From: Marine Group II euryarchaeote MED-G37
GTDB lineage: Archaea; Thermoplasmatota; Poseidoniia; Poseidoniales; Thalassarchaeaceae
Direction: 5' to 3'
Length of the DNA stretch: 60,057 nt
Assembly (NCBI GenBank): GCA_002457555.1
Contig: NTJQ01000009.1
Coordinates: 1-60,057, forward strand
Position 1 is the first letter of the stretch. Each line of letters opens with the position of its first letter. The notes beneath the pieces are model-generated. The model did not search any database and was not told the DNA's origin. It worked only from the letters and a program-made list of their open reading frames with translations. Below, piece by piece: positions 1-60,057 of this stretch. The position numbers and the translations under genes are program-made.

Positions 1-573
1 TTGTTGTTTGGCAGGTAGTTCGGCCGATTCACCGCCACCAGCCGCAGCATCGAGGTCGATTGCAAGGTCTGCCTCACCCTCTGAAATGATTGCAGAATCC
101 CAAGGACCGCCGACCAATGGTCTTCGGCCTTCAACGGAAATAATCGATCCACCCTCTGCAGCCCAAGCGGCGGCGATTGCACGAGCTGCAGAACCACCGC
201 CACGCATTCGTAAGATGCTTTCATTCGGTTCAACACCGATGTATCGGCAAGCAGCGACAAATCCAACACCATCGGTGCTGGTTCCAGTCCATTTTCCATT
301 TTGCAATTTTAATTGATTGATCGCATCAACCCCTTCCGGCCCAGACACAGCAAGTCTTGCCTGAGGTGAATGTTTCAATGGTGCCGTGCAACTCAACCAA
401 ATATCTCCTTGTAGATTATTCAAATTCGTTACAAAATCATCCATAGAATCTGCTTCGAGATAGACAGATTCGGCATTAAGACCAAGTTCGGCCCCTACTA
501 ATTCGAACAATCGTGGGGTCAATGAGTGGGATATTGGATATCCCGCGATGCCCCAGTATGCTGGTCCGTTCAC
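1..573 (-). CDS. aroE: Shikimate dehydrogenase, C-terminal part beyond window
   Basis: Reduces 3-dehydroshikimate to shikimate with NADPH in the cytoplasmic shikimate pathway. Only the first 191 codons are inside the window; the reading frame runs off at base 1. Visible family motifs are the substrate-binding GxPxxHSxxP pattern (residues 11-20), a PLK segment whose Lys67 matches the catalytic lysine, STDG at 99-102 and a glycine-rich GGGSAARA nucleotide-binding loop at 125-132. The start must be GTG at 573: a stop codon lies four codons upstream and no ATG lies between. It is divergent from fhs across a 57-60 bp gap. The later shikimate-pathway gene aroA is also in this window, at 53.9-55.1 kb, but not in an operon with it. 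Confidence 0.9.
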   Translation of the reverse strand, partial: MNGPAYWGIAGYPISHSLTPRLFELVGAELGLNAESVYLEADSMDDFVTNLNNLQGDIWLSCTAPLKHSPQARLAVSGPEGVDAINQLKLQNGKWTGTSTDGVGFVAACRYIGVEPNESILRMRGGGSAARAIAAAWAAEGGSIISVEGRRPLVGGPWDSAIISEGEADLAIDLDAAAGGGESAELPAKQQ

Positions 574-633
574 TATTGAGGCCTATGAATTCTCCAAGAT
601 GAAGGTTTCAAGACGGGCAGGTCGGACCGATTG

Positions 634-2352
634 ATGATGGACAGCGACCTTGACATCGCCCGAAAGGCTACAACTCGCCCTGTTGAAGAGGTGGCCGAGA
701 GGCTGGGATTAGAGCGCAATGACTTGATTTTACAAGGTTCTTCGATGGCAAAGGTATCTTGGGACAGACTCAAACAGGCTGGAGATGGAAAGCAAGGCTT
801 CCTAATTTTGGTAACCAGTGTCAATCCGACTCCATTCGGTGAGGGTAAGACCGTAACCACGATTGGACTGAATCAAGGGCTCAATCGACGCGGCCATAAT
901 GCAACCTGTGTAATCCGTGAACCTTCGATGGGGCCAGTCTTTGGAATCAAGGGTGGAGCTGCTGGTGGTGGCTTCTCTCAGGTATTACCGATGGAGGAAA
1001 TCAACCTACACTTCACCGGAGACCTACATGCTGTAACAATGGCTCACAACTTATGTTCTGCTATGCTCGACAACCACCTTCACCGCGGAAATAATTTGAA
1101 TTTGGACCTAAATCGAATCCTTTGGCCTCGTGTCATCGATATGAATGACCGAAGTCTACGAGAGGTCACTATTGGACTCGGAGGCAAGGCCAATGGAATC
1201 GTCCGAACCGAGAGGTTCGATATTACCGCAGCAAGCGAAGTCATGGCGATTCTAGTACTTTCAAAGGACTACGCCGATCTTCGCGCAAGGCTTGGCAGAA
1301 TAGCTCTCGGAGTATCAACAGATGGGAGTCTAGTGACTGCTGAAGATTTGGGTTGTGCGGGTGCAATGGCCCTGCTTTTGCGGAATGCCTTATTGCCTAA
1401 TCTTGTACAAACTCTTGAGGGAGACCCAGCCTTCATTCACGGAGGCCCATTCGCGAATATCGCCCATGGTAATTCATCGATTATTGGCGACTCACTCGCA
1501 CTTTCATGCGCTGATTACGTCGTCACGGAAGCCGGCTTCGGAGCAGATATGGGGGCTGAGAAGGCTTTGCAAATTAAGGCACAAGCCGCTGGAAAGGTGC
1601 CAGATTGTCTAGTACTCAATGTAACCGTGCGTTCGATGAAATTGCATGGAGATGGATTCTCCACCGGCGGAGGAAAGAGACCTCCGAAGGAGGAGTTAGA
1701 GGCTGAAAACGTCGAAGCGACTCGAGCCGGTGCTGCAACAAACCTACGAAGACACGTGCGAAACCTATCCTCGACGAATGTTCCCGTGGTTGTCTCAATC
1801 AATCGATTTGCCAGCGATACAGACGCCGAAATCGAAGCTATCCGCGAGGAAGCCGTAGCCGCTGGTGCTAGAGAAGTCGTGGTTTTCGAGGGACATGCAA
1901 AGGGCGGAGAGGGCGCAGGCGCTCTTGCTGATGCTGTTGTAGAAGCCTGCGCTGCTCATGATGCAGCAGGCCGACCATACGAGCCAATCGTTGAGCCTGG
2001 GATTCCGGCAGACCAAACTATACTTCGAGTCGCAACTAATGTCTATGGGGCGCACACAGTTGACTTTTCCCCAGAGGCTCACAAAACCCTCGAGTTATTG
2101 CGAGCGTGGGGTCTTGATAATCTGCCAGTCTGTATGGCAAAAACTCAGTATTCATTTAGTCACGAAGCAACCGAATTAGGTGCGCCTACTGGATTTACTC
2201 TACCAATTCGTGAATTGAGACTTAATTCTGGCGCGGGATTCATCGTTGCCATCTGCGGCTCGATGATGACGATGCCCGGACTTCCCATACGCCCAGCCGC
2301 TATGGACATGGACATGGATGAAGATGGAAGGCTGACGGGCGTATTCAGCTGA
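634..2352 (+). CDS. fhs: Formate-tetrahydrofolate ligase
   Basis: Joins formate to tetrahydrofolate with ATP, giving 10-formyl-THF for one-carbon metabolism. At about 572 residues it has the usual family length. The N-terminal region has the family P-loop TPFGEGKT near residues 67-74, followed by the long conserved block EPSMGPVFGIKGGAAGGG near 100-118, and the protein looks intact to its end. Start choice is between ATG 634 and ATG 637 (TTG 631 is also in frame). Pelota follows after 13 bp, so the two are probably cotranscribed. The enzyme is mainly bacterial and present in only some archaea, so ancient transfer is likely; base composition is not visibly different from the neighbours. Confidence 0.95.
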   Translation: MMDSDLDIARKATTRPVEEVAERLGLERNDLILQGSSMAKVSWDRLKQAGDGKQGFLILVTSVNPTPFGEGKTVTTIGLNQGLNRRGHNATCVIREPSMGPVFGIKGGAAGGGFSQVLPMEEINLHFTGDLHAVTMAHNLCSAMLDNHLHRGNNLNLDLNRILWPRVIDMNDRSLREVTIGLGGKANGIVRTERFDITAASEVMAILVLSKDYADLRARLGRIALGVSTDGSLVTAEDLGCAGAMALLLRNALLPNLVQTLEGDPAFIHGGPFANIAHGNSSIIGDSLALSCADYVVTEAGFGADMGAEKALQIKAQAAGKVPDCLVLNVTVRSMKLHGDGFSTGGGKRPPKEELEAENVEATRAGAATNLRRHVRNLSSTNVPVVVSINRFASDTDAEIEAIREEAVAAGAREVVVFEGHAKGGEGAGALADAVVEACAAHDAAGRPYEPIVEPGIPADQTILRVATNVYGAHTVDFSPEAHKTLELLRAWGLDNLPVCMAKTQYSFSHEATELGAPTGFTLPIRELRLNSGAGFIVAICGSMMTMPGLPIRPAAMDMDMDEDGRLTGVFS

Positions 2353-2365
2353 TGGAAGTGAGGAT

Positions 2366-3424
2366 TTGCGACAACTGAAGGCCTCGGACGAGGGTGTCAG
2401 ACTTCGTATTGATCACGCCGATGATCTCTGGACCCTGGCTCAGATTTGTCGAGTTGGTTCCAATCTGGGAATGTTGTCCCACCGGCGTGATTCGACAACT
2501 GGAACTCAAGAAGGTGGACGAGCCAAATCAGCTGAAAGAAAGCCGATGTGGATCGAGATTCAGGTTTCAGAATGTTCCTTCCAAGCATTCACTGACAACT
2601 TAAGAGTTCACGGAGTTATTTCAGAGGCAAAGATCGATATTGGCTCTCATCACACACATATCGTCGCATCAGGAGATGAGGTTGAGATATCATTCGAAGG
2701 AGGACTCCCAGAGGTTGATCGAGAGTTGGTCAAGTCTGCTTTAGCCGCAGGGACTCAACCAAAGGCAGGACTGGTAGTGGTGGAGAGTGATGAAGTATTG
2801 ATTTTCGAAGTCTCAGGACATGGGATTAGAGACCTTTCTTCGTTTTCAATGAGGGGTGGAGGTAAGCGCGCAGACGATTCTACCGGAGTCCGTCGAAGCT
2901 TCTTCGAAAGAGTATCTCGAGAGACAAAGATGGTTTTTCCAGATCAAATGCCCCTAGTGATTTGTGGTCCCGGAATGGCTCGTGAACAATTCGAAGGAAT
3001 GCTTCGAGCGATTGGAGCAGAGAATCAGATTCTCAATGCTGCTACTTCGATTGGTGGTCGCGCCGCCGCTAATGAGGTGTTGGCAGGCGGCGCTGCAGAC
3101 GCAGTTTTGGGTGAACACGAATTGGTCCGTCAGGTTCGGGCAATCGAAGATGGCCTGACTCGAATTTCGACCAATGGAGCAGTTTCCTATGGATTGAATG
3201 CGATCGAGGAAGCCTCCGAACAGGGTGCTGTTGAGGTTCTTATCGTAGAGGCATCTTTGCTTCGCTCCGATGATAGATCAATTAGATCTAGATGGGATGG
3301 AATAACTTCTGCTGTCGCAACAAATCGAGGTGAGGTTATACAAGCCTCGGTTGATCACGATGCAGGTCAGCAACTTCTCGGCATGGGTGGAGCCATCGCT
3401 TTGTTGCGCTGGAAGGTCGATTGA
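2366..3424 (+). CDS. pelA: Pelota (Dom34/aRF1 paralogue), mRNA surveillance
   Basis: Archaeal Pelota rescues stalled ribosomes together with ABCE1 by entering the A site. The 352-residue protein has the expected three parts: an N-terminal Sm-like domain (about 1-130, opening with a typical DEGVRLR / DDLWTL pattern), a central domain (about 195-265, beginning PLVICGPGM) and a C-terminal domain ending in a conserved LLGMGGAIALLRW stretch. The start is TTG at 2366; no in-frame ATG gives the conserved N-terminus, and GAGG lies just upstream. It sits between fhs and an unknown gene whose ATG touches its stop codon. Divergent Pelota proteins can resemble aRF1, but the release-factor GGQ and NIKS motifs are absent. 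Confidence 0.93.
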   Translation: MRQLKASDEGVRLRIDHADDLWTLAQICRVGSNLGMLSHRRDSTTGTQEGGRAKSAERKPMWIEIQVSECSFQAFTDNLRVHGVISEAKIDIGSHHTHIVASGDEVEISFEGGLPEVDRELVKSALAAGTQPKAGLVVVESDEVLIFEVSGHGIRDLSSFSMRGGGKRADDSTGVRRSFFERVSRETKMVFPDQMPLVICGPGMAREQFEGMLRAIGAENQILNAATSIGGRAAANEVLAGGAADAVLGEHELVRQVRAIEDGLTRISTNGAVSYGLNAIEEASEQGAVEVLIVEASLLRSDDRSIRSRWDGITSAVATNRGEVIQASVDHDAGQQLLGMGGAIALLRWKVD

Positions 3425-4045
3425 ATGGAAACCGTAGTTAGAATAGTTGGCTTTGGCGACTCGGTAGTTTCAGAAGTCTTGGATTCAGCAAATAATGGAT
3501 TTATCGATCGTATTGAAATTCCAAACCTATCGGATTTCAGTCATGGTGAAATCGATTGGCGAGGGCGACTAGAAGGTGCTCATTGGCTTGTGCTATCAAC
3601 CTCTACAGTACTTGCCGGAGATAGTGCGAGGAGTGCTCAAGGGGCAAGTATGACCTTTGCTGAATTCGAAGGTCCTCGGACAGTTATGGTGACGGATATC
3701 CCATCCGATCCAAGCCGACTTGCCGAAGCTTGGGGTTTTGTTATTGAGAGAATTCGGCAAATCCACATGCTGTTTTTCACCAAGAAAGCCTTGTCGGCAA
3801 TAGCTAAAATTGAAGAGATGGAAGAATCAGAATTACTGCGTGAAATCCGATTGCGTGGGATGACTCCGCAAGTAATCGCTTTCGAATCTCCCGGAAATGC
3901 TGTTACAATCGAACATTCTTTGGGCAATTATGTAGGCACTTCGAAGGCTGAGAACGCCGCGGAGTGGCTCGGTCGATACCTCTGCGAACTACCCTCTCAA
4001 GGCCCGGGTACTGAGGGTATCAAAAACGCAGCAAATCGTTGTTAA
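3425..4045 (+). CDS. Unrecognised protein; faint PfkB-kinase-like pattern
   Basis: I do not recognise this 206-residue protein with confidence. Its ATG directly abuts the pelota stop codon, so it is almost certainly translated with pelota. The order of features (a stretch reading as a beta-strand WLVLSTSTV, then MVTDIPSDP, a helix ending HMLFFTKKAL, then VIAFESPGNAVTIEH) recalls the C-terminal half of PfkB-type sugar kinases. However, the PfkB signature GxGD is not present, so a kinase activity cannot be claimed. There is no signal peptide and no membrane segment. A degenerate sugar-kinase fold or a lineage-specific family are both possible. Confidence 0.5.
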   Translation: METVVRIVGFGDSVVSEVLDSANNGFIDRIEIPNLSDFSHGEIDWRGRLEGAHWLVLSTSTVLAGDSARSAQGASMTFAEFEGPRTVMVTDIPSDPSRLAEAWGFVIERIRQIHMLFFTKKALSAIAKIEEMEESELLREIRLRGMTPQVIAFESPGNAVTIEHSLGNYVGTSKAENAAEWLGRYLCELPSQGPGTEGIKNAANRC

Positions 4046-4158
4046 GTAGGGCATAATCAAAGGTATTCTGAACTCAATTTGATGTTCCAAGTCAAACCAT
4101 CAGCGAATATGCCTTTAGTAGGGTCACTCCTTCGGCCCACCCTGCGGGAGCGGAGCAT

Positions 4159-5382
4159 ATGCCACTTAAACTCGGACCAGCCGGTGTACCATTGTCCTGT
4201 AAGGGACGAACAATTGTAGAGGGAATGGACGATATCACAGTTCTAGGTTTGGAGACAATGGAGATTCAAACAGTCCGACAAGTTCAGCCACATCACTTCG
4301 ACCAATATTGGCAGGCTGGTATTCTAAGTCACAAGACCGACTTCGAGATGAACGTACATGGCCCATACTACGGTGAACTATTGGGTAGCCGCCGGGAGCG
4401 TAATCGAACCCTGTCAAAGATGGAGTCGAGCATGCAGGTCGGAAAGATAGTCAACGCCCGACACATGGTTTGTCATGTTGGCCCCTATGGTGAATACGAT
4501 CCGGGGACCAAGGCAAATGAAGAGGTTGCCAACATACTTACTGGAGTCGTAGATAGAGTCAAATCAATTTGGGGTCAAGAAGGCGAAGAGGTAGATTACG
4601 CAGCCTTCCCTTGGGTGCATGAAGCAGAACCAACATTGGTTGCTGTAGAAACTTCAGGTCAGCAGGAACTTTGGGGGACTGTAGAGGAAGTTCTAGAGGT
4701 CTGCAATCACGTTCCAGGGACTGTTCCTGTTCTAAATATGGCTCATATTCACGCCCGCGGTCACGGTCGTCTAAAGACTTCAGAAGATTATGCAGAATTG
4801 TTTGACCAAGCCCGAGAAACCTATGGAGGTAAGACATTCTACACTCACTTTGCAGGAGTCGAACACAGAATGGGTAATGCTCAACATTACACTCAGATAA
4901 AGAAGTCAGATCTCAAGTTTGAGCCATTCGCAGAATACCTCGCTGAGGAAGGCGATTGGATGGATATCACAATCATCTCAGATTCACCTCTGTTAGAACA
5001 CGATGCAATGTACATGGTACAGCATTACGACAAGGCTCGACAGAGGTTGCTCGAGATTAGGGCGCGTGACGAGCGCAGAATGAAACTCGCCGCCGAATCT
5101 GGTATCGATGTCGAAGAATTGGCACGTCGCGAAAAGGAACAAGCAGAAGCACGCAAGCAATCACTAGAATCCGATAAGGAGAAGATTGTCGCCGAGATGT
5201 CAAAGACACCCGCTCAAAAGAAAATCGAAGCTAAGAAGGCCAAGGAAGCAAAGAAGGCCGAGGAAGCAAAGAAGGCCGAGGAAGCAAAGAAGGCAAAGAA
5301 AAAGCCAACCAAGAAGAAGGACGATGGAAAGATGATGTCCTTCGATGATGATGGTGGCGAAGAGTTCGATGATTTGTTCTAA
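4159..5382 (+). CDS. Endonuclease-IV-like TIM-barrel protein with Lys/Ala-rich tail
   Basis: Residues about 1-295 match the endonuclease IV / xylose-isomerase-like barrel, whose members cut DNA at abasic sites using a trinuclear zinc centre. Candidate ligands in order are H68 (VHGPY), H106 (CHVGPYG), E164 (VETSGQ), H196 (AHIHARG) and H230 (YTHFAG). The position matching E. coli Nfo Asp179 appears to be Asn193, and the final Glu seems replaced by Asp (SDSP near 275), so the metal site may differ. Residues about 300-407 form a charged coiled coil, then Lys/Ala/Glu repeats and an acidic end. ATG 4159 is the natural start after a 113 bp gap. A role in base-excision repair is inferred from the family. 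Confidence 0.72.
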   Translation: MPLKLGPAGVPLSCKGRTIVEGMDDITVLGLETMEIQTVRQVQPHHFDQYWQAGILSHKTDFEMNVHGPYYGELLGSRRERNRTLSKMESSMQVGKIVNARHMVCHVGPYGEYDPGTKANEEVANILTGVVDRVKSIWGQEGEEVDYAAFPWVHEAEPTLVAVETSGQQELWGTVEEVLEVCNHVPGTVPVLNMAHIHARGHGRLKTSEDYAELFDQARETYGGKTFYTHFAGVEHRMGNAQHYTQIKKSDLKFEPFAEYLAEEGDWMDITIISDSPLLEHDAMYMVQHYDKARQRLLEIRARDERRMKLAAESGIDVEELARREKEQAEARKQSLESDKEKIVAEMSKTPAQKKIEAKKAKEAKKAEEAKKAEEAKKAKKKPTKKKDDGKMMSFDDDGGEEFDDLF

Positions 5383-5432
5383 GTCGCAATTCCGACAATC
5401 AACTTAAGTGAAGTCCATGGCCAAAGTGTGTT

Positions 5433-5771
5433 ATGGCCCGAGGGAAATGGTGGGAACCTGAACTCCCTCAAGATCATCGGGATATAGAGGAAATCAAGGC
5501 CGAATTTGAAGAAAATGGATTTACAAATCTCACTCCAAAAGAGATCAAACGATTTCATAGATACAATAGAAAGGAGCAAAAAAGACTTATTTCAATGCCA
5601 ATGAAGGAAGTCAGTCAAAACGCCATAGCAGAACAGAAGGCAGGTATGTTCATTGTTTCCGGTATGTTTTTTCTTTTGGGATTCAACACACTATGGGGCT
5701 ATGATAAGAACGCAGGAGTTGCTATGATATCTTTCGCTGTATTACTTTCATTAGGCGCTTATGCAAGATAA
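5433..5771 (+). CDS. Small two-helix membrane protein
   Basis: This 112-residue protein has a charged, soluble N-terminal half (about 1-68, rich in Glu, Lys and Arg) followed by two hydrophobic stretches (about 70-87 and 93-110) that would form a membrane hairpin, with only a couple of residues after the second. No family is recognised. It starts with ATG 50 bp after the endonuclease-like gene and could be cotranscribed with it. The next feature is tRNA-Phe on the opposite strand, so this is the last gene of its run. Confidence 0.6.
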   Translation: MARGKWWEPELPQDHRDIEEIKAEFEENGFTNLTPKEIKRFHRYNRKEQKRLISMPMKEVSQNAIAEQKAGMFIVSGMFFLLGFNTLWGYDKNAGVAMISFAVLLSLGAYAR

Positions 5772-5795
5772 ATCTAGTCACGTAAAGCGATAATT

Positions 5796-5871
5796 TGGTG
5801 GGACTGGCCGGACTTGAACCAGCGGCCTCCGCATCTTCAGTGCGGCGCTCTCCCAGCTGAGCTACAGTCCC
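5796..5871 (-). tRNA. tRNA-Phe (GAA)
   Basis: The minus strand folds into a complete cloverleaf: acceptor GGGACTG/CAGTCCC (7 perfect pairs), D arm GCTC/GAGC, anticodon stem CCGCA/TGCGG around loop CTGAAGA (anticodon GAA, Phe), 5-nt variable loop, T arm GCTGG/CCGGC with loop TTCAAGT, discriminator A and an encoded CCA. There is no intron. It lies between the small membrane protein and the RNase PH gene. Confidence 0.97.
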
Positions 5872-5926
5872 CGTAGCACCTTTGCGATTCCACCTTCACC
5901 TTCAATACTTCTGAGGTGGTATAGTC

Positions 5927-6754
5927 TCATTCGATACTGTCGAGTACACGAATTTGCATCTCATTGAGGGAAGCCACACCAGCGGTTGCAGCTTCCAGTA
6001 AGGCATCGAGTTCTTCTCTAGTATAGGTGAATTCTTCACCAGTTCCTTGAACCTCAACGAACTTGCCATCAGCGGTCATTACCACATTCATGTCTACATC
6101 TGCATTGCTATCCAAAATGTAATCCAAATCAGTGTAAACATCACCATCAATTAGTCCAACGCTTATTGCAGCAAGATCGTGAGGAATAACTGCATTCTCG
6201 TGCGCCACGGCTTCCTCTGCACTTAGAGTAGGTGCTTTCATTCCTGACTTGATTTGGTCGTGGGTTAGCCTCTTGTTAGCCGGTAAACAACGTCCCGATG
6301 CAATTAGTCTTCTAACACACAAACGCATTGCGATACCCGCGGCTGTAATCGAAGCGCAGCGAGTTCCTCCATCGGCGTTCAGTACATCACAATCAACTGT
6401 AATTGCAATGGGGCCAAGGGCCTCTAGGTCGATAGAACCTCGAAGGCTTCTTGCCACCAATCTCTCAATTTCTTGAGTTCGGCCCTTTGCGCCGCGCCTC
6501 TCTCGTTGAAACCGTGAATCCGTAGAGCCGGGTAGCAAGGAATACTCCGCATGCACCCATCCTCTGTTAGCATCGCGAGGAAACCATCGAGGAAGGGAAG
6601 GAGCAACGGTTGCACAGGCGAGAACCATAGTCTCTCCTTGACGATACAAAACCGAGGCATCTGCATTCGGTGTGAAGTCTAGAGTGACCTCAATCTCTCT
6701 AAGTTTGTCCGCCGCTCTATCTGAACCAATGTCCCCCGACTTCATCTTCGCCAT
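5927..6754 (-). CDS. rph: RNase PH (bacterial-type exoribonuclease)
   Basis: A phosphate-dependent 3'-to-5' exoribonuclease of the RNase PH family, which trims RNA 3' ends. The 275-residue sequence carries family signatures: AEYSLLPGST (69-78), GRTQEIERL (91-99) at the phosphate-binding site, and DCDVLNADGGTR (121-132) with the acidic active-site residues. These phrases fit bacterial RNase PH better than archaeal exosome Rrp41, which normally sits in an operon with Rrp42 and Rrp4; neither is next to this gene. Start is ATG 6754 (or ATG 6745), with a TATA-like element about 26 bp upstream. An Rrp41 role remains possible but is less likely. Confidence 0.85.
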   Translation of the reverse strand: MAKMKSGDIGSDRAADKLREIEVTLDFTPNADASVLYRQGETMVLACATVAPSLPRWFPRDANRGWVHAEYSLLPGSTDSRFQRERRGAKGRTQEIERLVARSLRGSIDLEALGPIAITVDCDVLNADGGTRCASITAAGIAMRLCVRRLIASGRCLPANKRLTHDQIKSGMKAPTLSAEEAVAHENAVIPHDLAAISVGLIDGDVYTDLDYILDSNADVDMNVVMTADGKFVEVQGTGEEFTYTREELDALLEAATAGVASLNEMQIRVLDSIE

Positions 6755-6775
6755 AAGTCGGCGGCCATCATGCTC

Positions 6776-6790
6776 CGTTAATATGTAACG
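6776..6790 (-). promoter_or_regulatory. TATA-like element upstream of rph
   Basis: On the minus strand the sequence CGTTACATATTAACG contains TATTAA centred about 26 bp before ATG 6754, a spacing expected for a leaderless or nearly leaderless archaeal transcript. The ends CGTTA/TAACG also form an inverted repeat. Confidence 0.4.
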
Positions 6791-6805
6791 CAGAATTATT
6801 CCAAG

Positions 6806-7351
6806 TCATCTCCGCGCATGTGGCGGTCGAAATGAGTCGACAACTGATGTATCTGTTGTAATGTAAGGCCCCCCAATCAAGTCGACACAATATGGCACAG
6901 CAGCAAATATTTCATCCAAAATTTCTCTAATCGAACGAGGAGAACCTGGTAAGTTGAGAATCAGGGTCGAATCACGGATCCCAGCAGTTTGTCTGGAAAG
7001 CACAGCCGTAGGAACGTGCTTTAGTGAAATTGCCCGCATTTGTTCACCGAAGCCTGGAAGCATTCTCTCACACACTACTTCTGTAGCCTCAGGTGTCACA
7101 TCCCTCGGGGCAGGTCCAGTCCCTCCGGTGGTGATAATGACCGAACATCCCTCATCACACAAATCGATTAGAGCCTGTTCGATAACATCCTGTTCATCTT
7201 CGACAAGTCTTCTAGATACCTCCCAAGGCGAGGTTAGCACCTCTTCTAGGAATTGCTTGATTGCAGGGCCACTTCGGTCTTCGTATTCTCCGGAAGTAGC
7301 CCTGTCAGAGGCTGTTAGAATACCGAATCGGCAGGTCTCACCAGCGCTCAT
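6806..7351 (-). CDS. mogA: Molybdopterin adenylyltransferase-like (MogA/MoaB)
   Basis: Members bind molybdopterin and adenylate it before molybdenum or tungsten insertion. The protein has the MoCF_biosynth fold: an N-terminal FGILTASDRA strand, a TTGGTGPAPRDVTPEA block (the pterin-binding GGTG motif), and a late NLPGSP motif. About 181 residues is normal for single-domain MogA/MoaB. The start is placed at ATG 7351; an in-frame ATG at 7384 would add 11 residues of unlikely sequence. It follows rph in orientation with a gap of about 50 bp. No other molybdopterin gene is in the window, so its partners are elsewhere. Confidence 0.87.
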   Translation of the reverse strand: MSAGETCRFGILTASDRATSGEYEDRSGPAIKQFLEEVLTSPWEVSRRLVEDEQDVIEQALIDLCDEGCSVIITTGGTGPAPRDVTPEATEVVCERMLPGFGEQMRAISLKHVPTAVLSRQTAGIRDSTLILNLPGSPRSIREILDEIFAAVPYCVDLIGGPYITTDTSVVDSFRPPHARR

Positions 7352-7589
7352 CAGAGTTTGACAACAGCGCTGAGATGAAAACACAGTCGGTCATTGATCC
7401 TCATTTTCCGATGGCTATCTTCAAAGACCGTCAAGGCTCGAGCACTTATCCCGGAGATGATGTGGTGTCGAGCCTACCCCAACACACACTGAGTAACATC
7501 GCTCTAAAGGATGATTCAGAATGCGCAGCATTCAATCGTTCCCGTGTTCATATAGGCTCGATATTTTGCCTCTGAACGTAGGTGAACAG

Positions 7590-9281
7590 ATGAGTGACGA
7601 TGGAAGGTATTCAACACAGATTGCTGTAGTTAAAGAAGAATGTAAAGATGCAGATGAAGCGGAGATAATTAAGGAATTCAAGAGGTATGAGGAAGAGTTT
7701 CTCATACCTCCTGAAGACGCGCTTCGCTCTGTAATTCGTAAGTTCCAAATCGCTGCGGGTCAAGAAGTGTCCACCATTTCTTCTCGCTCACGTCCGGCTA
7801 TCGCCGAGAGAAAGGTCTCAAAATTTTCTGAATTAAAGGACGATGACAAGAATGTCACTATCGAGGTAGCTGTGGTTTCCTATATTCCAAAGATACAGAC
7901 CGTCCGAGGCGAAGAACGTCAAATTGCCTATGGTTGGATTGAGGATAGCCCTTGGGAAGGCGAGCGAGAGCGCTGGGATTTCACCGACTGGGGTGATCAC
8001 TCTCAGAATCTAACTCCTGGCTCAGTCGTTCGATTGGAAGGTGTTTCAGTCAATTTCTGGAATGACCGCCGCTCGGTTAACATCAATCGCCCAAGCCGAG
8101 TTACCGTTCTCAAAGAAGGTGGTCAACCGGTCACCAAGATTTCAGACGAACCGGTTCCAATCTCTGAGGCAGGAGAAGCGGAAGGCATCGTAAGCGTAGT
8201 TGCTAGAGTTCTTTCAAAGAAAGACGATCAAATCGTCAAGAAAGATGGAAGTGGGACACTGGACATTGTTCGAGGTCGATTAGCAGACCCTTCCGGCACT
8301 ATCGGCTTCATTTCATGGAGAGATTTCAACCATGAGGTTGGCTCACTAATCAAGATAGACAGAGCCCAAATCCGCAGGTTCCGAGATACTCCTGAAATCA
8401 ACATCGGGGACTTAACAAAAATCGAACCCTTCCATGACAGTTCCTTCGCTAGTATGGGCGACTTACAATCGGTAAATCGGTCTACGATTGCTGAACTGAG
8501 AGACGGAGCCCGAGATATCGAAATTACTGTGCAGGTGGAAAATTGGCAGGCTCGAACCTTCACCAATGCTGATGGCGAGGAAAGAACAGTTCGTAGTGGC
8601 GATGTAATGGATCCAACCGGCCGTTGCCGCTTGACTTCCTGGGGTGAAATGAGTCCAGAATCAGGAGCCTTCCTTCATCTGAAGGGGGCTAGGGTACAAT
8701 TTTGGCAAGGCTCTCCAGACTTGGTTATCGATTCTGCAGAACAGGTTGTCGATTTGTCTGACCCTCCCTGGGAAGCAATCGATCCAGCCGACCATTGGGT
8801 CGAAGTTGACCTAACCGAATTGGTCAATGGTGGTTCACGCCGAGGGGTCAGAACCTCAGGAACCGTTGTGGCAATCGCCAACAATTCCGGCATCATCGAG
8901 CGGTGCCCAGAGTGCCGCAGAGTCATGCGAGATGGAGAATGTACAGAACATGGCCCTCAAAGAGGCGAGGAAGATGTACGACTTCGCTTCGTTCTCGATG
9001 ATGGAATCTCAAACGCTTCTACTTTGATTGGAAAAGAGGCTACTGAAGCCCTTACTGGAATGGACCAGGGGCAAATTAGAGATGCCATCGATGCCAACAC
9101 TAGAGCTGGATTTATCGCCACGCTAAGGGAGAGATATCTAGCAAGAAAATTGCACATCAATGGACGTGCAATGGTTGATACTCAGGGTGCTATATTGATG
9201 GCGGATTCAGTAGATATTGATACCCGAACACCGGAAGAAGCCGCCAATGAAGTCATGACTCGTTGGGGGGTGGTATTGTGA
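7590..9281 (+). CDS. rpa1: Replication protein A large subunit-like ssDNA-binding protein
   Basis: Binds single-stranded DNA in replication, repair and recombination. The 563-residue protein shows repeated OB-fold-like units at about 85-175, 195-275, 305-385 and 415-540, with recurring D-PS/T-G beta-hairpin signatures (LADPSGTIGFISW; MDPTGRCRLTSW). A zinc-binding element CPEC...CTEH (C439, C442, C451, H454) lies inside the last unit, as in euryarchaeal RPA41. The start is set at ATG 7590, which has GGTGA 4 bp upstream; an upstream in-frame ATG at 7521 would add 23 residues without recognisable sequence. The stop overlaps the partner gene's ATG by one base, implying coupled translation. Confidence 0.9.
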   Translation: MSDDGRYSTQIAVVKEECKDADEAEIIKEFKRYEEEFLIPPEDALRSVIRKFQIAAGQEVSTISSRSRPAIAERKVSKFSELKDDDKNVTIEVAVVSYIPKIQTVRGEERQIAYGWIEDSPWEGERERWDFTDWGDHSQNLTPGSVVRLEGVSVNFWNDRRSVNINRPSRVTVLKEGGQPVTKISDEPVPISEAGEAEGIVSVVARVLSKKDDQIVKKDGSGTLDIVRGRLADPSGTIGFISWRDFNHEVGSLIKIDRAQIRRFRDTPEINIGDLTKIEPFHDSSFASMGDLQSVNRSTIAELRDGARDIEITVQVENWQARTFTNADGEERTVRSGDVMDPTGRCRLTSWGEMSPESGAFLHLKGARVQFWQGSPDLVIDSAEQVVDLSDPPWEAIDPADHWVEVDLTELVNGGSRRGVRTSGTVVAIANNSGIIERCPECRRVMRDGECTEHGPQRGEEDVRLRFVLDDGISNASTLIGKEATEALTGMDQGQIRDAIDANTRAGFIATLRERYLARKLHINGRAMVDTQGAILMADSVDIDTRTPEEAANEVMTRWGVVL

Positions 9282-10219
9282 TGAATCAAACGACCCGAAG
9301 AAGCCGCCAAACAGCCATTCGACTATTCGCTCAAGAGTACATGGATGCTGATTTACCGTTGGAAGGTGCGGGAGAATATGACCCCTCATTTGTAATCACC
9401 AAACTCGGTGCTAAAGTCAACAGAGCCTTGGTTGGAGGAGTAATAGATAGGGTAGAGCGCCGGGAGACAGAAAGCGGCTCTTTCTACACTGCTCATCTGC
9501 GAGATCCAACCGGAATTCATCGATTCGAAGTAGCCTCATTCCAACCTGAACTCCATGCTGATATCGAGGAGATTCTCAATCGCTTTGAGAGCGGTGATAG
9601 ATTCCTCATGTTGTTGGTCGGCAGAGCCCGATGGTTTGAGACCGAGGATGGTGGAATGTTCACCTCATTTAGAGCAGAAGAATTCAGTATCGTCGACAAA
9701 GACCTCTACACTCATTGGTTAGTAGAAGCGTCAGAGGCAACCCTTCGTCGCCTCGATGCTTTTGAATCTTCAATGGAATCTGATCTCTCCCCTGCCGCTC
9801 TAGAATCGGCAGGAGTGCCAAGCGACTTAATCGAGGGGATGGTCCTAGCGAGAGGGCATTACGGGGAATTCGATACAGAGAATTACCGAGTAGGAATTCT
9901 ACAATCGCTCTCGATGGCAACAGGTTCTGATGTTATTATCGAAGCACCATCTCCTCAGCGAACTATGGAACAAGAGACAGAATCTACTGAGGAAGTAGCA
10001 CAGTCGCCGGCACCGACTGGTGATGTTTCAGAGGTTTTGTTGGAGACGATTCGGATGAAGGATGATGGAGGCGGAGTCGATTACGATACACTAGTCCACG
10101 CGGCGGTTATGGCAGGTCACAGCCGCGAAGATGCCGAAGATGCTATCGATAATCTGCGGGATGTCGAGGGTTCGATTATCGAGCCGCGATTCAGTTTCTT
10201 CCGACTCACGCCAGAGTAA
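9281..10219 (+). CDS. RPA-associated OB-fold protein with C-terminal helical domain
   Basis: Partner of the preceding RPA gene (the archaeal RPA-associated protein family, COG3390-like). The N-terminal part (about 30-145) reads as an OB fold containing LRDPTGIHRFEVASF, matching the hairpin signature seen in the RPA units. A low-complexity acidic linker (about 220-250) is followed by a C-terminal domain (about 255-312) that resembles a winged helix, as in RPA32. ATG 9281 overlaps the RPA stop by one base; a GTG three bases upstream is also possible. It converges on the SAP-domain gene with no gap. Confidence 0.82.
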   Translation: MNQTTRRSRQTAIRLFAQEYMDADLPLEGAGEYDPSFVITKLGAKVNRALVGGVIDRVERRETESGSFYTAHLRDPTGIHRFEVASFQPELHADIEEILNRFESGDRFLMLLVGRARWFETEDGGMFTSFRAEEFSIVDKDLYTHWLVEASEATLRRLDAFESSMESDLSPAALESAGVPSDLIEGMVLARGHYGEFDTENYRVGILQSLSMATGSDVIIEAPSPQRTMEQETESTEEVAQSPAPTGDVSEVLLETIRMKDDGGGVDYDTLVHAAVMAGHSREDAEDAIDNLRDVEGSIIEPRFSFFRLTPE

Positions 10220-11203
10220 TCAACGCAATCCAGCGATTATTTGCTCCGCCTCGGTCATCTTTGCCCGAATTCTCGCGATAGCATCAGAATCTTCACTAGC
10301 GGCTTTCGGTGCACTGACAGGGGTGGCTCCAGTTTCTTGGAAAGCGAAATCTCGAGAGCCCTTCGCCTCAGCAATCCTACCCGCGACCAACAATAGACGA
10401 GTGCTGATTGTTTCATCGTCAATAGGCCATCCTCTTCTGATAGCAATTCGAAGGAATAATTCCTCTTCTTGCTCCGACCACCTTCCGCCATGACTGTTGA
10501 GAATTGTTCCAATCATGCGTTCAATATCTCGAATCATGCCAGCGAGATTTTGTAAGGATGAATCCCCGCTCTTGCCATCGCTTTTAGAGAGTAAATCTAC
10601 AGCATCTTCCATTTGATGCTGAGAAATAGGTTGCATGAAATCAATAGGATTTTCAGGAACTTCAATCACAATTACTTCCTCTTCAGGCTGTTGTATTGTC
10701 TTTACAGTCTGAGTTTGAACATCTGGCAAGCCGTTTCTTCTCAAAGAGCGTTTGATTTGACCCCACCCGCGACCTTGGCTTGCAAGAACTCCAGCAACTC
10801 TTCCCATCAGAACGGTCCTAGTTCCGGTCAGTTGCAATTCCAATTTACGACACAAAGAATGCAACTTGTCGCGTTCCATTTCAGCCAAATTCTCCACAGT
10901 CAGTCTTCTTGAGTCGTGGTTTAGGTGAAGCCATAGTCTCTGCCTCCTCTCTTTGTGGGAGCCAGAGGATTTGATTCCAAAGATCTTCAAAGTATCACCT
11001 AGCTCTTGGTGTGACATCGCTTGGATTCCTTCCCAACTGAGGTCATGTTCGCCCATTACTTGATTTCTGATTAGACGAGCCCGAAGAACTTCAACAGATC
11101 CATTTTTCTTGAATCCAGCAGCCTCTGCTCGCTCTCGTAATTCCATTAATCGGGCTCGATATAACTGGTCGAGTAACACCTGATCAACAGTCATCATTAC
11201 CAC
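10220..11203 (-). CDS. Triple SAP-domain DNA-binding protein
   Basis: The 327-residue protein has three tandem SAP-like motifs (helix-turn-helix pairs that bind DNA): about residues 12-48 (MELRERAEAAGFKKNGSVEV), 62-97 (ELGDTLKIFGIKSSGSHKER) and 105-140 (KLHSLCRKLELQLTGTRTVL). Each shows the L-x(6)-G-x-x(2)-G-x(3)-L/R spacing of the family. A disordered linker (about 150-190) leads to a helical C-terminal region containing W-S-E-Q-E-E-E. ATG 11203 is used; in-frame ATGs at 11197 and 11194 are alternatives. It ends back to back with the RPA-associated gene, suggesting but not proving a role in DNA transactions. Confidence 0.75.
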   Translation of the reverse strand: MVMMTVDQVLLDQLYRARLMELRERAEAAGFKKNGSVEVLRARLIRNQVMGEHDLSWEGIQAMSHQELGDTLKIFGIKSSGSHKERRQRLWLHLNHDSRRLTVENLAEMERDKLHSLCRKLELQLTGTRTVLMGRVAGVLASQGRGWGQIKRSLRRNGLPDVQTQTVKTIQQPEEEVIVIEVPENPIDFMQPISQHQMEDAVDLLSKSDGKSGDSSLQNLAGMIRDIERMIGTILNSHGGRWSEQEEELFLRIAIRRGWPIDDETISTRLLLVAGRIAEAKGSRDFAFQETGATPVSAPKAASEDSDAIARIRAKMTEAEQIIAGLR

Positions 11204-11295
11204 CGATAAGACCCAAGCGAACTCTTAGCGGTATTATCGCTTCCCCATTCTTTGAACTATCGAATGAGGGTTTTCGGGGTTGACAGAAATCGCCG

Positions 11296-12426
11296 TCACT
11301 TTTCCAAATCAATCCATGGTCCCTTTGCTGGTAGCAGTCCTTGACGAGTTCTTTGTTCCGGTATTGGACTGCTAGCAGTGGCCAACATTCTCTCCCAGTC
11401 TTTAGTTAGTGCAATCACAGAATTATCTAGGTTGGAAAGAGGGAGCAATCTCTCTACAGAGATGGTTTGCATACCATCATCCGATAGGAACTCCATGCGA
11501 ATTTCTACGTGAACTTCTGTGGTCTCAGTCTCTCCTTCTGTGTCGTGGAATACTGTTTCCATTGTCTGGTCGGATAACTCCTCAGCCTGTCGCATAATCA
11601 CACCAACTTGTCGGTGTCGAACTAGGATTGCCATTCTATCGAGTTCACTCTCAGATAACCCCCCAATCAGATTATCCTGAGTCCACCACACCGTCTCTCC
11701 TTCTAATTCAGATACTTGTTGAATCAATTTTCTTGGAAATCCACTGCGTCCGATTAAAACAACTAGGTCAGCATAGGGCACAGGTAGATACCTATCTCCT
11801 TCTCTCTCTTCGGGATCAATCCCTAAGACTGTTCTTCTGCTTGAGCAGTGAATTGAATTGAATACCTCTCTAGAAGTAACAAATCCGTCGATATCTCCAT
11901 TTCGTCGAAGTTTTTCCATCCAGCGAGCAATTTCATCTTCCGAATCAGGCCTGTCTTCGATTTCATGGATTGACGCATAAGCCTCGCTGGAGAGTAAACG
12001 CAATCCTCGACGAGCCCGCTTTAGCTGCCGGCGAATGATTTTATCATCACAGAGAATTATCGCACCTCTTGGTTGATACCAAATACGATTTTCACTAACA
12101 AAGAACCTAGCCGGTCGCCTTGGAGTCCTTGCTCCCAATACTTGACAGCCTGCTTCCAGCAACTTGATTTGTTTACCATGCAGTAACCTTGCAGGCATGG
12201 CTAGGAGGTCCAATTCACCTTCTTTCAGGCCCTCAATAGCCTCTTCCAGAGTATTCACCGGATTAATTTCCAGTTCTAAATTTCCAGCCTCTTCTGAAGC
12301 CAAAAAAGCCTCTAAATTCCTAGAAGATAGACAATGTGGATGGTCTAGTGATGCGACTATTAATCGGTCCTTCACAGCGTCCACCTCGGGGGGGGGAGCA
12401 CGCAACGTGCTCATCTGCGCGGCCAC
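11296..12426 (-). CDS. Degenerate porphobilinogen-deaminase-like protein
   Basis: The first about 235 residues follow hydroxymethylbilane synthase (HemC) order: an opening strand RLIVASLDHPHCLSSRNLEAFL, LEEAIEGLKEGELDLLAMPARLL where HemC has its ELEEALLEGEIDIAVHSLKDVP-type segment, then GAIILCDDKIIRRQLKRARRG where HemC has the SSLRRQAQL motif, and later LPVPYADLVVLI. The catalytic Lys-Asp pair (KD) is replaced and no cofactor cysteine is visible in the C-terminal third, so normal tetrapyrrole synthesis is doubtful. It could instead bind a ligand with the same periplasmic-binding-protein-like fold. It is divergent from the GGPP synthase gene across a short promoter region containing an 8-G run. 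Confidence 0.5.
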   Translation of the reverse strand: MAAQMSTLRAPPPEVDAVKDRLIVASLDHPHCLSSRNLEAFLASEEAGNLELEINPVNTLEEAIEGLKEGELDLLAMPARLLHGKQIKLLEAGCQVLGARTPRRPARFFVSENRIWYQPRGAIILCDDKIIRRQLKRARRGLRLLSSEAYASIHEIEDRPDSEDEIARWMEKLRRNGDIDGFVTSREVFNSIHCSSRRTVLGIDPEEREGDRYLPVPYADLVVLIGRSGFPRKLIQQVSELEGETVWWTQDNLIGGLSESELDRMAILVRHRQVGVIMRQAEELSDQTMETVFHDTEGETETTEVHVEIRMEFLSDDGMQTISVERLLPLSNLDNSVIALTKDWERMLATASSPIPEQRTRQGLLPAKGPWIDLEK

Positions 12427-12465
12427 ACACCCGTTGATATAGGCACCCCCTCACCATTGGATTGG

Positions 12466-13446
12466 ATGGTATCCCTTAGCAACCGTCAGATGAGTCTAGA
12501 GAGGCTCAGAGACCAAGTTGAAGAGTCCTTGGAAAATTTTGTCCAAGACAGATTGACTAAGAGCGATGCTCCCGCTATGAGTTTGGCTCGTGATATGCTA
12601 CTCTCAGGAGGTAAAAGATATCGTCCAACGGTAGCCTTACTAGCCTATCAAGCGGCTGGTGGCAAAGACTTAGATTCTGTTATGGACCTAGCTCTTGCGA
12701 GTGAATTGATACACACAGCCACCCTAATTCACGATGATATCAACGACCAAGCAAAGACTCGTCGTGGACTTCCAACTCTGCATTCAGCACACAGCCAATC
12801 TCATGGTATAATCGCTGGAGATTATCTCTTCGTACTTGGATTCGGTCTAGGGGGTAAATTCGATGCCCGAATTGTCGATCGTATGGCTGAGACTTCCGCC
12901 AATATCGCCGCTGGCGAATTATTGCAAATCAAACACATAGCAGACCTAGGCACAACTCCTGAGGACTACTATGCCATTATCGATGGAAAAACCGCCGGGC
13001 CATTCGCCAGCGCCTGCTCTTGTGCAGCAATGCAGGCAGACGCTGAAGAAACAATTGTGAACACCCTCGATGAGTTTGGATGGGAAGTTGGAAGAGCCTT
13101 CCAACTGGTTGATGATTTGCTCGACTTAACCGGCGACCCATCGATGGGTAAACCAAGAGGTACAGACGTTCACGAAGGTAAGATGACGTTACCAATCATC
13201 CATGCTCTTACCATGTTACATGGAATAGAGCGGGAACAACTTGCAGATGTTCTACAAAACTTCAGCGATGACAGATGGGGAGAACTAACGGAATTGCTTG
13301 AGAGTGCAGGTTCATTTGAATATGCTAAGCAATTAATTCAGAATCATATCGATCGAGCTCAGGAAAGCCTCGAGTCCTTACCAGATACGGATGCAAAATC
13401 CTTGATGATAGAGATTGCAAAACTCTCTCGTGGCCGACGCACCTGA
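12466..13446 (+). CDS. idsA: Geranylgeranyl diphosphate synthase (trans-prenyltransferase)
   Basis: Condenses isopentenyl diphosphate with allylic diphosphates to make the C20 (or longer) precursor of archaeal ether lipids. Both aspartate-rich motifs are present: DDIND (about residues 90-94) and DDLLD (about 216-220). GGKRYRP near 48-54 is the family IPP-binding motif. The residues just before the first motif (HTATLIHDD) lack bulky aromatics, which fits a product of C20 or longer. ATG 12466 is chosen; TTG 12457 and ATG 12490 are in frame. The geranylgeranyl reductase gene follows after 24 bp, so the two form a lipid operon. HMG-CoA reductase at 35.6 kb supplies the upstream pathway. Confidence 0.93.
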   Translation: MVSLSNRQMSLERLRDQVEESLENFVQDRLTKSDAPAMSLARDMLLSGGKRYRPTVALLAYQAAGGKDLDSVMDLALASELIHTATLIHDDINDQAKTRRGLPTLHSAHSQSHGIIAGDYLFVLGFGLGGKFDARIVDRMAETSANIAAGELLQIKHIADLGTTPEDYYAIIDGKTAGPFASACSCAAMQADAEETIVNTLDEFGWEVGRAFQLVDDLLDLTGDPSMGKPRGTDVHEGKMTLPIIHALTMLHGIEREQLADVLQNFSDDRWGELTELLESAGSFEYAKQLIQNHIDRAQESLESLPDTDAKSLMIEIAKLSRGRRT

Positions 13447-13470
13447 GGTAGCCAAACAACGCGCTGAGCT

Positions 13471-14580
13471 GTGATTTCCATGGTCAAAAGAACTGATTGG
13501 GATGTTATTGTAATCGGAGGAGGGCCTGCCGGATCTACCGTCGCTCGTTATATTGCAGAGGGTGGAAAAGACGTCTTAGTCATCGATGGCAGAGATTCCA
13601 TAGGTAGCCCTCTTCAATGTGGAGAACTAGTTCCAAGTAATGAGGAAATGAGGCAATTATGCCCAAATGTTCCTGAGATTGATGACCTACTTCAAACCCC
13701 TGAACATGCGATATCAATGAGGACTTCACAAATGCATTTGGTGCCACCATCAGGCCGACCACTTCGCTACCCCTTTGAAGGCCTAATGTTAGACCGAGTG
13801 GCCCACGATGAGTGGCTTGTAGATTTAGCAAAATCGAAGGGCGCGAATTACCTAACCGGTGCTAGGGTTGAATCGGTGGAAGGTGAAAAAGTAAGCCTTC
13901 GAGACGGACGCAAATTTACTGCCAGAATCATTGTCGGCGCAGGTGGACATAATGATCCATTGCGCCGCAGTTATTGGGATGAATCAAGCCTCAAAATACC
14001 AATAAAATTCGTTCTGATGGACGGTGACTTTGGGGATGCTGTAGAACTTCACTTTGGTTCTATGGCACCTGGTGGATACGCCTGGATGTTCCCAAAGCAA
14101 GGAGGAGCAAATATCGGTGTTGGCATTCAGAATAAATTTGCCAAAGGGCGCTCATTGAATCTGTTTGCAGACGAGTTCATACAACGTTATGGCGATGCAG
14201 TAACTTTCGCAGGAGCAGGTTCGCTTCCGATGTCAGGAACCATCGATTGTTTCGTCAAAGAAAATCATCTTCTTGTTGGAGATGCCGCCGGTATGGTCCT
14301 ACCGTCTAATGGCGCCGGAATTACCATTGCTATGATTGGAGGAAGGATCGCCGGTCAGACGATTGTCTCTCACTTAGAAAACGAAACTTCGCTACATGAA
14401 TATGAACTAGAGTGGAAGAGACAGATGGGTTCAGTGATGCGTAATTCAAAATTATCCTTCAAGATTGGAAGTTGGATTATGAGACTTCCAGATTGGATTC
14501 TCAATCTTGCCTTCAATCCCCTAACTAAGCCCTTTGTTTGGCGCTTTGTTACATGTAGAAAACCATTCATTATTTTCTGA
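13471..14580 (+). CDS. Geranylgeranyl reductase (digeranylgeranylglycerophospholipid reductase)
   Basis: A flavoprotein that saturates the isoprenoid chains of archaeal lipids. An N-terminal Rossmann motif VIGGGPAGSTVA (about 14-25) binds FAD, GGYAWMFPK near 198-206 matches the YxWxFP substrate motif of this family, and GDAAG near 271-275 is the second FAD motif. The length of 369 residues is typical. The start is GTG 13471, with ATG 13480 also in frame. It follows GGPP synthase, its logical substrate supplier. Confidence 0.93.
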   Translation: MISMVKRTDWDVIVIGGGPAGSTVARYIAEGGKDVLVIDGRDSIGSPLQCGELVPSNEEMRQLCPNVPEIDDLLQTPEHAISMRTSQMHLVPPSGRPLRYPFEGLMLDRVAHDEWLVDLAKSKGANYLTGARVESVEGEKVSLRDGRKFTARIIVGAGGHNDPLRRSYWDESSLKIPIKFVLMDGDFGDAVELHFGSMAPGGYAWMFPKQGGANIGVGIQNKFAKGRSLNLFADEFIQRYGDAVTFAGAGSLPMSGTIDCFVKENHLLVGDAAGMVLPSNGAGITIAMIGGRIAGQTIVSHLENETSLHEYELEWKRQMGSVMRNSKLSFKIGSWIMRLPDWILNLAFNPLTKPFVWRFVTCRKPFIIF

Positions 14581-14622
14581 ATTGAGTGATTTCCATCCGC
14601 TAAATTCACGAGTCTAAGACAC

Positions 14623-14632
14623 GAGTATATAT
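14623..14632 (+). promoter_or_regulatory. Candidate TATA box for small membrane ORF
   Basis: AGTATATATG lies in the gap after the reductase. A start site about 25 bp downstream would give a leader of roughly 30 bases before ATG 14688. If this is the TATA box, the in-frame ATGs at 14631 and 14640 would be upstream of the transcript. Confidence 0.35.
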
Positions 14633-14687
14633 GCAGTGGATGAAAAAAGATACATTTCTTGATAACCCCTACTCCGTTCGCCAAACT

Positions 14688-14777
14688 ATGAATCCAAGAA
14701 CTATACTTGTGATGTTGATTGTTAGCTATGCCTCGTTTGCGGTGACCGCAATGACAATTACACCACTGATAAGCTAA
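14688..14777 (+). CDS. Very small membrane protein (29 aa)
   Basis: A 29-codon reading frame beginning MNPRTILVM and almost wholly hydrophobic, predicting one membrane helix. In-frame ATGs at 14640 and 14631 would extend it to 46 or 49 residues. Its core VSYASFAVTAMTI resembles VSGYVSFGVSMMA in the next small gene, 30 bp downstream, which supports both being real and related. Function unknown. Confidence 0.4.
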   Translation: MNPRTILVMLIVSYASFAVTAMTITPLIS

Positions 14778-14807
14778 ACCCAAAAATGCGACACGGAAGT
14801 AACCAAG

Positions 14808-14999
14808 ATGTTTTTCAAGACTCTATTTGCAATGTTCGTCTCCGGATACGTTTCATTCGGAGTTTCGATGATGGCAACGGGAGGATTTCCGCGATCGGAT
14901 TTTATGACAATTATCCTATCCTTTTCGGTTATCTTCTTGCTGAGCTTTTCGATGGTATCATCTGTTCTCACTCCACGTCAGAATCGACTTTTCGCATAG
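14808..14999 (+). CDS. Small membrane protein (63 aa)
   Basis: A 63-residue protein with two hydrophobic stretches (about 2-24 and 31-53) and a short charged C-terminal tail. The first segment resembles the single segment of the 29-aa gene directly upstream, so the two may be tandem paralogues or subunits of one small membrane complex. It starts with ATG 14808. It converges on another small membrane gene on the minus strand. No family recognised. Confidence 0.5.
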   Translation: MFFKTLFAMFVSGYVSFGVSMMATGGFPRSDFMTIILSFSVIFLLSFSMVSSVLTPRQNRLFA

Positions 15000-15012
15000 A
15001 AGGTAGTTTACC

Positions 15013-15177
15013 TTATATTACGCCAGAACGATTCAATTCTAACAATACAAGTACTACGCAAATTATGCTGATAAATATCCCAATCGGACCTCTCTTAATC
15101 TTTGAAGAGGGTCTGAATCCAAGGATTGGTTCGGTCTTGTCCGCAAGGTCCTTTTCGATTTCACCGATTGACTTCAT
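15013..15177 (-). CDS. Small single-helix membrane protein (54 aa)
   Basis: Opens with a charged region (MKSIGEIEKDLADK) and ends with one membrane helix (about 34-48). ATG 15177 is chosen because an in-frame ATG at 15312 would overlap the methyltransferase gene by 74 bases. It lies 61 bp downstream of that gene on the same strand and may be read through from it. Function unknown. Confidence 0.45.
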   Translation of the reverse strand: MKSIGEIEKDLADKTEPILGFRPSSKIKRGPIGIFISIICVVLVLLELNRSGVI

Positions 15178-15226
15178 GACAATTCCGTAAAGTTCCCTCT
15201 TTATGATATATGCCCAATATACTGTA

Positions 15227-15244
15227 TCAAAGGGTACCCTATGA
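15227..15244. repeat. 18-bp element copy 1 (palindrome AGGGTACCCT)
   Basis: TCAAAGGGTACCCTATGA, identical to 40464-40481. The core AGGGTACCCT is a perfect 10-bp palindrome. This copy overlaps the stop codon of the minus-strand methyltransferase gene. Confidence 0.6.
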
Positions 15245-16036
15245 TTCGGGTTTTCTTCCTTCCCAAATAGTCGCCATTCCAGGAAATACGACCTTAGCGG
15301 CGACATTTTCAAACCCTACATCTTCCATCATTCGGACATAATCACGAGTAGTTCCGAATGTTACGTAAGTCTTGGTTAACCATTTCCAAGGATGGTCCTT
15401 TACTCCACAAATAATCCGTGCGTAAGCGCCTACCCAAAACCTCATCCAAAACCAGCCAAGGACTCCATGGATTCGATTCATCTTAGCAGGATCGACAATC
15501 ACCACCTTAGCACCAGGTTTCAACACTCGAAGTACCTCACCCAGGCCTGCTCTCTTGTCGTACCAATCTCTGAACGAGAAAAGAGAACATGTGCCATCGA
15601 AAGAATTGTCTTCGAAAGGCAATTCTTCGGCCTTTCCTTGTACGAATTCAACCTCAGAGTCCCCTCGCTCTTGTCGTTTTGAGTTGACTCTTGGCTTAGC
15701 CGCCTCAAGCATCAAAACGCTAGGGTCTAGGCAGACTAAGTCGACTCCAGAAACATCCTCAGCAAAGCTACCCGGCCCACATCCGACTTCGAGGATTTTG
15801 GCATCTTCACTTGGTAATCTTGCCCTTACCATACGTCTCCATTTGTCGACTTGACCGATGGTTGCAAAGCGATTTATTCGGTCGTAAACAGGGATGGTTG
15901 CTTCTAGGTTTAGAATCAACTCGTCCCAGTCCTCAGAGCCGATGGTTTCGTGGTCCACGAATGCTGTGGGAAGTGGACCTATATTTGGTTGGTTTGGGAA
16001 GAGGTACCGCAAACTATCGGCTAATACATTTCTCAA
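15239..16036 (-). CDS. SAM-dependent methyltransferase (UbiE/MenG-like)
   Basis: Class I methyltransferase of 265 residues. Motif I is ILEVGCGPGSF (about 79-89), followed by the acidic end of strand 2 (VCLDPS), LPFEDNSFDGTCSLFSFRD (post-I/II region) and EVLRVLKPGAKVVIVDP (motif III), the layout of the UbiE/MenG quinone methyltransferases. A role in quinone synthesis is plausible in an aerobic archaeon, but the substrate cannot be read from sequence. It is divergent from the ATP synthase operon across 52 bp. Confidence 0.72.
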   Translation of the reverse strand: MRNVLADSLRYLFPNQPNIGPLPTAFVDHETIGSEDWDELILNLEATIPVYDRINRFATIGQVDKWRRMVRARLPSEDAKILEVGCGPGSFAEDVSGVDLVCLDPSVLMLEAAKPRVNSKRQERGDSEVEFVQGKAEELPFEDNSFDGTCSLFSFRDWYDKRAGLGEVLRVLKPGAKVVIVDPAKMNRIHGVLGWFWMRFWVGAYARIICGVKDHPWKWLTKTYVTFGTTRDYVRMMEDVGFENVAAKVVFPGMATIWEGRKPES

Positions 16037-16053
16037 GTATCGAAGGTTAGCAT

Positions 16054-16060
16054 GATATAC
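16054..16060 (+). promoter_or_regulatory. Possible TATA box of the ATP synthase operon
   Basis: GATATAC lies about 30 bp before GTG 16089 and about 40 bp before ATG 16098, inside the short divergent gap. It is the only AT-rich hexamer there. Match to the archaeal consensus is weak. Confidence 0.3.
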
Positions 16061-16088
16061 CCATTTCCGGTCGCCGGCCTCACCAAAG

Positions 16089-16412
16089 GTGAAACAAATG
16101 GGTCACGAAGATGTACTCCGCACCATAAGGGAAGCAGAAGAGGCCGCTGCTGCGGCCATATCAAAGGCAGAATCAGAGGCAACAAGTATCGTCCAAAAGG
16201 CAAGACTGGAAGCCGCTGAGTCACTTCAAACAGGACGTGCAGATTCCGAAGCAGAAGCACAGAAAATCGTCGCTGATGCCCGCGCAGCTGCCGAAAAAGA
16301 AGCCGGAACAGTATCAGCCAATGGAGATTCAACAATCGATTCAATTCACAATAGCGGAAAGAAGAACCGAGATAAGGCAGTCAATACAATTTTGGATGCT
16401 TTCCGAGCGTGA
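16089..16412 (+). CDS. atpH: A/V-type ATP synthase subunit H
   Basis: A peripheral-stalk subunit that pairs with subunit E to hold the catalytic head against rotation. The 107-residue protein is a nearly continuous Ala/Glu-rich coiled coil (about 8-80) without cysteine, as expected for the family, and it is the first gene of the operon. Start is GTG 16089 or ATG 16098. Its stop lies within the region just before subunit I. Confidence 0.85.
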   Translation: MKQMGHEDVLRTIREAEEAAAAAISKAESEATSIVQKARLEAAESLQTGRADSEAEAQKIVADARAAAEKEAGTVSANGDSTIDSIHNSGKKNRDKAVNTILDAFRA

Positions 16413-16438
16413 AACCCAATTCAAGGAGGTCGCTAGAA

Positions 16439-18550
16439 ATGTCACAGGTTCAGACTAGGCAGATGGGTCGTCTGACCGCTGCTGGGACTTTGGACAAACT
16501 CGATGACGCTCTTAGCCTTCTTGCCAGATTAAAGGCCTTACATTTCATTGATTACGACGGGTCAGAAGATGACCTGTCATTGGGGACACCAAACGACAGG
16601 GCAGAAGAGATTGCTAAGTTACTCAACAAAACTAGAGCCGCTGCTTCTCAAGTCGAACCATCTGGCCCTAGCAAAGCGACTTCACTTGCCACAGTCAGAA
16701 AATCAATCGATGAGGGACTCGAAGACAAAGTCGACTCACTATTAGGTGATCTTGGCCGAATGGACGAAATTGAAAACAGTATTTCCTCACAATCTGAAGA
16801 AGAGTCAGTATTGTCTCTCCTCGCCCCTTTGGGTATTGATATCGAACTACTAACCGGATACGAATCAATCACATCCTTCGTTGGCACGGTTGACGACCTC
16901 AAAGTAGCAGAGGCCGCTGCTGGAAATGGGATGTTTGTCAGTGGTACATCCGGCAAGACCAATGTTGTTGCTGTATTTGTTCGAAACGACGACGCTGATT
17001 CAGTATCATCAGCACTTTCCGAAGCAGGATATACCGAGATTCAACTTCCAGAAGGTTCGGGCGATCCGGCATCTCGAATGAACGAATTGATGAACCAAAG
17101 ATTAGCACTGCAGACTGAGGGTGAGGAAATATCCAATTCTGTATCGAACTGGGTTGAAGATAACGGCGAGGAGCTCATCTGTGGCCTAGAAGTTCTAGAA
17201 AGAGACCACGAGTTGATTACCTCTCCAGTAAAGGTAGCGGTATCAGCCCATGCTTTCGTAATTGACGGATGGGTCGAAATGGATAGGTCAGCGGACATCA
17301 AGGTCGCGCTCGGTAATATTTGCACCGTAGTAGATGTTGAGCCATTCGTAATCCAAGCCGGAGGCGCTCATCACGACCATGATGACGAACACCATGAACC
17401 AGAGATGCCTCCAATTGCCTACCAACCGAGGTCAACGACAAAGCCAATGGAACTAGTTACCGATATGGTAGGGAGGCCAGGATATGGGCGACTTGACCCT
17501 ACTGTATTCATGTTCTTCACGTACCCAATTTTCTTTGGTGTAATGCTAGGAGATATGGCGTACGGACTTGCAACCGTAGGTCTCGGCACCTTCCTATACA
17601 GTAGAGCAGGAACAAATGACACCCTGAAATTAGGTGGTAGGTTCCTCCAAATGATAGGCGTATCAACTCTAATTTTCGGCTACTTATATGCCGAAATAGC
17701 GGGTTTTGAAATATTCTTGTACGAAAAAATGACCTATGCCGATGGAAGTTACATGAAAGATGCAGCTGGTCATTACATGTATAGTGACAATCTATCTCCA
17801 GTCGCCTTCCTCAGCGCACTTTACTTCCCCTTTGAAATCGAAAATGGATACGGTTGGGAAGCATCCTATGGTTTCAGTCTATCACTTGCTTTCCCATTCC
17901 ATAGAGTTGGAAGCCACATGACCGATCTAATCATCATCAGCCTATACATGGGTTGCTTCCACGTCCTTCTAGGATTAATCATGGGATTCCGTGATATCCT
18001 GCTAGTTGGAAATGGGCACGGAGGGGTGGGCCTAGTCGCAGCATTCTTTGAAAAAGGAGTATGGATGATTCTAATGGCTGGAGGATTCATGTTTGCTCAT
18101 GGATTCCTTGGCAGCTACGACGAACTATTGCTACCAGGGGTCTCACTAATCGCATTCTCAACGATTTGTCTAATCTGGACCCTTTACAGATACCACGGTT
18201 TGGATTTATTCGTCGCATTCCTCATGGGTCCAGTCGAAGCTATTGGACTAATGCCGACAGTAATTTCCTATGTTCGACTTTTCGCAGTAGGAATTGTCGG
18301 AGTTAAGATTGCTGAGACCGGCAATCACATGTTCTTTGATAAAATCTCAATGGACGAGCCTTTGATGGCAGTTTTGCTAATCATTGGCTGGCTCCTAGTC
18401 CAAGCATTCGCTTGGTTGCTAGGTGTATTCAGTCCAAACATCCACGCAGCACGTCTGCATATGGTAGAGTGGATGAAGCAATATTACGATTCCAGCGGAC
18501 AACCGTTTTCGCCCTTCGGCGGAACCTCGCAATATGTGGAGGGCGAGTAA
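16439..18550 (+). CDS. atpI: A/V-type ATP synthase subunit I (membrane stator, a subunit)
   Basis: Forms the half-channels through which ions reach the rotor ring. The N-terminal cytoplasmic arm (about 1-345) is followed by a membrane domain of several helices (about 350-685). The essential arginine is in SYVRLFAVGIVG (about residue 610). ATG 16439 is the true start: AGGAGGT lies 8 bp upstream, while GTG 16409 in the same frame would overlap atpH. An unusual His/Asp-rich stretch (residues 311-319, HHDHDDEHH) sits just before the membrane domain. Confidence 0.95.
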   Translation: MSQVQTRQMGRLTAAGTLDKLDDALSLLARLKALHFIDYDGSEDDLSLGTPNDRAEEIAKLLNKTRAAASQVEPSGPSKATSLATVRKSIDEGLEDKVDSLLGDLGRMDEIENSISSQSEEESVLSLLAPLGIDIELLTGYESITSFVGTVDDLKVAEAAAGNGMFVSGTSGKTNVVAVFVRNDDADSVSSALSEAGYTEIQLPEGSGDPASRMNELMNQRLALQTEGEEISNSVSNWVEDNGEELICGLEVLERDHELITSPVKVAVSAHAFVIDGWVEMDRSADIKVALGNICTVVDVEPFVIQAGGAHHDHDDEHHEPEMPPIAYQPRSTTKPMELVTDMVGRPGYGRLDPTVFMFFTYPIFFGVMLGDMAYGLATVGLGTFLYSRAGTNDTLKLGGRFLQMIGVSTLIFGYLYAEIAGFEIFLYEKMTYADGSYMKDAAGHYMYSDNLSPVAFLSALYFPFEIENGYGWEASYGFSLSLAFPFHRVGSHMTDLIIISLYMGCFHVLLGLIMGFRDILLVGNGHGGVGLVAAFFEKGVWMILMAGGFMFAHGFLGSYDELLLPGVSLIAFSTICLIWTLYRYHGLDLFVAFLMGPVEAIGLMPTVISYVRLFAVGIVGVKIAETGNHMFFDKISMDEPLMAVLLIIGWLLVQAFAWLLGVFSPNIHAARLHMVEWMKQYYDSSGQPFSPFGGTSQYVEGE

Positions 18551-18590
18551 TCAGCCGGCTGTCAGCATGGGAAAAAATGGAGGAAGAAAA

Positions 18591-18911
18591 ATGAAGAAAA
18601 CCGCAATAAAAGGAATGAGTCTATTGTTCGTCCTGTTTGTCGTCGCTGCTTTCGCAACCGGCGTACAGGCTCAGGATGCAGCAGACAATGAGAACACCAC
18701 AGCAGGTTACGCCGCTCTCGGAGCCGGTGTAGCACTAGGACTGGCAGCAATTGGCACTGGTATGAGCCAAGGCCCAATCGGCGCTGCTGCTGTAGGAATG
18801 ATTGCAGAAGACAGGTCACGACTTGGTCACGCAATTTTGTTCACAGCTCTACCTGAAACAATTGTTCTGTTCGGTTTCCTTGCAATGTTCGTTATGCCAG
18901 GCCTCGCCTGA
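18591..18911 (+). CDS. atpK: A/V-type ATP synthase proteolipid subunit K (c ring)
   Basis: The rotor-ring proteolipid that carries ions. The 106-residue precursor opens with MKKTAIKG and a hydrophobic stretch ending GVQA-Q, which reads as a cleavable signal peptide. The mature part is a single two-helix hairpin of about 80 residues with a Gly/Ala-rich first helix. The ion-binding glutamate is in LPET in the second helix, so it is a c-type (one hairpin) subunit rather than a duplicated one. ATG 18591 is supported by GGAGGA 6 bp upstream. It is 40 bp after atpI. Confidence 0.93.
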   Translation: MKKTAIKGMSLLFVLFVVAAFATGVQAQDAADNENTTAGYAALGAGVALGLAAIGTGMSQGPIGAAAVGMIAEDRSRLGHAILFTALPETIVLFGFLAMFVMPGLA

Positions 18912-18961
18912 TTGCGAATGCAAAGAAATTGAATTATTGAATAAGATAACGAGTTGATAAT

Positions 18962-19519
18962 ATGACTCTTGAAGCGCTAGCAGAACAGATTGCAGCCGCG
19001 GCTAAAGCCAAAGGCAAAGCAATCACAGAGACCGCGCGAGAGCAAGCCAAAGAGATCGCATCAGAGTCAGCCGCTACTAGTGCGGCTGCTCGCGACCAGG
19101 TTGTTGCTCGAGCAAAGCGAGAAAGCGACCAACTATCTGTAGAAGTTGTAGCATCATCGCGCCAAGCAAATCAGAAGCGAGAGCTAATTGCTCGCCGTGA
19201 GGTTCTAGAAGCAACATGGCAAGAAGTACAAGAAAAAGTCGGCGCAGCCGATTTAGCTGGTCGTACTGACTTACTGAATTCCCTACTAAAAGAGGCTAAA
19301 TCTGCAGGTGGAGATATGGTTCTTCACCCGGTGAATACCGACAGAAAGGCACTCACTGGAAAGGGATTCGATCTTGGCGATGATGTAGATGGCTTAGGTG
19401 GATTCATTCTCGAATCCTCGGATGGTTCAATACTATTGGACTACAGATTCGATGGACGATTACAAGAGGTTTGGGAAGCCAACCTCGGTGCAGTAAACAA
19501 ACTAATGTTTGGAAATTGA
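18962..19519 (+). CDS. atpE: A/V-type ATP synthase subunit E
   Basis: Peripheral-stalk partner of subunit H. The 185-residue protein has a long Ala/Glu/Lys-rich N-terminal coiled coil (about 5-80) and a globular C-terminal part with GGFILESSDGSILLDYRFDGRL, the typical subunit E ending that contacts the catalytic head. It starts with ATG 18962 between atpK and atpC. Confidence 0.9.
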   Translation: MTLEALAEQIAAAAKAKGKAITETAREQAKEIASESAATSAAARDQVVARAKRESDQLSVEVVASSRQANQKRELIARREVLEATWQEVQEKVGAADLAGRTDLLNSLLKEAKSAGGDMVLHPVNTDRKALTGKGFDLGDDVDGLGGFILESSDGSILLDYRFDGRLQEVWEANLGAVNKLMFGN

Positions 19520-19531
19520 ATAGGTGATTAG

Positions 19532-20584
19532 ATGGCAAGATTAGCGGTTGGAAGCTCTAACATTTCCAATGCCGGAGCGAGAGCAAAAACTCGCAAAGCG
19601 TCGCTAATTGACGGTACAAGGATTCGCCAACTCCTACAACAAGGTACTGATTCAATAGGAGCCAGTATCGGTGAATTAGGATATAGGCAAGAAATGGATC
19701 TGTATTCTACAAGGATGTCTGGTTCAGATGCTATTGAAGCCGCGCTAACTCACAATTTGGATAATGACCTAAATTCTGTACTCAGATTCTGTCAAGGAAA
19801 CCTAAGAGATCTCGTGGCTATTTATGTTGAGAGATACCAATATGAGAAGGTCAAGACAGTTCTGAGGTCAGTATCAAAGGGCGCATCAGATGAGATGATT
19901 GCCGATCAGATATTACCCGAAGAAAATCCGAGTAATGCACATTGGTTGCACATCGTCCGTACGACGGAAACCGTTCAAGAAGCCATAGATGCAATGCAAG
20001 GCTCTCCCTGGGGGAGATGTCTAGCAAAATTAGATGCAGATACATCTCTAACCGAGATGGAGGACTCTTTGGATAGACAGTACTTTACTGATTCACTCGC
20101 AGCATCTCGAGGCAAAGAAGGAAGCCCTCAATTAATCAGATATCTGCAAATCGAAATAGATCACAAGAACATCGTGAACCAGTTCAGAGCACTGAGACAA
20201 AACCTGTCTACTGAAACACGTGAGAAAATCAACATCTCAGGTGGTAAAATTGCGGATTCAGTAATCAGAGCAGCTTCACATGCAGATACAGAGGAGGCTT
20301 TGCTCGATGCTCTCAGTCGCTCGAACTCTTTCGACGACTCAGGCTTCGATGAGGCCCTACGAGAATCAGCGGAGCGTTCAACACTCGACCCGCTGGTCAA
20401 CTTGTTAAGGCTAAAGAGATTGAAGATGCTTAGGAGATTTTCATACCTCAATCCAGTCTCTGCGTTCCCTGTGATTTACTATATTCAAGCCAAGGTTCTG
20501 GAAGTTCAGAACCTACGTCTACTCGTGCGCGGTAAGGCGGCAGGCCTCTCCGACGAGGTCATTGAAGCGCACTTATACATCTGA
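19532..20584 (+). CDS. atpC: A/V-type ATP synthase subunit C
   Basis: Links the central stalk to the proteolipid ring (the d/AC39 subunit). Length 350 is typical; the protein is all-helical and ends in a conserved FPVIYYIQAKVLEVQNLRLL segment followed by RGKAAGL, which is diagnostic of the family. ATG 19532 follows atpE by 12 bp. Its stop is 9 bp before atpF, so it belongs in the operon. Confidence 0.93.
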   Translation: MARLAVGSSNISNAGARAKTRKASLIDGTRIRQLLQQGTDSIGASIGELGYRQEMDLYSTRMSGSDAIEAALTHNLDNDLNSVLRFCQGNLRDLVAIYVERYQYEKVKTVLRSVSKGASDEMIADQILPEENPSNAHWLHIVRTTETVQEAIDAMQGSPWGRCLAKLDADTSLTEMEDSLDRQYFTDSLAASRGKEGSPQLIRYLQIEIDHKNIVNQFRALRQNLSTETREKINISGGKIADSVIRAASHADTEEALLDALSRSNSFDDSGFDEALRESAERSTLDPLVNLLRLKRLKMLRRFSYLNPVSAFPVIYYIQAKVLEVQNLRLLVRGKAAGLSDEVIEAHLYI

Positions 20585-20593
20585 GGTGAGAAA

Positions 20594-20893
20594 ATGGATA
20601 TCGCAGTAGTCGGAACACCAGAATTCACCCTCGGATTCCAACTCGCCGGCGTAACCCGCCTGCACAATCCAGCAGATTTAGAGGAGACAGCAAATGTACT
20701 CCGAAGTCTGATGGATACACCCGAGGTCGGTATTGTCGTAATCGACAGCTCCGACCTCACACAGATGCCAGAGAAGTTGAGATTTCAACTCTCAGAAAGC
20801 ATCACCCCCACAGTATTGGGCATTGGGACTGAGGAGGATAATACCCTCCGCGAGTCTATTAAGTCGGCTCTAGGAGTTGACCTATGGAAGTAA
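20594..20893 (+). CDS. atpF: A/V-type ATP synthase subunit F
   Basis: Small regulatory subunit of the central stalk. The 99-residue protein begins [20 protein letters not shown], the family's signature N-terminus, and folds as a small alpha/beta domain. The preceding GAGGTGA is a good ribosome-binding site 5 bp before the ATG. The 3' end overlaps an in-frame ATG upstream of atpA. Confidence 0.93.
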
Positions 20894-20922
20894 TTCCAGA
20901 AAAAGAAAAGGAAGTGAAAAAA

Positions 20923-22665
20923 ATGAGTGAGGAAAATGGATTGATTTATCGCATTTCAGGACCAGTTGTAACCGCAGTAGGTATTACCCCAAGAATGTAT
21001 GAGGTTGTACGAGTCGGTGATGAAGGACTGATGGGTGAGGTCATTGAATTGCACGGAGACCAATCGGTTATCCAGGTCTACGAGGAAACATCGGGCATCA
21101 AGCCAGGTGAGCCTGTAGTCAGAACGGGGCAGACTCTGTCTGTTCAGCTAGGTCCGGGTCTGCTTACGCAGATTTATGACGGAATCCAGCGGCCGCTGGA
21201 GGACCTTGAGGAGACTATGGGTGCCTTCATCACACGTGGTGTAGATGCTGATGGTTTAGATCTCAAGAAGAAGTGGGAGTTCGATGCTACCGCTTCGAAA
21301 GGAGATGAGGTCAGTGCGGGTCACGTAATAGGTACAGTCCAAGAGACAGAGACTATCGAACATCGAGTGATGGTGCCACCAGGAAAGAGTGGTACAATCA
21401 AGAGTATCAAATCGGGCAAATTCGATGTCACACAGACTGTTTGTACTCTTGATGATGGTACTGAAATTGCCATGATGCAAGAATGGCCGGTTCGAACACC
21501 GCGTCCATTCGTTCGAAAGTACGCACCGGATGTTCCACTAATCACAGGTCAGAGGATCCTCGACTTCCTTTTCCCTCTGGCTAAGGGTGGTACCGCTGGT
21601 ATCCCTGGGCCATTCGGAAGCGGTAAGACAGTTACCCAACAGCAGTTGGCTAAGTGGTCTGACGCTCAAATCGTTGTTTACATTGGATGCGGTGAGCGCG
21701 GAAACGAGATGACTGAGGTACTTACTGAGTTCCCTCACCTAATCGACCCGCACACAGGAAAGCCTCTGATGAACAGAACCACCATGATTGCAAACACATC
21801 CAATATGCCGGTAGCTGCTCGTGAAGCTTCTGTATACACTGGAATCACCATCGCTGAATACTTCCGTGATATGGGATACGATGTCGCTTTAATGGCTGAT
21901 TCAACAAGCCGCTGGGCAGAAGCAATGAGGGAGATTTCATCTCGACTTGAAGAGATGCCAGGTGAGGAAGGTTACCCTGCTTATCTATCCAGCCGACTGG
22001 CTGAATTCTATGAGCGCGCAGGTCGTGTTCAGACTCTCGCTGGAGACGACGGCTCGGTATCGGTTATCGGAGCGGTATCGCCTCCTGGTGGTGACATATC
22101 CGAGCCAGTCAGCCAAGGTACACTACGTATCGTCAAGGTGTTCTGGGGACTCGATGCAGGTCTTGCTCGACAGCGACACTTCCCTGCGATTAACTGGCTG
22201 AGTTCGTACTCGCTTTACCCACAGGCATTAGACCAGTGGTATCGCGATAATATCGCTAGTGACTTCCCCGAGATTCGCACTGAAATCAGTGCTCTATTGC
22301 AAGTTGAGGCAGAGTTACAAGAAATCGTCCAATTGGTCGGTTCCGATGCTCTACCAATCGACCAGCAATTAACTCTCGAAGTCGCTCGTATGATTCGTGA
22401 GTTCTTCCTTCAACAAAATGCGTTCCACGATGTGGATACTTACAGTAATCTCAATCTACAATACACAATGGCTAGAGCAATTCTAGCATTCCAAGATGAA
22501 GCAAAGAAGGCCATTGCTGGCGGTGCAGACCTAGAATCTGTGGTTAACGTACAGGCTAGGACCGACATCATGCGTGGCAGATTCGAAGAAGGATACGAAG
22601 AGCGTATCGAGAAACTAGTGAAAGAAATGGGCAAGCAGATTGCTGCTACCATGGAGGAGAACTGA
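20923..22665 (+). CDS. atpA: A/V-type ATP synthase catalytic subunit A
   Basis: Catalytic ATP-binding subunit of the head. Walker A is GPFGSGKT (about residues 227-234), preceded by the non-homologous insertion typical of A subunits (roughly 110-190). [28 protein letters not shown] is the conserved catalytic block. ATG 20923 (MSEENG) gives the conserved N-terminus; ATG 20884 in the same frame overlaps atpF and adds 13 charged residues. No intein is present, unlike some archaeal A subunits. Confidence 0.95.
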
Positions 22666-22677
22666 GGAGGGATATGA

Positions 22678-24063
22678 ATGAGTGGAAAAGAATATCGAAC
22701 CATAACAGACGTCAAGGGGCCGCTTGTGTTCCTCAACAAAACCGAACCTGTAGCTTACGGTGAAATCGTTCAGTTGCGACTTTCCAATGGCACCATGAAG
22801 AACGGACAGGTTCTCGATACATCCGATGACCAAGTTATCGTGCAAGTTTTCGAAGGAACATCCTCGGTTGATCGACAAACCGGTGTTAAGTTCCTAGGCG
22901 ATGTATTCCGCCTACCTGTTAGCAAGGACCTAGTCGGTCGTATTCTAGACGGTGCGGGACGACCTCGTGATGGCGGACCAGCAATCGTTCCTGACGAAAT
23001 GGCCGACATCATCGGAGCTGCAATTAATCCATACTCTCGTGAAAGTCCTGAGTCTTTTATCCAGACTGGGATTTCCGCAATCGATGCATGTACCTCTCTT
23101 GTCAGAGGTCAAAAACTGCCTATCTTCAGCGCTGCTGGTCTTCCTCACAACGACATTGCACTTCAGATTGCTAGGCAAGCAAAGCTTGTCGGCAGCGACG
23201 ACGATTTCGTCGTAGTTTTCTGTGCGATGGGTATCACAGCCGAGGAATACAACTTCTTCGTCCACGACCTTGAGCGAACAGGTGCATTGGAAAATTCAGC
23301 TCTGTTCGTCAACTTAGCCGACGACCCAGCCGTCGAGCGTCTGATTACACCACGTCTGGCATTGACCGCTGCTGAGTATCTTGCTTTCGAGCACGATTAT
23401 CACGTACTGGTTATCTACACAGACATGACAAACTACTGTGAGTCTTTGAGACAAATCGGTGCCGCTCGTGAAGAAGTTCCTGGACGACGCGGTTACCCTG
23501 GATACATGTACACTGACTTGGCAATGCTCTACGAGCGCGCAGGTTTGGTCAAGGGCAAGAAAGGAAGTATCACCCAATTCCCTATTCTAACAATGCCGGG
23601 TGACGATATTACTCACCCAATTCCTGACCTATCAGGATATATTACAGAGGGTCAGATTGTTATTTCCCGTGAATTACACCAGAAGGGTATCTATCCGCCA
23701 ATCAACGTTCTACCTTCGCTAAGCCGATTAATGAACGCCGGTATTGGCGATGGCAAGACTCGTGAAGACCACAAGTCGGTATCCGACCAGTTGTATGCTG
23801 CCTACGCTCAAGGTAAGGAATTGCGAGGGCTGGTTGCAATTGTCGGTGAAGATGCATTGAATGAGCGTGACCTTCAGTTGTTGAAGTTCGCTGATATATT
23901 CGAAAATGAGTTCTTGCGACAGAGTCGTGACGAAGACCGATCAATCGGTGAAGATACACTCGATCTTGCTTGGAATCTGCTAACCAACATCGACACAAAG
24001 TATCTTGTTCGATTAGATCAGAAGTGGATTGACAAGTATCATCCAACCGAGAAGAAGGAGTGA
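22678..24063 (+). CDS. atpB: A/V-type ATP synthase subunit B
   Basis: Non-catalytic nucleotide-binding subunit alternating with A in the head. The 461-residue length is normal. As expected for B subunits, there is no Walker A lysine motif ([15 protein letters not shown] takes its place), while [31 protein letters not shown] is fully conserved. It begins at ATG 22678, 12 bp after atpA and just after a GGAGGG ribosome-binding site. Confidence 0.95.
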
Positions 24064-24097
24064 AACTCTCGAAATAAGTCGATGAGGAGGTGGATAA

Positions 24098-24715
24098 ATG
24101 GCATTGGACATCAAACCAACCAGGTCCGAGCTGATCAACCTCAAGCGACGCATCAAGCAGACCTCTAGTGGATACAATCTACTGAAGATGAAGCGTGACG
24201 GATTGTTCCACGAGTTCAGAACTCTGTTGTCTGATATGATTAGTGCAAGAGAGGAACTCGTCGGCACTTATCGCGAAGCGGTAGAGGCCATCAGTTTAGC
24301 AAGCGCAATCGAAGGTGGGCTTGTTGTAAAGAGTGCAGCTATTGCCAACTCGGCCTCACCGGAAGTTGAAGTTAGCCGCCGAAACATCATGGGTGTTGTA
24401 GTACCTCAGGTAGAAGGGCAGAATCTAACCTCGACAATCGAAGAACGCGGAACAGGTCTAATCGGTGGTTCTCCATACATAGACGAGGCAGCAGATGCAT
24501 ACTCCTCACTAATCGCCAACATCGTCAAAGCCGCTGAGATGGAGGCTACTTTGAAGCGACTTCTAGAAGAGATCGAAGCAACAAAGCGACGCGTCAACGC
24601 ACTAGAGTTCAAGGTAATTCCAGAGATGAAAGAAGCGCAGACTTTCATCCAACTCAGATTGGAAGAAATGGAGCGTGAAGAGACCTTCCGTTTGAAGAGA
24701 TTCAAGAATAAGTGA
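24098..24715 (+). CDS. atpD: A/V-type ATP synthase subunit D (central stalk)
   Basis: The rotating central shaft inside the A3B3 head. The 205-residue protein is a long antiparallel coiled coil with the conserved opening KPTRSELINLKRRIKQTSSGYNLLKMKRDGL, and the C-terminal pattern ATKRRVNALEFKVIPEM is also characteristic. GAGGAGG lies 8 bp before the ATG. This is the last gene of the operon; a 10-bp hairpin follows 58 bp downstream. Confidence 0.95.
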   Translation: MALDIKPTRSELINLKRRIKQTSSGYNLLKMKRDGLFHEFRTLLSDMISAREELVGTYREAVEAISLASAIEGGLVVKSAAIANSASPEVEVSRRNIMGVVVPQVEGQNLTSTIEERGTGLIGGSPYIDEAADAYSSLIANIVKAAEMEATLKRLLEEIEATKRRVNALEFKVIPEMKEAQTFIQLRLEEMEREETFRLKRFKNK

Positions 24716-24773
24716 GAGCATCTTTGCATCACGGTTTGCGCATTACGCGGTTTGATAGGTGGGTGCATGAGTT

Positions 24774-24796
24774 CGCAACCACCGAAGGTGGTTGCG
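24774..24796 (+). terminator. Perfect 10-bp hairpin after the ATP synthase operon
   Basis: CGCAACCACC-GAA-GGTGGTTGCG is a perfect inverted repeat with a 3-base loop. It lies 58 bp after atpD and only 4 bp before ATG 24801 of the next gene. No T run follows, so it may be a weak terminator, an RNA processing site, or a structure that controls translation of the downstream gene. Confidence 0.5.
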
Positions 24797-24800
24797 TAGT

Positions 24801-27245
24801 ATGTCGGAAGCCGAACCAATTGTCCTCGACCACTCGGCTTGGAACCAGCAAGAATTGATCCTCCACGTCATCCATCGCTACTTCGATTTAGGCAATGAAG
24901 CAATGGCTGGGCAGGCTTGGGAAGTAAGGGCAAAAAGTGGTAGAAGCGACTCAGAGGCGTTAATCCAACTCAACAATGAACTGGAGCCCTTAGGCTATCT
25001 TTCGATGCTAGATAGGGGTAATCCACCCATACTCAGCATCGCTAATTATCCAGAAGGCCAGCAAATCATTGCAAATTGGCAATTATCTGCTGTTTGGCTA
25101 ATGATGGCCGGCTTCCTTACGATGATTGGTAGCGCTTGGTTAATGCAGTTCGATTCAAGCGCTACCGCACTCGATTCGAATTTACTGCAAGAATCAATGA
25201 TTTACATGGCAATTCCAATGATGCTCGTCTTGGCCTTAGCTAGCGAAGTGCGCAGAAGAATCGCCTTACAATATGGCGTAAAAATAGGCCATATTGTGCC
25301 GATAGCCTTCCCTATTTTGGCCGTCAGTTGGCCTTTTGGTTTAGCTGGTGTATTGAGTCAACATAGAGCTGATTTACTTCCAATCCCCAATCGAAGGGCT
25401 CTGGCTATAATCGAATTAGCGGCACCACTTATCCTATTCTTTGGTGGAAGTTTACTGACCCTTATCGGTTTACATTTGACTCCTCTGGAGCCTCCTGAAT
25501 TATCCTCTGCGCCTATTGGTTTCGACAATAATATCCTAATCTCAATCTTAACTTTAGATTGGATGGGTGAAGATTTGCTCATCAAATTACAATGGATTCA
25601 CATTTCTGGTCTTGCTGGAATCGGTCTCACTCTAATCGGTTGGACTCTGTTATTGCCTATTCCTGGATTCCCTGGCGACCGATTATTGCATGCTTTAATC
25701 GGTCCTGCCGAGATGTCCGATTCAAACCGGCAAACCGGAATTTTCGTTCTAATGCTTGGGGCATTGGTGATTATCTTTGCAAATACCGAGTATATGCCTT
25801 GGCTGTTGATTGCAGCCGTCGCGGCTATGCGTCGTTTCAGTCCAGAGAATTCTCCTCCACCTCTGGTTGTTGACGAGTCAATAGTCCCCTCTAACAATGA
25901 ACGTAGTCGTTTTGTCACACTTCTTGTATTCGTTCTAATTTTGGGATTCCCTGGTTTGACTCCCTCCTTTGCAATCAACCAATGGGACGAAGGTTTGGAC
26001 ACCTCTGGATGGGTTGATGAGATCGAACTTAACTTCTCAGAAACCTATAATCTAACTCTAGAGTTGACTCCAGAAGGAATCAATCCGGTGTCCGGATGGA
26101 TACAGATTAGATTGGAGGGGGAATATTCCCAATTATGGGATATTAATTCCTCTCAGTTCAACGAAAATAAAATCTACAGGTTTGATGAGGTGACTCAAAA
26201 TTCACCCGACGGGCTAAGTCTGACAATAACTCCTCTGGATATTGCTCAAAATGATCAGACCCTAGTTCCCGACGCCTCTATGTGGTTGAGAATTCTAGTC
26301 GATGTCGAAGGTCATATCGAAGAGCATCTCATCGTTCTGAGGGATCCCGCAACAACCTCTCCAATAGATCCTCTTTGGCTACTGATTGAGGATACCGAGA
26401 CTCCAAGAATTTGTATGAGTATTCAGAAGAGGGATAATAGGACTGCCTCTTTAGTTCTAACAAATCCATTTTGGGAGTTTGAGAACGACACTAACCTGAC
26501 TCAACCAGGCCTTCACGACGTTTGTCTAAGAGGCTACGAAGGTGCATTGCAATCATCACAATACAAAGATGAATTTAGACGGGTCATGGGTCCAGCACTG
26601 GCACTAGATTTCGAAGATGGTGAGAGGATGACTTGGTGGTTGCCAGTGAATGGAACCGAAGCCAAATTACGGATTTCTGATGGCGCTTGGCAAATACCGG
26701 ATTGGTATTCAGCAAATACAGATTACACGATAACTTTCGGTGGTCAAGGAAATGCATTTTGTCCTTCGACTACAATAATGCCTGAGATGGAAATTGGAGA
26801 TAGTTGGAATTGGACCTTTTCCGACCGTTCTTCCATTAGAATCCCAGCCGGTCAATTAGGTTCGGGAAATCTATACTTCGCTTCTAGTGGTTGGTTAGCC
26901 TTCTGTAAGGAAGGAGTAATGCTACGTTCGTATATGATCACCGAGGGAGATGATGTGATTTTAGACGGAGGGGATATTGGGATGCATTTGGCGTTCTCTG
27001 AATACATAATCTCTAATCGCATGAACAAGACAATGCCGATTACAGTAAGTTGGACAGGAGATTCACCCGAAGCAGATGTTTGGGCAGTCTCTATACCTGA
27101 CGAAATCTCACCAAACTCAGATTTGATGATACTTCTGGAGACTGCAGGTCCAACCGCTTTGTATCGTGCTGTTTGGGTAACCGTAGATGAGGGTGAAATC
27201 ACAGTTAACCTAGCCGCTCGTTGTCCAGTTGATGGGTGTGAATAG
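24801..27245 (+). CDS. Site-2-protease-like membrane protein lacking catalytic residues
   Basis: About 814 residues. The N-terminal soluble part (1-92) is followed by about eight membrane helices (to about 390) and a large C-terminal domain, probably outside the membrane, with several cysteines. The membrane core lines up with EGY/site-2 metalloproteases: SEVRRR (148-153) replaces HExxH just before the conserved GVK (159-161), then the amphipathic PFGLAGVLSQ, PNRRALAIIELAAPL (196-210), and LLPIPGFPGDR (284-294) in place of NxxPxxxLDG. Zinc ligands are lost, so it is probably not a protease. ATG 24801 follows a hairpin; TTG 24792 is in frame. The ketopantoate reductase gene begins directly after its stop. 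Confidence 0.65.
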   Translation: MSEAEPIVLDHSAWNQQELILHVIHRYFDLGNEAMAGQAWEVRAKSGRSDSEALIQLNNELEPLGYLSMLDRGNPPILSIANYPEGQQIIANWQLSAVWLMMAGFLTMIGSAWLMQFDSSATALDSNLLQESMIYMAIPMMLVLALASEVRRRIALQYGVKIGHIVPIAFPILAVSWPFGLAGVLSQHRADLLPIPNRRALAIIELAAPLILFFGGSLLTLIGLHLTPLEPPELSSAPIGFDNNILISILTLDWMGEDLLIKLQWIHISGLAGIGLTLIGWTLLLPIPGFPGDRLLHALIGPAEMSDSNRQTGIFVLMLGALVIIFANTEYMPWLLIAAVAAMRRFSPENSPPPLVVDESIVPSNNERSRFVTLLVFVLILGFPGLTPSFAINQWDEGLDTSGWVDEIELNFSETYNLTLELTPEGINPVSGWIQIRLEGEYSQLWDINSSQFNENKIYRFDEVTQNSPDGLSLTITPLDIAQNDQTLVPDASMWLRILVDVEGHIEEHLIVLRDPATTSPIDPLWLLIEDTETPRICMSIQKRDNRTASLVLTNPFWEFENDTNLTQPGLHDVCLRGYEGALQSSQYKDEFRRVMGPALALDFEDGERMTWWLPVNGTEAKLRISDGAWQIPDWYSANTDYTITFGGQGNAFCPSTTIMPEMEIGDSWNWTFSDRSSIRIPAGQLGSGNLYFASSGWLAFCKEGVMLRSYMITEGDDVILDGGDIGMHLAFSEYIISNRMNKTMPITVSWTGDSPEADVWAVSIPDEISPNSDLMILLETAGPTALYRAVWVTVDEGEITVNLAARCPVDGCE

Positions 27246-28199
27246 ATGAGAATCGCAGTTCTTGGAGTCGGTTCAATCGGCGGAGTTGTTCTCGGCGCCC
27301 TTTCAGATACAGATGCAGACCTTGTGGCAGTATCTCGCGGCCAAGCTGCTAGTAATCTGGAAATGATTGGCTTGATTCTACACACTCCAGAGGGTTCGAT
27401 AGAGATGATCCCTCCAGACCGATTTAGTGTCTTCGATAGTCAAGAAGGGCCAATTCCTGAACAGATTAGAGGCACATGTGATGTTGCTATAGTATGTGGC
27501 AAGGCATCCTCGACTTCTGTTTTGGCGCAAATCGCTGAAGAAGTCCTAACTTCAAATGGAATTGCAATCAGTATACAGAATGGCCTTGGCCACTCGGAGA
27601 TGTTGGCTCATCGTCTAGGTAGGGAAAGAATACTTGGCGGTTCAATTACTCATGGTGCTTGGAAGGATGATGAATCAGGAATTCATTGGGTCGGCCGAGG
27701 AGTCATTCGAATGGGCAACCTCGATGGTGGAGATGCCGCCGAGGTGGCATTAGCTCTAATACAATCATTTGAGGATGCAAACCTCAATCCGATATGGTCC
27801 GATGATGTACAAAACATAGTTTGGAGAAAGCTATTGTTGAATGTTGCAATCAATCCAGTCTGTGCGATTGCTGGAGTTAGAAATGGTGCTCTTATCGACG
27901 TACCTGAACTCTGGAATCAAGCGATGGCTGCTATGTTAGAAGCAGCGGCAGTGGGCAGAGCCTCTGGGGTCGATTTAGGCGATGTGGATTTGGAAGAACA
28001 CTTACGAAAGGTGGTCGAGGCAACTTCTGACAATCGCTGCTCGATGTTACAAGATGTGATGGCTGGACGCGCCACAGAAATTGATTCACTTTGTGGCGCT
28101 GTTGTAGAGAGGGGCGAGTCGGTTGGGATTCCAACTCCTGCAAATCAGTCTCTTTACGCATTGGTCAAAGGTATAGAACGGTCTGGCGAGTTTGCCTAA
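27246..28199 (+). CDS. panE: 2-dehydropantoate 2-reductase (ketopantoate reductase)
   Basis: Reduces ketopantoate to pantoate with NADPH on the route to coenzyme A. The N-terminal Rossmann motif is LGVGSIGG (about 5-12). SIQNGLGH near 113-120 and WRKLLLNVAINPVCAIAG near 198-215 carry the family's active-site lysine and asparagine. The 317-residue length is usual. ATG 27246 directly follows the stop of the membrane protein gene. It converges with nadB with no spacer. Confidence 0.9.
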   Translation: MRIAVLGVGSIGGVVLGALSDTDADLVAVSRGQAASNLEMIGLILHTPEGSIEMIPPDRFSVFDSQEGPIPEQIRGTCDVAIVCGKASSTSVLAQIAEEVLTSNGIAISIQNGLGHSEMLAHRLGRERILGGSITHGAWKDDESGIHWVGRGVIRMGNLDGGDAAEVALALIQSFEDANLNPIWSDDVQNIVWRKLLLNVAINPVCAIAGVRNGALIDVPELWNQAMAAMLEAAAVGRASGVDLGDVDLEEHLRKVVEATSDNRCSMLQDVMAGRATEIDSLCGAVVERGESVGIPTPANQSLYALVKGIERSGEFA

Positions 28200-29831
28200 T
28201 TATTCGCAATCGATATTGTAATGGAGTCCGACGTTTTTCCTTCTAGCAATCGAGGCTTCAATAACAAGTTCAGCACAGATAATCAGATTACGTAATTCGA
28301 CCATGGCCTGACTTGGTTTTGTAGAATGCCAAACCGGAACTACATCGGCTCTGATTTGTGCAATCTTCTTTCTTGCATTATGTAATCGCGCATCACTCTT
28401 GACCAAACCAACATTGTTTGTCATCATCGTCCTGAGTGACAATAAATCACTTTGTAGAGTTCCATGGTCTGCTAACTCCTCAAGGTCTTCGCCTCTCCAA
28501 TAAGTGATGTTTTCAACAATATTTGGAAGCAATCCATCTTCGGCTCTCAAGATAATCTCTGTAGCGGCTCTCTCAGAATATACGACCGCCTCAAGAAGTG
28601 AATTGGAAGCGAGGCGGTTAGCGCCATGAAGTCCGGTTCTAGCAACTTCTCCGATAGAGTATAGCCCAGGTAGAACTTGACCCTCATGCATTGCTCTGCC
28701 TTTCTTGTCGACCTTGACTCCTCCAACAAGATAGTGTGCTGCAGGGCGCACAGGAATAGGATCAGGTCCGAGATTGATTCCATGTTCAGCCAACTTATCT
28801 GCAATCGTTGGGAACTCTTGACGAATTGCATCAACATCTAGGTGTTCAGTTACTAGGAGTACGTGAGAATCTCTACTTTTCTTCAATTCTCTATCGGTGG
28901 CTCTTGCGACGACGTCTCTAGTGTCCAATGACCCCTTGTCTGAATATCGGTTCATGTATGATAAATCATCAGGAGAGTTACCAACCTCCTTCCATTTGTG
29001 ATATTCGGAACGGGTCATCAAAACCGCCCCGTGTCCCCTCATAGCTTCTGTAATCAAAAACGGATTCTGCGAATCGACGGCTAATGCAGTTGGATGGAAT
29101 TGAATGAATTCCATGTCGCATACATCTGCTCCTAATCTATGCGCCATAGCTACACCATCACCTGTAGAAACCGTTGGATTTGTGGTGGCAAGATGAAGCA
29201 TACCAGCTCCTCCAGAAGCTAACACAACGCAGCGTGATGCCAAGGTGTAGACCTTACCATCTGGGGCTAGGCACCACAAACCCGCAACTCCTTTCTCGGG
29301 CTTATGCAAATCGCGCCTAACAAGATCTAGAACCATCCAGTCCTCTAGAATCCTCAGACCGGATTCGTATTCATCTGCCGCACCTTCAGTCAAGGCACGT
29401 TCGATTTCAGCTCCGGTTCTATCACGAGAATGTAGTATTCTACGCTCGGAGTGACCGCCTTCTCTGGTTAGGTCATAGAGACCATCTGCGCTCAAATCAA
29501 ATTCCACTCCATGTTTTACCAAATCACGAATCCTATCAGCAGCATCGTACACAACCGATCGCACAACATCCTCATCACACAAACCTCCTCCTGATGCTAA
29601 CGTGTCCTCAACATGAGCCTCCAGAGCCACTTTGTTATCGATATCAAGAACTCCAGCAATTCCTCCTTGAGCCCAGTTAGTAGATGAGGTAGAGATACTC
29701 TTCTTTGTGACGATTGCAACCGAGAGTCCGGCTCGGAAGCATCGCAAGCCAAGAAACAGTCCAGCGATGCCCGAGCCGATAACCGCGACGTCGACTGGCG
29801 GCAGGTCCCGCTTGGCTGCATTCCCTGCCAT
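28200..29831 (-). CDS. nadB: L-aspartate oxidase
   Basis: Oxidises L-aspartate to iminoaspartate, the first step of de novo NAD synthesis, using FAD. The N-terminal FAD motif VIGSGIAGLFLGL (about 16-28), TNWAQGGIAGVL (about 51-62), and HPTALAVDSQNPFLITEAMRGHGA match NadB, as does the succinate-dehydrogenase-like C-terminal helical domain. At 543 residues it is full length. The next pathway enzymes, NadA and NadC, are not in the window. It is divergent from smc across 180 bp. Confidence 0.93.
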   Translation of the reverse strand: MAGNAAKRDLPPVDVAVIGSGIAGLFLGLRCFRAGLSVAIVTKKSISTSSTNWAQGGIAGVLDIDNKVALEAHVEDTLASGGGLCDEDVVRSVVYDAADRIRDLVKHGVEFDLSADGLYDLTREGGHSERRILHSRDRTGAEIERALTEGAADEYESGLRILEDWMVLDLVRRDLHKPEKGVAGLWCLAPDGKVYTLASRCVVLASGGAGMLHLATTNPTVSTGDGVAMAHRLGADVCDMEFIQFHPTALAVDSQNPFLITEAMRGHGAVLMTRSEYHKWKEVGNSPDDLSYMNRYSDKGSLDTRDVVARATDRELKKSRDSHVLLVTEHLDVDAIRQEFPTIADKLAEHGINLGPDPIPVRPAAHYLVGGVKVDKKGRAMHEGQVLPGLYSIGEVARTGLHGANRLASNSLLEAVVYSERAATEIILRAEDGLLPNIVENITYWRGEDLEELADHGTLQSDLLSLRTMMTNNVGLVKSDARLHNARKKIAQIRADVVPVWHSTKPSQAMVELRNLIICAELVIEASIARRKNVGLHYNIDCE

Positions 29832-30011
29832 GCTGATTCCTCAAACTAACTTGCATTGAAGATAACCATTCGTCGCCCAGGTCTCTGGCTATTGGGAATA
29901 GTGTCTGCAAACACTCTCCGAATCGCTTTGATGCCTCAACCTTCATAGTCTTGAAAGGGGGCAGGGCGAGACTGACGTTGGGGAAATTTCCTTCGTCATT
30001 TAGGTGATGGG

Positions 30012-33000
30012 ATGCACTTGCTGAGAATAGAAGTGGAGAACTTCAAGTCCTTTGGCGGTGAGATTACCATACCCTTCGATGAAGGGTTTACTGCGATAAC
30101 CGGCCCTAACGGGTCAGGGAAGTCAAATTCTGGCGATGCCATACAATTTGTACTCGGCACACGTTCGACAAAAGTCATGCGGGCAGACAATGTTGGTGAC
30201 TTGATATTCAACGGTGGAAAGCGGGGTAAGCCTGCCCGTCACATGTCGGTGACCCTAGTTTTTGCTAACAATCCCGAATTAGGCGGGCGACGAAGACTAC
30301 GTATTGATGAGGACGAAGCATCATTCACAAGGTCTGTCCGCCTGAGCAGAAAGAATCAACCTATTTCATCTTACAAAATAGGGGAACGTAGCGTCACTGC
30401 AACCGAGATGAGGAGAACTCTTGCAGAGGCCGGATTACACGGCGACGGATACAACATAGTTCTACAGGGCGATGTAACCAATCTTGCAACCATGACCGAT
30501 TGGAAGAGAAGAGGAGTTCTAGAAGAGGTTGCGGGAGTTACAGCTTATGATTCAGAAATTCGCTCAGCAAATAATCAACGTAAAGCGGTTGAGAATGATA
30601 TTGAGACTATCGAGTTATTCGAGTCGGACCAGAAGACTCGCCTGAAGAAGTTGGAAAAGGAGAGGGAACAGGCTCTCAAGTATCGCGACCTCAAGGAGCA
30701 GTTAGATCGAGCTAGAATCATCTTGGCCCAGGCCAAGTATCGTAACCGAGTCGACGAGATTCGTATGCTCAATGAAGACCATGAAAAGTATCAGGAAAAG
30801 AGCAACAAGGTCCGTGAAAGTGTCAGAAATAACGAATCTCGCCTTTTACAACTCGAAGAAGAATTGGTCAATGTCTCTCGTGAACTCGAGAATATGGCAA
30901 CTGGAGAATCCAAGGCAGTTATGGATGAGATTCGGGCCTTGGAAATCGAAGTCGAGACCAGCCGCGACAGAATCGGCGACCAGAACCGAGCCTCTGAAGA
31001 CGCGACCGATGAACTCGAATTTTTCCAATCCGACCTAGAATCTGCCGAGGCTGCTATTCAACAACTCGTAGACGAAATCGAGGCGGCCAAACAATCCGTC
31101 ACGGATGCCGACACCGCTCTCGATGAGGCGGAACGAAATGAGTCAGAGGCTCGCAAAGCCATCGAATCTGGAGACAAGCATTCTCGTGATTTGAATCGAG
31201 CCTTAGGATTAGCAAATGAGGAACTATCCAAGGCACATGACAAGATGGCTGAGGCCAGACTAGAATCCGATAGAGCCGAGCAAGCCTCAAGAATTGCATC
31301 GGACAATCTAGCGGATTTGGAGGAACAATACGAGGTCGTATCACTTGAGAGAGACGACCTCGAACTAACCGGCGAAGATCTACAAGAAGAAAAGCCGGTA
31401 GAGGATAGAGAATCATTGGCTGTTAAACTAACACAATTGCAGAAACAGGAGGCCGCACTTCGCGGTGATCGCGATAGTGCGGAGGAACAATTGAGAGGTG
31501 CAAATCGGTCACTTGACCGCGCTCGTGCCGCACAGGAGGCTAGAGCCTCGAAACCAGGTTCCGCTGTAACTCTGCGCGCATTATCAAAACTTAGACAGAG
31601 CGGGGAAATCAGGGGGGTACTCGGGTCTCTTGGAGAATTGACTTCACCAAAGGATGACTCACACGAGGAGGCATTAGCATTCGCACTTGGGGGCGGAATG
31701 AACTCAATCGTTGTTAGCGACGATGAAGTTGCGGCAAGTTGTATCAAGTGGCTCGGTGCAAATGGTGGTGGAAGAGCAACATTCCTACCTCTCAACAAGA
31801 TTAGTGCCTCTCGTGCTCAAGGTCGTGCGCTAATGGTTGCTAGAAACCCTGGAATTATTGGATTCGCGCATGACCTATTAGATTACGATGAAGAAATTGA
31901 AACCGCTGTACGCTTCGCCTGTAGAAACACATTGATTGTTCAGTCGATGGACGTTGCACGCCGCAATATGGGTGGAGTTAGAATGGTGACTCTTGATGGT
32001 TCGATAGTCGAAGCGACTGGCGCTATGACAGGCGGTTCATCAGCAAAGGGGGCACGTCCTTCATTCGGTGGCGCTGGAGCTGTTGGCGCCGGAATGGAGA
32101 AACTCGAGTCAGCAGTTAATAGAGCCAACTTGAGGTATTCAACGGTGGAGGCTGCACTGAAAGAAATCCGTGACAACATGAATAATCTTCGAAACCAAAT
32201 TCATGGTCTCGATGATAGCGATCACTCTGTAAAAGTCAGGAATTGGAAGGCTGATGTTAAGATTGCACAGAAGCAAGTGGATGATATCTCAAAGAAGGTT
32301 GTCGATGCTCGCAAAGAATACGAGAGATTGGAAACCGCTAGTCAAAACGCTACTGCTGCGGCTGTTGAATCGGAAAAAGAACACGAAGGCGCTGTCGATG
32401 CTCGCCGATTATCCGCGGAGGCATTACAGAATCATACACCTGATCATCTCTCACAAATTCTTCGAAGCGCTCAGGACACACGAACCGAGGCTGAGCGCAC
32501 TAAACTTAGAGCTGAATCCGACATTTTAACCGGCGGCGAGAAACTCAAGGTTCTCAAAGATAGAAAGAAAGATCTCGCTAGGTCTGTTGAGAGACAAAAT
32601 GAAATCCTTACAGAAGCCACAAAGACGATTGGGACACTTCAGACTTCAATCCAGAAGGCAGAGGAAAGCCTCAAAGAACTCAAATTACAAGCTTCACAAT
32701 TCAATGAAGAGCATCAGATTCTCAGCGGGCGTAAGGACGAGATAGTCGACGAGCGTGCAAGCCTTCGAGCTCATGTAGAACAGATGCAGACTCAGCGTGA
32801 AACAATCAAAGCAAGATTGGAAGGTCTCGTTGAGAGTATAAGGAACAAAGAAGAGACCTTGGTCGAATTACAGAGTGATTTGGCTGAGAATGAAATCGGA
32901 CTTCCTGATTTAGAAATTCAATTGCCAACAGTGGCCGAGGCGGAGAAGGGGGTGCAGGGCCTAGATCGCCGCCTCGGCCAACTCGGCGACGTCAATATGC

Positions 33001-33941
33001 TAGCTATAGAAGACTACGACATAACCGTGGAGAGAATCGCTGGTCTCGTCGCCGACGGAAAACTCTGCAAGGAGAGGCACGCAATGTTGGTTAGCCTTGC
33101 AGAACAACTCGAAGACGAGAGAAAGACAAGACTTCTCGCCGTATTTAACGAAGTCAACCAGAACTTCACTCGCGCCTACAAGTTACTACAGCCTGGTGGT
33201 GAAGGTGAATTGCAACTTGAGAATACCAAGAATCCGTTTGAGGGTGGACTAAGAATGGCTTGTATACCTCCCGGGAAGAGTAAGAGAACTCGTCGAAGTT
33301 TCCTCTCCGGCGGAGAGAAGTCGATGGCGGCTTTGGCTTTCGTTTTCGCAATCCAAGATTACGAACCTAGCCCATTCTACTACTTTGACGAGGTTGACCA
33401 GAACCTTGATCCATTCAACGCTGAGCGAATCGCTACTCTCTGTAGAATTCGTAGTACCCACGCTCAATTCATCATGGTGACTCTGAGAAAGGTCAGCCTT
33501 ACACTTGCCGACCACCACATTGGAATTACCCATGCGGGAGATGGCCGAAGTCGTCGAATTACCGACTTTGACAGAGCAGCTGCAATCGAACTAGGAGAAG
33601 AATTCGAGGCCGAGCAAGAGGCACTGAAAGAAGCACAAAGTGCCAAGGAAGGCATGGGTGACTTGCCAAGCGCTGAGACCATGCCAAAGGTGCCCGAACC
33701 AATGGATCGTCCTTTGAGTTTAGGCGGCCTTGCCGATAGGGCTGGCGTCGAAGTATCCGATGATACTGAAGAAGAGGACTTAGACCCAAGTGAATCAACA
33801 ATGTCTTCACTGAAGGAAAGAACTGACGAATGGAGTGAAGATATCGCAGAGAAGGAAGCAGCCATTCCTCAACAGGAAGACGAAGAAGAACAGGTTGCCA
33901 GCGAGGCAGCAATCGAGCAGGAATTGGAGAAAGAAGAATGA
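30012..33941 (+). CDS. smc: Chromosome segregation ATPase SMC with acidic C-terminal tail
   Basis: Core ATPase of the archaeal condensin-like complex. Walker A is GPNGSGKSNSGDA (about 33-45), followed by two long coiled-coil arms around a hinge (about 510-670, containing GVLGSLGELT and the glycine-rich RMVTLDGSIVEATGAMTGGS). The ABC signature is LSGGEKSMAALAF and Walker B is YYFDEVDQNLD. At 1309 residues it is longer than usual (about 1180): about 125 extra Asp/Glu/Pro-rich residues follow the C-terminal ATPase lobe. scpA begins within its stop (ATGA overlap). Confidence 0.96.
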   Translation: MHLLRIEVENFKSFGGEITIPFDEGFTAITGPNGSGKSNSGDAIQFVLGTRSTKVMRADNVGDLIFNGGKRGKPARHMSVTLVFANNPELGGRRRLRIDEDEASFTRSVRLSRKNQPISSYKIGERSVTATEMRRTLAEAGLHGDGYNIVLQGDVTNLATMTDWKRRGVLEEVAGVTAYDSEIRSANNQRKAVENDIETIELFESDQKTRLKKLEKEREQALKYRDLKEQLDRARIILAQAKYRNRVDEIRMLNEDHEKYQEKSNKVRESVRNNESRLLQLEEELVNVSRELENMATGESKAVMDEIRALEIEVETSRDRIGDQNRASEDATDELEFFQSDLESAEAAIQQLVDEIEAAKQSVTDADTALDEAERNESEARKAIESGDKHSRDLNRALGLANEELSKAHDKMAEARLESDRAEQASRIASDNLADLEEQYEVVSLERDDLELTGEDLQEEKPVEDRESLAVKLTQLQKQEAALRGDRDSAEEQLRGANRSLDRARAAQEARASKPGSAVTLRALSKLRQSGEIRGVLGSLGELTSPKDDSHEEALAFALGGGMNSIVVSDDEVAASCIKWLGANGGGRATFLPLNKISASRAQGRALMVARNPGIIGFAHDLLDYDEEIETAVRFACRNTLIVQSMDVARRNMGGVRMVTLDGSIVEATGAMTGGSSAKGARPSFGGAGAVGAGMEKLESAVNRANLRYSTVEAALKEIRDNMNNLRNQIHGLDDSDHSVKVRNWKADVKIAQKQVDDISKKVVDARKEYERLETASQNATAAAVESEKEHEGAVDARRLSAEALQNHTPDHLSQILRSAQDTRTEAERTKLRAESDILTGGEKLKVLKDRKKDLARSVERQNEILTEATKTIGTLQTSIQKAEESLKELKLQASQFNEEHQILSGRKDEIVDERASLRAHVEQMQTQRETIKARLEGLVESIRNKEETLVELQSDLAENEIGLPDLEIQLPTVAEAEKGVQGLDRRLGQLGDVNMLAIEDYDITVERIAGLVADGKLCKERHAMLVSLAEQLEDERKTRLLAVFNEVNQNFTRAYKLLQPGGEGELQLENTKNPFEGGLRMACIPPGKSKRTRRSFLSGGEKSMAALAFVFAIQDYEPSPFYYFDEVDQNLDPFNAERIATLCRIRSTHAQFIMVTLRKVSLTLADHHIGITHAGDGRSRRITDFDRAAAIELGEEFEAEQEALKEAQSAKEGMGDLPSAETMPKVPEPMDRPLSLGGLADRAGVEVSDDTEEEDLDPSESTMSSLKERTDEWSEDIAEKEAAIPQQEDEEEQVASEAAIEQELEKEE

Positions 33942-34945
33942 CAGTCTTCGATGCTACTGCAATGAGGGACGATATCGTCGAAAGGCTATTGCAAGGTGAG
34001 GAAGACCTTGAAACCAGCCGTTATCTAGACAGATTGGTCGAGCTAGCAAGTTTAGAGGAAGCTGAACATCAATTCCTAATCGACCCATTTGACCGTTCGG
34101 TAGCATTGGTATTCCAATTATTCAGATCAAAGGACTTAGACCCCTGGGACGTCGATCTAACTAGTTTCTTGGAGATGTTTGAGCAACGAATTAAGGCCAG
34201 CGAGGATATCGATTTACCAACTTGTGGAAGACTAATCCGAATGGCCTGGCAGATTCTTCGAGGTCAAGCATCTACTCTTATTGAGAGGCAAGATCACGCA
34301 TGGGCTGAAGTTGAGGATGATTTCCTCGACTTCGATGTCGGTGGTTGGGAATCAGAATTTACTGAAGATGATTACAACTTCTCTGTAGGAGTTATGACAG
34401 GAGCGGCAGACAACGTACTCCCCTCGATGTTTGAAGGCCGAATCCATAGAAAGGAAAGCCGCCCGGTGACTCTTGGAGAATTACTAATGGGGTTACAAAG
34501 CGCCAAACAAATCTCCGAGGATTTGAAACTTAGAGAACAAATTGCCAAGGAGAGGAGAGAGGCTCATGCAAAGGCAAGGGCTAGGTTCTCTGGCAGCCTT
34601 CACGTCGAGGATTTGGAAGCGGATCTTCGCCGAACTTGGGATGTTCTCAGAGAAAGATCCGATGAAGGTGATATGGCGGTCGACCTAAAGGAAATCGCAG
34701 GAAAACTGAGAGATAGGTCGGTGGAAGGTGGATTAGAATTCGACGAAGCTGATGCAGAAGCCCAAGTCACAGCCTTGGTATCGGCGCTATTCCTAACTCA
34801 CAGAGGTTATGCTGATTTAACCCAGAAATCAGGTAGGGATGGTTTGATTACGATCAAAGACTTACACCCAGATTACAATGACTTTGACGTACTAACAGAG
34901 AAGATTAACCCTAAGCCAGAGATGGAGGTAGAAGTCGATGTCTAA
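33938..34945 (+). CDS. scpA: Segregation and condensation protein A (kleisin)
   Basis: Kleisin that bridges the two SMC heads. The 335-residue protein has the ScpA N-terminal pattern DPFDRSVALVFQLFRSKDLDPWDVDLTSFLEMFEQRI (about 45-85), an acidic middle and a C-terminal winged-helix-like domain (about 230-320). ATG 33938 overlaps the smc stop by 4 bases. It is followed by scpB with an 8-base overlap, so the three are translationally coupled. Confidence 0.92.
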   Translation: MTVFDATAMRDDIVERLLQGEEDLETSRYLDRLVELASLEEAEHQFLIDPFDRSVALVFQLFRSKDLDPWDVDLTSFLEMFEQRIKASEDIDLPTCGRLIRMAWQILRGQASTLIERQDHAWAEVEDDFLDFDVGGWESEFTEDDYNFSVGVMTGAADNVLPSMFEGRIHRKESRPVTLGELLMGLQSAKQISEDLKLREQIAKERREAHAKARARFSGSLHVEDLEADLRRTWDVLRERSDEGDMAVDLKEIAGKLRDRSVEGGLEFDEADAEAQVTALVSALFLTHRGYADLTQKSGRDGLITIKDLHPDYNDFDVLTEKINPKPEMEVEVDV

Positions 34946-35570
34946 TTCTGTCGAGTTGTCGACCATTCTAGAAGCAATCCTGTTCAGTGTAGGTCGCTCA
35001 ATGACGGTTGAGGAATTGATGGAGCAAACCGGAAAGACCCGTTCGGAGATTTCAGGGGCGCTGGAGAATCTGCGTGCTACCATTAGACGTCGTAGAGACT
35101 CTGCTTTGCAACTAACAGAAGTTTCAGGCCGGTGGATTTTCGAAGTTAGACCTACACTTTCTTCATATTTGCCGGAATCAGTTAGGCCAGAAGTTCCTGC
35201 AAGATTGTTACCACCTGCTGCTCTAATCGCCTACCATCAACCGATGAAGCAAGCACAGTTAGTCGATATGATTGGTCCTTTAGCCTACGATCGGGTTAGA
35301 GAATTGGCCGGATTAGGATTCATCGATAGGCGTAGGGATGGATTGACCCGTAGATTGACCACAACTCGCAGATTTGCTGAATACTTCGGCTGCCCTGAAG
35401 TTGAATACCAGAAGGTAAGAGAGTGGTTTAGGGCAGAAGCCACAAAGGCTGGGCTTACCAGCGCGGAGTTAGCCGCTTCTCTCTCCGATGAACAAATGAC
35501 TATCGAAGAATTCACCGAGGTGCCATCGGAAGAGGCACTGGCGATTGAAGCCACGCAAGGTAACGAGTGA
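34938..35570 (+). CDS. scpB: Segregation and condensation protein B
   Basis: Two winged-helix domains that bind ScpA. The 210-residue protein begins ELSTILEAILFSVGRSMTVEELMEQTGKT, the hallmark ScpB N-terminus, and the second domain contains LIAYHQPMKQAQLVDMIG (about 95-112). It overlaps scpA by 8 bases and converges on the HMG-CoA reductase gene with no gap. Order smc-scpA-scpB makes the assignment firm. Confidence 0.9.
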   Translation: MSNSVELSTILEAILFSVGRSMTVEELMEQTGKTRSEISGALENLRATIRRRRDSALQLTEVSGRWIFEVRPTLSSYLPESVRPEVPARLLPPAALIAYHQPMKQAQLVDMIGPLAYDRVRELAGLGFIDRRRDGLTRRLTTTRRFAEYFGCPEVEYQKVREWFRAEATKAGLTSAELAASLSDEQMTIEEFTEVPSEEALAIEATQGNE

Positions 35571-36866
35571 TTACTCGCCGCGAACCTGTTGCAAGGCAGA
35601 TTCAACTGCTGCCATGGTGATTCTTTCGCCAGTTTCTCTAACAATCACGGCTACTGGTTCGATCTCTTCCGCAGAAGCCCCTGCGCTAGCAATCATGTTT
35701 CGTAGGTGGAGCTTCATATGTCCTGCCTGTATACCAACTGTCGCAAGGGCTCGAAGGGCACCAAGGTTCTGTGCAAGGCCTGCAGCGGCCATTACTTTCG
35801 CAAGGTCATCAGCCGAGTTAATTCCTAGAAGTGCTACATTTGCTTGGGCACCAGGGTGTATTGTAATCGCCCCACCGACCAATCCAACCGCCATTGGAAT
35901 CTCAATCGAACCGACTAGGTTCCCCTCTGCATCCTTTTCCCAATGGGTCATCGAACCATACCGGCGTTCGTGTGCAGCGTATGAGTGAGCACCGGATTCG
36001 ACAGCTCTCCAATCCTGTCCACAGGCAATTGCAATAGGAGATATTGCATTCATTATTCCTTTGTTATGTGTAGTTGCTCGGAACGGATCTGCCGCCGCAA
36101 AATGGTAGGCTTGTAATACGCCATCGATAACTTCTGCCCCTCTTGCTGCATCCTTACCAGCATCTGACATCTCTTCTGCAGTGAAAGTTGCGCTGACTCT
36201 AGCCAGTCTATGTACTGCTAAGTTACTGATAATTCGTAGAATCACAGTCCCTCCTGAGATACTTTCTATTCTAGGAGCAATGGTTTCTGCCATTGTATTA
36301 ACCGCATTTGCCCCCATTGCATCACGACAATCAACTAGGATGTGCACGATTATCATAGGGCCCGAATCAGTTTCAATAATTCTCGCCTCAACATCTCTAC
36401 ATCCTCCGCCGAATTTCACTAAAATCGGATCTACATCATTGCAGGATTCTATCAATTCCTCTTTAGCGGCAAGAATTGCATCTCGAGATACCTCCGGGTC
36501 TTCACAACCGACCACCTGAATTTGCCCAATCATTACTGGGTCTGTATTGTTTGAGACAAAGCCACCGTTCATCTGACACCTCTTGGCCATGTTGGATGCG
36601 GCTGCAACTACACTTGCTTCCTCAACTACGAATGGGATAACATAGTGTTCTCCATCGATGATGAAGTTAGTTGCAACGCCAATAGGTAGTGAATACCTAC
36701 CGATTACATTCTCGATCATTCTGTCTGCGGTGCCTTCGTCAAGTTCAGCATCCGCCCATGCTTGGACTTGTTCTTCACTGAGGCCAGCAAGTTCTGCAAG
36801 CATGGCTCTTCGCTCTGGGACGGATAGTTTGTAGAATCCACTCAATCGGCTATTATCTATGGGCAT
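35571..36866 (-). CDS. mvaA: HMG-CoA reductase, class II
   Basis: Makes mevalonate from HMG-CoA, the committed step to archaeal isoprenoid lipids. It is class II (bacterial-type), not the class I usual in archaea: ENVIGRYSLPIGVA (52-65), DAMGANAVNTMAE, HNKGIMNAI (catalytic Lys) and HMKLHLRN (catalytic His near the end) all follow class II wording. Length 431 is standard. ATG 36866 gives the family's opening SRLSGFYKLSVPERR. Upstream lies the long gene-free CGTTAA-repeat region. Products feed the prenyl genes at 12.5-14.6 kb. Confidence 0.95.
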   Translation of the reverse strand: MPIDNSRLSGFYKLSVPERRAMLAELAGLSEEQVQAWADAELDEGTADRMIENVIGRYSLPIGVATNFIIDGEHYVIPFVVEEASVVAAASNMAKRCQMNGGFVSNNTDPVMIGQIQVVGCEDPEVSRDAILAAKEELIESCNDVDPILVKFGGGCRDVEARIIETDSGPMIIVHILVDCRDAMGANAVNTMAETIAPRIESISGGTVILRIISNLAVHRLARVSATFTAEEMSDAGKDAARGAEVIDGVLQAYHFAAADPFRATTHNKGIMNAISPIAIACGQDWRAVESGAHSYAAHERRYGSMTHWEKDAEGNLVGSIEIPMAVGLVGGAITIHPGAQANVALLGINSADDLAKVMAAAGLAQNLGALRALATVGIQAGHMKLHLRNMIASAGASAEEIEPVAVIVRETGERITMAAVESALQQVRGE

Positions 36867-37230
36867 AGTTTCACCGAACCTTGCGACAACCTTCTGGTTC
36901 TAAGCACTTCGCGGTGATTATGCCAGAAACACTCTATTGAGAGCCAGGTAGGCACTCGGCCAAGATTGCCGATAATCTATCTTGAATGGGAGTTAAGTAG
37001 CCTCGATTAGAAGATATTTCCAGTTTAAAAAGCGTTAATTCCCTCGTTAACGCATCGTTAACGCATTAAGTAAGCGTTAATAAAGCGTTAATATGTATTT
37101 AAAAAAACGTAGTACTGTGAACTTATGTCTGTTTAAAACATCTGTGTTTATCAAAATATACGTTAATTATGTACTAATGATGCGTGAGGATGCGTGAATA
37201 TTATGTACTCATACTCGAGCGTGGACGATA
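36867..37230. other. 364-bp gene-free AT-rich region (possible origin or operator)
   Basis: The only long intergenic stretch in the window. The middle (37020-37200) is strongly AT-rich against a near-50% GC background. It holds the CGTTAA array (listed separately), A/T runs (TTTAAAAAAAC at 37098-37108) and two GATGCGTGA copies (37179-37187 and 37189-37197, 10-bp period). It separates the divergent HMG-CoA reductase and ATPase/winged-helix genes. A 34-codon reading frame at 37093 lacks a ribosome-binding site and is not called. Confidence 0.6.
37032..37091. repeat. Helically phased CGTTAA repeat array
   Basis: CGTTAA starts at 37033, 37045, 37056, 37075 and 37086, with a near-copy CATTAA at 37064; spacings are 12, 11, 8, 11 and 11 bp, close to one DNA helical turn. 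The 37045 and 37056 copies are the palindrome CGTTAACG followed by C. A further isolated copy is at 37161. The pattern resembles iterons bound by an initiator or repressor. Confidence 0.7.
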
Positions 37231-39234
37231 ATGACTGAGGAGCCCACGACGATACTCGATTTACCTCCATTACGAGGTAACCCCTTCGACCTGCGTCCTA
37301 TCGAACCAAATCGCGCAGAATATCTAGTCGGGCGAGATCGACTACTAGCGGAATGGCGTGAACACCTAATTTCCCAAACTCCACGGTTGTTACTATTGGT
37401 TGGTGATAGCGGCTCTGGGAGAACCTCTTTCCTCAACGCTCTAGCTTCAACTACATCCCGCCGTCCGTACATTGCACAATTCTGGCCAGAAGCCGATGAT
37501 TCTGTTCAGGGAATAATCCATGAGTTGTCGGTACATTTCGGCGGCTTTGAAATCCCACCGTCAATACAACAGGTTTCTGATAAGATGGTGGAAGTCCTCG
37601 ACAAAGAGACAGGAACACTGCCATTAATCGCCTTTGATTATCCCGCTAATGTCGATTTGAACTCCGTATTATTTCGATTAGCACCTTTACTTCAGAGACT
37701 TCGAGCACTTGTTGTGGTCGTACTTACTCCCTCACAACTGGCCGGGTTAGATGAGGGCGTGTTGGATATTTTCGACAAACCTCATTATTTACAGAATTTA
37801 GACGAAAAACAAATCCAGATGCTTAGTAATCGTAGAATTTCTCGCTCGGCCAATCAAAAGTGGAATATCAGGCCCAGCCTACTAACTGCAATTCACCAAC
37901 ATACAGATGGAAACTCACGTAGGGTAATCCGCCTATTGCGCGACTTAATCGATGAGAGGCATAATCCGGCCGAAGGAGGTGTTCTAGATCGACTAACTAC
38001 TTGGAGAGCCCCACCAGTAAAATCAGAACCCAGAGTATTCGAAGAAGCCGATATAGCACCAGATATAGAAGAAATCGCCGAAGAACCAGAGGTCGTAGAA
38101 ATAGAGCCTGAAGAAGAAATTTCCCAAATAGACGAATTTCAACTAGAGGAGGAAGATGAACCAGACGACCTTTGGGATGAAGACGAGGATGAGGAAGATA
38201 ACGAGACTTCATGGAATGATGAATTCGAGGCACCCGACGAAATTTGGAACCCTCCAGGAGAGCCGGCAGAACTAGAGGTTGAGGAGGAAAGATTCCATCA
38301 AGCCGAACAAACTCCTGAATCCGAACCTAGTGAATTGTACCAAAGAGCTGGAGACGAATCTGGGTTTTATTATGTTGAAGAGGGGACTGAACCTCCTGAA
38401 TTACCCGAATCTAGGAAATCAAAAGGGAATTTTGGGCGTTTATTAGGCCGTACCATGCAAGTCAATGATAGGATGCCGACAACAGGCGATGATACACCGA
38501 TTCAGGTCGCTGAGCCTCACAAGAGTTTGGTGCCAAGGGCTCCGGTAAAGGAACTGCCTCCCGAAAGCGTAGAGGATGAACAATCAACTGCAAGAATCGA
38601 CATATCGGTGCAGTCTGGTATAGAAGAGTCCGTTTTCCACGACGATCAGTCAGTTTGGATGGTTGATTCAGGTTCCAAATCTACCTTACCCGACAATCCT
38701 AGAGTATTCGAACCAATTACACCAGAGCCAGAGCCTGTTGTCGAGGAAATTGATACTGAATGGTTCGTCGATGACGGGCGTGCTGGAGAAGAGCTCGAAT
38801 CAATTCCTGAGCCTGTTTTTGAGCTGGAACCTCCCCTGGTTAGTATCCCATTAATTCCAACCACACCACCACCAACTCCGGTTACAACTCCGCCACCAGA
38901 TCCATCACCAACTCCTGTACAAGTCCCCGTGCAAGTTCCGGTTTCATTAGGTCCGACATGGGAACCAGATCAACCATTCAATCCAATCGTTTTGCAAACA
39001 CTAACCGAGGCCGAGAGAATGATTGTCGAGGCCTCGTCAATGCGCGAAGTCTCTCCATCTGATAACGAATTACAAGCTCGCTTAGAGGTCGGTCGTTCCC
39101 GTCTCTCGCAGATATACAATGGAATGCGACGCAAGGGTCTTCTGTCGGTAAGAAAGCAAGGTAGAACTCGATACTTCAAACTCAGCGAGGCCGCAAATCA
39201 ACACTTGCGTGGAGCGCCACAGGAGGCTGCATAA
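37231..39234 (+). CDS. AAA-type ATPase with acidic/proline linker and C-terminal winged helix
   Basis: 667 residues in three parts. The N-terminal ATPase (about 15-255) has RGNPFDLRPIEPNRAEYLVGR, then Walker A GDSGSGRTS (58-66) and a Walker-B-like LPLIAFDYP with Asp but no following Glu, an arrangement reminiscent of Orc1/Cdc6-type proteins. A long Glu/Pro-rich, probably disordered linker covers about 265-585. The C-terminal domain (about 590-660) is a winged helix (LEVGRSRLSQIYNGMRRKGLLSVRKQGRTRYFKL). It could act as a DNA-binding regulator or initiator at the adjacent repeat array; this is inferred from position. It overlaps the DUF357 gene by one base. Confidence 0.65.
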   Translation: MTEEPTTILDLPPLRGNPFDLRPIEPNRAEYLVGRDRLLAEWREHLISQTPRLLLLVGDSGSGRTSFLNALASTTSRRPYIAQFWPEADDSVQGIIHELSVHFGGFEIPPSIQQVSDKMVEVLDKETGTLPLIAFDYPANVDLNSVLFRLAPLLQRLRALVVVVLTPSQLAGLDEGVLDIFDKPHYLQNLDEKQIQMLSNRRISRSANQKWNIRPSLLTAIHQHTDGNSRRVIRLLRDLIDERHNPAEGGVLDRLTTWRAPPVKSEPRVFEEADIAPDIEEIAEEPEVVEIEPEEEISQIDEFQLEEEDEPDDLWDEDEDEEDNETSWNDEFEAPDEIWNPPGEPAELEVEEERFHQAEQTPESEPSELYQRAGDESGFYYVEEGTEPPELPESRKSKGNFGRLLGRTMQVNDRMPTTGDDTPIQVAEPHKSLVPRAPVKELPPESVEDEQSTARIDISVQSGIEESVFHDDQSVWMVDSGSKSTLPDNPRVFEPITPEPEPVVEEIDTEWFVDDGRAGEELESIPEPVFELEPPLVSIPLIPTTPPPTPVTTPPPDPSPTPVQVPVQVPVSLGPTWEPDQPFNPIVLQTLTEAERMIVEASSMREVSPSDNELQARLEVGRSRLSQIYNGMRRKGLLSVRKQGRTRYFKLSEAANQHLRGAPQEAA

Positions 39235-39530
39235 TGTCGGACAAAGGTTCTACGGTAACGAAAGAAAAGGTCGAGAAGTATCTCAAATTAACAGCAGAAG
39301 CTCGAGCAAAGGCGACACCGATTGCAGAGTCTCAAGAGGATATAGGAAGGCTTGATTCGATGATGGGAATGTGTGATGACTACCAAGCAGATGCAAAGCA
39401 TTTCCTCGAGCAAGGAGATCTAGTTCGAGCCTTTGGTGCAATCAATTACGCACATGCTTGGATTGATGCTGCGGTTAGGATTGGCTTGATGGACGGGCAT
39501 GATGATGATCGCCTCTTCACCCTTCCATGA
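39234..39530 (+). CDS. DUF357 family protein
   Basis: A 98-residue helical protein matching the archaeal DUF357 family: the stretch ADAKHFLEQGDLVRAFGAINYAHAWIDAAVRIGLM (about 55-90) is its signature. The function is unknown. ATG 39234 overlaps the preceding ATPase stop by one base (TAATG), so they are translated together. Confidence 0.8.
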   Translation: MSDKGSTVTKEKVEKYLKLTAEARAKATPIAESQEDIGRLDSMMGMCDDYQADAKHFLEQGDLVRAFGAINYAHAWIDAAVRIGLMDGHDDDRLFTLP

Positions 39531-39570
39531 CTGCTAACAATTATCTCCTTCATGTTTTGAGGTGAATACA

Positions 39571-40458
39571 ATGTCCAATTGTCTTGAAGATCTCCCCAAC
39601 CAATTAGAACCAAGTTTTTCTTGTTTTCAAGACTCTATATCTGCAGGACCAGCCTCTGGTATTCTAATCTTGATACTTGGAATTCCTTTGATTGGAATAG
39701 TTAAGAGATATTTAAGAAGGTTCCTCGATAAAACCGACTTTGATGAAGGACTGGAAAATTTTCTTTTCCGAATTGCAAGTGTCGTACTATGGGCGGTCGT
39801 TATCCTAACCGCAGCAAATGAATTCGGAATAAATGTCACAGGTCTGGTTGTCGGTTTAGGGTTTGTAGGATTAGCAGTAGCCTTTGCGGCACAAGATACA
39901 GTAGAGAATGTAATTGCTGGTATTTTCATCATAATTGACAGACCATTCAGAGAAGGTGAGAGAATTCTATTACCAAAGAGTCTAGGTGGCACTTATTCAA
40001 AATGGGGTGATGTTAGTTACATTGGGTTGAGGACCACCAGAGTAAGATCAACAGATGGAGTCTTACTTACCGTTCCAAACAAGATTCTAACAAAAGATGC
40101 AGTTGCAAATTTCAGCCACAGTTCTGACATGGAACTGAGGGTAAGGATTAGACTTGGGCTTACGGCAACTTGGGCTAATGTCACAAAGGCCGAAGAGATT
40201 GTGCAAGATATCGCAGATAATCATCAAGATATTGTTAGCAAACCAAAACCACCAGAGGTTGTTTTGAGAGGATTCGGAGACCAAGAAATAGTTATGGAAA
40301 TACGATATTATGTGAACAATGCAAAGAAGATGAGGCCTTCTAAATCATTCTTTGTTACAGAGATTTTAAGAAGATTTGAGCAAGATGGAGTAACCTTAGC
40401 CTTCCCTGTTCGAGTCAATATGAATAGTGATGTGAATCTAGAAGATCTTGGATTCTAA
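39571..40458 (+). CDS. MscS-family mechanosensitive ion channel
   Basis: A pressure-relief channel of the small-conductance type. Three membrane helices lie at about 27-50, 68-90 and 95-125. The pore helix and its exit read VGLGFVGLAVAFAAQDTVENVIAGIFIIIDRPFREGERI, the MscS signature. The rest is a cytoplasmic beta domain plus C-terminal alpha/beta part. At about 295 residues it is standard. ATG 39571 has GAGGTG 6-9 bp upstream; GTG 39562 is in frame but lies inside that signal. It has its own gap from DUF357 (40 bp). Confidence 0.9.
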   Translation: MSNCLEDLPNQLEPSFSCFQDSISAGPASGILILILGIPLIGIVKRYLRRFLDKTDFDEGLENFLFRIASVVLWAVVILTAANEFGINVTGLVVGLGFVGLAVAFAAQDTVENVIAGIFIIIDRPFREGERILLPKSLGGTYSKWGDVSYIGLRTTRVRSTDGVLLTVPNKILTKDAVANFSHSSDMELRVRIRLGLTATWANVTKAEEIVQDIADNHQDIVSKPKPPEVVLRGFGDQEIVMEIRYYVNNAKKMRPSKSFFVTEILRRFEQDGVTLAFPVRVNMNSDVNLEDLGF

Positions 40459-40463
40459 GCGAT

Positions 40464-40481
40464 TCAAAGGGTACCCTATGA
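40464..40481. repeat. 18-bp element copy 2 (palindrome AGGGTACCCT)
   Basis: TCAAAGGGTACCCTATGA, identical to 15227-15244. It lies between the stop codons of the convergent mscS-like and PIN-domain genes, 3 bases from the latter. Just beside it GAGTCTCA occurs twice (40480-40487, 40491-40498). Confidence 0.6.
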
Positions 40482-40484
40482 GTC

Positions 40485-40847
40485 TCATACGAGTCTCAAA
40501 GAAGGCCCGCTTGTGACTTCGATATACGAACCACCAGCACTAACCAATCGCTCCTTCAATCTCCTGTCAACAGTCAAGACAGGCCAACCGGATTCAACTG
40601 AAAGTTCAACCAACATATCGTCAGTATGCTTAATCCCTTCAATATCTGACATCCTCTCAGATCGTTGCTCTAGCAAATCGAGTAGTAGACCGCCGCGCGT
40701 CTGCGACAATTTCTGTAATTCAGCATCCACCGAATCCAGAACCAATAATCTCGGCGAACCAGCAACTGAAGCCATTGCCACATCAAGATTTAATCTAGCA
40801 TCGACTAATGCCACCCAACCACAAGCGTCGATGAGGACGCTGGACAT
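40485..40847 (-). CDS. PIN-domain protein (aIF2-gamma-linked, Fcf1/VapC-like)
   Basis: A PIN-fold protein of about 120 residues with the acidic active-site residues in order: LIDACGW (Asp6), a middle DAELQKL segment, KHTDDMLVE and VLTVDRRLKERL. It is the kind of PIN protein that often follows aIF2-gamma in archaea and may be an RNA endonuclease in ribosome maturation. An in-frame ATG at 40871 overlaps the aIF2-gamma stop; ATG 40847 leaves a 4-bp gap and gives a conserved start, so it is preferred. It is unlikely to be a toxin, since no antitoxin gene is adjacent. Confidence 0.75.
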   Translation of the reverse strand: MSSVLIDACGWVALVDARLNLDVAMASVAGSPRLLVLDSVDAELQKLSQTRGGLLLDLLEQRSERMSDIEGIKHTDDMLVELSVESGWPVLTVDRRLKERLVSAGGSYIEVTSGPSLRLV

Positions 40848-40851
40848 CACT

Positions 40852-42102
40852 TCACCCCGTGATGGTTCCATGACCTATTAGTCGCCATCGTGTTCCGATT
40901 CTTCGAGACAAAGTGATTCGACTTCCCTCAAGCGCACAAATCGGCAAACGTAGGTTCAGTGTGCATTTTTTACCTTTAATTGCAGTGACTTGACCAACAC
41001 TTGTAGCAGTTGCAGAGTTGACCATTAACATCTCATTTGGCTGTAGCGGCCTAACCTTTTCAGGAGCATCATTGCCACTTGCCACCATATGTTCTAACAA
41101 GTCTAGGTCAAGATTGAACTCCTCCCAAATAGGTGGTAGTTCACCTTGACGCGCCATTACTTGTCCAGACAGGTCATCAGCTTTGGTTACGTTAGGGTCC
41201 ATCGGAGTAGCAACTCCACAGAGTCCACCGGCGTGAATCGTCTCTAGGTCTATACCGCCACCTTGTACAGATTCGACGACTGTCTTGATTGGTTCCCATC
41301 GGGTTTTACTTCCTTCTTGGATTCGGCGACCTGGGGCGATTAGGATATCATCCCCAACTGAGAATTGGCCTTTGACTACAGAACCGCCAATTATTCCTCC
41401 TCGTAGTTTATCCGGCCTTGAACCAGGTCGATTGATATCAAAGGATCTTGCAACATACATCAGTGCCTCCTTCTGCTTCCCATGGTCAGGGGTAGGAATT
41501 ATGTCCTCAATAGCCTGAATAAGAATATCGAGATTTACATCATGATGCGCTGAAATAGGGATTATTGGTGCTTTTTCAGCAATAGTTCCCTTGACGAATT
41601 CCTTGATTTCATTGTGAGACTCAATGGCTCTTTCTTTTGTCACGATATCGATTTTATTTTGAACGATTACAATGTTTTCGATACCTGCAATTTGTAGAGC
41701 CGCCAAGTGTTCACGTGTCTGTGGTTGTGGACATTTTTCAGTTGCAGAAATCAGCAGAAGTGCTCCATCCATAATCGATGAGCCTGAGATCATTACAGCC
41801 ATCAGCGTCTCGTGTCCGGGAGCATCGACGAATGATACAACTCTGAGTAGTTCCTTGTCAACGTCCTTCTTTCCATCAGGCCGCTTACCTGTAGGGTAAT
41901 ATTCTCCATCCTTAGTTTTGTAGAATGCAGTGTCGGCATAGCCAAGTTTGATACTTATCCCTCGCTTTCTTTCCTCAGAATGGGTATCTGTCCAGACTCC
42001 TGAAAGAGCACGGGTTAGAGTCGTCTTGCCGTGGTCGACGTGTCCGACCATGCCGATGTTGACTACAGGCTGGCTAGGTAATTGACTTGCCAGACTCATC
42101 AA
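40852..42102 (-). CDS. eif2g: Translation initiation factor aIF2 gamma subunit
   Basis: The GTPase that delivers initiator tRNA to the ribosome. GTPase motifs are GHVDHGKTT (about 20-28), DAPGHE (about 92-97) and NKID (about 152-155). The domain between G1 and G3 normally has a four-cysteine zinc knuckle; here that stretch (about 57-80) contains no cysteine at all. The rest, including the two beta barrels, is intact, and the length of 416 is normal. ATG 42102 follows rps6e by 11 bp, the conserved archaeal S6e-aIF2-gamma pair. Confidence 0.96.
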   Translation of the reverse strand: MMSLASQLPSQPVVNIGMVGHVDHGKTTLTRALSGVWTDTHSEERKRGISIKLGYADTAFYKTKDGEYYPTGKRPDGKKDVDKELLRVVSFVDAPGHETLMAVMISGSSIMDGALLLISATEKCPQPQTREHLAALQIAGIENIVIVQNKIDIVTKERAIESHNEIKEFVKGTIAEKAPIIPISAHHDVNLDILIQAIEDIIPTPDHGKQKEALMYVARSFDINRPGSRPDKLRGGIIGGSVVKGQFSVGDDILIAPGRRIQEGSKTRWEPIKTVVESVQGGGIDLETIHAGGLCGVATPMDPNVTKADDLSGQVMARQGELPPIWEEFNLDLDLLEHMVASGNDAPEKVRPLQPNEMLMVNSATATSVGQVTAIKGKKCTLNLRLPICALEGSRITLSRRIGTRWRLIGHGTITG

Positions 42103-42113
42103 CTCCTACCGGT

Positions 42114-42599
42114 TCACTCCTCTTCGTCAGAGGGCGTCTCGGTAGCGGCCTCTTCCTCGAGACCAAAAATTACTGGTAGCGAGCGCTTTCCTGCCTCGAC
42201 GACCTTCAAATTGATTTGACGTGTATCCTGACTGATTACATTGCCTCGAAGGTTCCTTCTTCGGCGAATCCCGTCATACTTGTAGACATATTCTTGGGCG
42301 TTCTTCTTGACGTATCTCTTTCCCTTGTATCCAACTCCGGGCGATACGAGGACCGACTTTACTCCTCCACCATCTAGGTCAGGACGCATTGGTCGGCCTG
42401 TGACATCTGAGCCACCGGTGATTTGCAACTTGTATCCAGAAAGTGTTTGATCTCCATCTCCAACGAACATTCCATCTACGGAATCCCCGATTTTCTTACC
42501 CAAGAAATGGTTGTAATTTGCACCTGTGATATCGACCGCATATGCCCGATGGTCAACTGTTCCATTAACCACCGCCTTGAACGCCTGTTCTCCTGCCAT
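42114..42599 (-). CDS. rps6e: 30S ribosomal protein S6e
   Basis: Small-subunit ribosomal protein. The 161-residue protein contains GDSVDG (about 37-42), the KLQITGGSDVTGRPMRPDL segment and the K-R-x-R-RxLRGN end typical of archaeal S6e. It is longer than most archaeal copies (about 125-135 residues) because of a C-terminal extension ending in an acidic TPSDEEE. ATG 42599 has AGGTGA 4 bp upstream; an in-frame ATG at 42656 would add residues lacking similarity. Confidence 0.94.
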   Translation of the reverse strand: MAGEQAFKAVVNGTVDHRAYAVDITGANYNHFLGKKIGDSVDGMFVGDGDQTLSGYKLQITGGSDVTGRPMRPDLDGGGVKSVLVSPGVGYKGKRYVKKNAQEYVYKYDGIRRRRNLRGNVISQDTRQINLKVVEAGKRSLPVIFGLEEEAATETPSDEEE

Positions 42600-42634
42600 G
42601 ATGTCACCTGAACGGGCTCCCGACAGGAGACCCC

Positions 42635-42640
42635 TATAAG
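42635..42640 (-). promoter_or_regulatory. TATA box of the rps6e-eif2g operon
   Basis: CTTATA on the minus strand, centred about 38 bp before ATG 42599, which would give a leader of about 10 bases containing AGGTGA. It is the best AT-rich hexamer in the 69-bp gap after cdc6. Confidence 0.45.
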
Positions 42641-42668
42641 AGCGGTTCGGATTCACCTACGGTGAGCC

Positions 42669-43844
42669 TTAGCCCCTCAAAAATTCACTCTCAATTCTGC
42701 TTTCGATAGTTGCTGGTGCAGTATTGTTCATTGTGATGTGTTGAGTTCTACCTCTTCCAACGTTGGTATTGGCAGTCCTAGTTTCGATTAGTCCTTCGGT
42801 TTCCAACGTCTTCAGATGCTTCCAGAAAGTGGTGTAACTTCGCGGTTTCACCTCATATTCTTCACAGACTAGTAAGTAGAGCTTGTGAGCATCTCCGCTC
42901 GAGACGTATTCTGCCTTCTTCAAACGTCTACAAATACCTAGCAAAGACAATTTTTGGTGTTGCGATAAATTGTCAACCGAACTCGGCTCCAGTGATGCCT
43001 TTCTCAAGGTACTAGGTCTCACATCATCAGGTAAAACTTCACCACGTCCCTCTTTTTCCGTTCGGCGGATGGCCGCTTCCAGTAGTTCAATCGCCATTCG
43101 CGCATCTCCGGATTCTGCAGCGAATTGACCGATTTTAGTCAGAGTTTCATCAGCTACCGAACCAGTTCGACAGGAAACTTCTACCCTTTGGCTAGCGATA
43201 CCTGTCAGAGTCTCTGCATTGTAGGGTTGCATCTCAACGATATTCGATTGCCCTAAGCGTGAGATAATCGCCGGCTCAAAGAGCTTCATCAAAGACAAAT
43301 TCTGACTAACAAGAATCATCGAAATCGTACCTTGGTTTTCTTTTCCTTCATCTATTCTCAATAATTTGTAGATTAGATCTGAATGATCGCGATTTACCAA
43401 AACATCAGCCTCATCCAAAATTAACAGAAGATGACTATCGTGTGTAATCAGATTTCTTCGAATAGATTGGATGATTTCACCCGGACTAAATCCTCTCTCT
43501 GGATGCCGTTCGTCGAGGCTGAGTGCAATCTGTTGCAAGACCTGTGGTCCGGTTGGGTGATTACGACAGTTTACGTGTGTAATGACGGTTTTTCTTCTTC
43601 CTTCGAGATGGCGTTGAATATCTTCTGTAAAGCGACGTGTCAGAACCGTCTTTCCCGAGCCAACCGGCCCCATGACGACCGCTTGGCAACTGGTTTCATG
43701 GTTCTCAATTTGCGAGAAGATGGCCGCCATCTCACCCAATTCTTCGCCTCGACCTATCAGAGATGGCGGAACCCAGTCGTACGACAGGGGGGCCTTATCC
43801 AGCAGGACTTTGCCTGCTCCGATGCGGTCGAGGTATCCTGCCAT
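42669..43844 (-). CDS. cdc6: Orc1/Cdc6 replication initiator
   Basis: Origin-binding AAA+ ATPase that recruits the MCM helicase. Walker A is GPVGSGKT (59-66), Walker B is LLLILDEADVL (about 143-153), and ISMILVSQNL and ISRLGQ are sensor-region motifs. A C-terminal winged helix occupies about 300-380. At 391 residues it is full length. The start is ATG 43844 with GGAG upstream on the minus strand. Replication origins in archaea are often near cdc6; the 99-bp upstream gap has no repeat array, whereas one occurs 6 kb away at 37.0 kb. Confidence 0.94.
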   Translation of the reverse strand: MAGYLDRIGAGKVLLDKAPLSYDWVPPSLIGRGEELGEMAAIFSQIENHETSCQAVVMGPVGSGKTVLTRRFTEDIQRHLEGRRKTVITHVNCRNHPTGPQVLQQIALSLDERHPERGFSPGEIIQSIRRNLITHDSHLLLILDEADVLVNRDHSDLIYKLLRIDEGKENQGTISMILVSQNLSLMKLFEPAIISRLGQSNIVEMQPYNAETLTGIASQRVEVSCRTGSVADETLTKIGQFAAESGDARMAIELLEAAIRRTEKEGRGEVLPDDVRPSTLRKASLEPSSVDNLSQHQKLSLLGICRRLKKAEYVSSGDAHKLYLLVCEEYEVKPRSYTTFWKHLKTLETEGLIETRTANTNVGRGRTQHITMNNTAPATIESRIESEFLRG

Positions 43845-43876
43845 TCAAGGGAGTCGTGCTCTCCCCGTTCTTAGAG

Positions 43877-43884
43877 ATATTTGC
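43877..43884 (-). promoter_or_regulatory. Candidate TATA box of cdc6
   Basis: CAAATATC on the minus strand is about 37 bp before ATG 43844, in the otherwise GC-rich gap between cdc6 and dph2. The spacing matches that seen for rps6e and rpl10e here. Confidence 0.35.
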
Positions 43885-43943
43885 TGCAACACGCGCATAC
43901 AGGAGTCTGTGACCCGCGGCCAGAAGAATTCAATCAATCCCAA

Positions 43944-45062
43944 TTATGGAATTTCATCGAATTGGTAACCGTTTTCCCATTGCTTTTCACCTAGGGCTAC
44001 TTCCAATTCGAAGGGTGTGATTAGTGGCTTAGCATACTTCACCGAATCATCGATTGCTATACGTGGGCAGGCGGTATTGACAAAGGCATCAACGGGATAA
44101 AAGTCGATTAGTTCAGGACCAACGTGATCTAGTGCGAGAAGGTATCCTTTACGCCCATGTTTTTCGAGAAGCCGCTTCATTCTGATAGCTAGATTGCGCC
44201 GCATTTGACCTGGCTTCTCACCGATGAGAATACCGAATGACTTCGCCTCATCGACAGAGAAAATTAATCCCATTCTCTGTCTAAGAATCCGTTCGATGCG
44301 TTCGAAAGATAACTCGCTGGCTTCGCCGGTATATGGGTCTAGCAAGGCTAGTGGTTTACCGGTGTGCATGACCAATCCAATCGGGTGGAAATCTCCTGAA
44401 CCTAGGAATATGTAGTGCCCGATAGAGGGGTCATCTCCTGAATAATTGCAACCTAGGACTTGTCCTGGGAAGGTCAGCCGTGCCCCTCCTGTTGGGATCT
44501 CAACCTCAAAACCAGCATTTTCAAAGCGTTCTTTGTACTCTGGAAGAAGGTGCAGATGTTGGATAGAGCCGACTAGTCCTAATTTCGTACCAGACAAAGG
44601 AGCGACTCTACCTACTGCATCGAGGAATCTATCTTTTGCTTCATTCTCACTGAGGTCGAAGGGAGCTATTGACTCAGCCAACCTGGTTTCTGCGATTGTC
44701 TTGTGCCTGGCTAAGATAGGAATCACAGGATCAATTTCAGGGTCTCCTTCATAAGTTACCGGAATGAAATGAGTTGGCATACCCGAGTCTATATTCATTG
44801 CACTGTGACCCATATGAGCAACTAATTCAACACCCATCATACGCATTTTATCATGTACCAAATCGCATGCCCCATAGCAAGGGTCTGCAGCCAAGACTAC
44901 CTTGGCTTCCGAGCCTTCTTCAATCGAATCCATCATCTCAAGAGCTTGCATTTTCAGCCCTTCCGGAACTTGCAAAGCAACCAAGCGGTGGTCGTTGTCT
45001 TTGATCCGCTCGACTAGGTCGTCGAGCTGGAAATCGTGACGTTCCATGTCCATGATAACCAA
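43944..45062 (-). CDS. dph2: Diphthamide synthesis enzyme Dph2
   Basis: An unusual radical-SAM enzyme that starts diphthamide synthesis on elongation factor 2. The three cluster cysteines of the family lie in DPCYGACD (about 60-67), GCNYSG (about 200-205) and NTACPRIAIDD (about 330-340). The length (about 370) is somewhat above the archaeal norm. Start is ATG 45062, with ATG 45053 and 45047 also in frame. It lies 32 bp after the luciferase-like gene. Confidence 0.92.
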   Translation of the reverse strand: MVIMDMERHDFQLDDLVERIKDNDHRLVALQVPEGLKMQALEMMDSIEEGSEAKVVLAADPCYGACDLVHDKMRMMGVELVAHMGHSAMNIDSGMPTHFIPVTYEGDPEIDPVIPILARHKTIAETRLAESIAPFDLSENEAKDRFLDAVGRVAPLSGTKLGLVGSIQHLHLLPEYKERFENAGFEVEIPTGGARLTFPGQVLGCNYSGDDPSIGHYIFLGSGDFHPIGLVMHTGKPLALLDPYTGEASELSFERIERILRQRMGLIFSVDEAKSFGILIGEKPGQMRRNLAIRMKRLLEKHGRKGYLLALDHVGPELIDFYPVDAFVNTACPRIAIDDSVKYAKPLITPFELEVALGEKQWENGYQFDEIP

Positions 45063-45094
45063 CTAGCCGTCCTAAGTTTGGTATTTGAGCGATT

Positions 45095-46153
45095 TCATAG
45101 TTCTTCACGAAGCTCATGAACCCGAGGAATGACTTCTGTTGCGAATAATTTGATGGATTCCATACAATCTTCATGCGGTAAAGTGCCATTACTGTATTTC
45201 ATGTCAAATCGATTGATACCTAGTTGTTCGGAAACGTTGACGATTTTTTTCGCGACGGTTTCCGGTGAGCCAATGAATAATGCACCATCCTCACTCGCCC
45301 CATATTCAAATTGGTCGTATTGCATAGGTGGCCACCCACGCTCCCTACCTATACGCGCAAACATCGCTTGATGATGTGGCCACACCTTCTTCTTAGCTTC
45401 AGCATCAGTCTCGGCGATAAATCCAGGACAATGAACGGCAACCTCTGGATTTTCATGTCCAAACTGTTCCATAGATTCATGATACAAATCAACAAACTTT
45501 CTGAATCTAGATGGTGAACCGCCAATTATTGCAAGCATCAGTGGAAAGTCGTATCTTGCGGCTCGAACTACAGAATCTGGGCTCCCGCCAACTCCTACCC
45601 AAGATTTCATTCTGGCTGCTTTTATTTTTGGAAAGACAGTTTGATTTTCAAGAGGAGTTCTAGTACTGCCTCTCCAATTTACTTCGCCTCCGTCTCTAAG
45701 TTGAGAAAATATTTGCAAGCGCTCCTCAAAGAGTAAATCATACTCGTGTAGGTTGTATCCAAAAAGTGGATAGGATTCAGTGAAAGACCCTCTTCCTAGA
45801 ATAGGTTCTGCTCGTCCATTAGACAATGCATCAACTGTGGCAAATCTCTGGTAAACTCGAACAGGGTCATCGGTACTCAGTACAGTAACGGCGGTATTGA
45901 GCCTAACATTCTCAGTTCGAGTTGCTAACCCCGCCAACAGAGTTTCTGGTGCTGAAATTGCAAAGTCGGCTCTGTGATGTTCCCCTACTCCGAATGCATC
46001 AATGCCTAATTTGTCGGCTAAAACTCCCTCATTTAGTACATTACGAAGAACATCCGCATCATGTAACATGGATCCGTCCGTAGCCTTTGTGACGTCTCCA
46101 AAGGTGTGAATGCCGAACTTCATCACACCTGAATCAGGATTAGCCTTAGCCAT
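45095..46153 (-). CDS. LLM-class flavin-dependent oxidoreductase
   Basis: A luciferase-like monooxygenase-fold enzyme of about 350 residues. The opening GIHTFGD, the GVGEHHRADFAISAPE block (56-71) and LNTAVTVLSTDDPVRVYQRFATVD (85-108) match the bacterial LLM family, which reduces flavin or uses it to oxidise a small substrate. The substrate cannot be deduced. An in-frame ATG at 46123 (MKFGIHTF) is the likelier true start than ATG 46153, though both are possible. Confidence 0.82.
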   Translation of the reverse strand: MAKANPDSGVMKFGIHTFGDVTKATDGSMLHDADVLRNVLNEGVLADKLGIDAFGVGEHHRADFAISAPETLLAGLATRTENVRLNTAVTVLSTDDPVRVYQRFATVDALSNGRAEPILGRGSFTESYPLFGYNLHEYDLLFEERLQIFSQLRDGGEVNWRGSTRTPLENQTVFPKIKAARMKSWVGVGGSPDSVVRAARYDFPLMLAIIGGSPSRFRKFVDLYHESMEQFGHENPEVAVHCPGFIAETDAEAKKKVWPHHQAMFARIGRERGWPPMQYDQFEYGASEDGALFIGSPETVAKKIVNVSEQLGINRFDMKYSNGTLPHEDCMESIKLFATEVIPRVHELREEL

Positions 46154-46222
46154 TGAATATTTGTGCTGAGGCGACTATATTCAAAGCATTGGTTTCAACG
46201 ATGATACTTAATCGTCTGAATT

Positions 46223-46801
46223 TCAATCGACAATCTCCACTTTTCCGTCTATGATGTCGATTCTTGCCAGTGAACGAATAGGCCAATGTGGTTTTTCACG
46301 ATTCAATCTCACTAATCCTTCGCCCTTTTCGATGGCGATGACAATATCTTGTAAGATTACCCCCATATCTTCGAGTTGCTGAATAAGAGGCTCTAGAGTT
46401 CCACCTGTGGAAATTACGTCATCAACGATTACGATTCTTTCTCCAGCCTTGATATCGTTGATGTAGACGGTAGATTGCGAATATCCGGTTGCTACGTCAA
46501 CACGAGTTTCTCCTTCCATACCATATGAGCGCTTTCGCACAACCACCGTTGGCTTTCCAGTAGCATCTCCGACCGCTGCAAGAAGTGGCAGCCCCATCGC
46601 TTCTACACTGACGATTAGGTCGACCTGTGACCAATCTACGCTAGATACGATTAGGTCGCGTGTTGCCCGAAGTACATCGGGGTCCATTCTTGGAATACCG
46701 TCTGAAATTGGATGAATGAAGTAGGGATATTCACCCTTCCAAATGATTGGAGCACCACGCAGTGAATCTTGCAGTACTGTAAGAGGATCAGCAGATCCCA
46801 T
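46223..46801 (-). CDS. hpt: Purine phosphoribosyltransferase (hypoxanthine type)
   Basis: Salvages purine bases with PRPP. The PRPP-binding motif is RIVIVDDVISTGGTL (about 122-136), and the flexible-loop segment RKRSYGMEGE lies near 90-99. The 192-residue sequence resembles the archaeal HGPRTase/APRT-like family placed next to ribosomal protein L10e. It follows rpl10e by 12 bp on the minus strand. Hypoxanthine/guanine specificity is more likely than adenine but is not proven. Confidence 0.82.
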   Translation of the reverse strand: MGSADPLTVLQDSLRGAPIIWKGEYPYFIHPISDGIPRMDPDVLRATRDLIVSSVDWSQVDLIVSVEAMGLPLLAAVGDATGKPTVVVRKRSYGMEGETRVDVATGYSQSTVYINDIKAGERIVIVDDVISTGGTLEPLIQQLEDMGVILQDIVIAIEKGEGLVRLNREKPHWPIRSLARIDIIDGKVEIVD

Positions 46802-46813
46802 ACCTGGCCAGCC

Positions 46814-47359
46814 TCAGACTAATCCCAATTCACGAAGTCGCTCGTGGCCCTTCTTGACATGAATAGTGGTCGGGCTTGGGAACTTCATTCCTGCCTTACG
46901 AAGTGAATCACGAGCGGCTGCGTAAAATTCAGCAGTTGTTTGAACTGAGACTATGACATCATTTCTCTGCACGCGGGCTGCGGTTCCGACATTCTTTCCA
47001 AAGGATAGTCGCATACCCTGCGATACCCTGTCTGCTCCGGCGCCTGTAGCCTGCTTATTCTCCCGTAGGATGTTGTGGGGGTACTTGTGAATTCGAAGAG
47101 CATAACCCATCTCTCCAGATGCTTCTCTTATTGTTGCGTTAGAGACTTGTCGAGCAGCCTCTAGTGCTGTATCTCGGATTTGTACAGCGTTGTCTACAGT
47201 TAGCTCGAGTACTACCTCGAATCCTCCTGCCTCGGCAAGCTTTCTGTTACCCATATGATAGCGAAGGATCCGATTATTTGGAACACCACCAGTATACTCT
47301 CGGCGTGTGTATGCCTGACCCTTGACTTGACGATACATTTTCGCCGGTTTGCGTGCCAT
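46814..47359 (-). CDS. rpl10e: 50S ribosomal protein L10e (uL16)
   Basis: Large-subunit protein at the tRNA corridor. The 181-residue sequence opens MARKPAKMYRQVKGQAYTRREY and contains RIHKYPHNILRENKQATGAGADRVSQGMR, the conserved L10e core. ATG 47359 has a TATA-like element about 36-42 bp upstream, giving a short leader. It heads a two-gene unit with the phosphoribosyltransferase. Confidence 0.95.
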   Translation of the reverse strand: MARKPAKMYRQVKGQAYTRREYTGGVPNNRILRYHMGNRKLAEAGGFEVVLELTVDNAVQIRDTALEAARQVSNATIREASGEMGYALRIHKYPHNILRENKQATGAGADRVSQGMRLSFGKNVGTAARVQRNDVIVSVQTTAEFYAAARDSLRKAGMKFPSPTTIHVKKGHERLRELGLV

Positions 47360-47394
47360 CTCAACTACCTCGGGCTCGGCCGACCTACCAGCCG

Positions 47395-47401
47395 TATTTA
47401 A
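47395..47401 (-). promoter_or_regulatory. TATA box of rpl10e
   Basis: TTAAATA on the minus strand, about 39 bp before ATG 47359. The predicted start site about 26 bp downstream leaves a leader of roughly 13 bases. Confidence 0.45.
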
Positions 47402-47411
47402 CGATAGGTGC

Positions 47412-47426
47412 AGCCCCTACGGGGCT
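47412..47426 (-). terminator. Hairpin after the EamA transporter gene
   Basis: AGCCCC-TAC-GGGGCT is a perfect 6-bp stem with a 3-base loop. It lies 12 bp after the transporter stop and just upstream of the rpl10e TATA box. There is no strong T run after it, so it is a weak candidate. Confidence 0.4.
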
Positions 47427-47437
47427 AATTAAATCGG

Positions 47438-48379
47438 TTAAGCAGTTCTCAATGCCTCACTTTCACGCTGTACCACTCTAACACCGATAACTATCAGAAT
47501 GAATCCTAGAAGAAGAGTCCATCCTATATTCTCGTTTAGTAATATAACGCCACCCAGTACCCCGAAAACAGGCATCAAGAAAATATACGAGGAGGCGGCA
47601 GTTGCACCAAGTTTCTCAACTCCAATAGCAAACCAATAGTAAGCTAAAACTGTAGATATAGCAGCGAGATAAATGATCGCATACCAATCGGTCAGGGTCG
47701 GCTCGGGGATTCCATGTTGCCATGTTTCCCAAGCCGCAAATGGCGTTAGTAAAACAGTTCCAATGAGAGAATACCATACGACAATTTCCAATGTTGTCGC
47801 TTTTTGCTCACCATTTCTTTGTTCCATCATTCTCTTGGTATTATTCGTCGTCATAGCCCAATTTAGTGAAGCCAATAAAATCATGAAATCTCCAAGAATT
47901 CTATCTTCAAATGGGATGTCTGTATTGGGACTCCATCCGGTAACCACCGCCACTCCAATGAAGCCACAGAATAGGCCAACGAACATCTTGCGAGTAATTT
48001 GTTGGCCTAGCATTGGAGCAGCCAATAGTACTGTAAAAATCGGATTGAATGTGATTATGAGAGATGCATCACCAGCAGCTGTGAATCGCATTCCATTCAT
48101 GAAAAATAACTGATAACCCAAAACGCCAGTTATCGCAATCAGAGTTAGTGTTCTCCAAGTTTGTCGACCTGTTGGTAACCAATTTACTTCGTTTCCTTTC
48201 AAAGCACGACCTACAAACCACAGATAGAATAAGACCATCGTTAGGACGTACCTAAGCCAAGCACCAGTCATTGGAGGCAAACCCAATGCTAGGATTCTTC
48301 CCACTGCCCAGGCCATTCCCCAAGAGAACACAACTAGGATCATCAGTCCGTGGACCCTCAACTGTTTTCCATTACTCAT
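47438..48379 (-). CDS. EamA/DMT-family transporter
   Basis: A 313-residue drug/metabolite-type transporter with about ten membrane helices in two EamA repeats (about 8-143 and 170-305). Typical phrases are FSWGMAWAVGRILA in the first helix and ISTVLAYYWFAIGVEKLGATAASSYIFLMPVFGVLGG in the second repeat. The substrate is unknown. It has its own unit between rpl10e and DUF2752. Confidence 0.87.
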   Translation of the reverse strand: MSNGKQLRVHGLMILVVFSWGMAWAVGRILALGLPPMTGAWLRYVLTMVLFYLWFVGRALKGNEVNWLPTGRQTWRTLTLIAITGVLGYQLFFMNGMRFTAAGDASLIITFNPIFTVLLAAPMLGQQITRKMFVGLFCGFIGVAVVTGWSPNTDIPFEDRILGDFMILLASLNWAMTTNNTKRMMEQRNGEQKATTLEIVVWYSLIGTVLLTPFAAWETWQHGIPEPTLTDWYAIIYLAAISTVLAYYWFAIGVEKLGATAASSYIFLMPVFGVLGGVILLNENIGWTLLLGFILIVIGVRVVQRESEALRTA

Positions 48380-48432
48380 CCAAAGCGCCTAACTCAATGC
48401 TGGGGGTACTTAGGTCAAATAGTGTCCTAAGA

Positions 48433-48834
48433 TTACAACAGATGTCTTCCGATGCGTTCCCAAGCCATCACTGCAAATACAGCAATTGTAGAAACCAACC
48501 AAATATTGTAGGCAGGTTCCGGTACCTGAATTTCTTTTCCTCCGACAATTCTTGGAATAATTGAGCGTAAAGAGAAGTAAACAAATGCGGTGTATACAAA
48601 TGGTGTTCCCAAATTGAAATCAATAGCGGTCTGTAAATCAAAATGAGTAATCGCAACAAAGCCTCTGGTCATCCCACAAAAAGGGCATTGATGACCTGTC
48701 AGATGGTACCATGGGCATAGATTCAAACTGCCCACTTCGCCGTGTGGGAGAATTGCGGAAGTAATCAGAGCGCCAGATGCAATTACACCTTCGATATCTT
48801 CTTTTGATATAGAAAAAACCCTGAATTTCGACAT
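48433..48834 (-). CDS. DUF2752 membrane protein
   Basis: A 133-residue protein with the family signature LCPWYHLTGHQCPFCGMTRGF (about 40-60), where paired cysteines and GMTR flank a membrane helix, followed by two more hydrophobic segments. Function unknown. Start is placed at ATG 48834; ATG 48864 is in frame but adds sequence without similarity and is closer to the divergent promoter. It is divergent from the TM2 gene, another small membrane protein. Confidence 0.85.
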   Translation of the reverse strand: MSKFRVFSISKEDIEGVIASGALITSAILPHGEVGSLNLCPWYHLTGHQCPFCGMTRGFVAITHFDLQTAIDFNLGTPFVYTAFVYFSLRSIIPRIVGGKEIQVPEPAYNIWLVSTIAVFAVMAWERIGRHLL

Positions 48835-48893
48835 ATTTTCAACACCTTGTAAATAATGCCTCATGGCTTACGATAAGGCGATGCTGGAGATTG

Positions 48894-48899
48894 ATTTAA
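48894..48899 (+). promoter_or_regulatory. TATA box of the TM2-domain gene
   Basis: TTTAAA is centred about 27 bp before ATG 48924, which fits a leaderless archaeal transcript. No Shine-Dalgarno sequence precedes this ATG. Confidence 0.5.
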
Positions 48900-48923
48900 A
48901 CCTAAGACGGAAGACGATGTGAT

Positions 48924-49145
48924 ATGGATGAACAAACCTCAGACAAAGACTGGACCACGCTATTGATTCTATCTGTCCTATTGGGTGGATTGGGAGTTGA
49001 CCGATTTTATGCAGGGCACATCGGCCTCGGTGTACTGAAGCTACTTACTATAGGCGGCTGCGGAATTTGGGCGCTTATCGACATCATCATGGTTGCAACT
49101 GGAAAGTTCACAGACGCTGATGGTCTACCGATTGTCAACCAGTGA
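48924..49145 (+). CDS. TM2-domain membrane protein
   Basis: A 73-residue protein with two membrane helices joined by a short turn, matching the TM2 family: LLGGLGVDRFYAGHIGLGVLKLLTIGGCGIWALIDI is its signature (about 19-56). The role is unknown; such proteins occur in all domains. A hairpin lies 28 bp after its stop. Confidence 0.9.
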   Translation: MDEQTSDKDWTTLLILSVLLGGLGVDRFYAGHIGLGVLKLLTIGGCGIWALIDIIMVATGKFTDADGLPIVNQ

Positions 49146-49172
49146 AAGCTGCTTACTCAGAATAACCAAGTC

Positions 49173-49187
49173 CTTCCCGAAGGGAAG
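49173..49187 (+). terminator. Hairpin after the TM2 gene
   Basis: CTTCCC-GAA-GGGAAG is a perfect 6-bp stem with a 3-base loop, followed by TTT. It lies 28 bp after the TM2 stop codon and about 78 bp before mutS. Confidence 0.45.
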
Positions 49188-49264
49188 TTTAGCACAGGAT
49201 TGCTTATGCACCCTAGGCTCACAGACACCGCCCACGCGCAGCGTAAGCAATGGAGGAGTCTGAT

Positions 49265-51961
49265 ATGGCAAAGCGATCAATGCTTGACCAATTCGCTGAG
49301 ATTAAGGCGCAGCACCCCGATACTGTGCTATTTTTCAGAATGGGCGATTTCTATGAGATGTTCTACGATGATGCAGTGTTAGCATCGGAAGTGCTTGGAA
49401 TCACTCTGACTAGTCGTGACAAGAGCGCGGATGAACCGGTTCCGATGGCAGGTGTTCCTTGGCATTCTGTTGAGTCCTATCTACAGGGTATGTTGCGAGC
49501 CGGGCACAAGGTGACCTTGTGCGAGCAAGAAGAGGAATTGCGACCCGGTTCAAAAATTCTTGAAAGAGTAGTTACCCGTGTTTACACTCCCGGCTCGCTT
49601 TACGAGGAGGACCTGATTGGAGAAGATGGCTCAAGTTTGCTTGCAGGTCTAATTTCACGAGGAGATGGCATCGGCCTCGCAATCCTTGACTCTTCAACAG
49701 GTAGAGCATGGTTGCAAGAGCACTCTGGAGCCGGTCGCTATGAGCGAGTCCGTGATGAATTGCAGAGATGGTCACCAAGTGAGTTAGTTCTAGGTCGGCG
49801 TGAAGCCGAGAGCGAGGAGTCTCGAGCACTGTTGTCCTCGCTAGATAAGGTTACTATGAGCGTTCACGAGGGTGGTAAGGAGCAACATCTTCAGGCAGTC
49901 AAAGACCACCTAGAATTGGTCGACTTAGGTTCTGTTGACTTAGATCGTAGACCCTTGGCAATGGAGGCCTGTGGACTAACAGCTGGCTATCTAACAAAGT
50001 TACACCTCGTCGATGTAGTGCCTCTTCGTGAGGTACATTTCGACGCTGATGACGGCCATCTCGTACTAGACCAAACAACACTACGTAACCTAGAGTTAAC
50101 TCATACATTAGCGGGAGAGAAAGACGGTTCGCTTGTCCAAGCCATTGATTGCACTCGTACTTGGATGGGGCGAAGACAACTCAAAGAATGGATTCTACGC
50201 CCTCTAACTGATTTAGAGAAAATTGCCGCAAGACAGTCTGCTGTTGCAAGTCTAATTCGCGCACCTCGTCGCTTGGATAATATTCGAGAGGCGCTTAAGT
50301 CGATGCGCGACTTAGAACGCCTTTCAACTCGCTTGGCCTATGGTAGGGCCAATGCGAGAGACTTGGTTGCAGTCGCAGATTGTTTGGAGAGAATGCCACG
50401 ACTGCAGGGGTTACTTTCTGAAGGAGATTCTGAGTTACTCCACCAATGTGCAGAAGGATTGTCTGATCTCGATCCTCTAATGCATCATATTGCATCCAGG
50501 GTTGTTGAAGAGCCTCCGATGACTATCCGAGATGGCGGTATTTTCCAAAATGGCGTAAATGAGCAACTGGATGACTTACGTCAGAAGGCCGGAGAGGGCA
50601 CAGATTGGCTAAAGCAATTTGAATCTAGAGAGCGCGAAAGGCTTGATATTCCAAGCCTAAAAGTCAAGCAGAATCGTCAGTTTGGATTCTTCATTGAAGT
50701 CACTAAATCTCATTTATACAAGATTCCTGACGAGTACCGTCGAAGGCAAACAATGACTAATGCAGAGAGGTATACCACAGAGGAATTGAAGGAATGGGAA
50801 GAAGTCATTTTAACAGCAGATGATCGATCTAAGGCCTTAGAACACGAATTATTTCTTGAACTCCGTAAAGAGGTTGCATCAAATGCGGCCAAACTGAGTG
50901 AATTGGGGCGAAAGGTTGCCTCTGCTGACGTTCTGTCAGCATTCGCCAAACACGCCAGAAAGCACTCTTGGAATCGACCAGCTATCAAACATGATTCGAC
51001 AATGGAAATTGTAGCAGGCCGTCATCCAGTATTGGAGGGTGATGGGCGTTTTGTACCGAACGACATAAGCTTTGATAAGCGTAGAAACTTCCTCCTCTTA
51101 ACCGGTCCAAATATGGGTGGTAAGTCAACATATCTTCGACAAACAGCGCTAATTACAATCCTTGCTCAGGCAGGATCGTTTGTACCCGCTGAAAAGGCAA
51201 AAATTGGTATTGTTGACAGGGTATTCACTAGAGTCGGCGCTCATGATGATTTACGCCGAGGTCGTTCGACATTCATGATGGAAATGATTGAGGTTGCTCA
51301 TATTCTACGAAGAGCGACACCTCGAAGTCTGATCCTGCTCGATGAGGTAGGAAGAGGGACCTCCACTTTTGATGGTCTAGCGATCGCTTGGTCGGTTACA
51401 GAAGACATCTCCAACAGAGTTGCTGCAAGGACTCTTTTTGCCACTCACTACCATCAACTTGTTGGCTTGGCTAATGAGATTGAAGGATTGGTAAATATCC
51501 ATGTTCAGGTAGCTGATGTCAAGGGCGAGATTCGTTTCTTACACACAGTCGCCGACGGACCTTGTGACGATTCATATGGTGTACAAGTCGCGGCTTTGGC
51601 AGGTCTTCCTATCGGGGTTGTTGAAAGAGCACGCGACTTGCTGATATTCCTTGAAGGTCAAGCTCAGGGTGCTCGAGCCGGTAGTGAGGACACACCCGAT
51701 GCTAGGGATTCTGGTCAGTCTAGCCTATATGGTTGGATGCTGGGTAATGGAGACAAACCACCGGCCTACAGTCAGCCAATTTTGAATGAAGAACCGACCA
51801 AGCAAATAGTAGTCTCAGAAGACCCAGTACTGCGTGAAATAGCAGAGAGGCTAGAATCACTCGACCCAGATACACTTACCCCTCGGGAGGCATTAGAAGC
51901 GCTCTATGCAATGAGAGCTGCCCTCAATAACACGCTCGATGGAAAACATTTGGAGGAGTGA
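49265..51961 (+). CDS. mutS: DNA mismatch repair protein MutS (bacterial type)
   Basis: Recognises mismatches and recruits MutL. The N-terminal mismatch-reading motif GDFYEMF (F-x-E) is present near 28-34, and the C-terminal ATPase has Walker A GPNMGGKST (about 615-623), LLDEVGRGTSTFDG and FATHYHQL. The 898-residue length is standard for MutS1. ATG 49265 is chosen because GGAGG lies 8 bp upstream; ATG 49250 in the same frame overlaps that site. mutL follows with a start close to its stop. Confidence 0.95.
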   Translation: MAKRSMLDQFAEIKAQHPDTVLFFRMGDFYEMFYDDAVLASEVLGITLTSRDKSADEPVPMAGVPWHSVESYLQGMLRAGHKVTLCEQEEELRPGSKILERVVTRVYTPGSLYEEDLIGEDGSSLLAGLISRGDGIGLAILDSSTGRAWLQEHSGAGRYERVRDELQRWSPSELVLGRREAESEESRALLSSLDKVTMSVHEGGKEQHLQAVKDHLELVDLGSVDLDRRPLAMEACGLTAGYLTKLHLVDVVPLREVHFDADDGHLVLDQTTLRNLELTHTLAGEKDGSLVQAIDCTRTWMGRRQLKEWILRPLTDLEKIAARQSAVASLIRAPRRLDNIREALKSMRDLERLSTRLAYGRANARDLVAVADCLERMPRLQGLLSEGDSELLHQCAEGLSDLDPLMHHIASRVVEEPPMTIRDGGIFQNGVNEQLDDLRQKAGEGTDWLKQFESRERERLDIPSLKVKQNRQFGFFIEVTKSHLYKIPDEYRRRQTMTNAERYTTEELKEWEEVILTADDRSKALEHELFLELRKEVASNAAKLSELGRKVASADVLSAFAKHARKHSWNRPAIKHDSTMEIVAGRHPVLEGDGRFVPNDISFDKRRNFLLLTGPNMGGKSTYLRQTALITILAQAGSFVPAEKAKIGIVDRVFTRVGAHDDLRRGRSTFMMEMIEVAHILRRATPRSLILLDEVGRGTSTFDGLAIAWSVTEDISNRVAARTLFATHYHQLVGLANEIEGLVNIHVQVADVKGEIRFLHTVADGPCDDSYGVQVAALAGLPIGVVERARDLLIFLEGQAQGARAGSEDTPDARDSGQSSLYGWMLGNGDKPPAYSQPILNEEPTKQIVVSEDPVLREIAERLESLDPDTLTPREALEALYAMRAALNNTLDGKHLEE

Positions 51962-51963
51962 TT

Positions 51964-53931
51964 ATGGCATCTCTAGAAAAGCCAAATAGAGTCTCAATCA
52001 AGCAACTTGATGAGTTAACCATTGGGAAAATAGCAGCCGGTGAGGTTGTCGAAAGACCGGCTCAAGTGGTTAAGGAACTCGTAGAAAACTCAATCGATGC
52101 CGGTGCCAATAGAGTTCGAGTTGAAATTGAAAGAGGTGGATTCGATAGAATCACCGTTATCGATGACGGCCATGGTATTCCCAAAGACGAATTGCCACTA
52201 GCGATAACTCGTCACGCAACTAGCAAATTATCGGGTCCTGACGACCTTAGTCACATTGAAACCAAGGGGTTTCGAGGAGAGGCTTTGGCTTCAATCGGAG
52301 CCGTCAGTGAACTAGTGGTTGCGAGTAGAATAGGAGATGGAGATGGTGTTCAAATTCGCGTCGATAACGGTATTGTTGGAGATGTAGAGGCAGCAGGCAT
52401 TGCCCCTGGCACTCGTATTGACGTCCTCAGCCTATTCGCTAAAGTTCCAGCACGTCTTTCATTCCAACGCCGTCCTTCAACAGAAACCGCTGCCATTGTT
52501 GATGTCGGTGTGCAAATGGCATTATCTGAGCCTAATGCAGGCATATTAATCGAGGTTGATGGCAGGAAGGTGTTGGATTGCCCTCCAACCGAATCAGCCG
52601 AGGACCGATTGTACGATTTGTTCGGCTCAACCTCATCAGAGTTGATTCCGCTTACTTCCTCACAAGCCGATAGCGATGCACCAGGGGGTGAGAAATGGAC
52701 TGGTTGGATATCACCACCAGGGCTGACCAGAAGCAGAGCGGATGATGTTCACATTCTAGTAAACGGAAGGCCAGTAGCTCCTGGCCCCTTCCTTCAATCA
52801 GTTAGACGCGGCTACCATACTCGGTTAATGGTGGGAAGACATCCAATTGGTGTTCTATTGCTAAGTCTGCCTCCAGATGAGGTGGACGTCAATGTTCATC
52901 CGACAAAAAGAGAGGTTAGGCTGAAGAATTCATGGCGTGTATTGGAGCGGCTTGAACGTTCGATAAAACACACACTTTTGCAAATCGCAACTAGGCCAGA
53001 AGCTAGTGAAGATACAGTTCTGGAAGGTATCTCCGAGAGAGCAGAGCCAATCCCTCTCGAATCACCTGCAACGAATCTACCCGAATGGGCTAGCGCTGCT
53101 AGTGAGAATCCCACTGTCCAGACTCGATTTTCTAGTATTCGTTATTCTGTAGAAACTGCCGCCCGCATTCAATCCAAATCTACTTCCGAGTACATTACTG
53201 AACAAGACACTCTACCAGGTATGGACTCAGAACCGACAACACCCTCTCTATCCTCAGAGGAAAGAGAGCTACACAGACACGCGGTTGGAAAATCAACTTC
53301 TCCACTTGATGAACCAATCCCAAAAGCAGCGGTTATACCAGAACTTCCAGAGATGACTCCATTAGCACAGTTGTCTGATTCCTACATCTTAGCCGAGGGC
53401 CAAGATGAGTTATTCATTGTAGATCAACACGCTCTACACGAACGAATTCGCTATGAGCGATTGCGTGAACAAATGGTTAGTTGGGACGGTCAAGATTTAC
53501 TGACTCCAATTTCTCTCTCTGTTGGTGCAAGACAGAAGGCTGCCGCTATTGCTCGTCAGCCGACATTGGAGAGTTTAGGTATCGCGTTTGAAGCACACAA
53601 TGACTCACTACAAATTATTCGAGTACCGGAGATTTTGGTTGGAAACGAATCTTTAGAAGAATTTCTCCAAGATTTATTGATCGAGTTAGTAACTACTCCA
53701 GATGAAACTGAGGAATTTGATGCTGTCACAAACCTCCGAGATCATATTGCATTCATGCGATCTTGTCGAGGTTCGGTCAAGGCAAATGAAAAGTTGAACC
53801 TTGCTCAAATGAGGAGGTTGTTACAGGACATGCGAACCGTTCCAAACCCCTGGGCTTGCGTGCACGGCAGGCCGACAGTGCTCCGATTAACAATGAAACA
53901 CTTAGATCGTCATTTCGGTCGTCATGGTTGA
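51964..53931 (+). CDS. mutL: DNA mismatch repair protein MutL (endonuclease type)
   Basis: GHKL ATPase that links MutS to strand removal. The N-terminal ATPase has VVKELVENSIDAGA, DDGHGI and TKGFRGEALASIGAV. After a poorly conserved linker (about 355-455), the C-terminal domain contains DQHALHERIRYE, the metal-binding endonuclease motif DQHAx2Ex4E, and a late CVHGRP. So this MutL should nick DNA itself, and no MutH is needed. ATG 51964 follows GGAGGAG by 5 bp. It overlaps the 3' end of aroA by 10 bases. Confidence 0.95.
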   Translation: MASLEKPNRVSIKQLDELTIGKIAAGEVVERPAQVVKELVENSIDAGANRVRVEIERGGFDRITVIDDGHGIPKDELPLAITRHATSKLSGPDDLSHIETKGFRGEALASIGAVSELVVASRIGDGDGVQIRVDNGIVGDVEAAGIAPGTRIDVLSLFAKVPARLSFQRRPSTETAAIVDVGVQMALSEPNAGILIEVDGRKVLDCPPTESAEDRLYDLFGSTSSELIPLTSSQADSDAPGGEKWTGWISPPGLTRSRADDVHILVNGRPVAPGPFLQSVRRGYHTRLMVGRHPIGVLLLSLPPDEVDVNVHPTKREVRLKNSWRVLERLERSIKHTLLQIATRPEASEDTVLEGISERAEPIPLESPATNLPEWASAASENPTVQTRFSSIRYSVETAARIQSKSTSEYITEQDTLPGMDSEPTTPSLSSEERELHRHAVGKSTSPLDEPIPKAAVIPELPEMTPLAQLSDSYILAEGQDELFIVDQHALHERIRYERLREQMVSWDGQDLLTPISLSVGARQKAAAIARQPTLESLGIAFEAHNDSLQIIRVPEILVGNESLEEFLQDLLIELVTTPDETEEFDAVTNLRDHIAFMRSCRGSVKANEKLNLAQMRRLLQDMRTVPNPWACVHGRPTVLRLTMKHLDRHFGRHG

Positions 53932-55109
53932 TATAAGCCAAGTAATTGCTGAATAAATCCTGGATGTGAAACTTCGCAAATCTCCGCATCAACAATCTCA
54001 CCTCCTACCTTGCTTGCAAGAATCATTGCAACCATTGCTAATCTATGGTCCATGTAGGTTTGAATTGGCTCATTTGGAGTATTGGGCGTCTGTCTTCCAG
54101 GGATGACGAGACCATCATCAGTCTCCTCTGCTTTCATCCCAAATGACTGCAAAAGCTCCACAGTGCGCAGAATTCTATCAGATTCCTTTCCTCGAGCATG
54201 TGGAATTCCGGTTATACGACCCCCCTCTCCCAAAGCCATCCAAACCGCGGCTGGTGTGACTAAATCGCTCGCATCTCTCAAATCGACTTCACCTCCATTT
54301 GCTCTGTCGATTGCATCAAATGCCATCAATAGCAGTGGGTCATATGTTGCCAATTCGGTTTGTAAGTGCAATCCATCGTGGAGAAGCTCCAGTAGAATGG
54401 CCATTGGGAATAGGCTCAACTCAGGTGGGATATCGATTTCATTGGGTGGATTAACAATCCAAGGTTCGAGGATTAATTGAGAGCTCATTTCTATTGGGCA
54501 ACCGCAAGTCCGAGCAATGTCGAAAGTCATACCAAGATATCCTCTACTGACAGCATCTCCTTCGACATGTATCTCAATCGCTTCCTCGAGACTTGGGGAC
54601 GCCAAAATCAATGCACTTAATGGCTGACTTGATTGACTTAGATCTACGGTAGCGCCACCTTTCATTTTTCCATTTACAGTGACGGGTAATGAATCACTAT
54701 CGATATCCACTTGTAAATCCCTCAAAACTCTTCCAAGACTACTACTTCTAGTCCTTAATGACTCATCTCCATCTAATTTGATTTTTTTACCCATGGTTGC
54801 TACAAGGGCACTGAGGAATCTCGCAGAGGTTCCTGAATTGCCACAATTTAGAACTGCATTCGGAGCACTTAGGCCCTGTTTTGGAGGTTCGACAAGCCAA
54901 CCATATTTCTTAGGGTGAATATTTACTCCCATCTCTTGAAGACACTTTGACATCGATTCCGCATCTCCTCCAGGCGATTCATTGAACTTGATTAAACAAC
55001 TAGAATTACTTTGGGAAATCATTGTCAACCATCGGATAATGTGACTTTTTGAGGGGGGTAAACTCCACTCATGAGAGCCCGAAAGCCGCATCTCAGGTAT
55101 GCTTAGCAC
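53922..55109 (-). CDS. aroA: 3-phosphoshikimate 1-carboxyvinyltransferase (EPSP synthase)
   Basis: Sixth step of the shikimate pathway, joining PEP to shikimate-3-phosphate. Motifs visible: PPSKSH (about 18-23), NCGNSGTSARF (about 88-98), SSQPLSALI (about 159-167), KESDRI (about 313-318) and DHRLAMVAM (about 361-369). At 395 residues it is slightly shorter than typical (about 420-430), consistent with archaeal copies. Converges on mutL with a 10-base overlap of the coding ends. Start is ATG 55109, with ATG 55091 in frame. Confidence 0.92.
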   Translation of the reverse strand: MLSIPEMRLSGSHEWSLPPSKSHIIRWLTMISQSNSSCLIKFNESPGGDAESMSKCLQEMGVNIHPKKYGWLVEPPKQGLSAPNAVLNCGNSGTSARFLSALVATMGKKIKLDGDESLRTRSSSLGRVLRDLQVDIDSDSLPVTVNGKMKGGATVDLSQSSQPLSALILASPSLEEAIEIHVEGDAVSRGYLGMTFDIARTCGCPIEMSSQLILEPWIVNPPNEIDIPPELSLFPMAILLELLHDGLHLQTELATYDPLLLMAFDAIDRANGGEVDLRDASDLVTPAAVWMALGEGGRITGIPHARGKESDRILRTVELLQSFGMKAEETDDGLVIPGRQTPNTPNEPIQTYMDHRLAMVAMILASKVGGEIVDAEICEVSHPGFIQQLLGLYQP

Positions 55110-55175
55110 AACCTCTCATCGAGGCTAGACAATTCAACCCAACGATGTGCAATAGAGAATTTGCATCAAACAAAT

Positions 55176-56021
55176 CTAGGCTCTGATGACGTCTCCAAAA
55201 TCATCCTCGCAATTCCAATCCCTTGCTTTTTGATCGATTTCACAGGCGGTCAATGTTTCCTCCAGAGTGCCGCTCATTTCAATCAAATTTGCACGTTCCA
55301 GCATCTTTGGACTTAGCCCCGGCATCAATATAGAAATAGCTCTCGGTACTCGTTTGGGATAGACTTCGTTTACATGTCTAACGATATTTGTGGTACAGGT
55401 GTTAGTGATGGTGTTATACCATTCAGGATTATTTACTAAATCGTTGGTCCTCTTCAAGTAGGATTCAAGCATTCTTCTCTCATTCCCAGGACCTAAAACC
55501 ACCGCTTTGAATAGATGGGTTACCGAGTGTTTTCTACATCGTGTGCGAACTCCAATCACGTCGCTTTCCGTAGCCCAGACATAGATTAATTCATATTCAC
55601 GAAACAGTCCTTTCACAGGGTGATATTTCTCACCTTGTTCCCTTCTAACTTCTATGGAACAGGCTAGGCGTCTGCCATCTTCAAATTGAAATGAGAGAAT
55701 TGTATGGGCCATTTGTCTGTGTCTAGGATCAAAATATTCCAGTGTTAACCAGATAGAATCTACCTTACTTAGGTCATATTCCGAGTCTATCCACCTCTCA
55801 TCATAATCTCTAGTAGTGCGCCAGTTGAAGTCTCGAATATTCGTGATTTTTGCAATGTCTCCTTCGAAATCTATGGTCGCATTACGTGAATTATCATTCA
55901 CCCAATAACGGTCATTGGAAGGCCGTAATCTCTGAACCCGAATCCATATCGCGAGTATAATCAACAACCCGATAATCGCTAAACCGGCAAGCCCGGTAGT
56001 CAACCAGCTGGCTACGCTCAC
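55176..56021 (-). CDS. Unrecognised membrane-anchored protein
   Basis: A 281-residue protein with one N-terminal membrane helix (about 9-29) followed by basic residues, then a mixed alpha/beta domain with no recognised motif (for example FEDGRRLACSIEVRREQGEKYHPVKGLF). The tail has a cysteine pair within NTITNTCTTNIV and a helical end. ATG 56021 gives the helix in the right place. It precedes aroA by 66 bp on the same strand and may be cotranscribed. No function can be given. Confidence 0.6.
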   Translation of the reverse strand: MSVASWLTTGLAGLAIIGLLIILAIWIRVQRLRPSNDRYWVNDNSRNATIDFEGDIAKITNIRDFNWRTTRDYDERWIDSEYDLSKVDSIWLTLEYFDPRHRQMAHTILSFQFEDGRRLACSIEVRREQGEKYHPVKGLFREYELIYVWATESDVIGVRTRCRKHSVTHLFKAVVLGPGNERRMLESYLKRTNDLVNNPEWYNTITNTCTTNIVRHVNEVYPKRVPRAISILMPGLSPKMLERANLIEMSGTLEETLTACEIDQKARDWNCEDDFGDVIRA

Positions 56022-56069
56022 AACCTTTGAGGCGGCGTATCAAAGCATGAAACCTCTCCTTACTTTAGG

Positions 56070-56156
56070 TGGCGCGGCAGGGGAGATTCGAACTCCCGAG
56101 GTGAAACACCACTGGATTAGCAATCCAGCGCAATGGCCAGGCTATGCGACTGCCGC
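56070..56156 (-). tRNA. tRNA-Ser (GCT)
   Basis: Minus-strand class II cloverleaf: acceptor GCGGCAG/CTGCCGC, anticodon stem CTGGA/TCCAG around TTGCTAA (anticodon GCT, Ser AGC/AGU), a long variable arm TGGTGTTTCACCTC, T arm GGGAG/CTCCC with TTCGAAT, discriminator G and an encoded CCA. No intron. The long arm and G73 are serine identity features. Confidence 0.97.
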
Positions 56157-56202
56157 AGTGCTCCGGCGACCTTAGATTGGGGCTTAAGGCGAGCGGTTGG
56201 AA

Positions 56203-60057
<3,855 letters not shown>

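Follow-up and report, generated by a model that had tools for sequence, protein, structure and literature searches.

Does a cluster of short, regularly spaced repeats beside the gene for an initiator-like ATPase mark a replication origin, or does it control the gene next to it? The question is raised by an intergenic region in the order Poseidoniales, whose members are among the most abundant archaea of the surface ocean; we know of no cultured representatives, and to our knowledge little has been established about how their genes are controlled. The window analyzed here, a 60,057-bp contig of a 1.28-Mb genome (79% complete) from an MGIIb archaeon of the Thalassarchaeaceae type, carries the repeats between the divergent genes for HMG-CoA reductase (HMGR; 35571..36866, reverse strand) and for a 667-aa AAA+/winged-helix protein (37231..39234, forward strand). 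The gene order is SMC, likely ScpA, ScpB, HMGR, the array, the AAA gene, DUF357 and an MscS-type channel, beyond which eIF2-gamma, S6e and Orc1/Cdc6 genes lie on the reverse strand. The SMC/ScpA/ScpB cluster (30012-35570) adjoins HMGR and is close to the AAA/winged-helix gene; the gene between SMC and ScpB, which has no Pfam match, is likely ScpA by its position.

The preliminary description of this region reported five exact CGTTAA copies within 60 bp, mostly 11–12 bp apart, and this was borne out (forward-strand positions 37033, 37045, 37056, 37075 and 37086, spaced by 12, 11, 19 and 11 bp), as were the two palindromic copies, CGTTAACG at 37045-37052 and 37056-37063, and the direct repeat with a 10-bp period, GATGCGTGA at 37179-37197. 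An additional forward CGTTAA copy is found at 37161, downstream of the upstream cluster. Counted on both strands, seven CGTTAA hexamers are packed into 60 bp, whereas 200 dinucleotide-preserving shuffles of the window gave a maximum of three per 60-bp stretch; across the 60-kb window as a whole, the hexamer is rarer than expected (13 versus 17.9). With their flanking bases the sites read AAWGCGTTAAT, in both orientations. The region had also been called the only long gene-free stretch of the window, which is not the case, as the gaps at 317-630 and 48868-49249 are comparable under a simple ORF criterion.

While the repeats stand as described, the unit that they form is larger and differently built, consisting of eight sites between 37032 and 37197: an upstream group of five, a single intermediate site and a pair of GCGTGA variants that touch a TATA-like box. 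The upstream group comprises S1 (GCGTTAA, 37032..37038, forward strand), which in f1 relatives lies some 200 bp before the AAA start; S2 and S3 (both TTAACGC, 37047..37053 and 37058..37064, reverse strand), 11 bp apart; and S4 (GCGTTAA, 37074..37080) and S5 (GCGTTAA, 37085..37091), both forward and again 11 bp apart, with S4 reading GCGTTAG in most relatives. An AT-rich spacer (37092..37160; 24% GC in the window) sits between this group and S6-S8. Of the latter, all on the forward strand, S6 is a CGTTAA in the context ACGTTAAT (37161..37166), S7 is a GCGTGA variant (37182..37187) that reads CGTTAA in some genera, and S8, a second GCGTGA variant (37192..37197), abuts the AAA gene's TATA-like box (AATATTATGTAC, 37197..37208, forward strand), which is located 23 to 34 bp upstream of the start codon and by this position suggests a promoter of the leaderless type. 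On the HMGR side, a conserved GCTTAGAACC element (the reverse complement of GGTTCTAAGC; 36896..36905, reverse strand) about -30 from the HMGR start is the probable core promoter of that gene, and it carries no array sites. A scan for bacterial-type promoters and terminators was uninformative for archaea, its minus-strand terminator-like match being S1/S2 themselves.

Repeat conservation in relatives, proposed earlier as a check, proved striking, with the array present at 75 of 75 named loci that have a complete HMGR-AAA region and seen in both families. At least four sites within 70 bp were found at 73 of 75 loci with a complete intergenic region, and among 22 relatives from the window's family, most of the invariant intergenic columns fall in array sites. 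The divergent HMGR-AAA pair is kept in both families of the order, HMGR being conserved across it, and in the sister family the array is present too, in rearranged form. Relative to the AAA start, the common layout has a forward site at -200, reverse sites at -186 and -175, forward sites at -158, -147 and -70, with two GCGTGA variants following at -48 and -38. In other genera all sites point forward (at -182, -162, -151, -140, -129, -64 and -34, for instance). The sister family combines reverse sites at approximately -158, -149 and -137 with forward sites at approximately -131, -120 and -109 and a further reverse pair at approximately -73 and -62. The consensus AAWGCGTTAAT was built from 511 such sites. 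For same-direction sites the best period was approximately 10.75 bp (45 distinct layouts), placing them on one helical face. Rather than a single DNA sequence, what relatives preserve is the site sequence, the 10–11 bp phase and the spacing from the AAA gene. Measured from site to site, the S5-S6 spacer is 77 bp long in 38 of 58 relatives and 75 bp in the window; its length is conserved, and its sequence much less (43% identity, versus 79% in the array).

The promoter to which the array is tied is that of the AAA gene, not that of HMGR. Across the related, and hence not independent, sequences compared, the position of S5 relative to the AAA start has a standard deviation of 2.6 bp, versus 41.2 bp relative to the HMGR start, and where the HMGR side is expanded, in genome G033, the array remains with the AAA gene. 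The stretch between HMGR and the array of that genome (L054, G033:C79) holds a possible ORF of 39 aa that starts acidic and includes a hydrophobic segment. There is also just one such locus per genome. A profile built from S1-S5 and run against the genomes of 59 relatives matched in 56, with the HMGR-AAA locus as the best match in nearly all of these, and gave no match elsewhere in the 59 genomes below E = 0.03; tandem GCGTTA pairs outside the array were about as frequent as a reversed control pattern and close to chance level. One conserved GCGTTA pair in the window's genome, considered as a second array (G000:C12:59474), was found upon inspection to lie within an agmatinase-like ORF.

The neighboring protein is predicted to have an AAA+ domain at its N terminus (residues 1-250; AlphaFold2 pLDDT 90, pTM 0.87) and an ArsR-like winged helix at its C terminus (residues 580-660; pLDDT 91), joined by an acidic linker of low complexity. 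The combination of an Orc-like ATPase fold with a winged helix had been noted before and is retained; the winged helix is not of the Cdc6 C-terminal type, however, and is ArsR/SmtB-like by structure comparison. The nearest solved structures to the AAA+ domain are Orc/Cdc6, clamp-loader, TnsC and MuB ATPases (for TnsC, MuB and Orc/Cdc6, TM-score to the query of about 0.55-0.63 at about 10-19% identity), and those nearest to the winged helix are ArsR/SmtB-type repressors such as HlyU and SqrR. A sequence search of solved structures returned weak, chance-like matches (E of 0.003 or worse). The Cdc6_C and Cdc6_lid domains match the gene at 42669-43844 and not the AAA/winged-helix gene, and in place of any Lrp match the protein has an AAA_16/nSTAND N-terminus and the ArsR-like wHTH. 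Its Walker A motif is GxxGSGR[TS], with arginine replacing lysine in most members (lysine is found in L013), and the typical Walker B acidic pair is absent; to judge from the motif, such an ATPase may bind ATP but hydrolyze it poorly.

Within the protein, conservation is highest in the winged helix, whose recognition region (SPSD...VGRxRLSQ..N) is near-invariant, as is the CGTTA core of the sites. In a lineage with changed wing residues, A replaces G before CGTTAA in 28 of 38 sites, versus 54 of 473 others; as a single evolutionary event, this covariation between wing and flanking base is only suggestive. A profile of the protein matches 254 of 293 genomes sampled from the class, and among the matches listed all belong to the two families of the order, the named relatives that carry it being MGIIb/Thalassarchaeaceae and other Poseidoniales MAGs. 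Some of the absences are contig breaks, as in G003 and G010, where the array is found at a contig end. As far as searched, the protein and the array share one taxonomic range, the order Poseidoniales.

We therefore consider it probable that the array serves the AAA+/winged-helix gene as its operator, with that gene's own product as its most likely ligand, and that this operator is conserved throughout the order, with HMGR possibly under the control of the same array. In the mechanism we infer, the winged-helix tail of each subunit would read one GCGTTAA-type site, all on one face of the helix, and the AAA+ domains would hold the subunits together, giving cooperative binding over S1-S5 and the promoter-proximal S6-S8, with the fixed-length AT-rich spacer between them looped or wrapped. 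Occupancy of S7/S8 at the TATA-like box would then block TBP/TFB and limit the protein's own synthesis, and the same protein-array complex may tune the divergent HMGR promoter, a joint control made plausible by the parallel with BarR. Repression by occlusion would not be the same everywhere, since the proximal sites of the sister family lie at about -62 and -73 and not against the TATA box. Two features sit less easily with an operator: conservation of eight sites through a whole order exceeds that of most simple autoregulatory operators, and sites up to 200 bp upstream are unusually far. Given the conserved pairing, HMGR could also be the real target.

This last thought leads to the alternative that the array is an operator for a different transcription factor, encoded elsewhere and controlling the AAA gene, HMGR or both. 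The retention of the divergent gene pair throughout the order would fit such a factor, and the link between the winged helix and the sites is itself an inferred one. Such a regulator should have further targets, yet the array is unique in each genome; moreover, the sites are tied to the AAA promoter and not to that of HMGR, and the range of the array coincides, as far as searched, with that of the AAA protein. We regard a separate factor as rather unlikely.

Of the two roles put forward in the preliminary description, origin or autoregulated operator, the operator is supported by an array locked to the AAA promoter, and the origin is the one that fared poorly. In a chromosomal replication origin, the repeats would serve as origin boxes or iterons for the AAA protein or a nearby Cdc6 to bind, and the AT-rich spacer would unwind. 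Compatible with this are the occurrence of the locus once per genome and the placement of the repeats next to both an AT-rich stretch and the gene of an initiator-like AAA+/winged-helix protein of Orc fold, with cdc6 itself about 5 kb away. The earlier report of a nearby Orc1/Cdc6 gene was correct both here (42669-43844, approximately 5 kb downstream of the array) and in many other genomes, at a similar distance. The repeats are, we assume, unlike ORBs. Nearly every genome encodes two Orc1/Cdc6 paralogues, about 27% identical (for example, window 42669-43844 and G000:C12:91486-92619); in most genomes with visible linkage one is in the AAA neighborhood and the second elsewhere. There is also the precedent of Sulfolobus oriC3, which adjoins the winged-helix initiator gene whiP (PMC4010727).

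Strand asymmetry was measured as skew at fourfold-degenerate sites, corrected for gene strand, over 53 stretches of the closed genome G036 (about half the chromosome) and over whole contigs G027:C8, G016:C8 and G024:C11; within the 60-kb window alone, skew is too noisy. A skew inflection at the array had been suggested as a check, and none was seen in any of the four. In G036 (2.06 Mb), where the array lies at 695 kb, AT skew is negative to either side of it; the sign changes at approximately 1.22-1.24 Mb (L134, L135 and L100) and the skew fades near 0.6 and 1.85 Mb. Skew is positive across all 354 kb of G027:C8 (L140-L157), uniformly at about +0.13, a span that includes the array (146 kb) and a second Cdc6 gene (234 kb); it is positive throughout the 276 kb of G024:C11 and flat in G016:C8, which is from the window's genus. 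Because a steady bidirectional origin should reverse the sign of the skew and no reversal was seen, a main origin at the array is unsupported; the test is indirect and bears on a steady bidirectional origin, not on a weak or conditional one. An array geometry locked to a gene's start codon and TATA-like box also argues against an origin, as does a winged helix that is ArsR-like and not Cdc6-like, and we judge this role distinctly unlikely, which removes an attractive but unsupported origin candidate. Separately, the true origin or terminus of a Poseidoniales chromosome may lie in the candidate G036:C1 region at approximately 1.22-1.24 Mb, neither of the G036 Cdc6 genes (0.70 and 1.83 Mb) lies at that skew switch, and the strong replication-strand asymmetry of the G027:C8 genome could be used to locate its origin.

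A third role would be structural. Plasmid partition systems exist in which the centromere lies inside the system's own promoter, and the AAA/winged-helix protein might likewise assemble on its single array and thereby position the chromosome or segregate it, autoregulation then being a side effect. One array per genome, phased fixed repeats, nearby SMC and ScpB genes in the window, an AAA+ fold close to the DNA-coating TnsC and MuB, and the strong conservation of array and winged helix above all else would suit such a site. The neighboring genes searched include no ParA, ParM or TubZ-like motor, however, and a Walker A arginine without the typical Walker B acidic pair makes ATP-driven movement uncertain, so that we hold a partition site to be very improbable. 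The broader idea that the array is a centromere- or licensing-like single assembly site, on which a phased AAA+ nucleoprotein filament would organize or segregate the Poseidoniales chromosome with gene control secondary, we view as highly doubtful. Finally, a structured RNA or DNA cruciform formed by pairing of S2/S3 with the complementary S4/S5, for which RNAalifold gives a 15-pair hairpin through S2-S5, has next to no chance of being the explanation, given that no pair is changed on both sides, no Rfam match comes near threshold, and the all-forward lineages (L209, L210, L216 and L231), which largely refute it, cannot form the hairpin yet retain phased sites.

If the array is an operator read by its neighboring gene's product, nearly every Poseidoniales genome holds a well-defined cis-element together with a candidate regulator, an archaeal one in which an Orc/TnsC-fold ATPase, and not an Lrp or TrmB scaffold, would organize phased sites. 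Its N-terminal domain shares a predicted fold with the TnsC, MuB and Orc/Cdc6 ATPases, from which the protein differs by its Walker A arginine in most members, its ArsR-like winged helix and the absence of a visible adjacent transposase partner. In the TubR/tubC type III partition system, an ArsR-like winged helix binds direct repeats located in its own operon's promoter; unlike that system, the array system is chromosomal, has no TubZ and fuses an AAA+ domain to the winged helix. The Sulfolobus oriC3/WhiP and Orc1/Cdc6 origins resemble it in having repeats beside an initiator-type gene, an AT-rich stretch and a single site per chromosome (PMC4010727), whereas the array differs in its lack of a skew switch, its promoter-tied layout and the ArsR-like winged helix.

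Two archaeal regulators come closer. Ss-LrpB of Sulfolobus is likewise an HTH regulator whose own control region offers it several conserved, helically aligned sites to bind, and the cooperative binding, DNA wrapping and concentration-dependent autoregulation demonstrated for it are only proposed for the array (PMC2995911). Ss-LrpB belongs to the Lrp family: it has a RAM domain, and its dimer sites are separated by two to three turns. The array, by contrast, is built of non-palindromic 11-bp sites at one-turn spacing, its conserved layout is far longer, and an AAA+ domain takes the place of RAM. The BarR/aminotransferase pair of the Sulfolobales is alike in that a regulator divergent from a metabolic gene binds four to five phased sites between the two, one oligomer controlling both promoters (PMC10201364), as is only proposed for the array and HMGR. 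BarR is an Lrp-type octamer responding to beta-alanine, while the metabolic partner of the array is HMGR, with no known effector. The architecture is that of known multi-site archaeal autoregulation; what is new is an order-specific candidate regulator with an Orc/TnsC-fold AAA+ domain.
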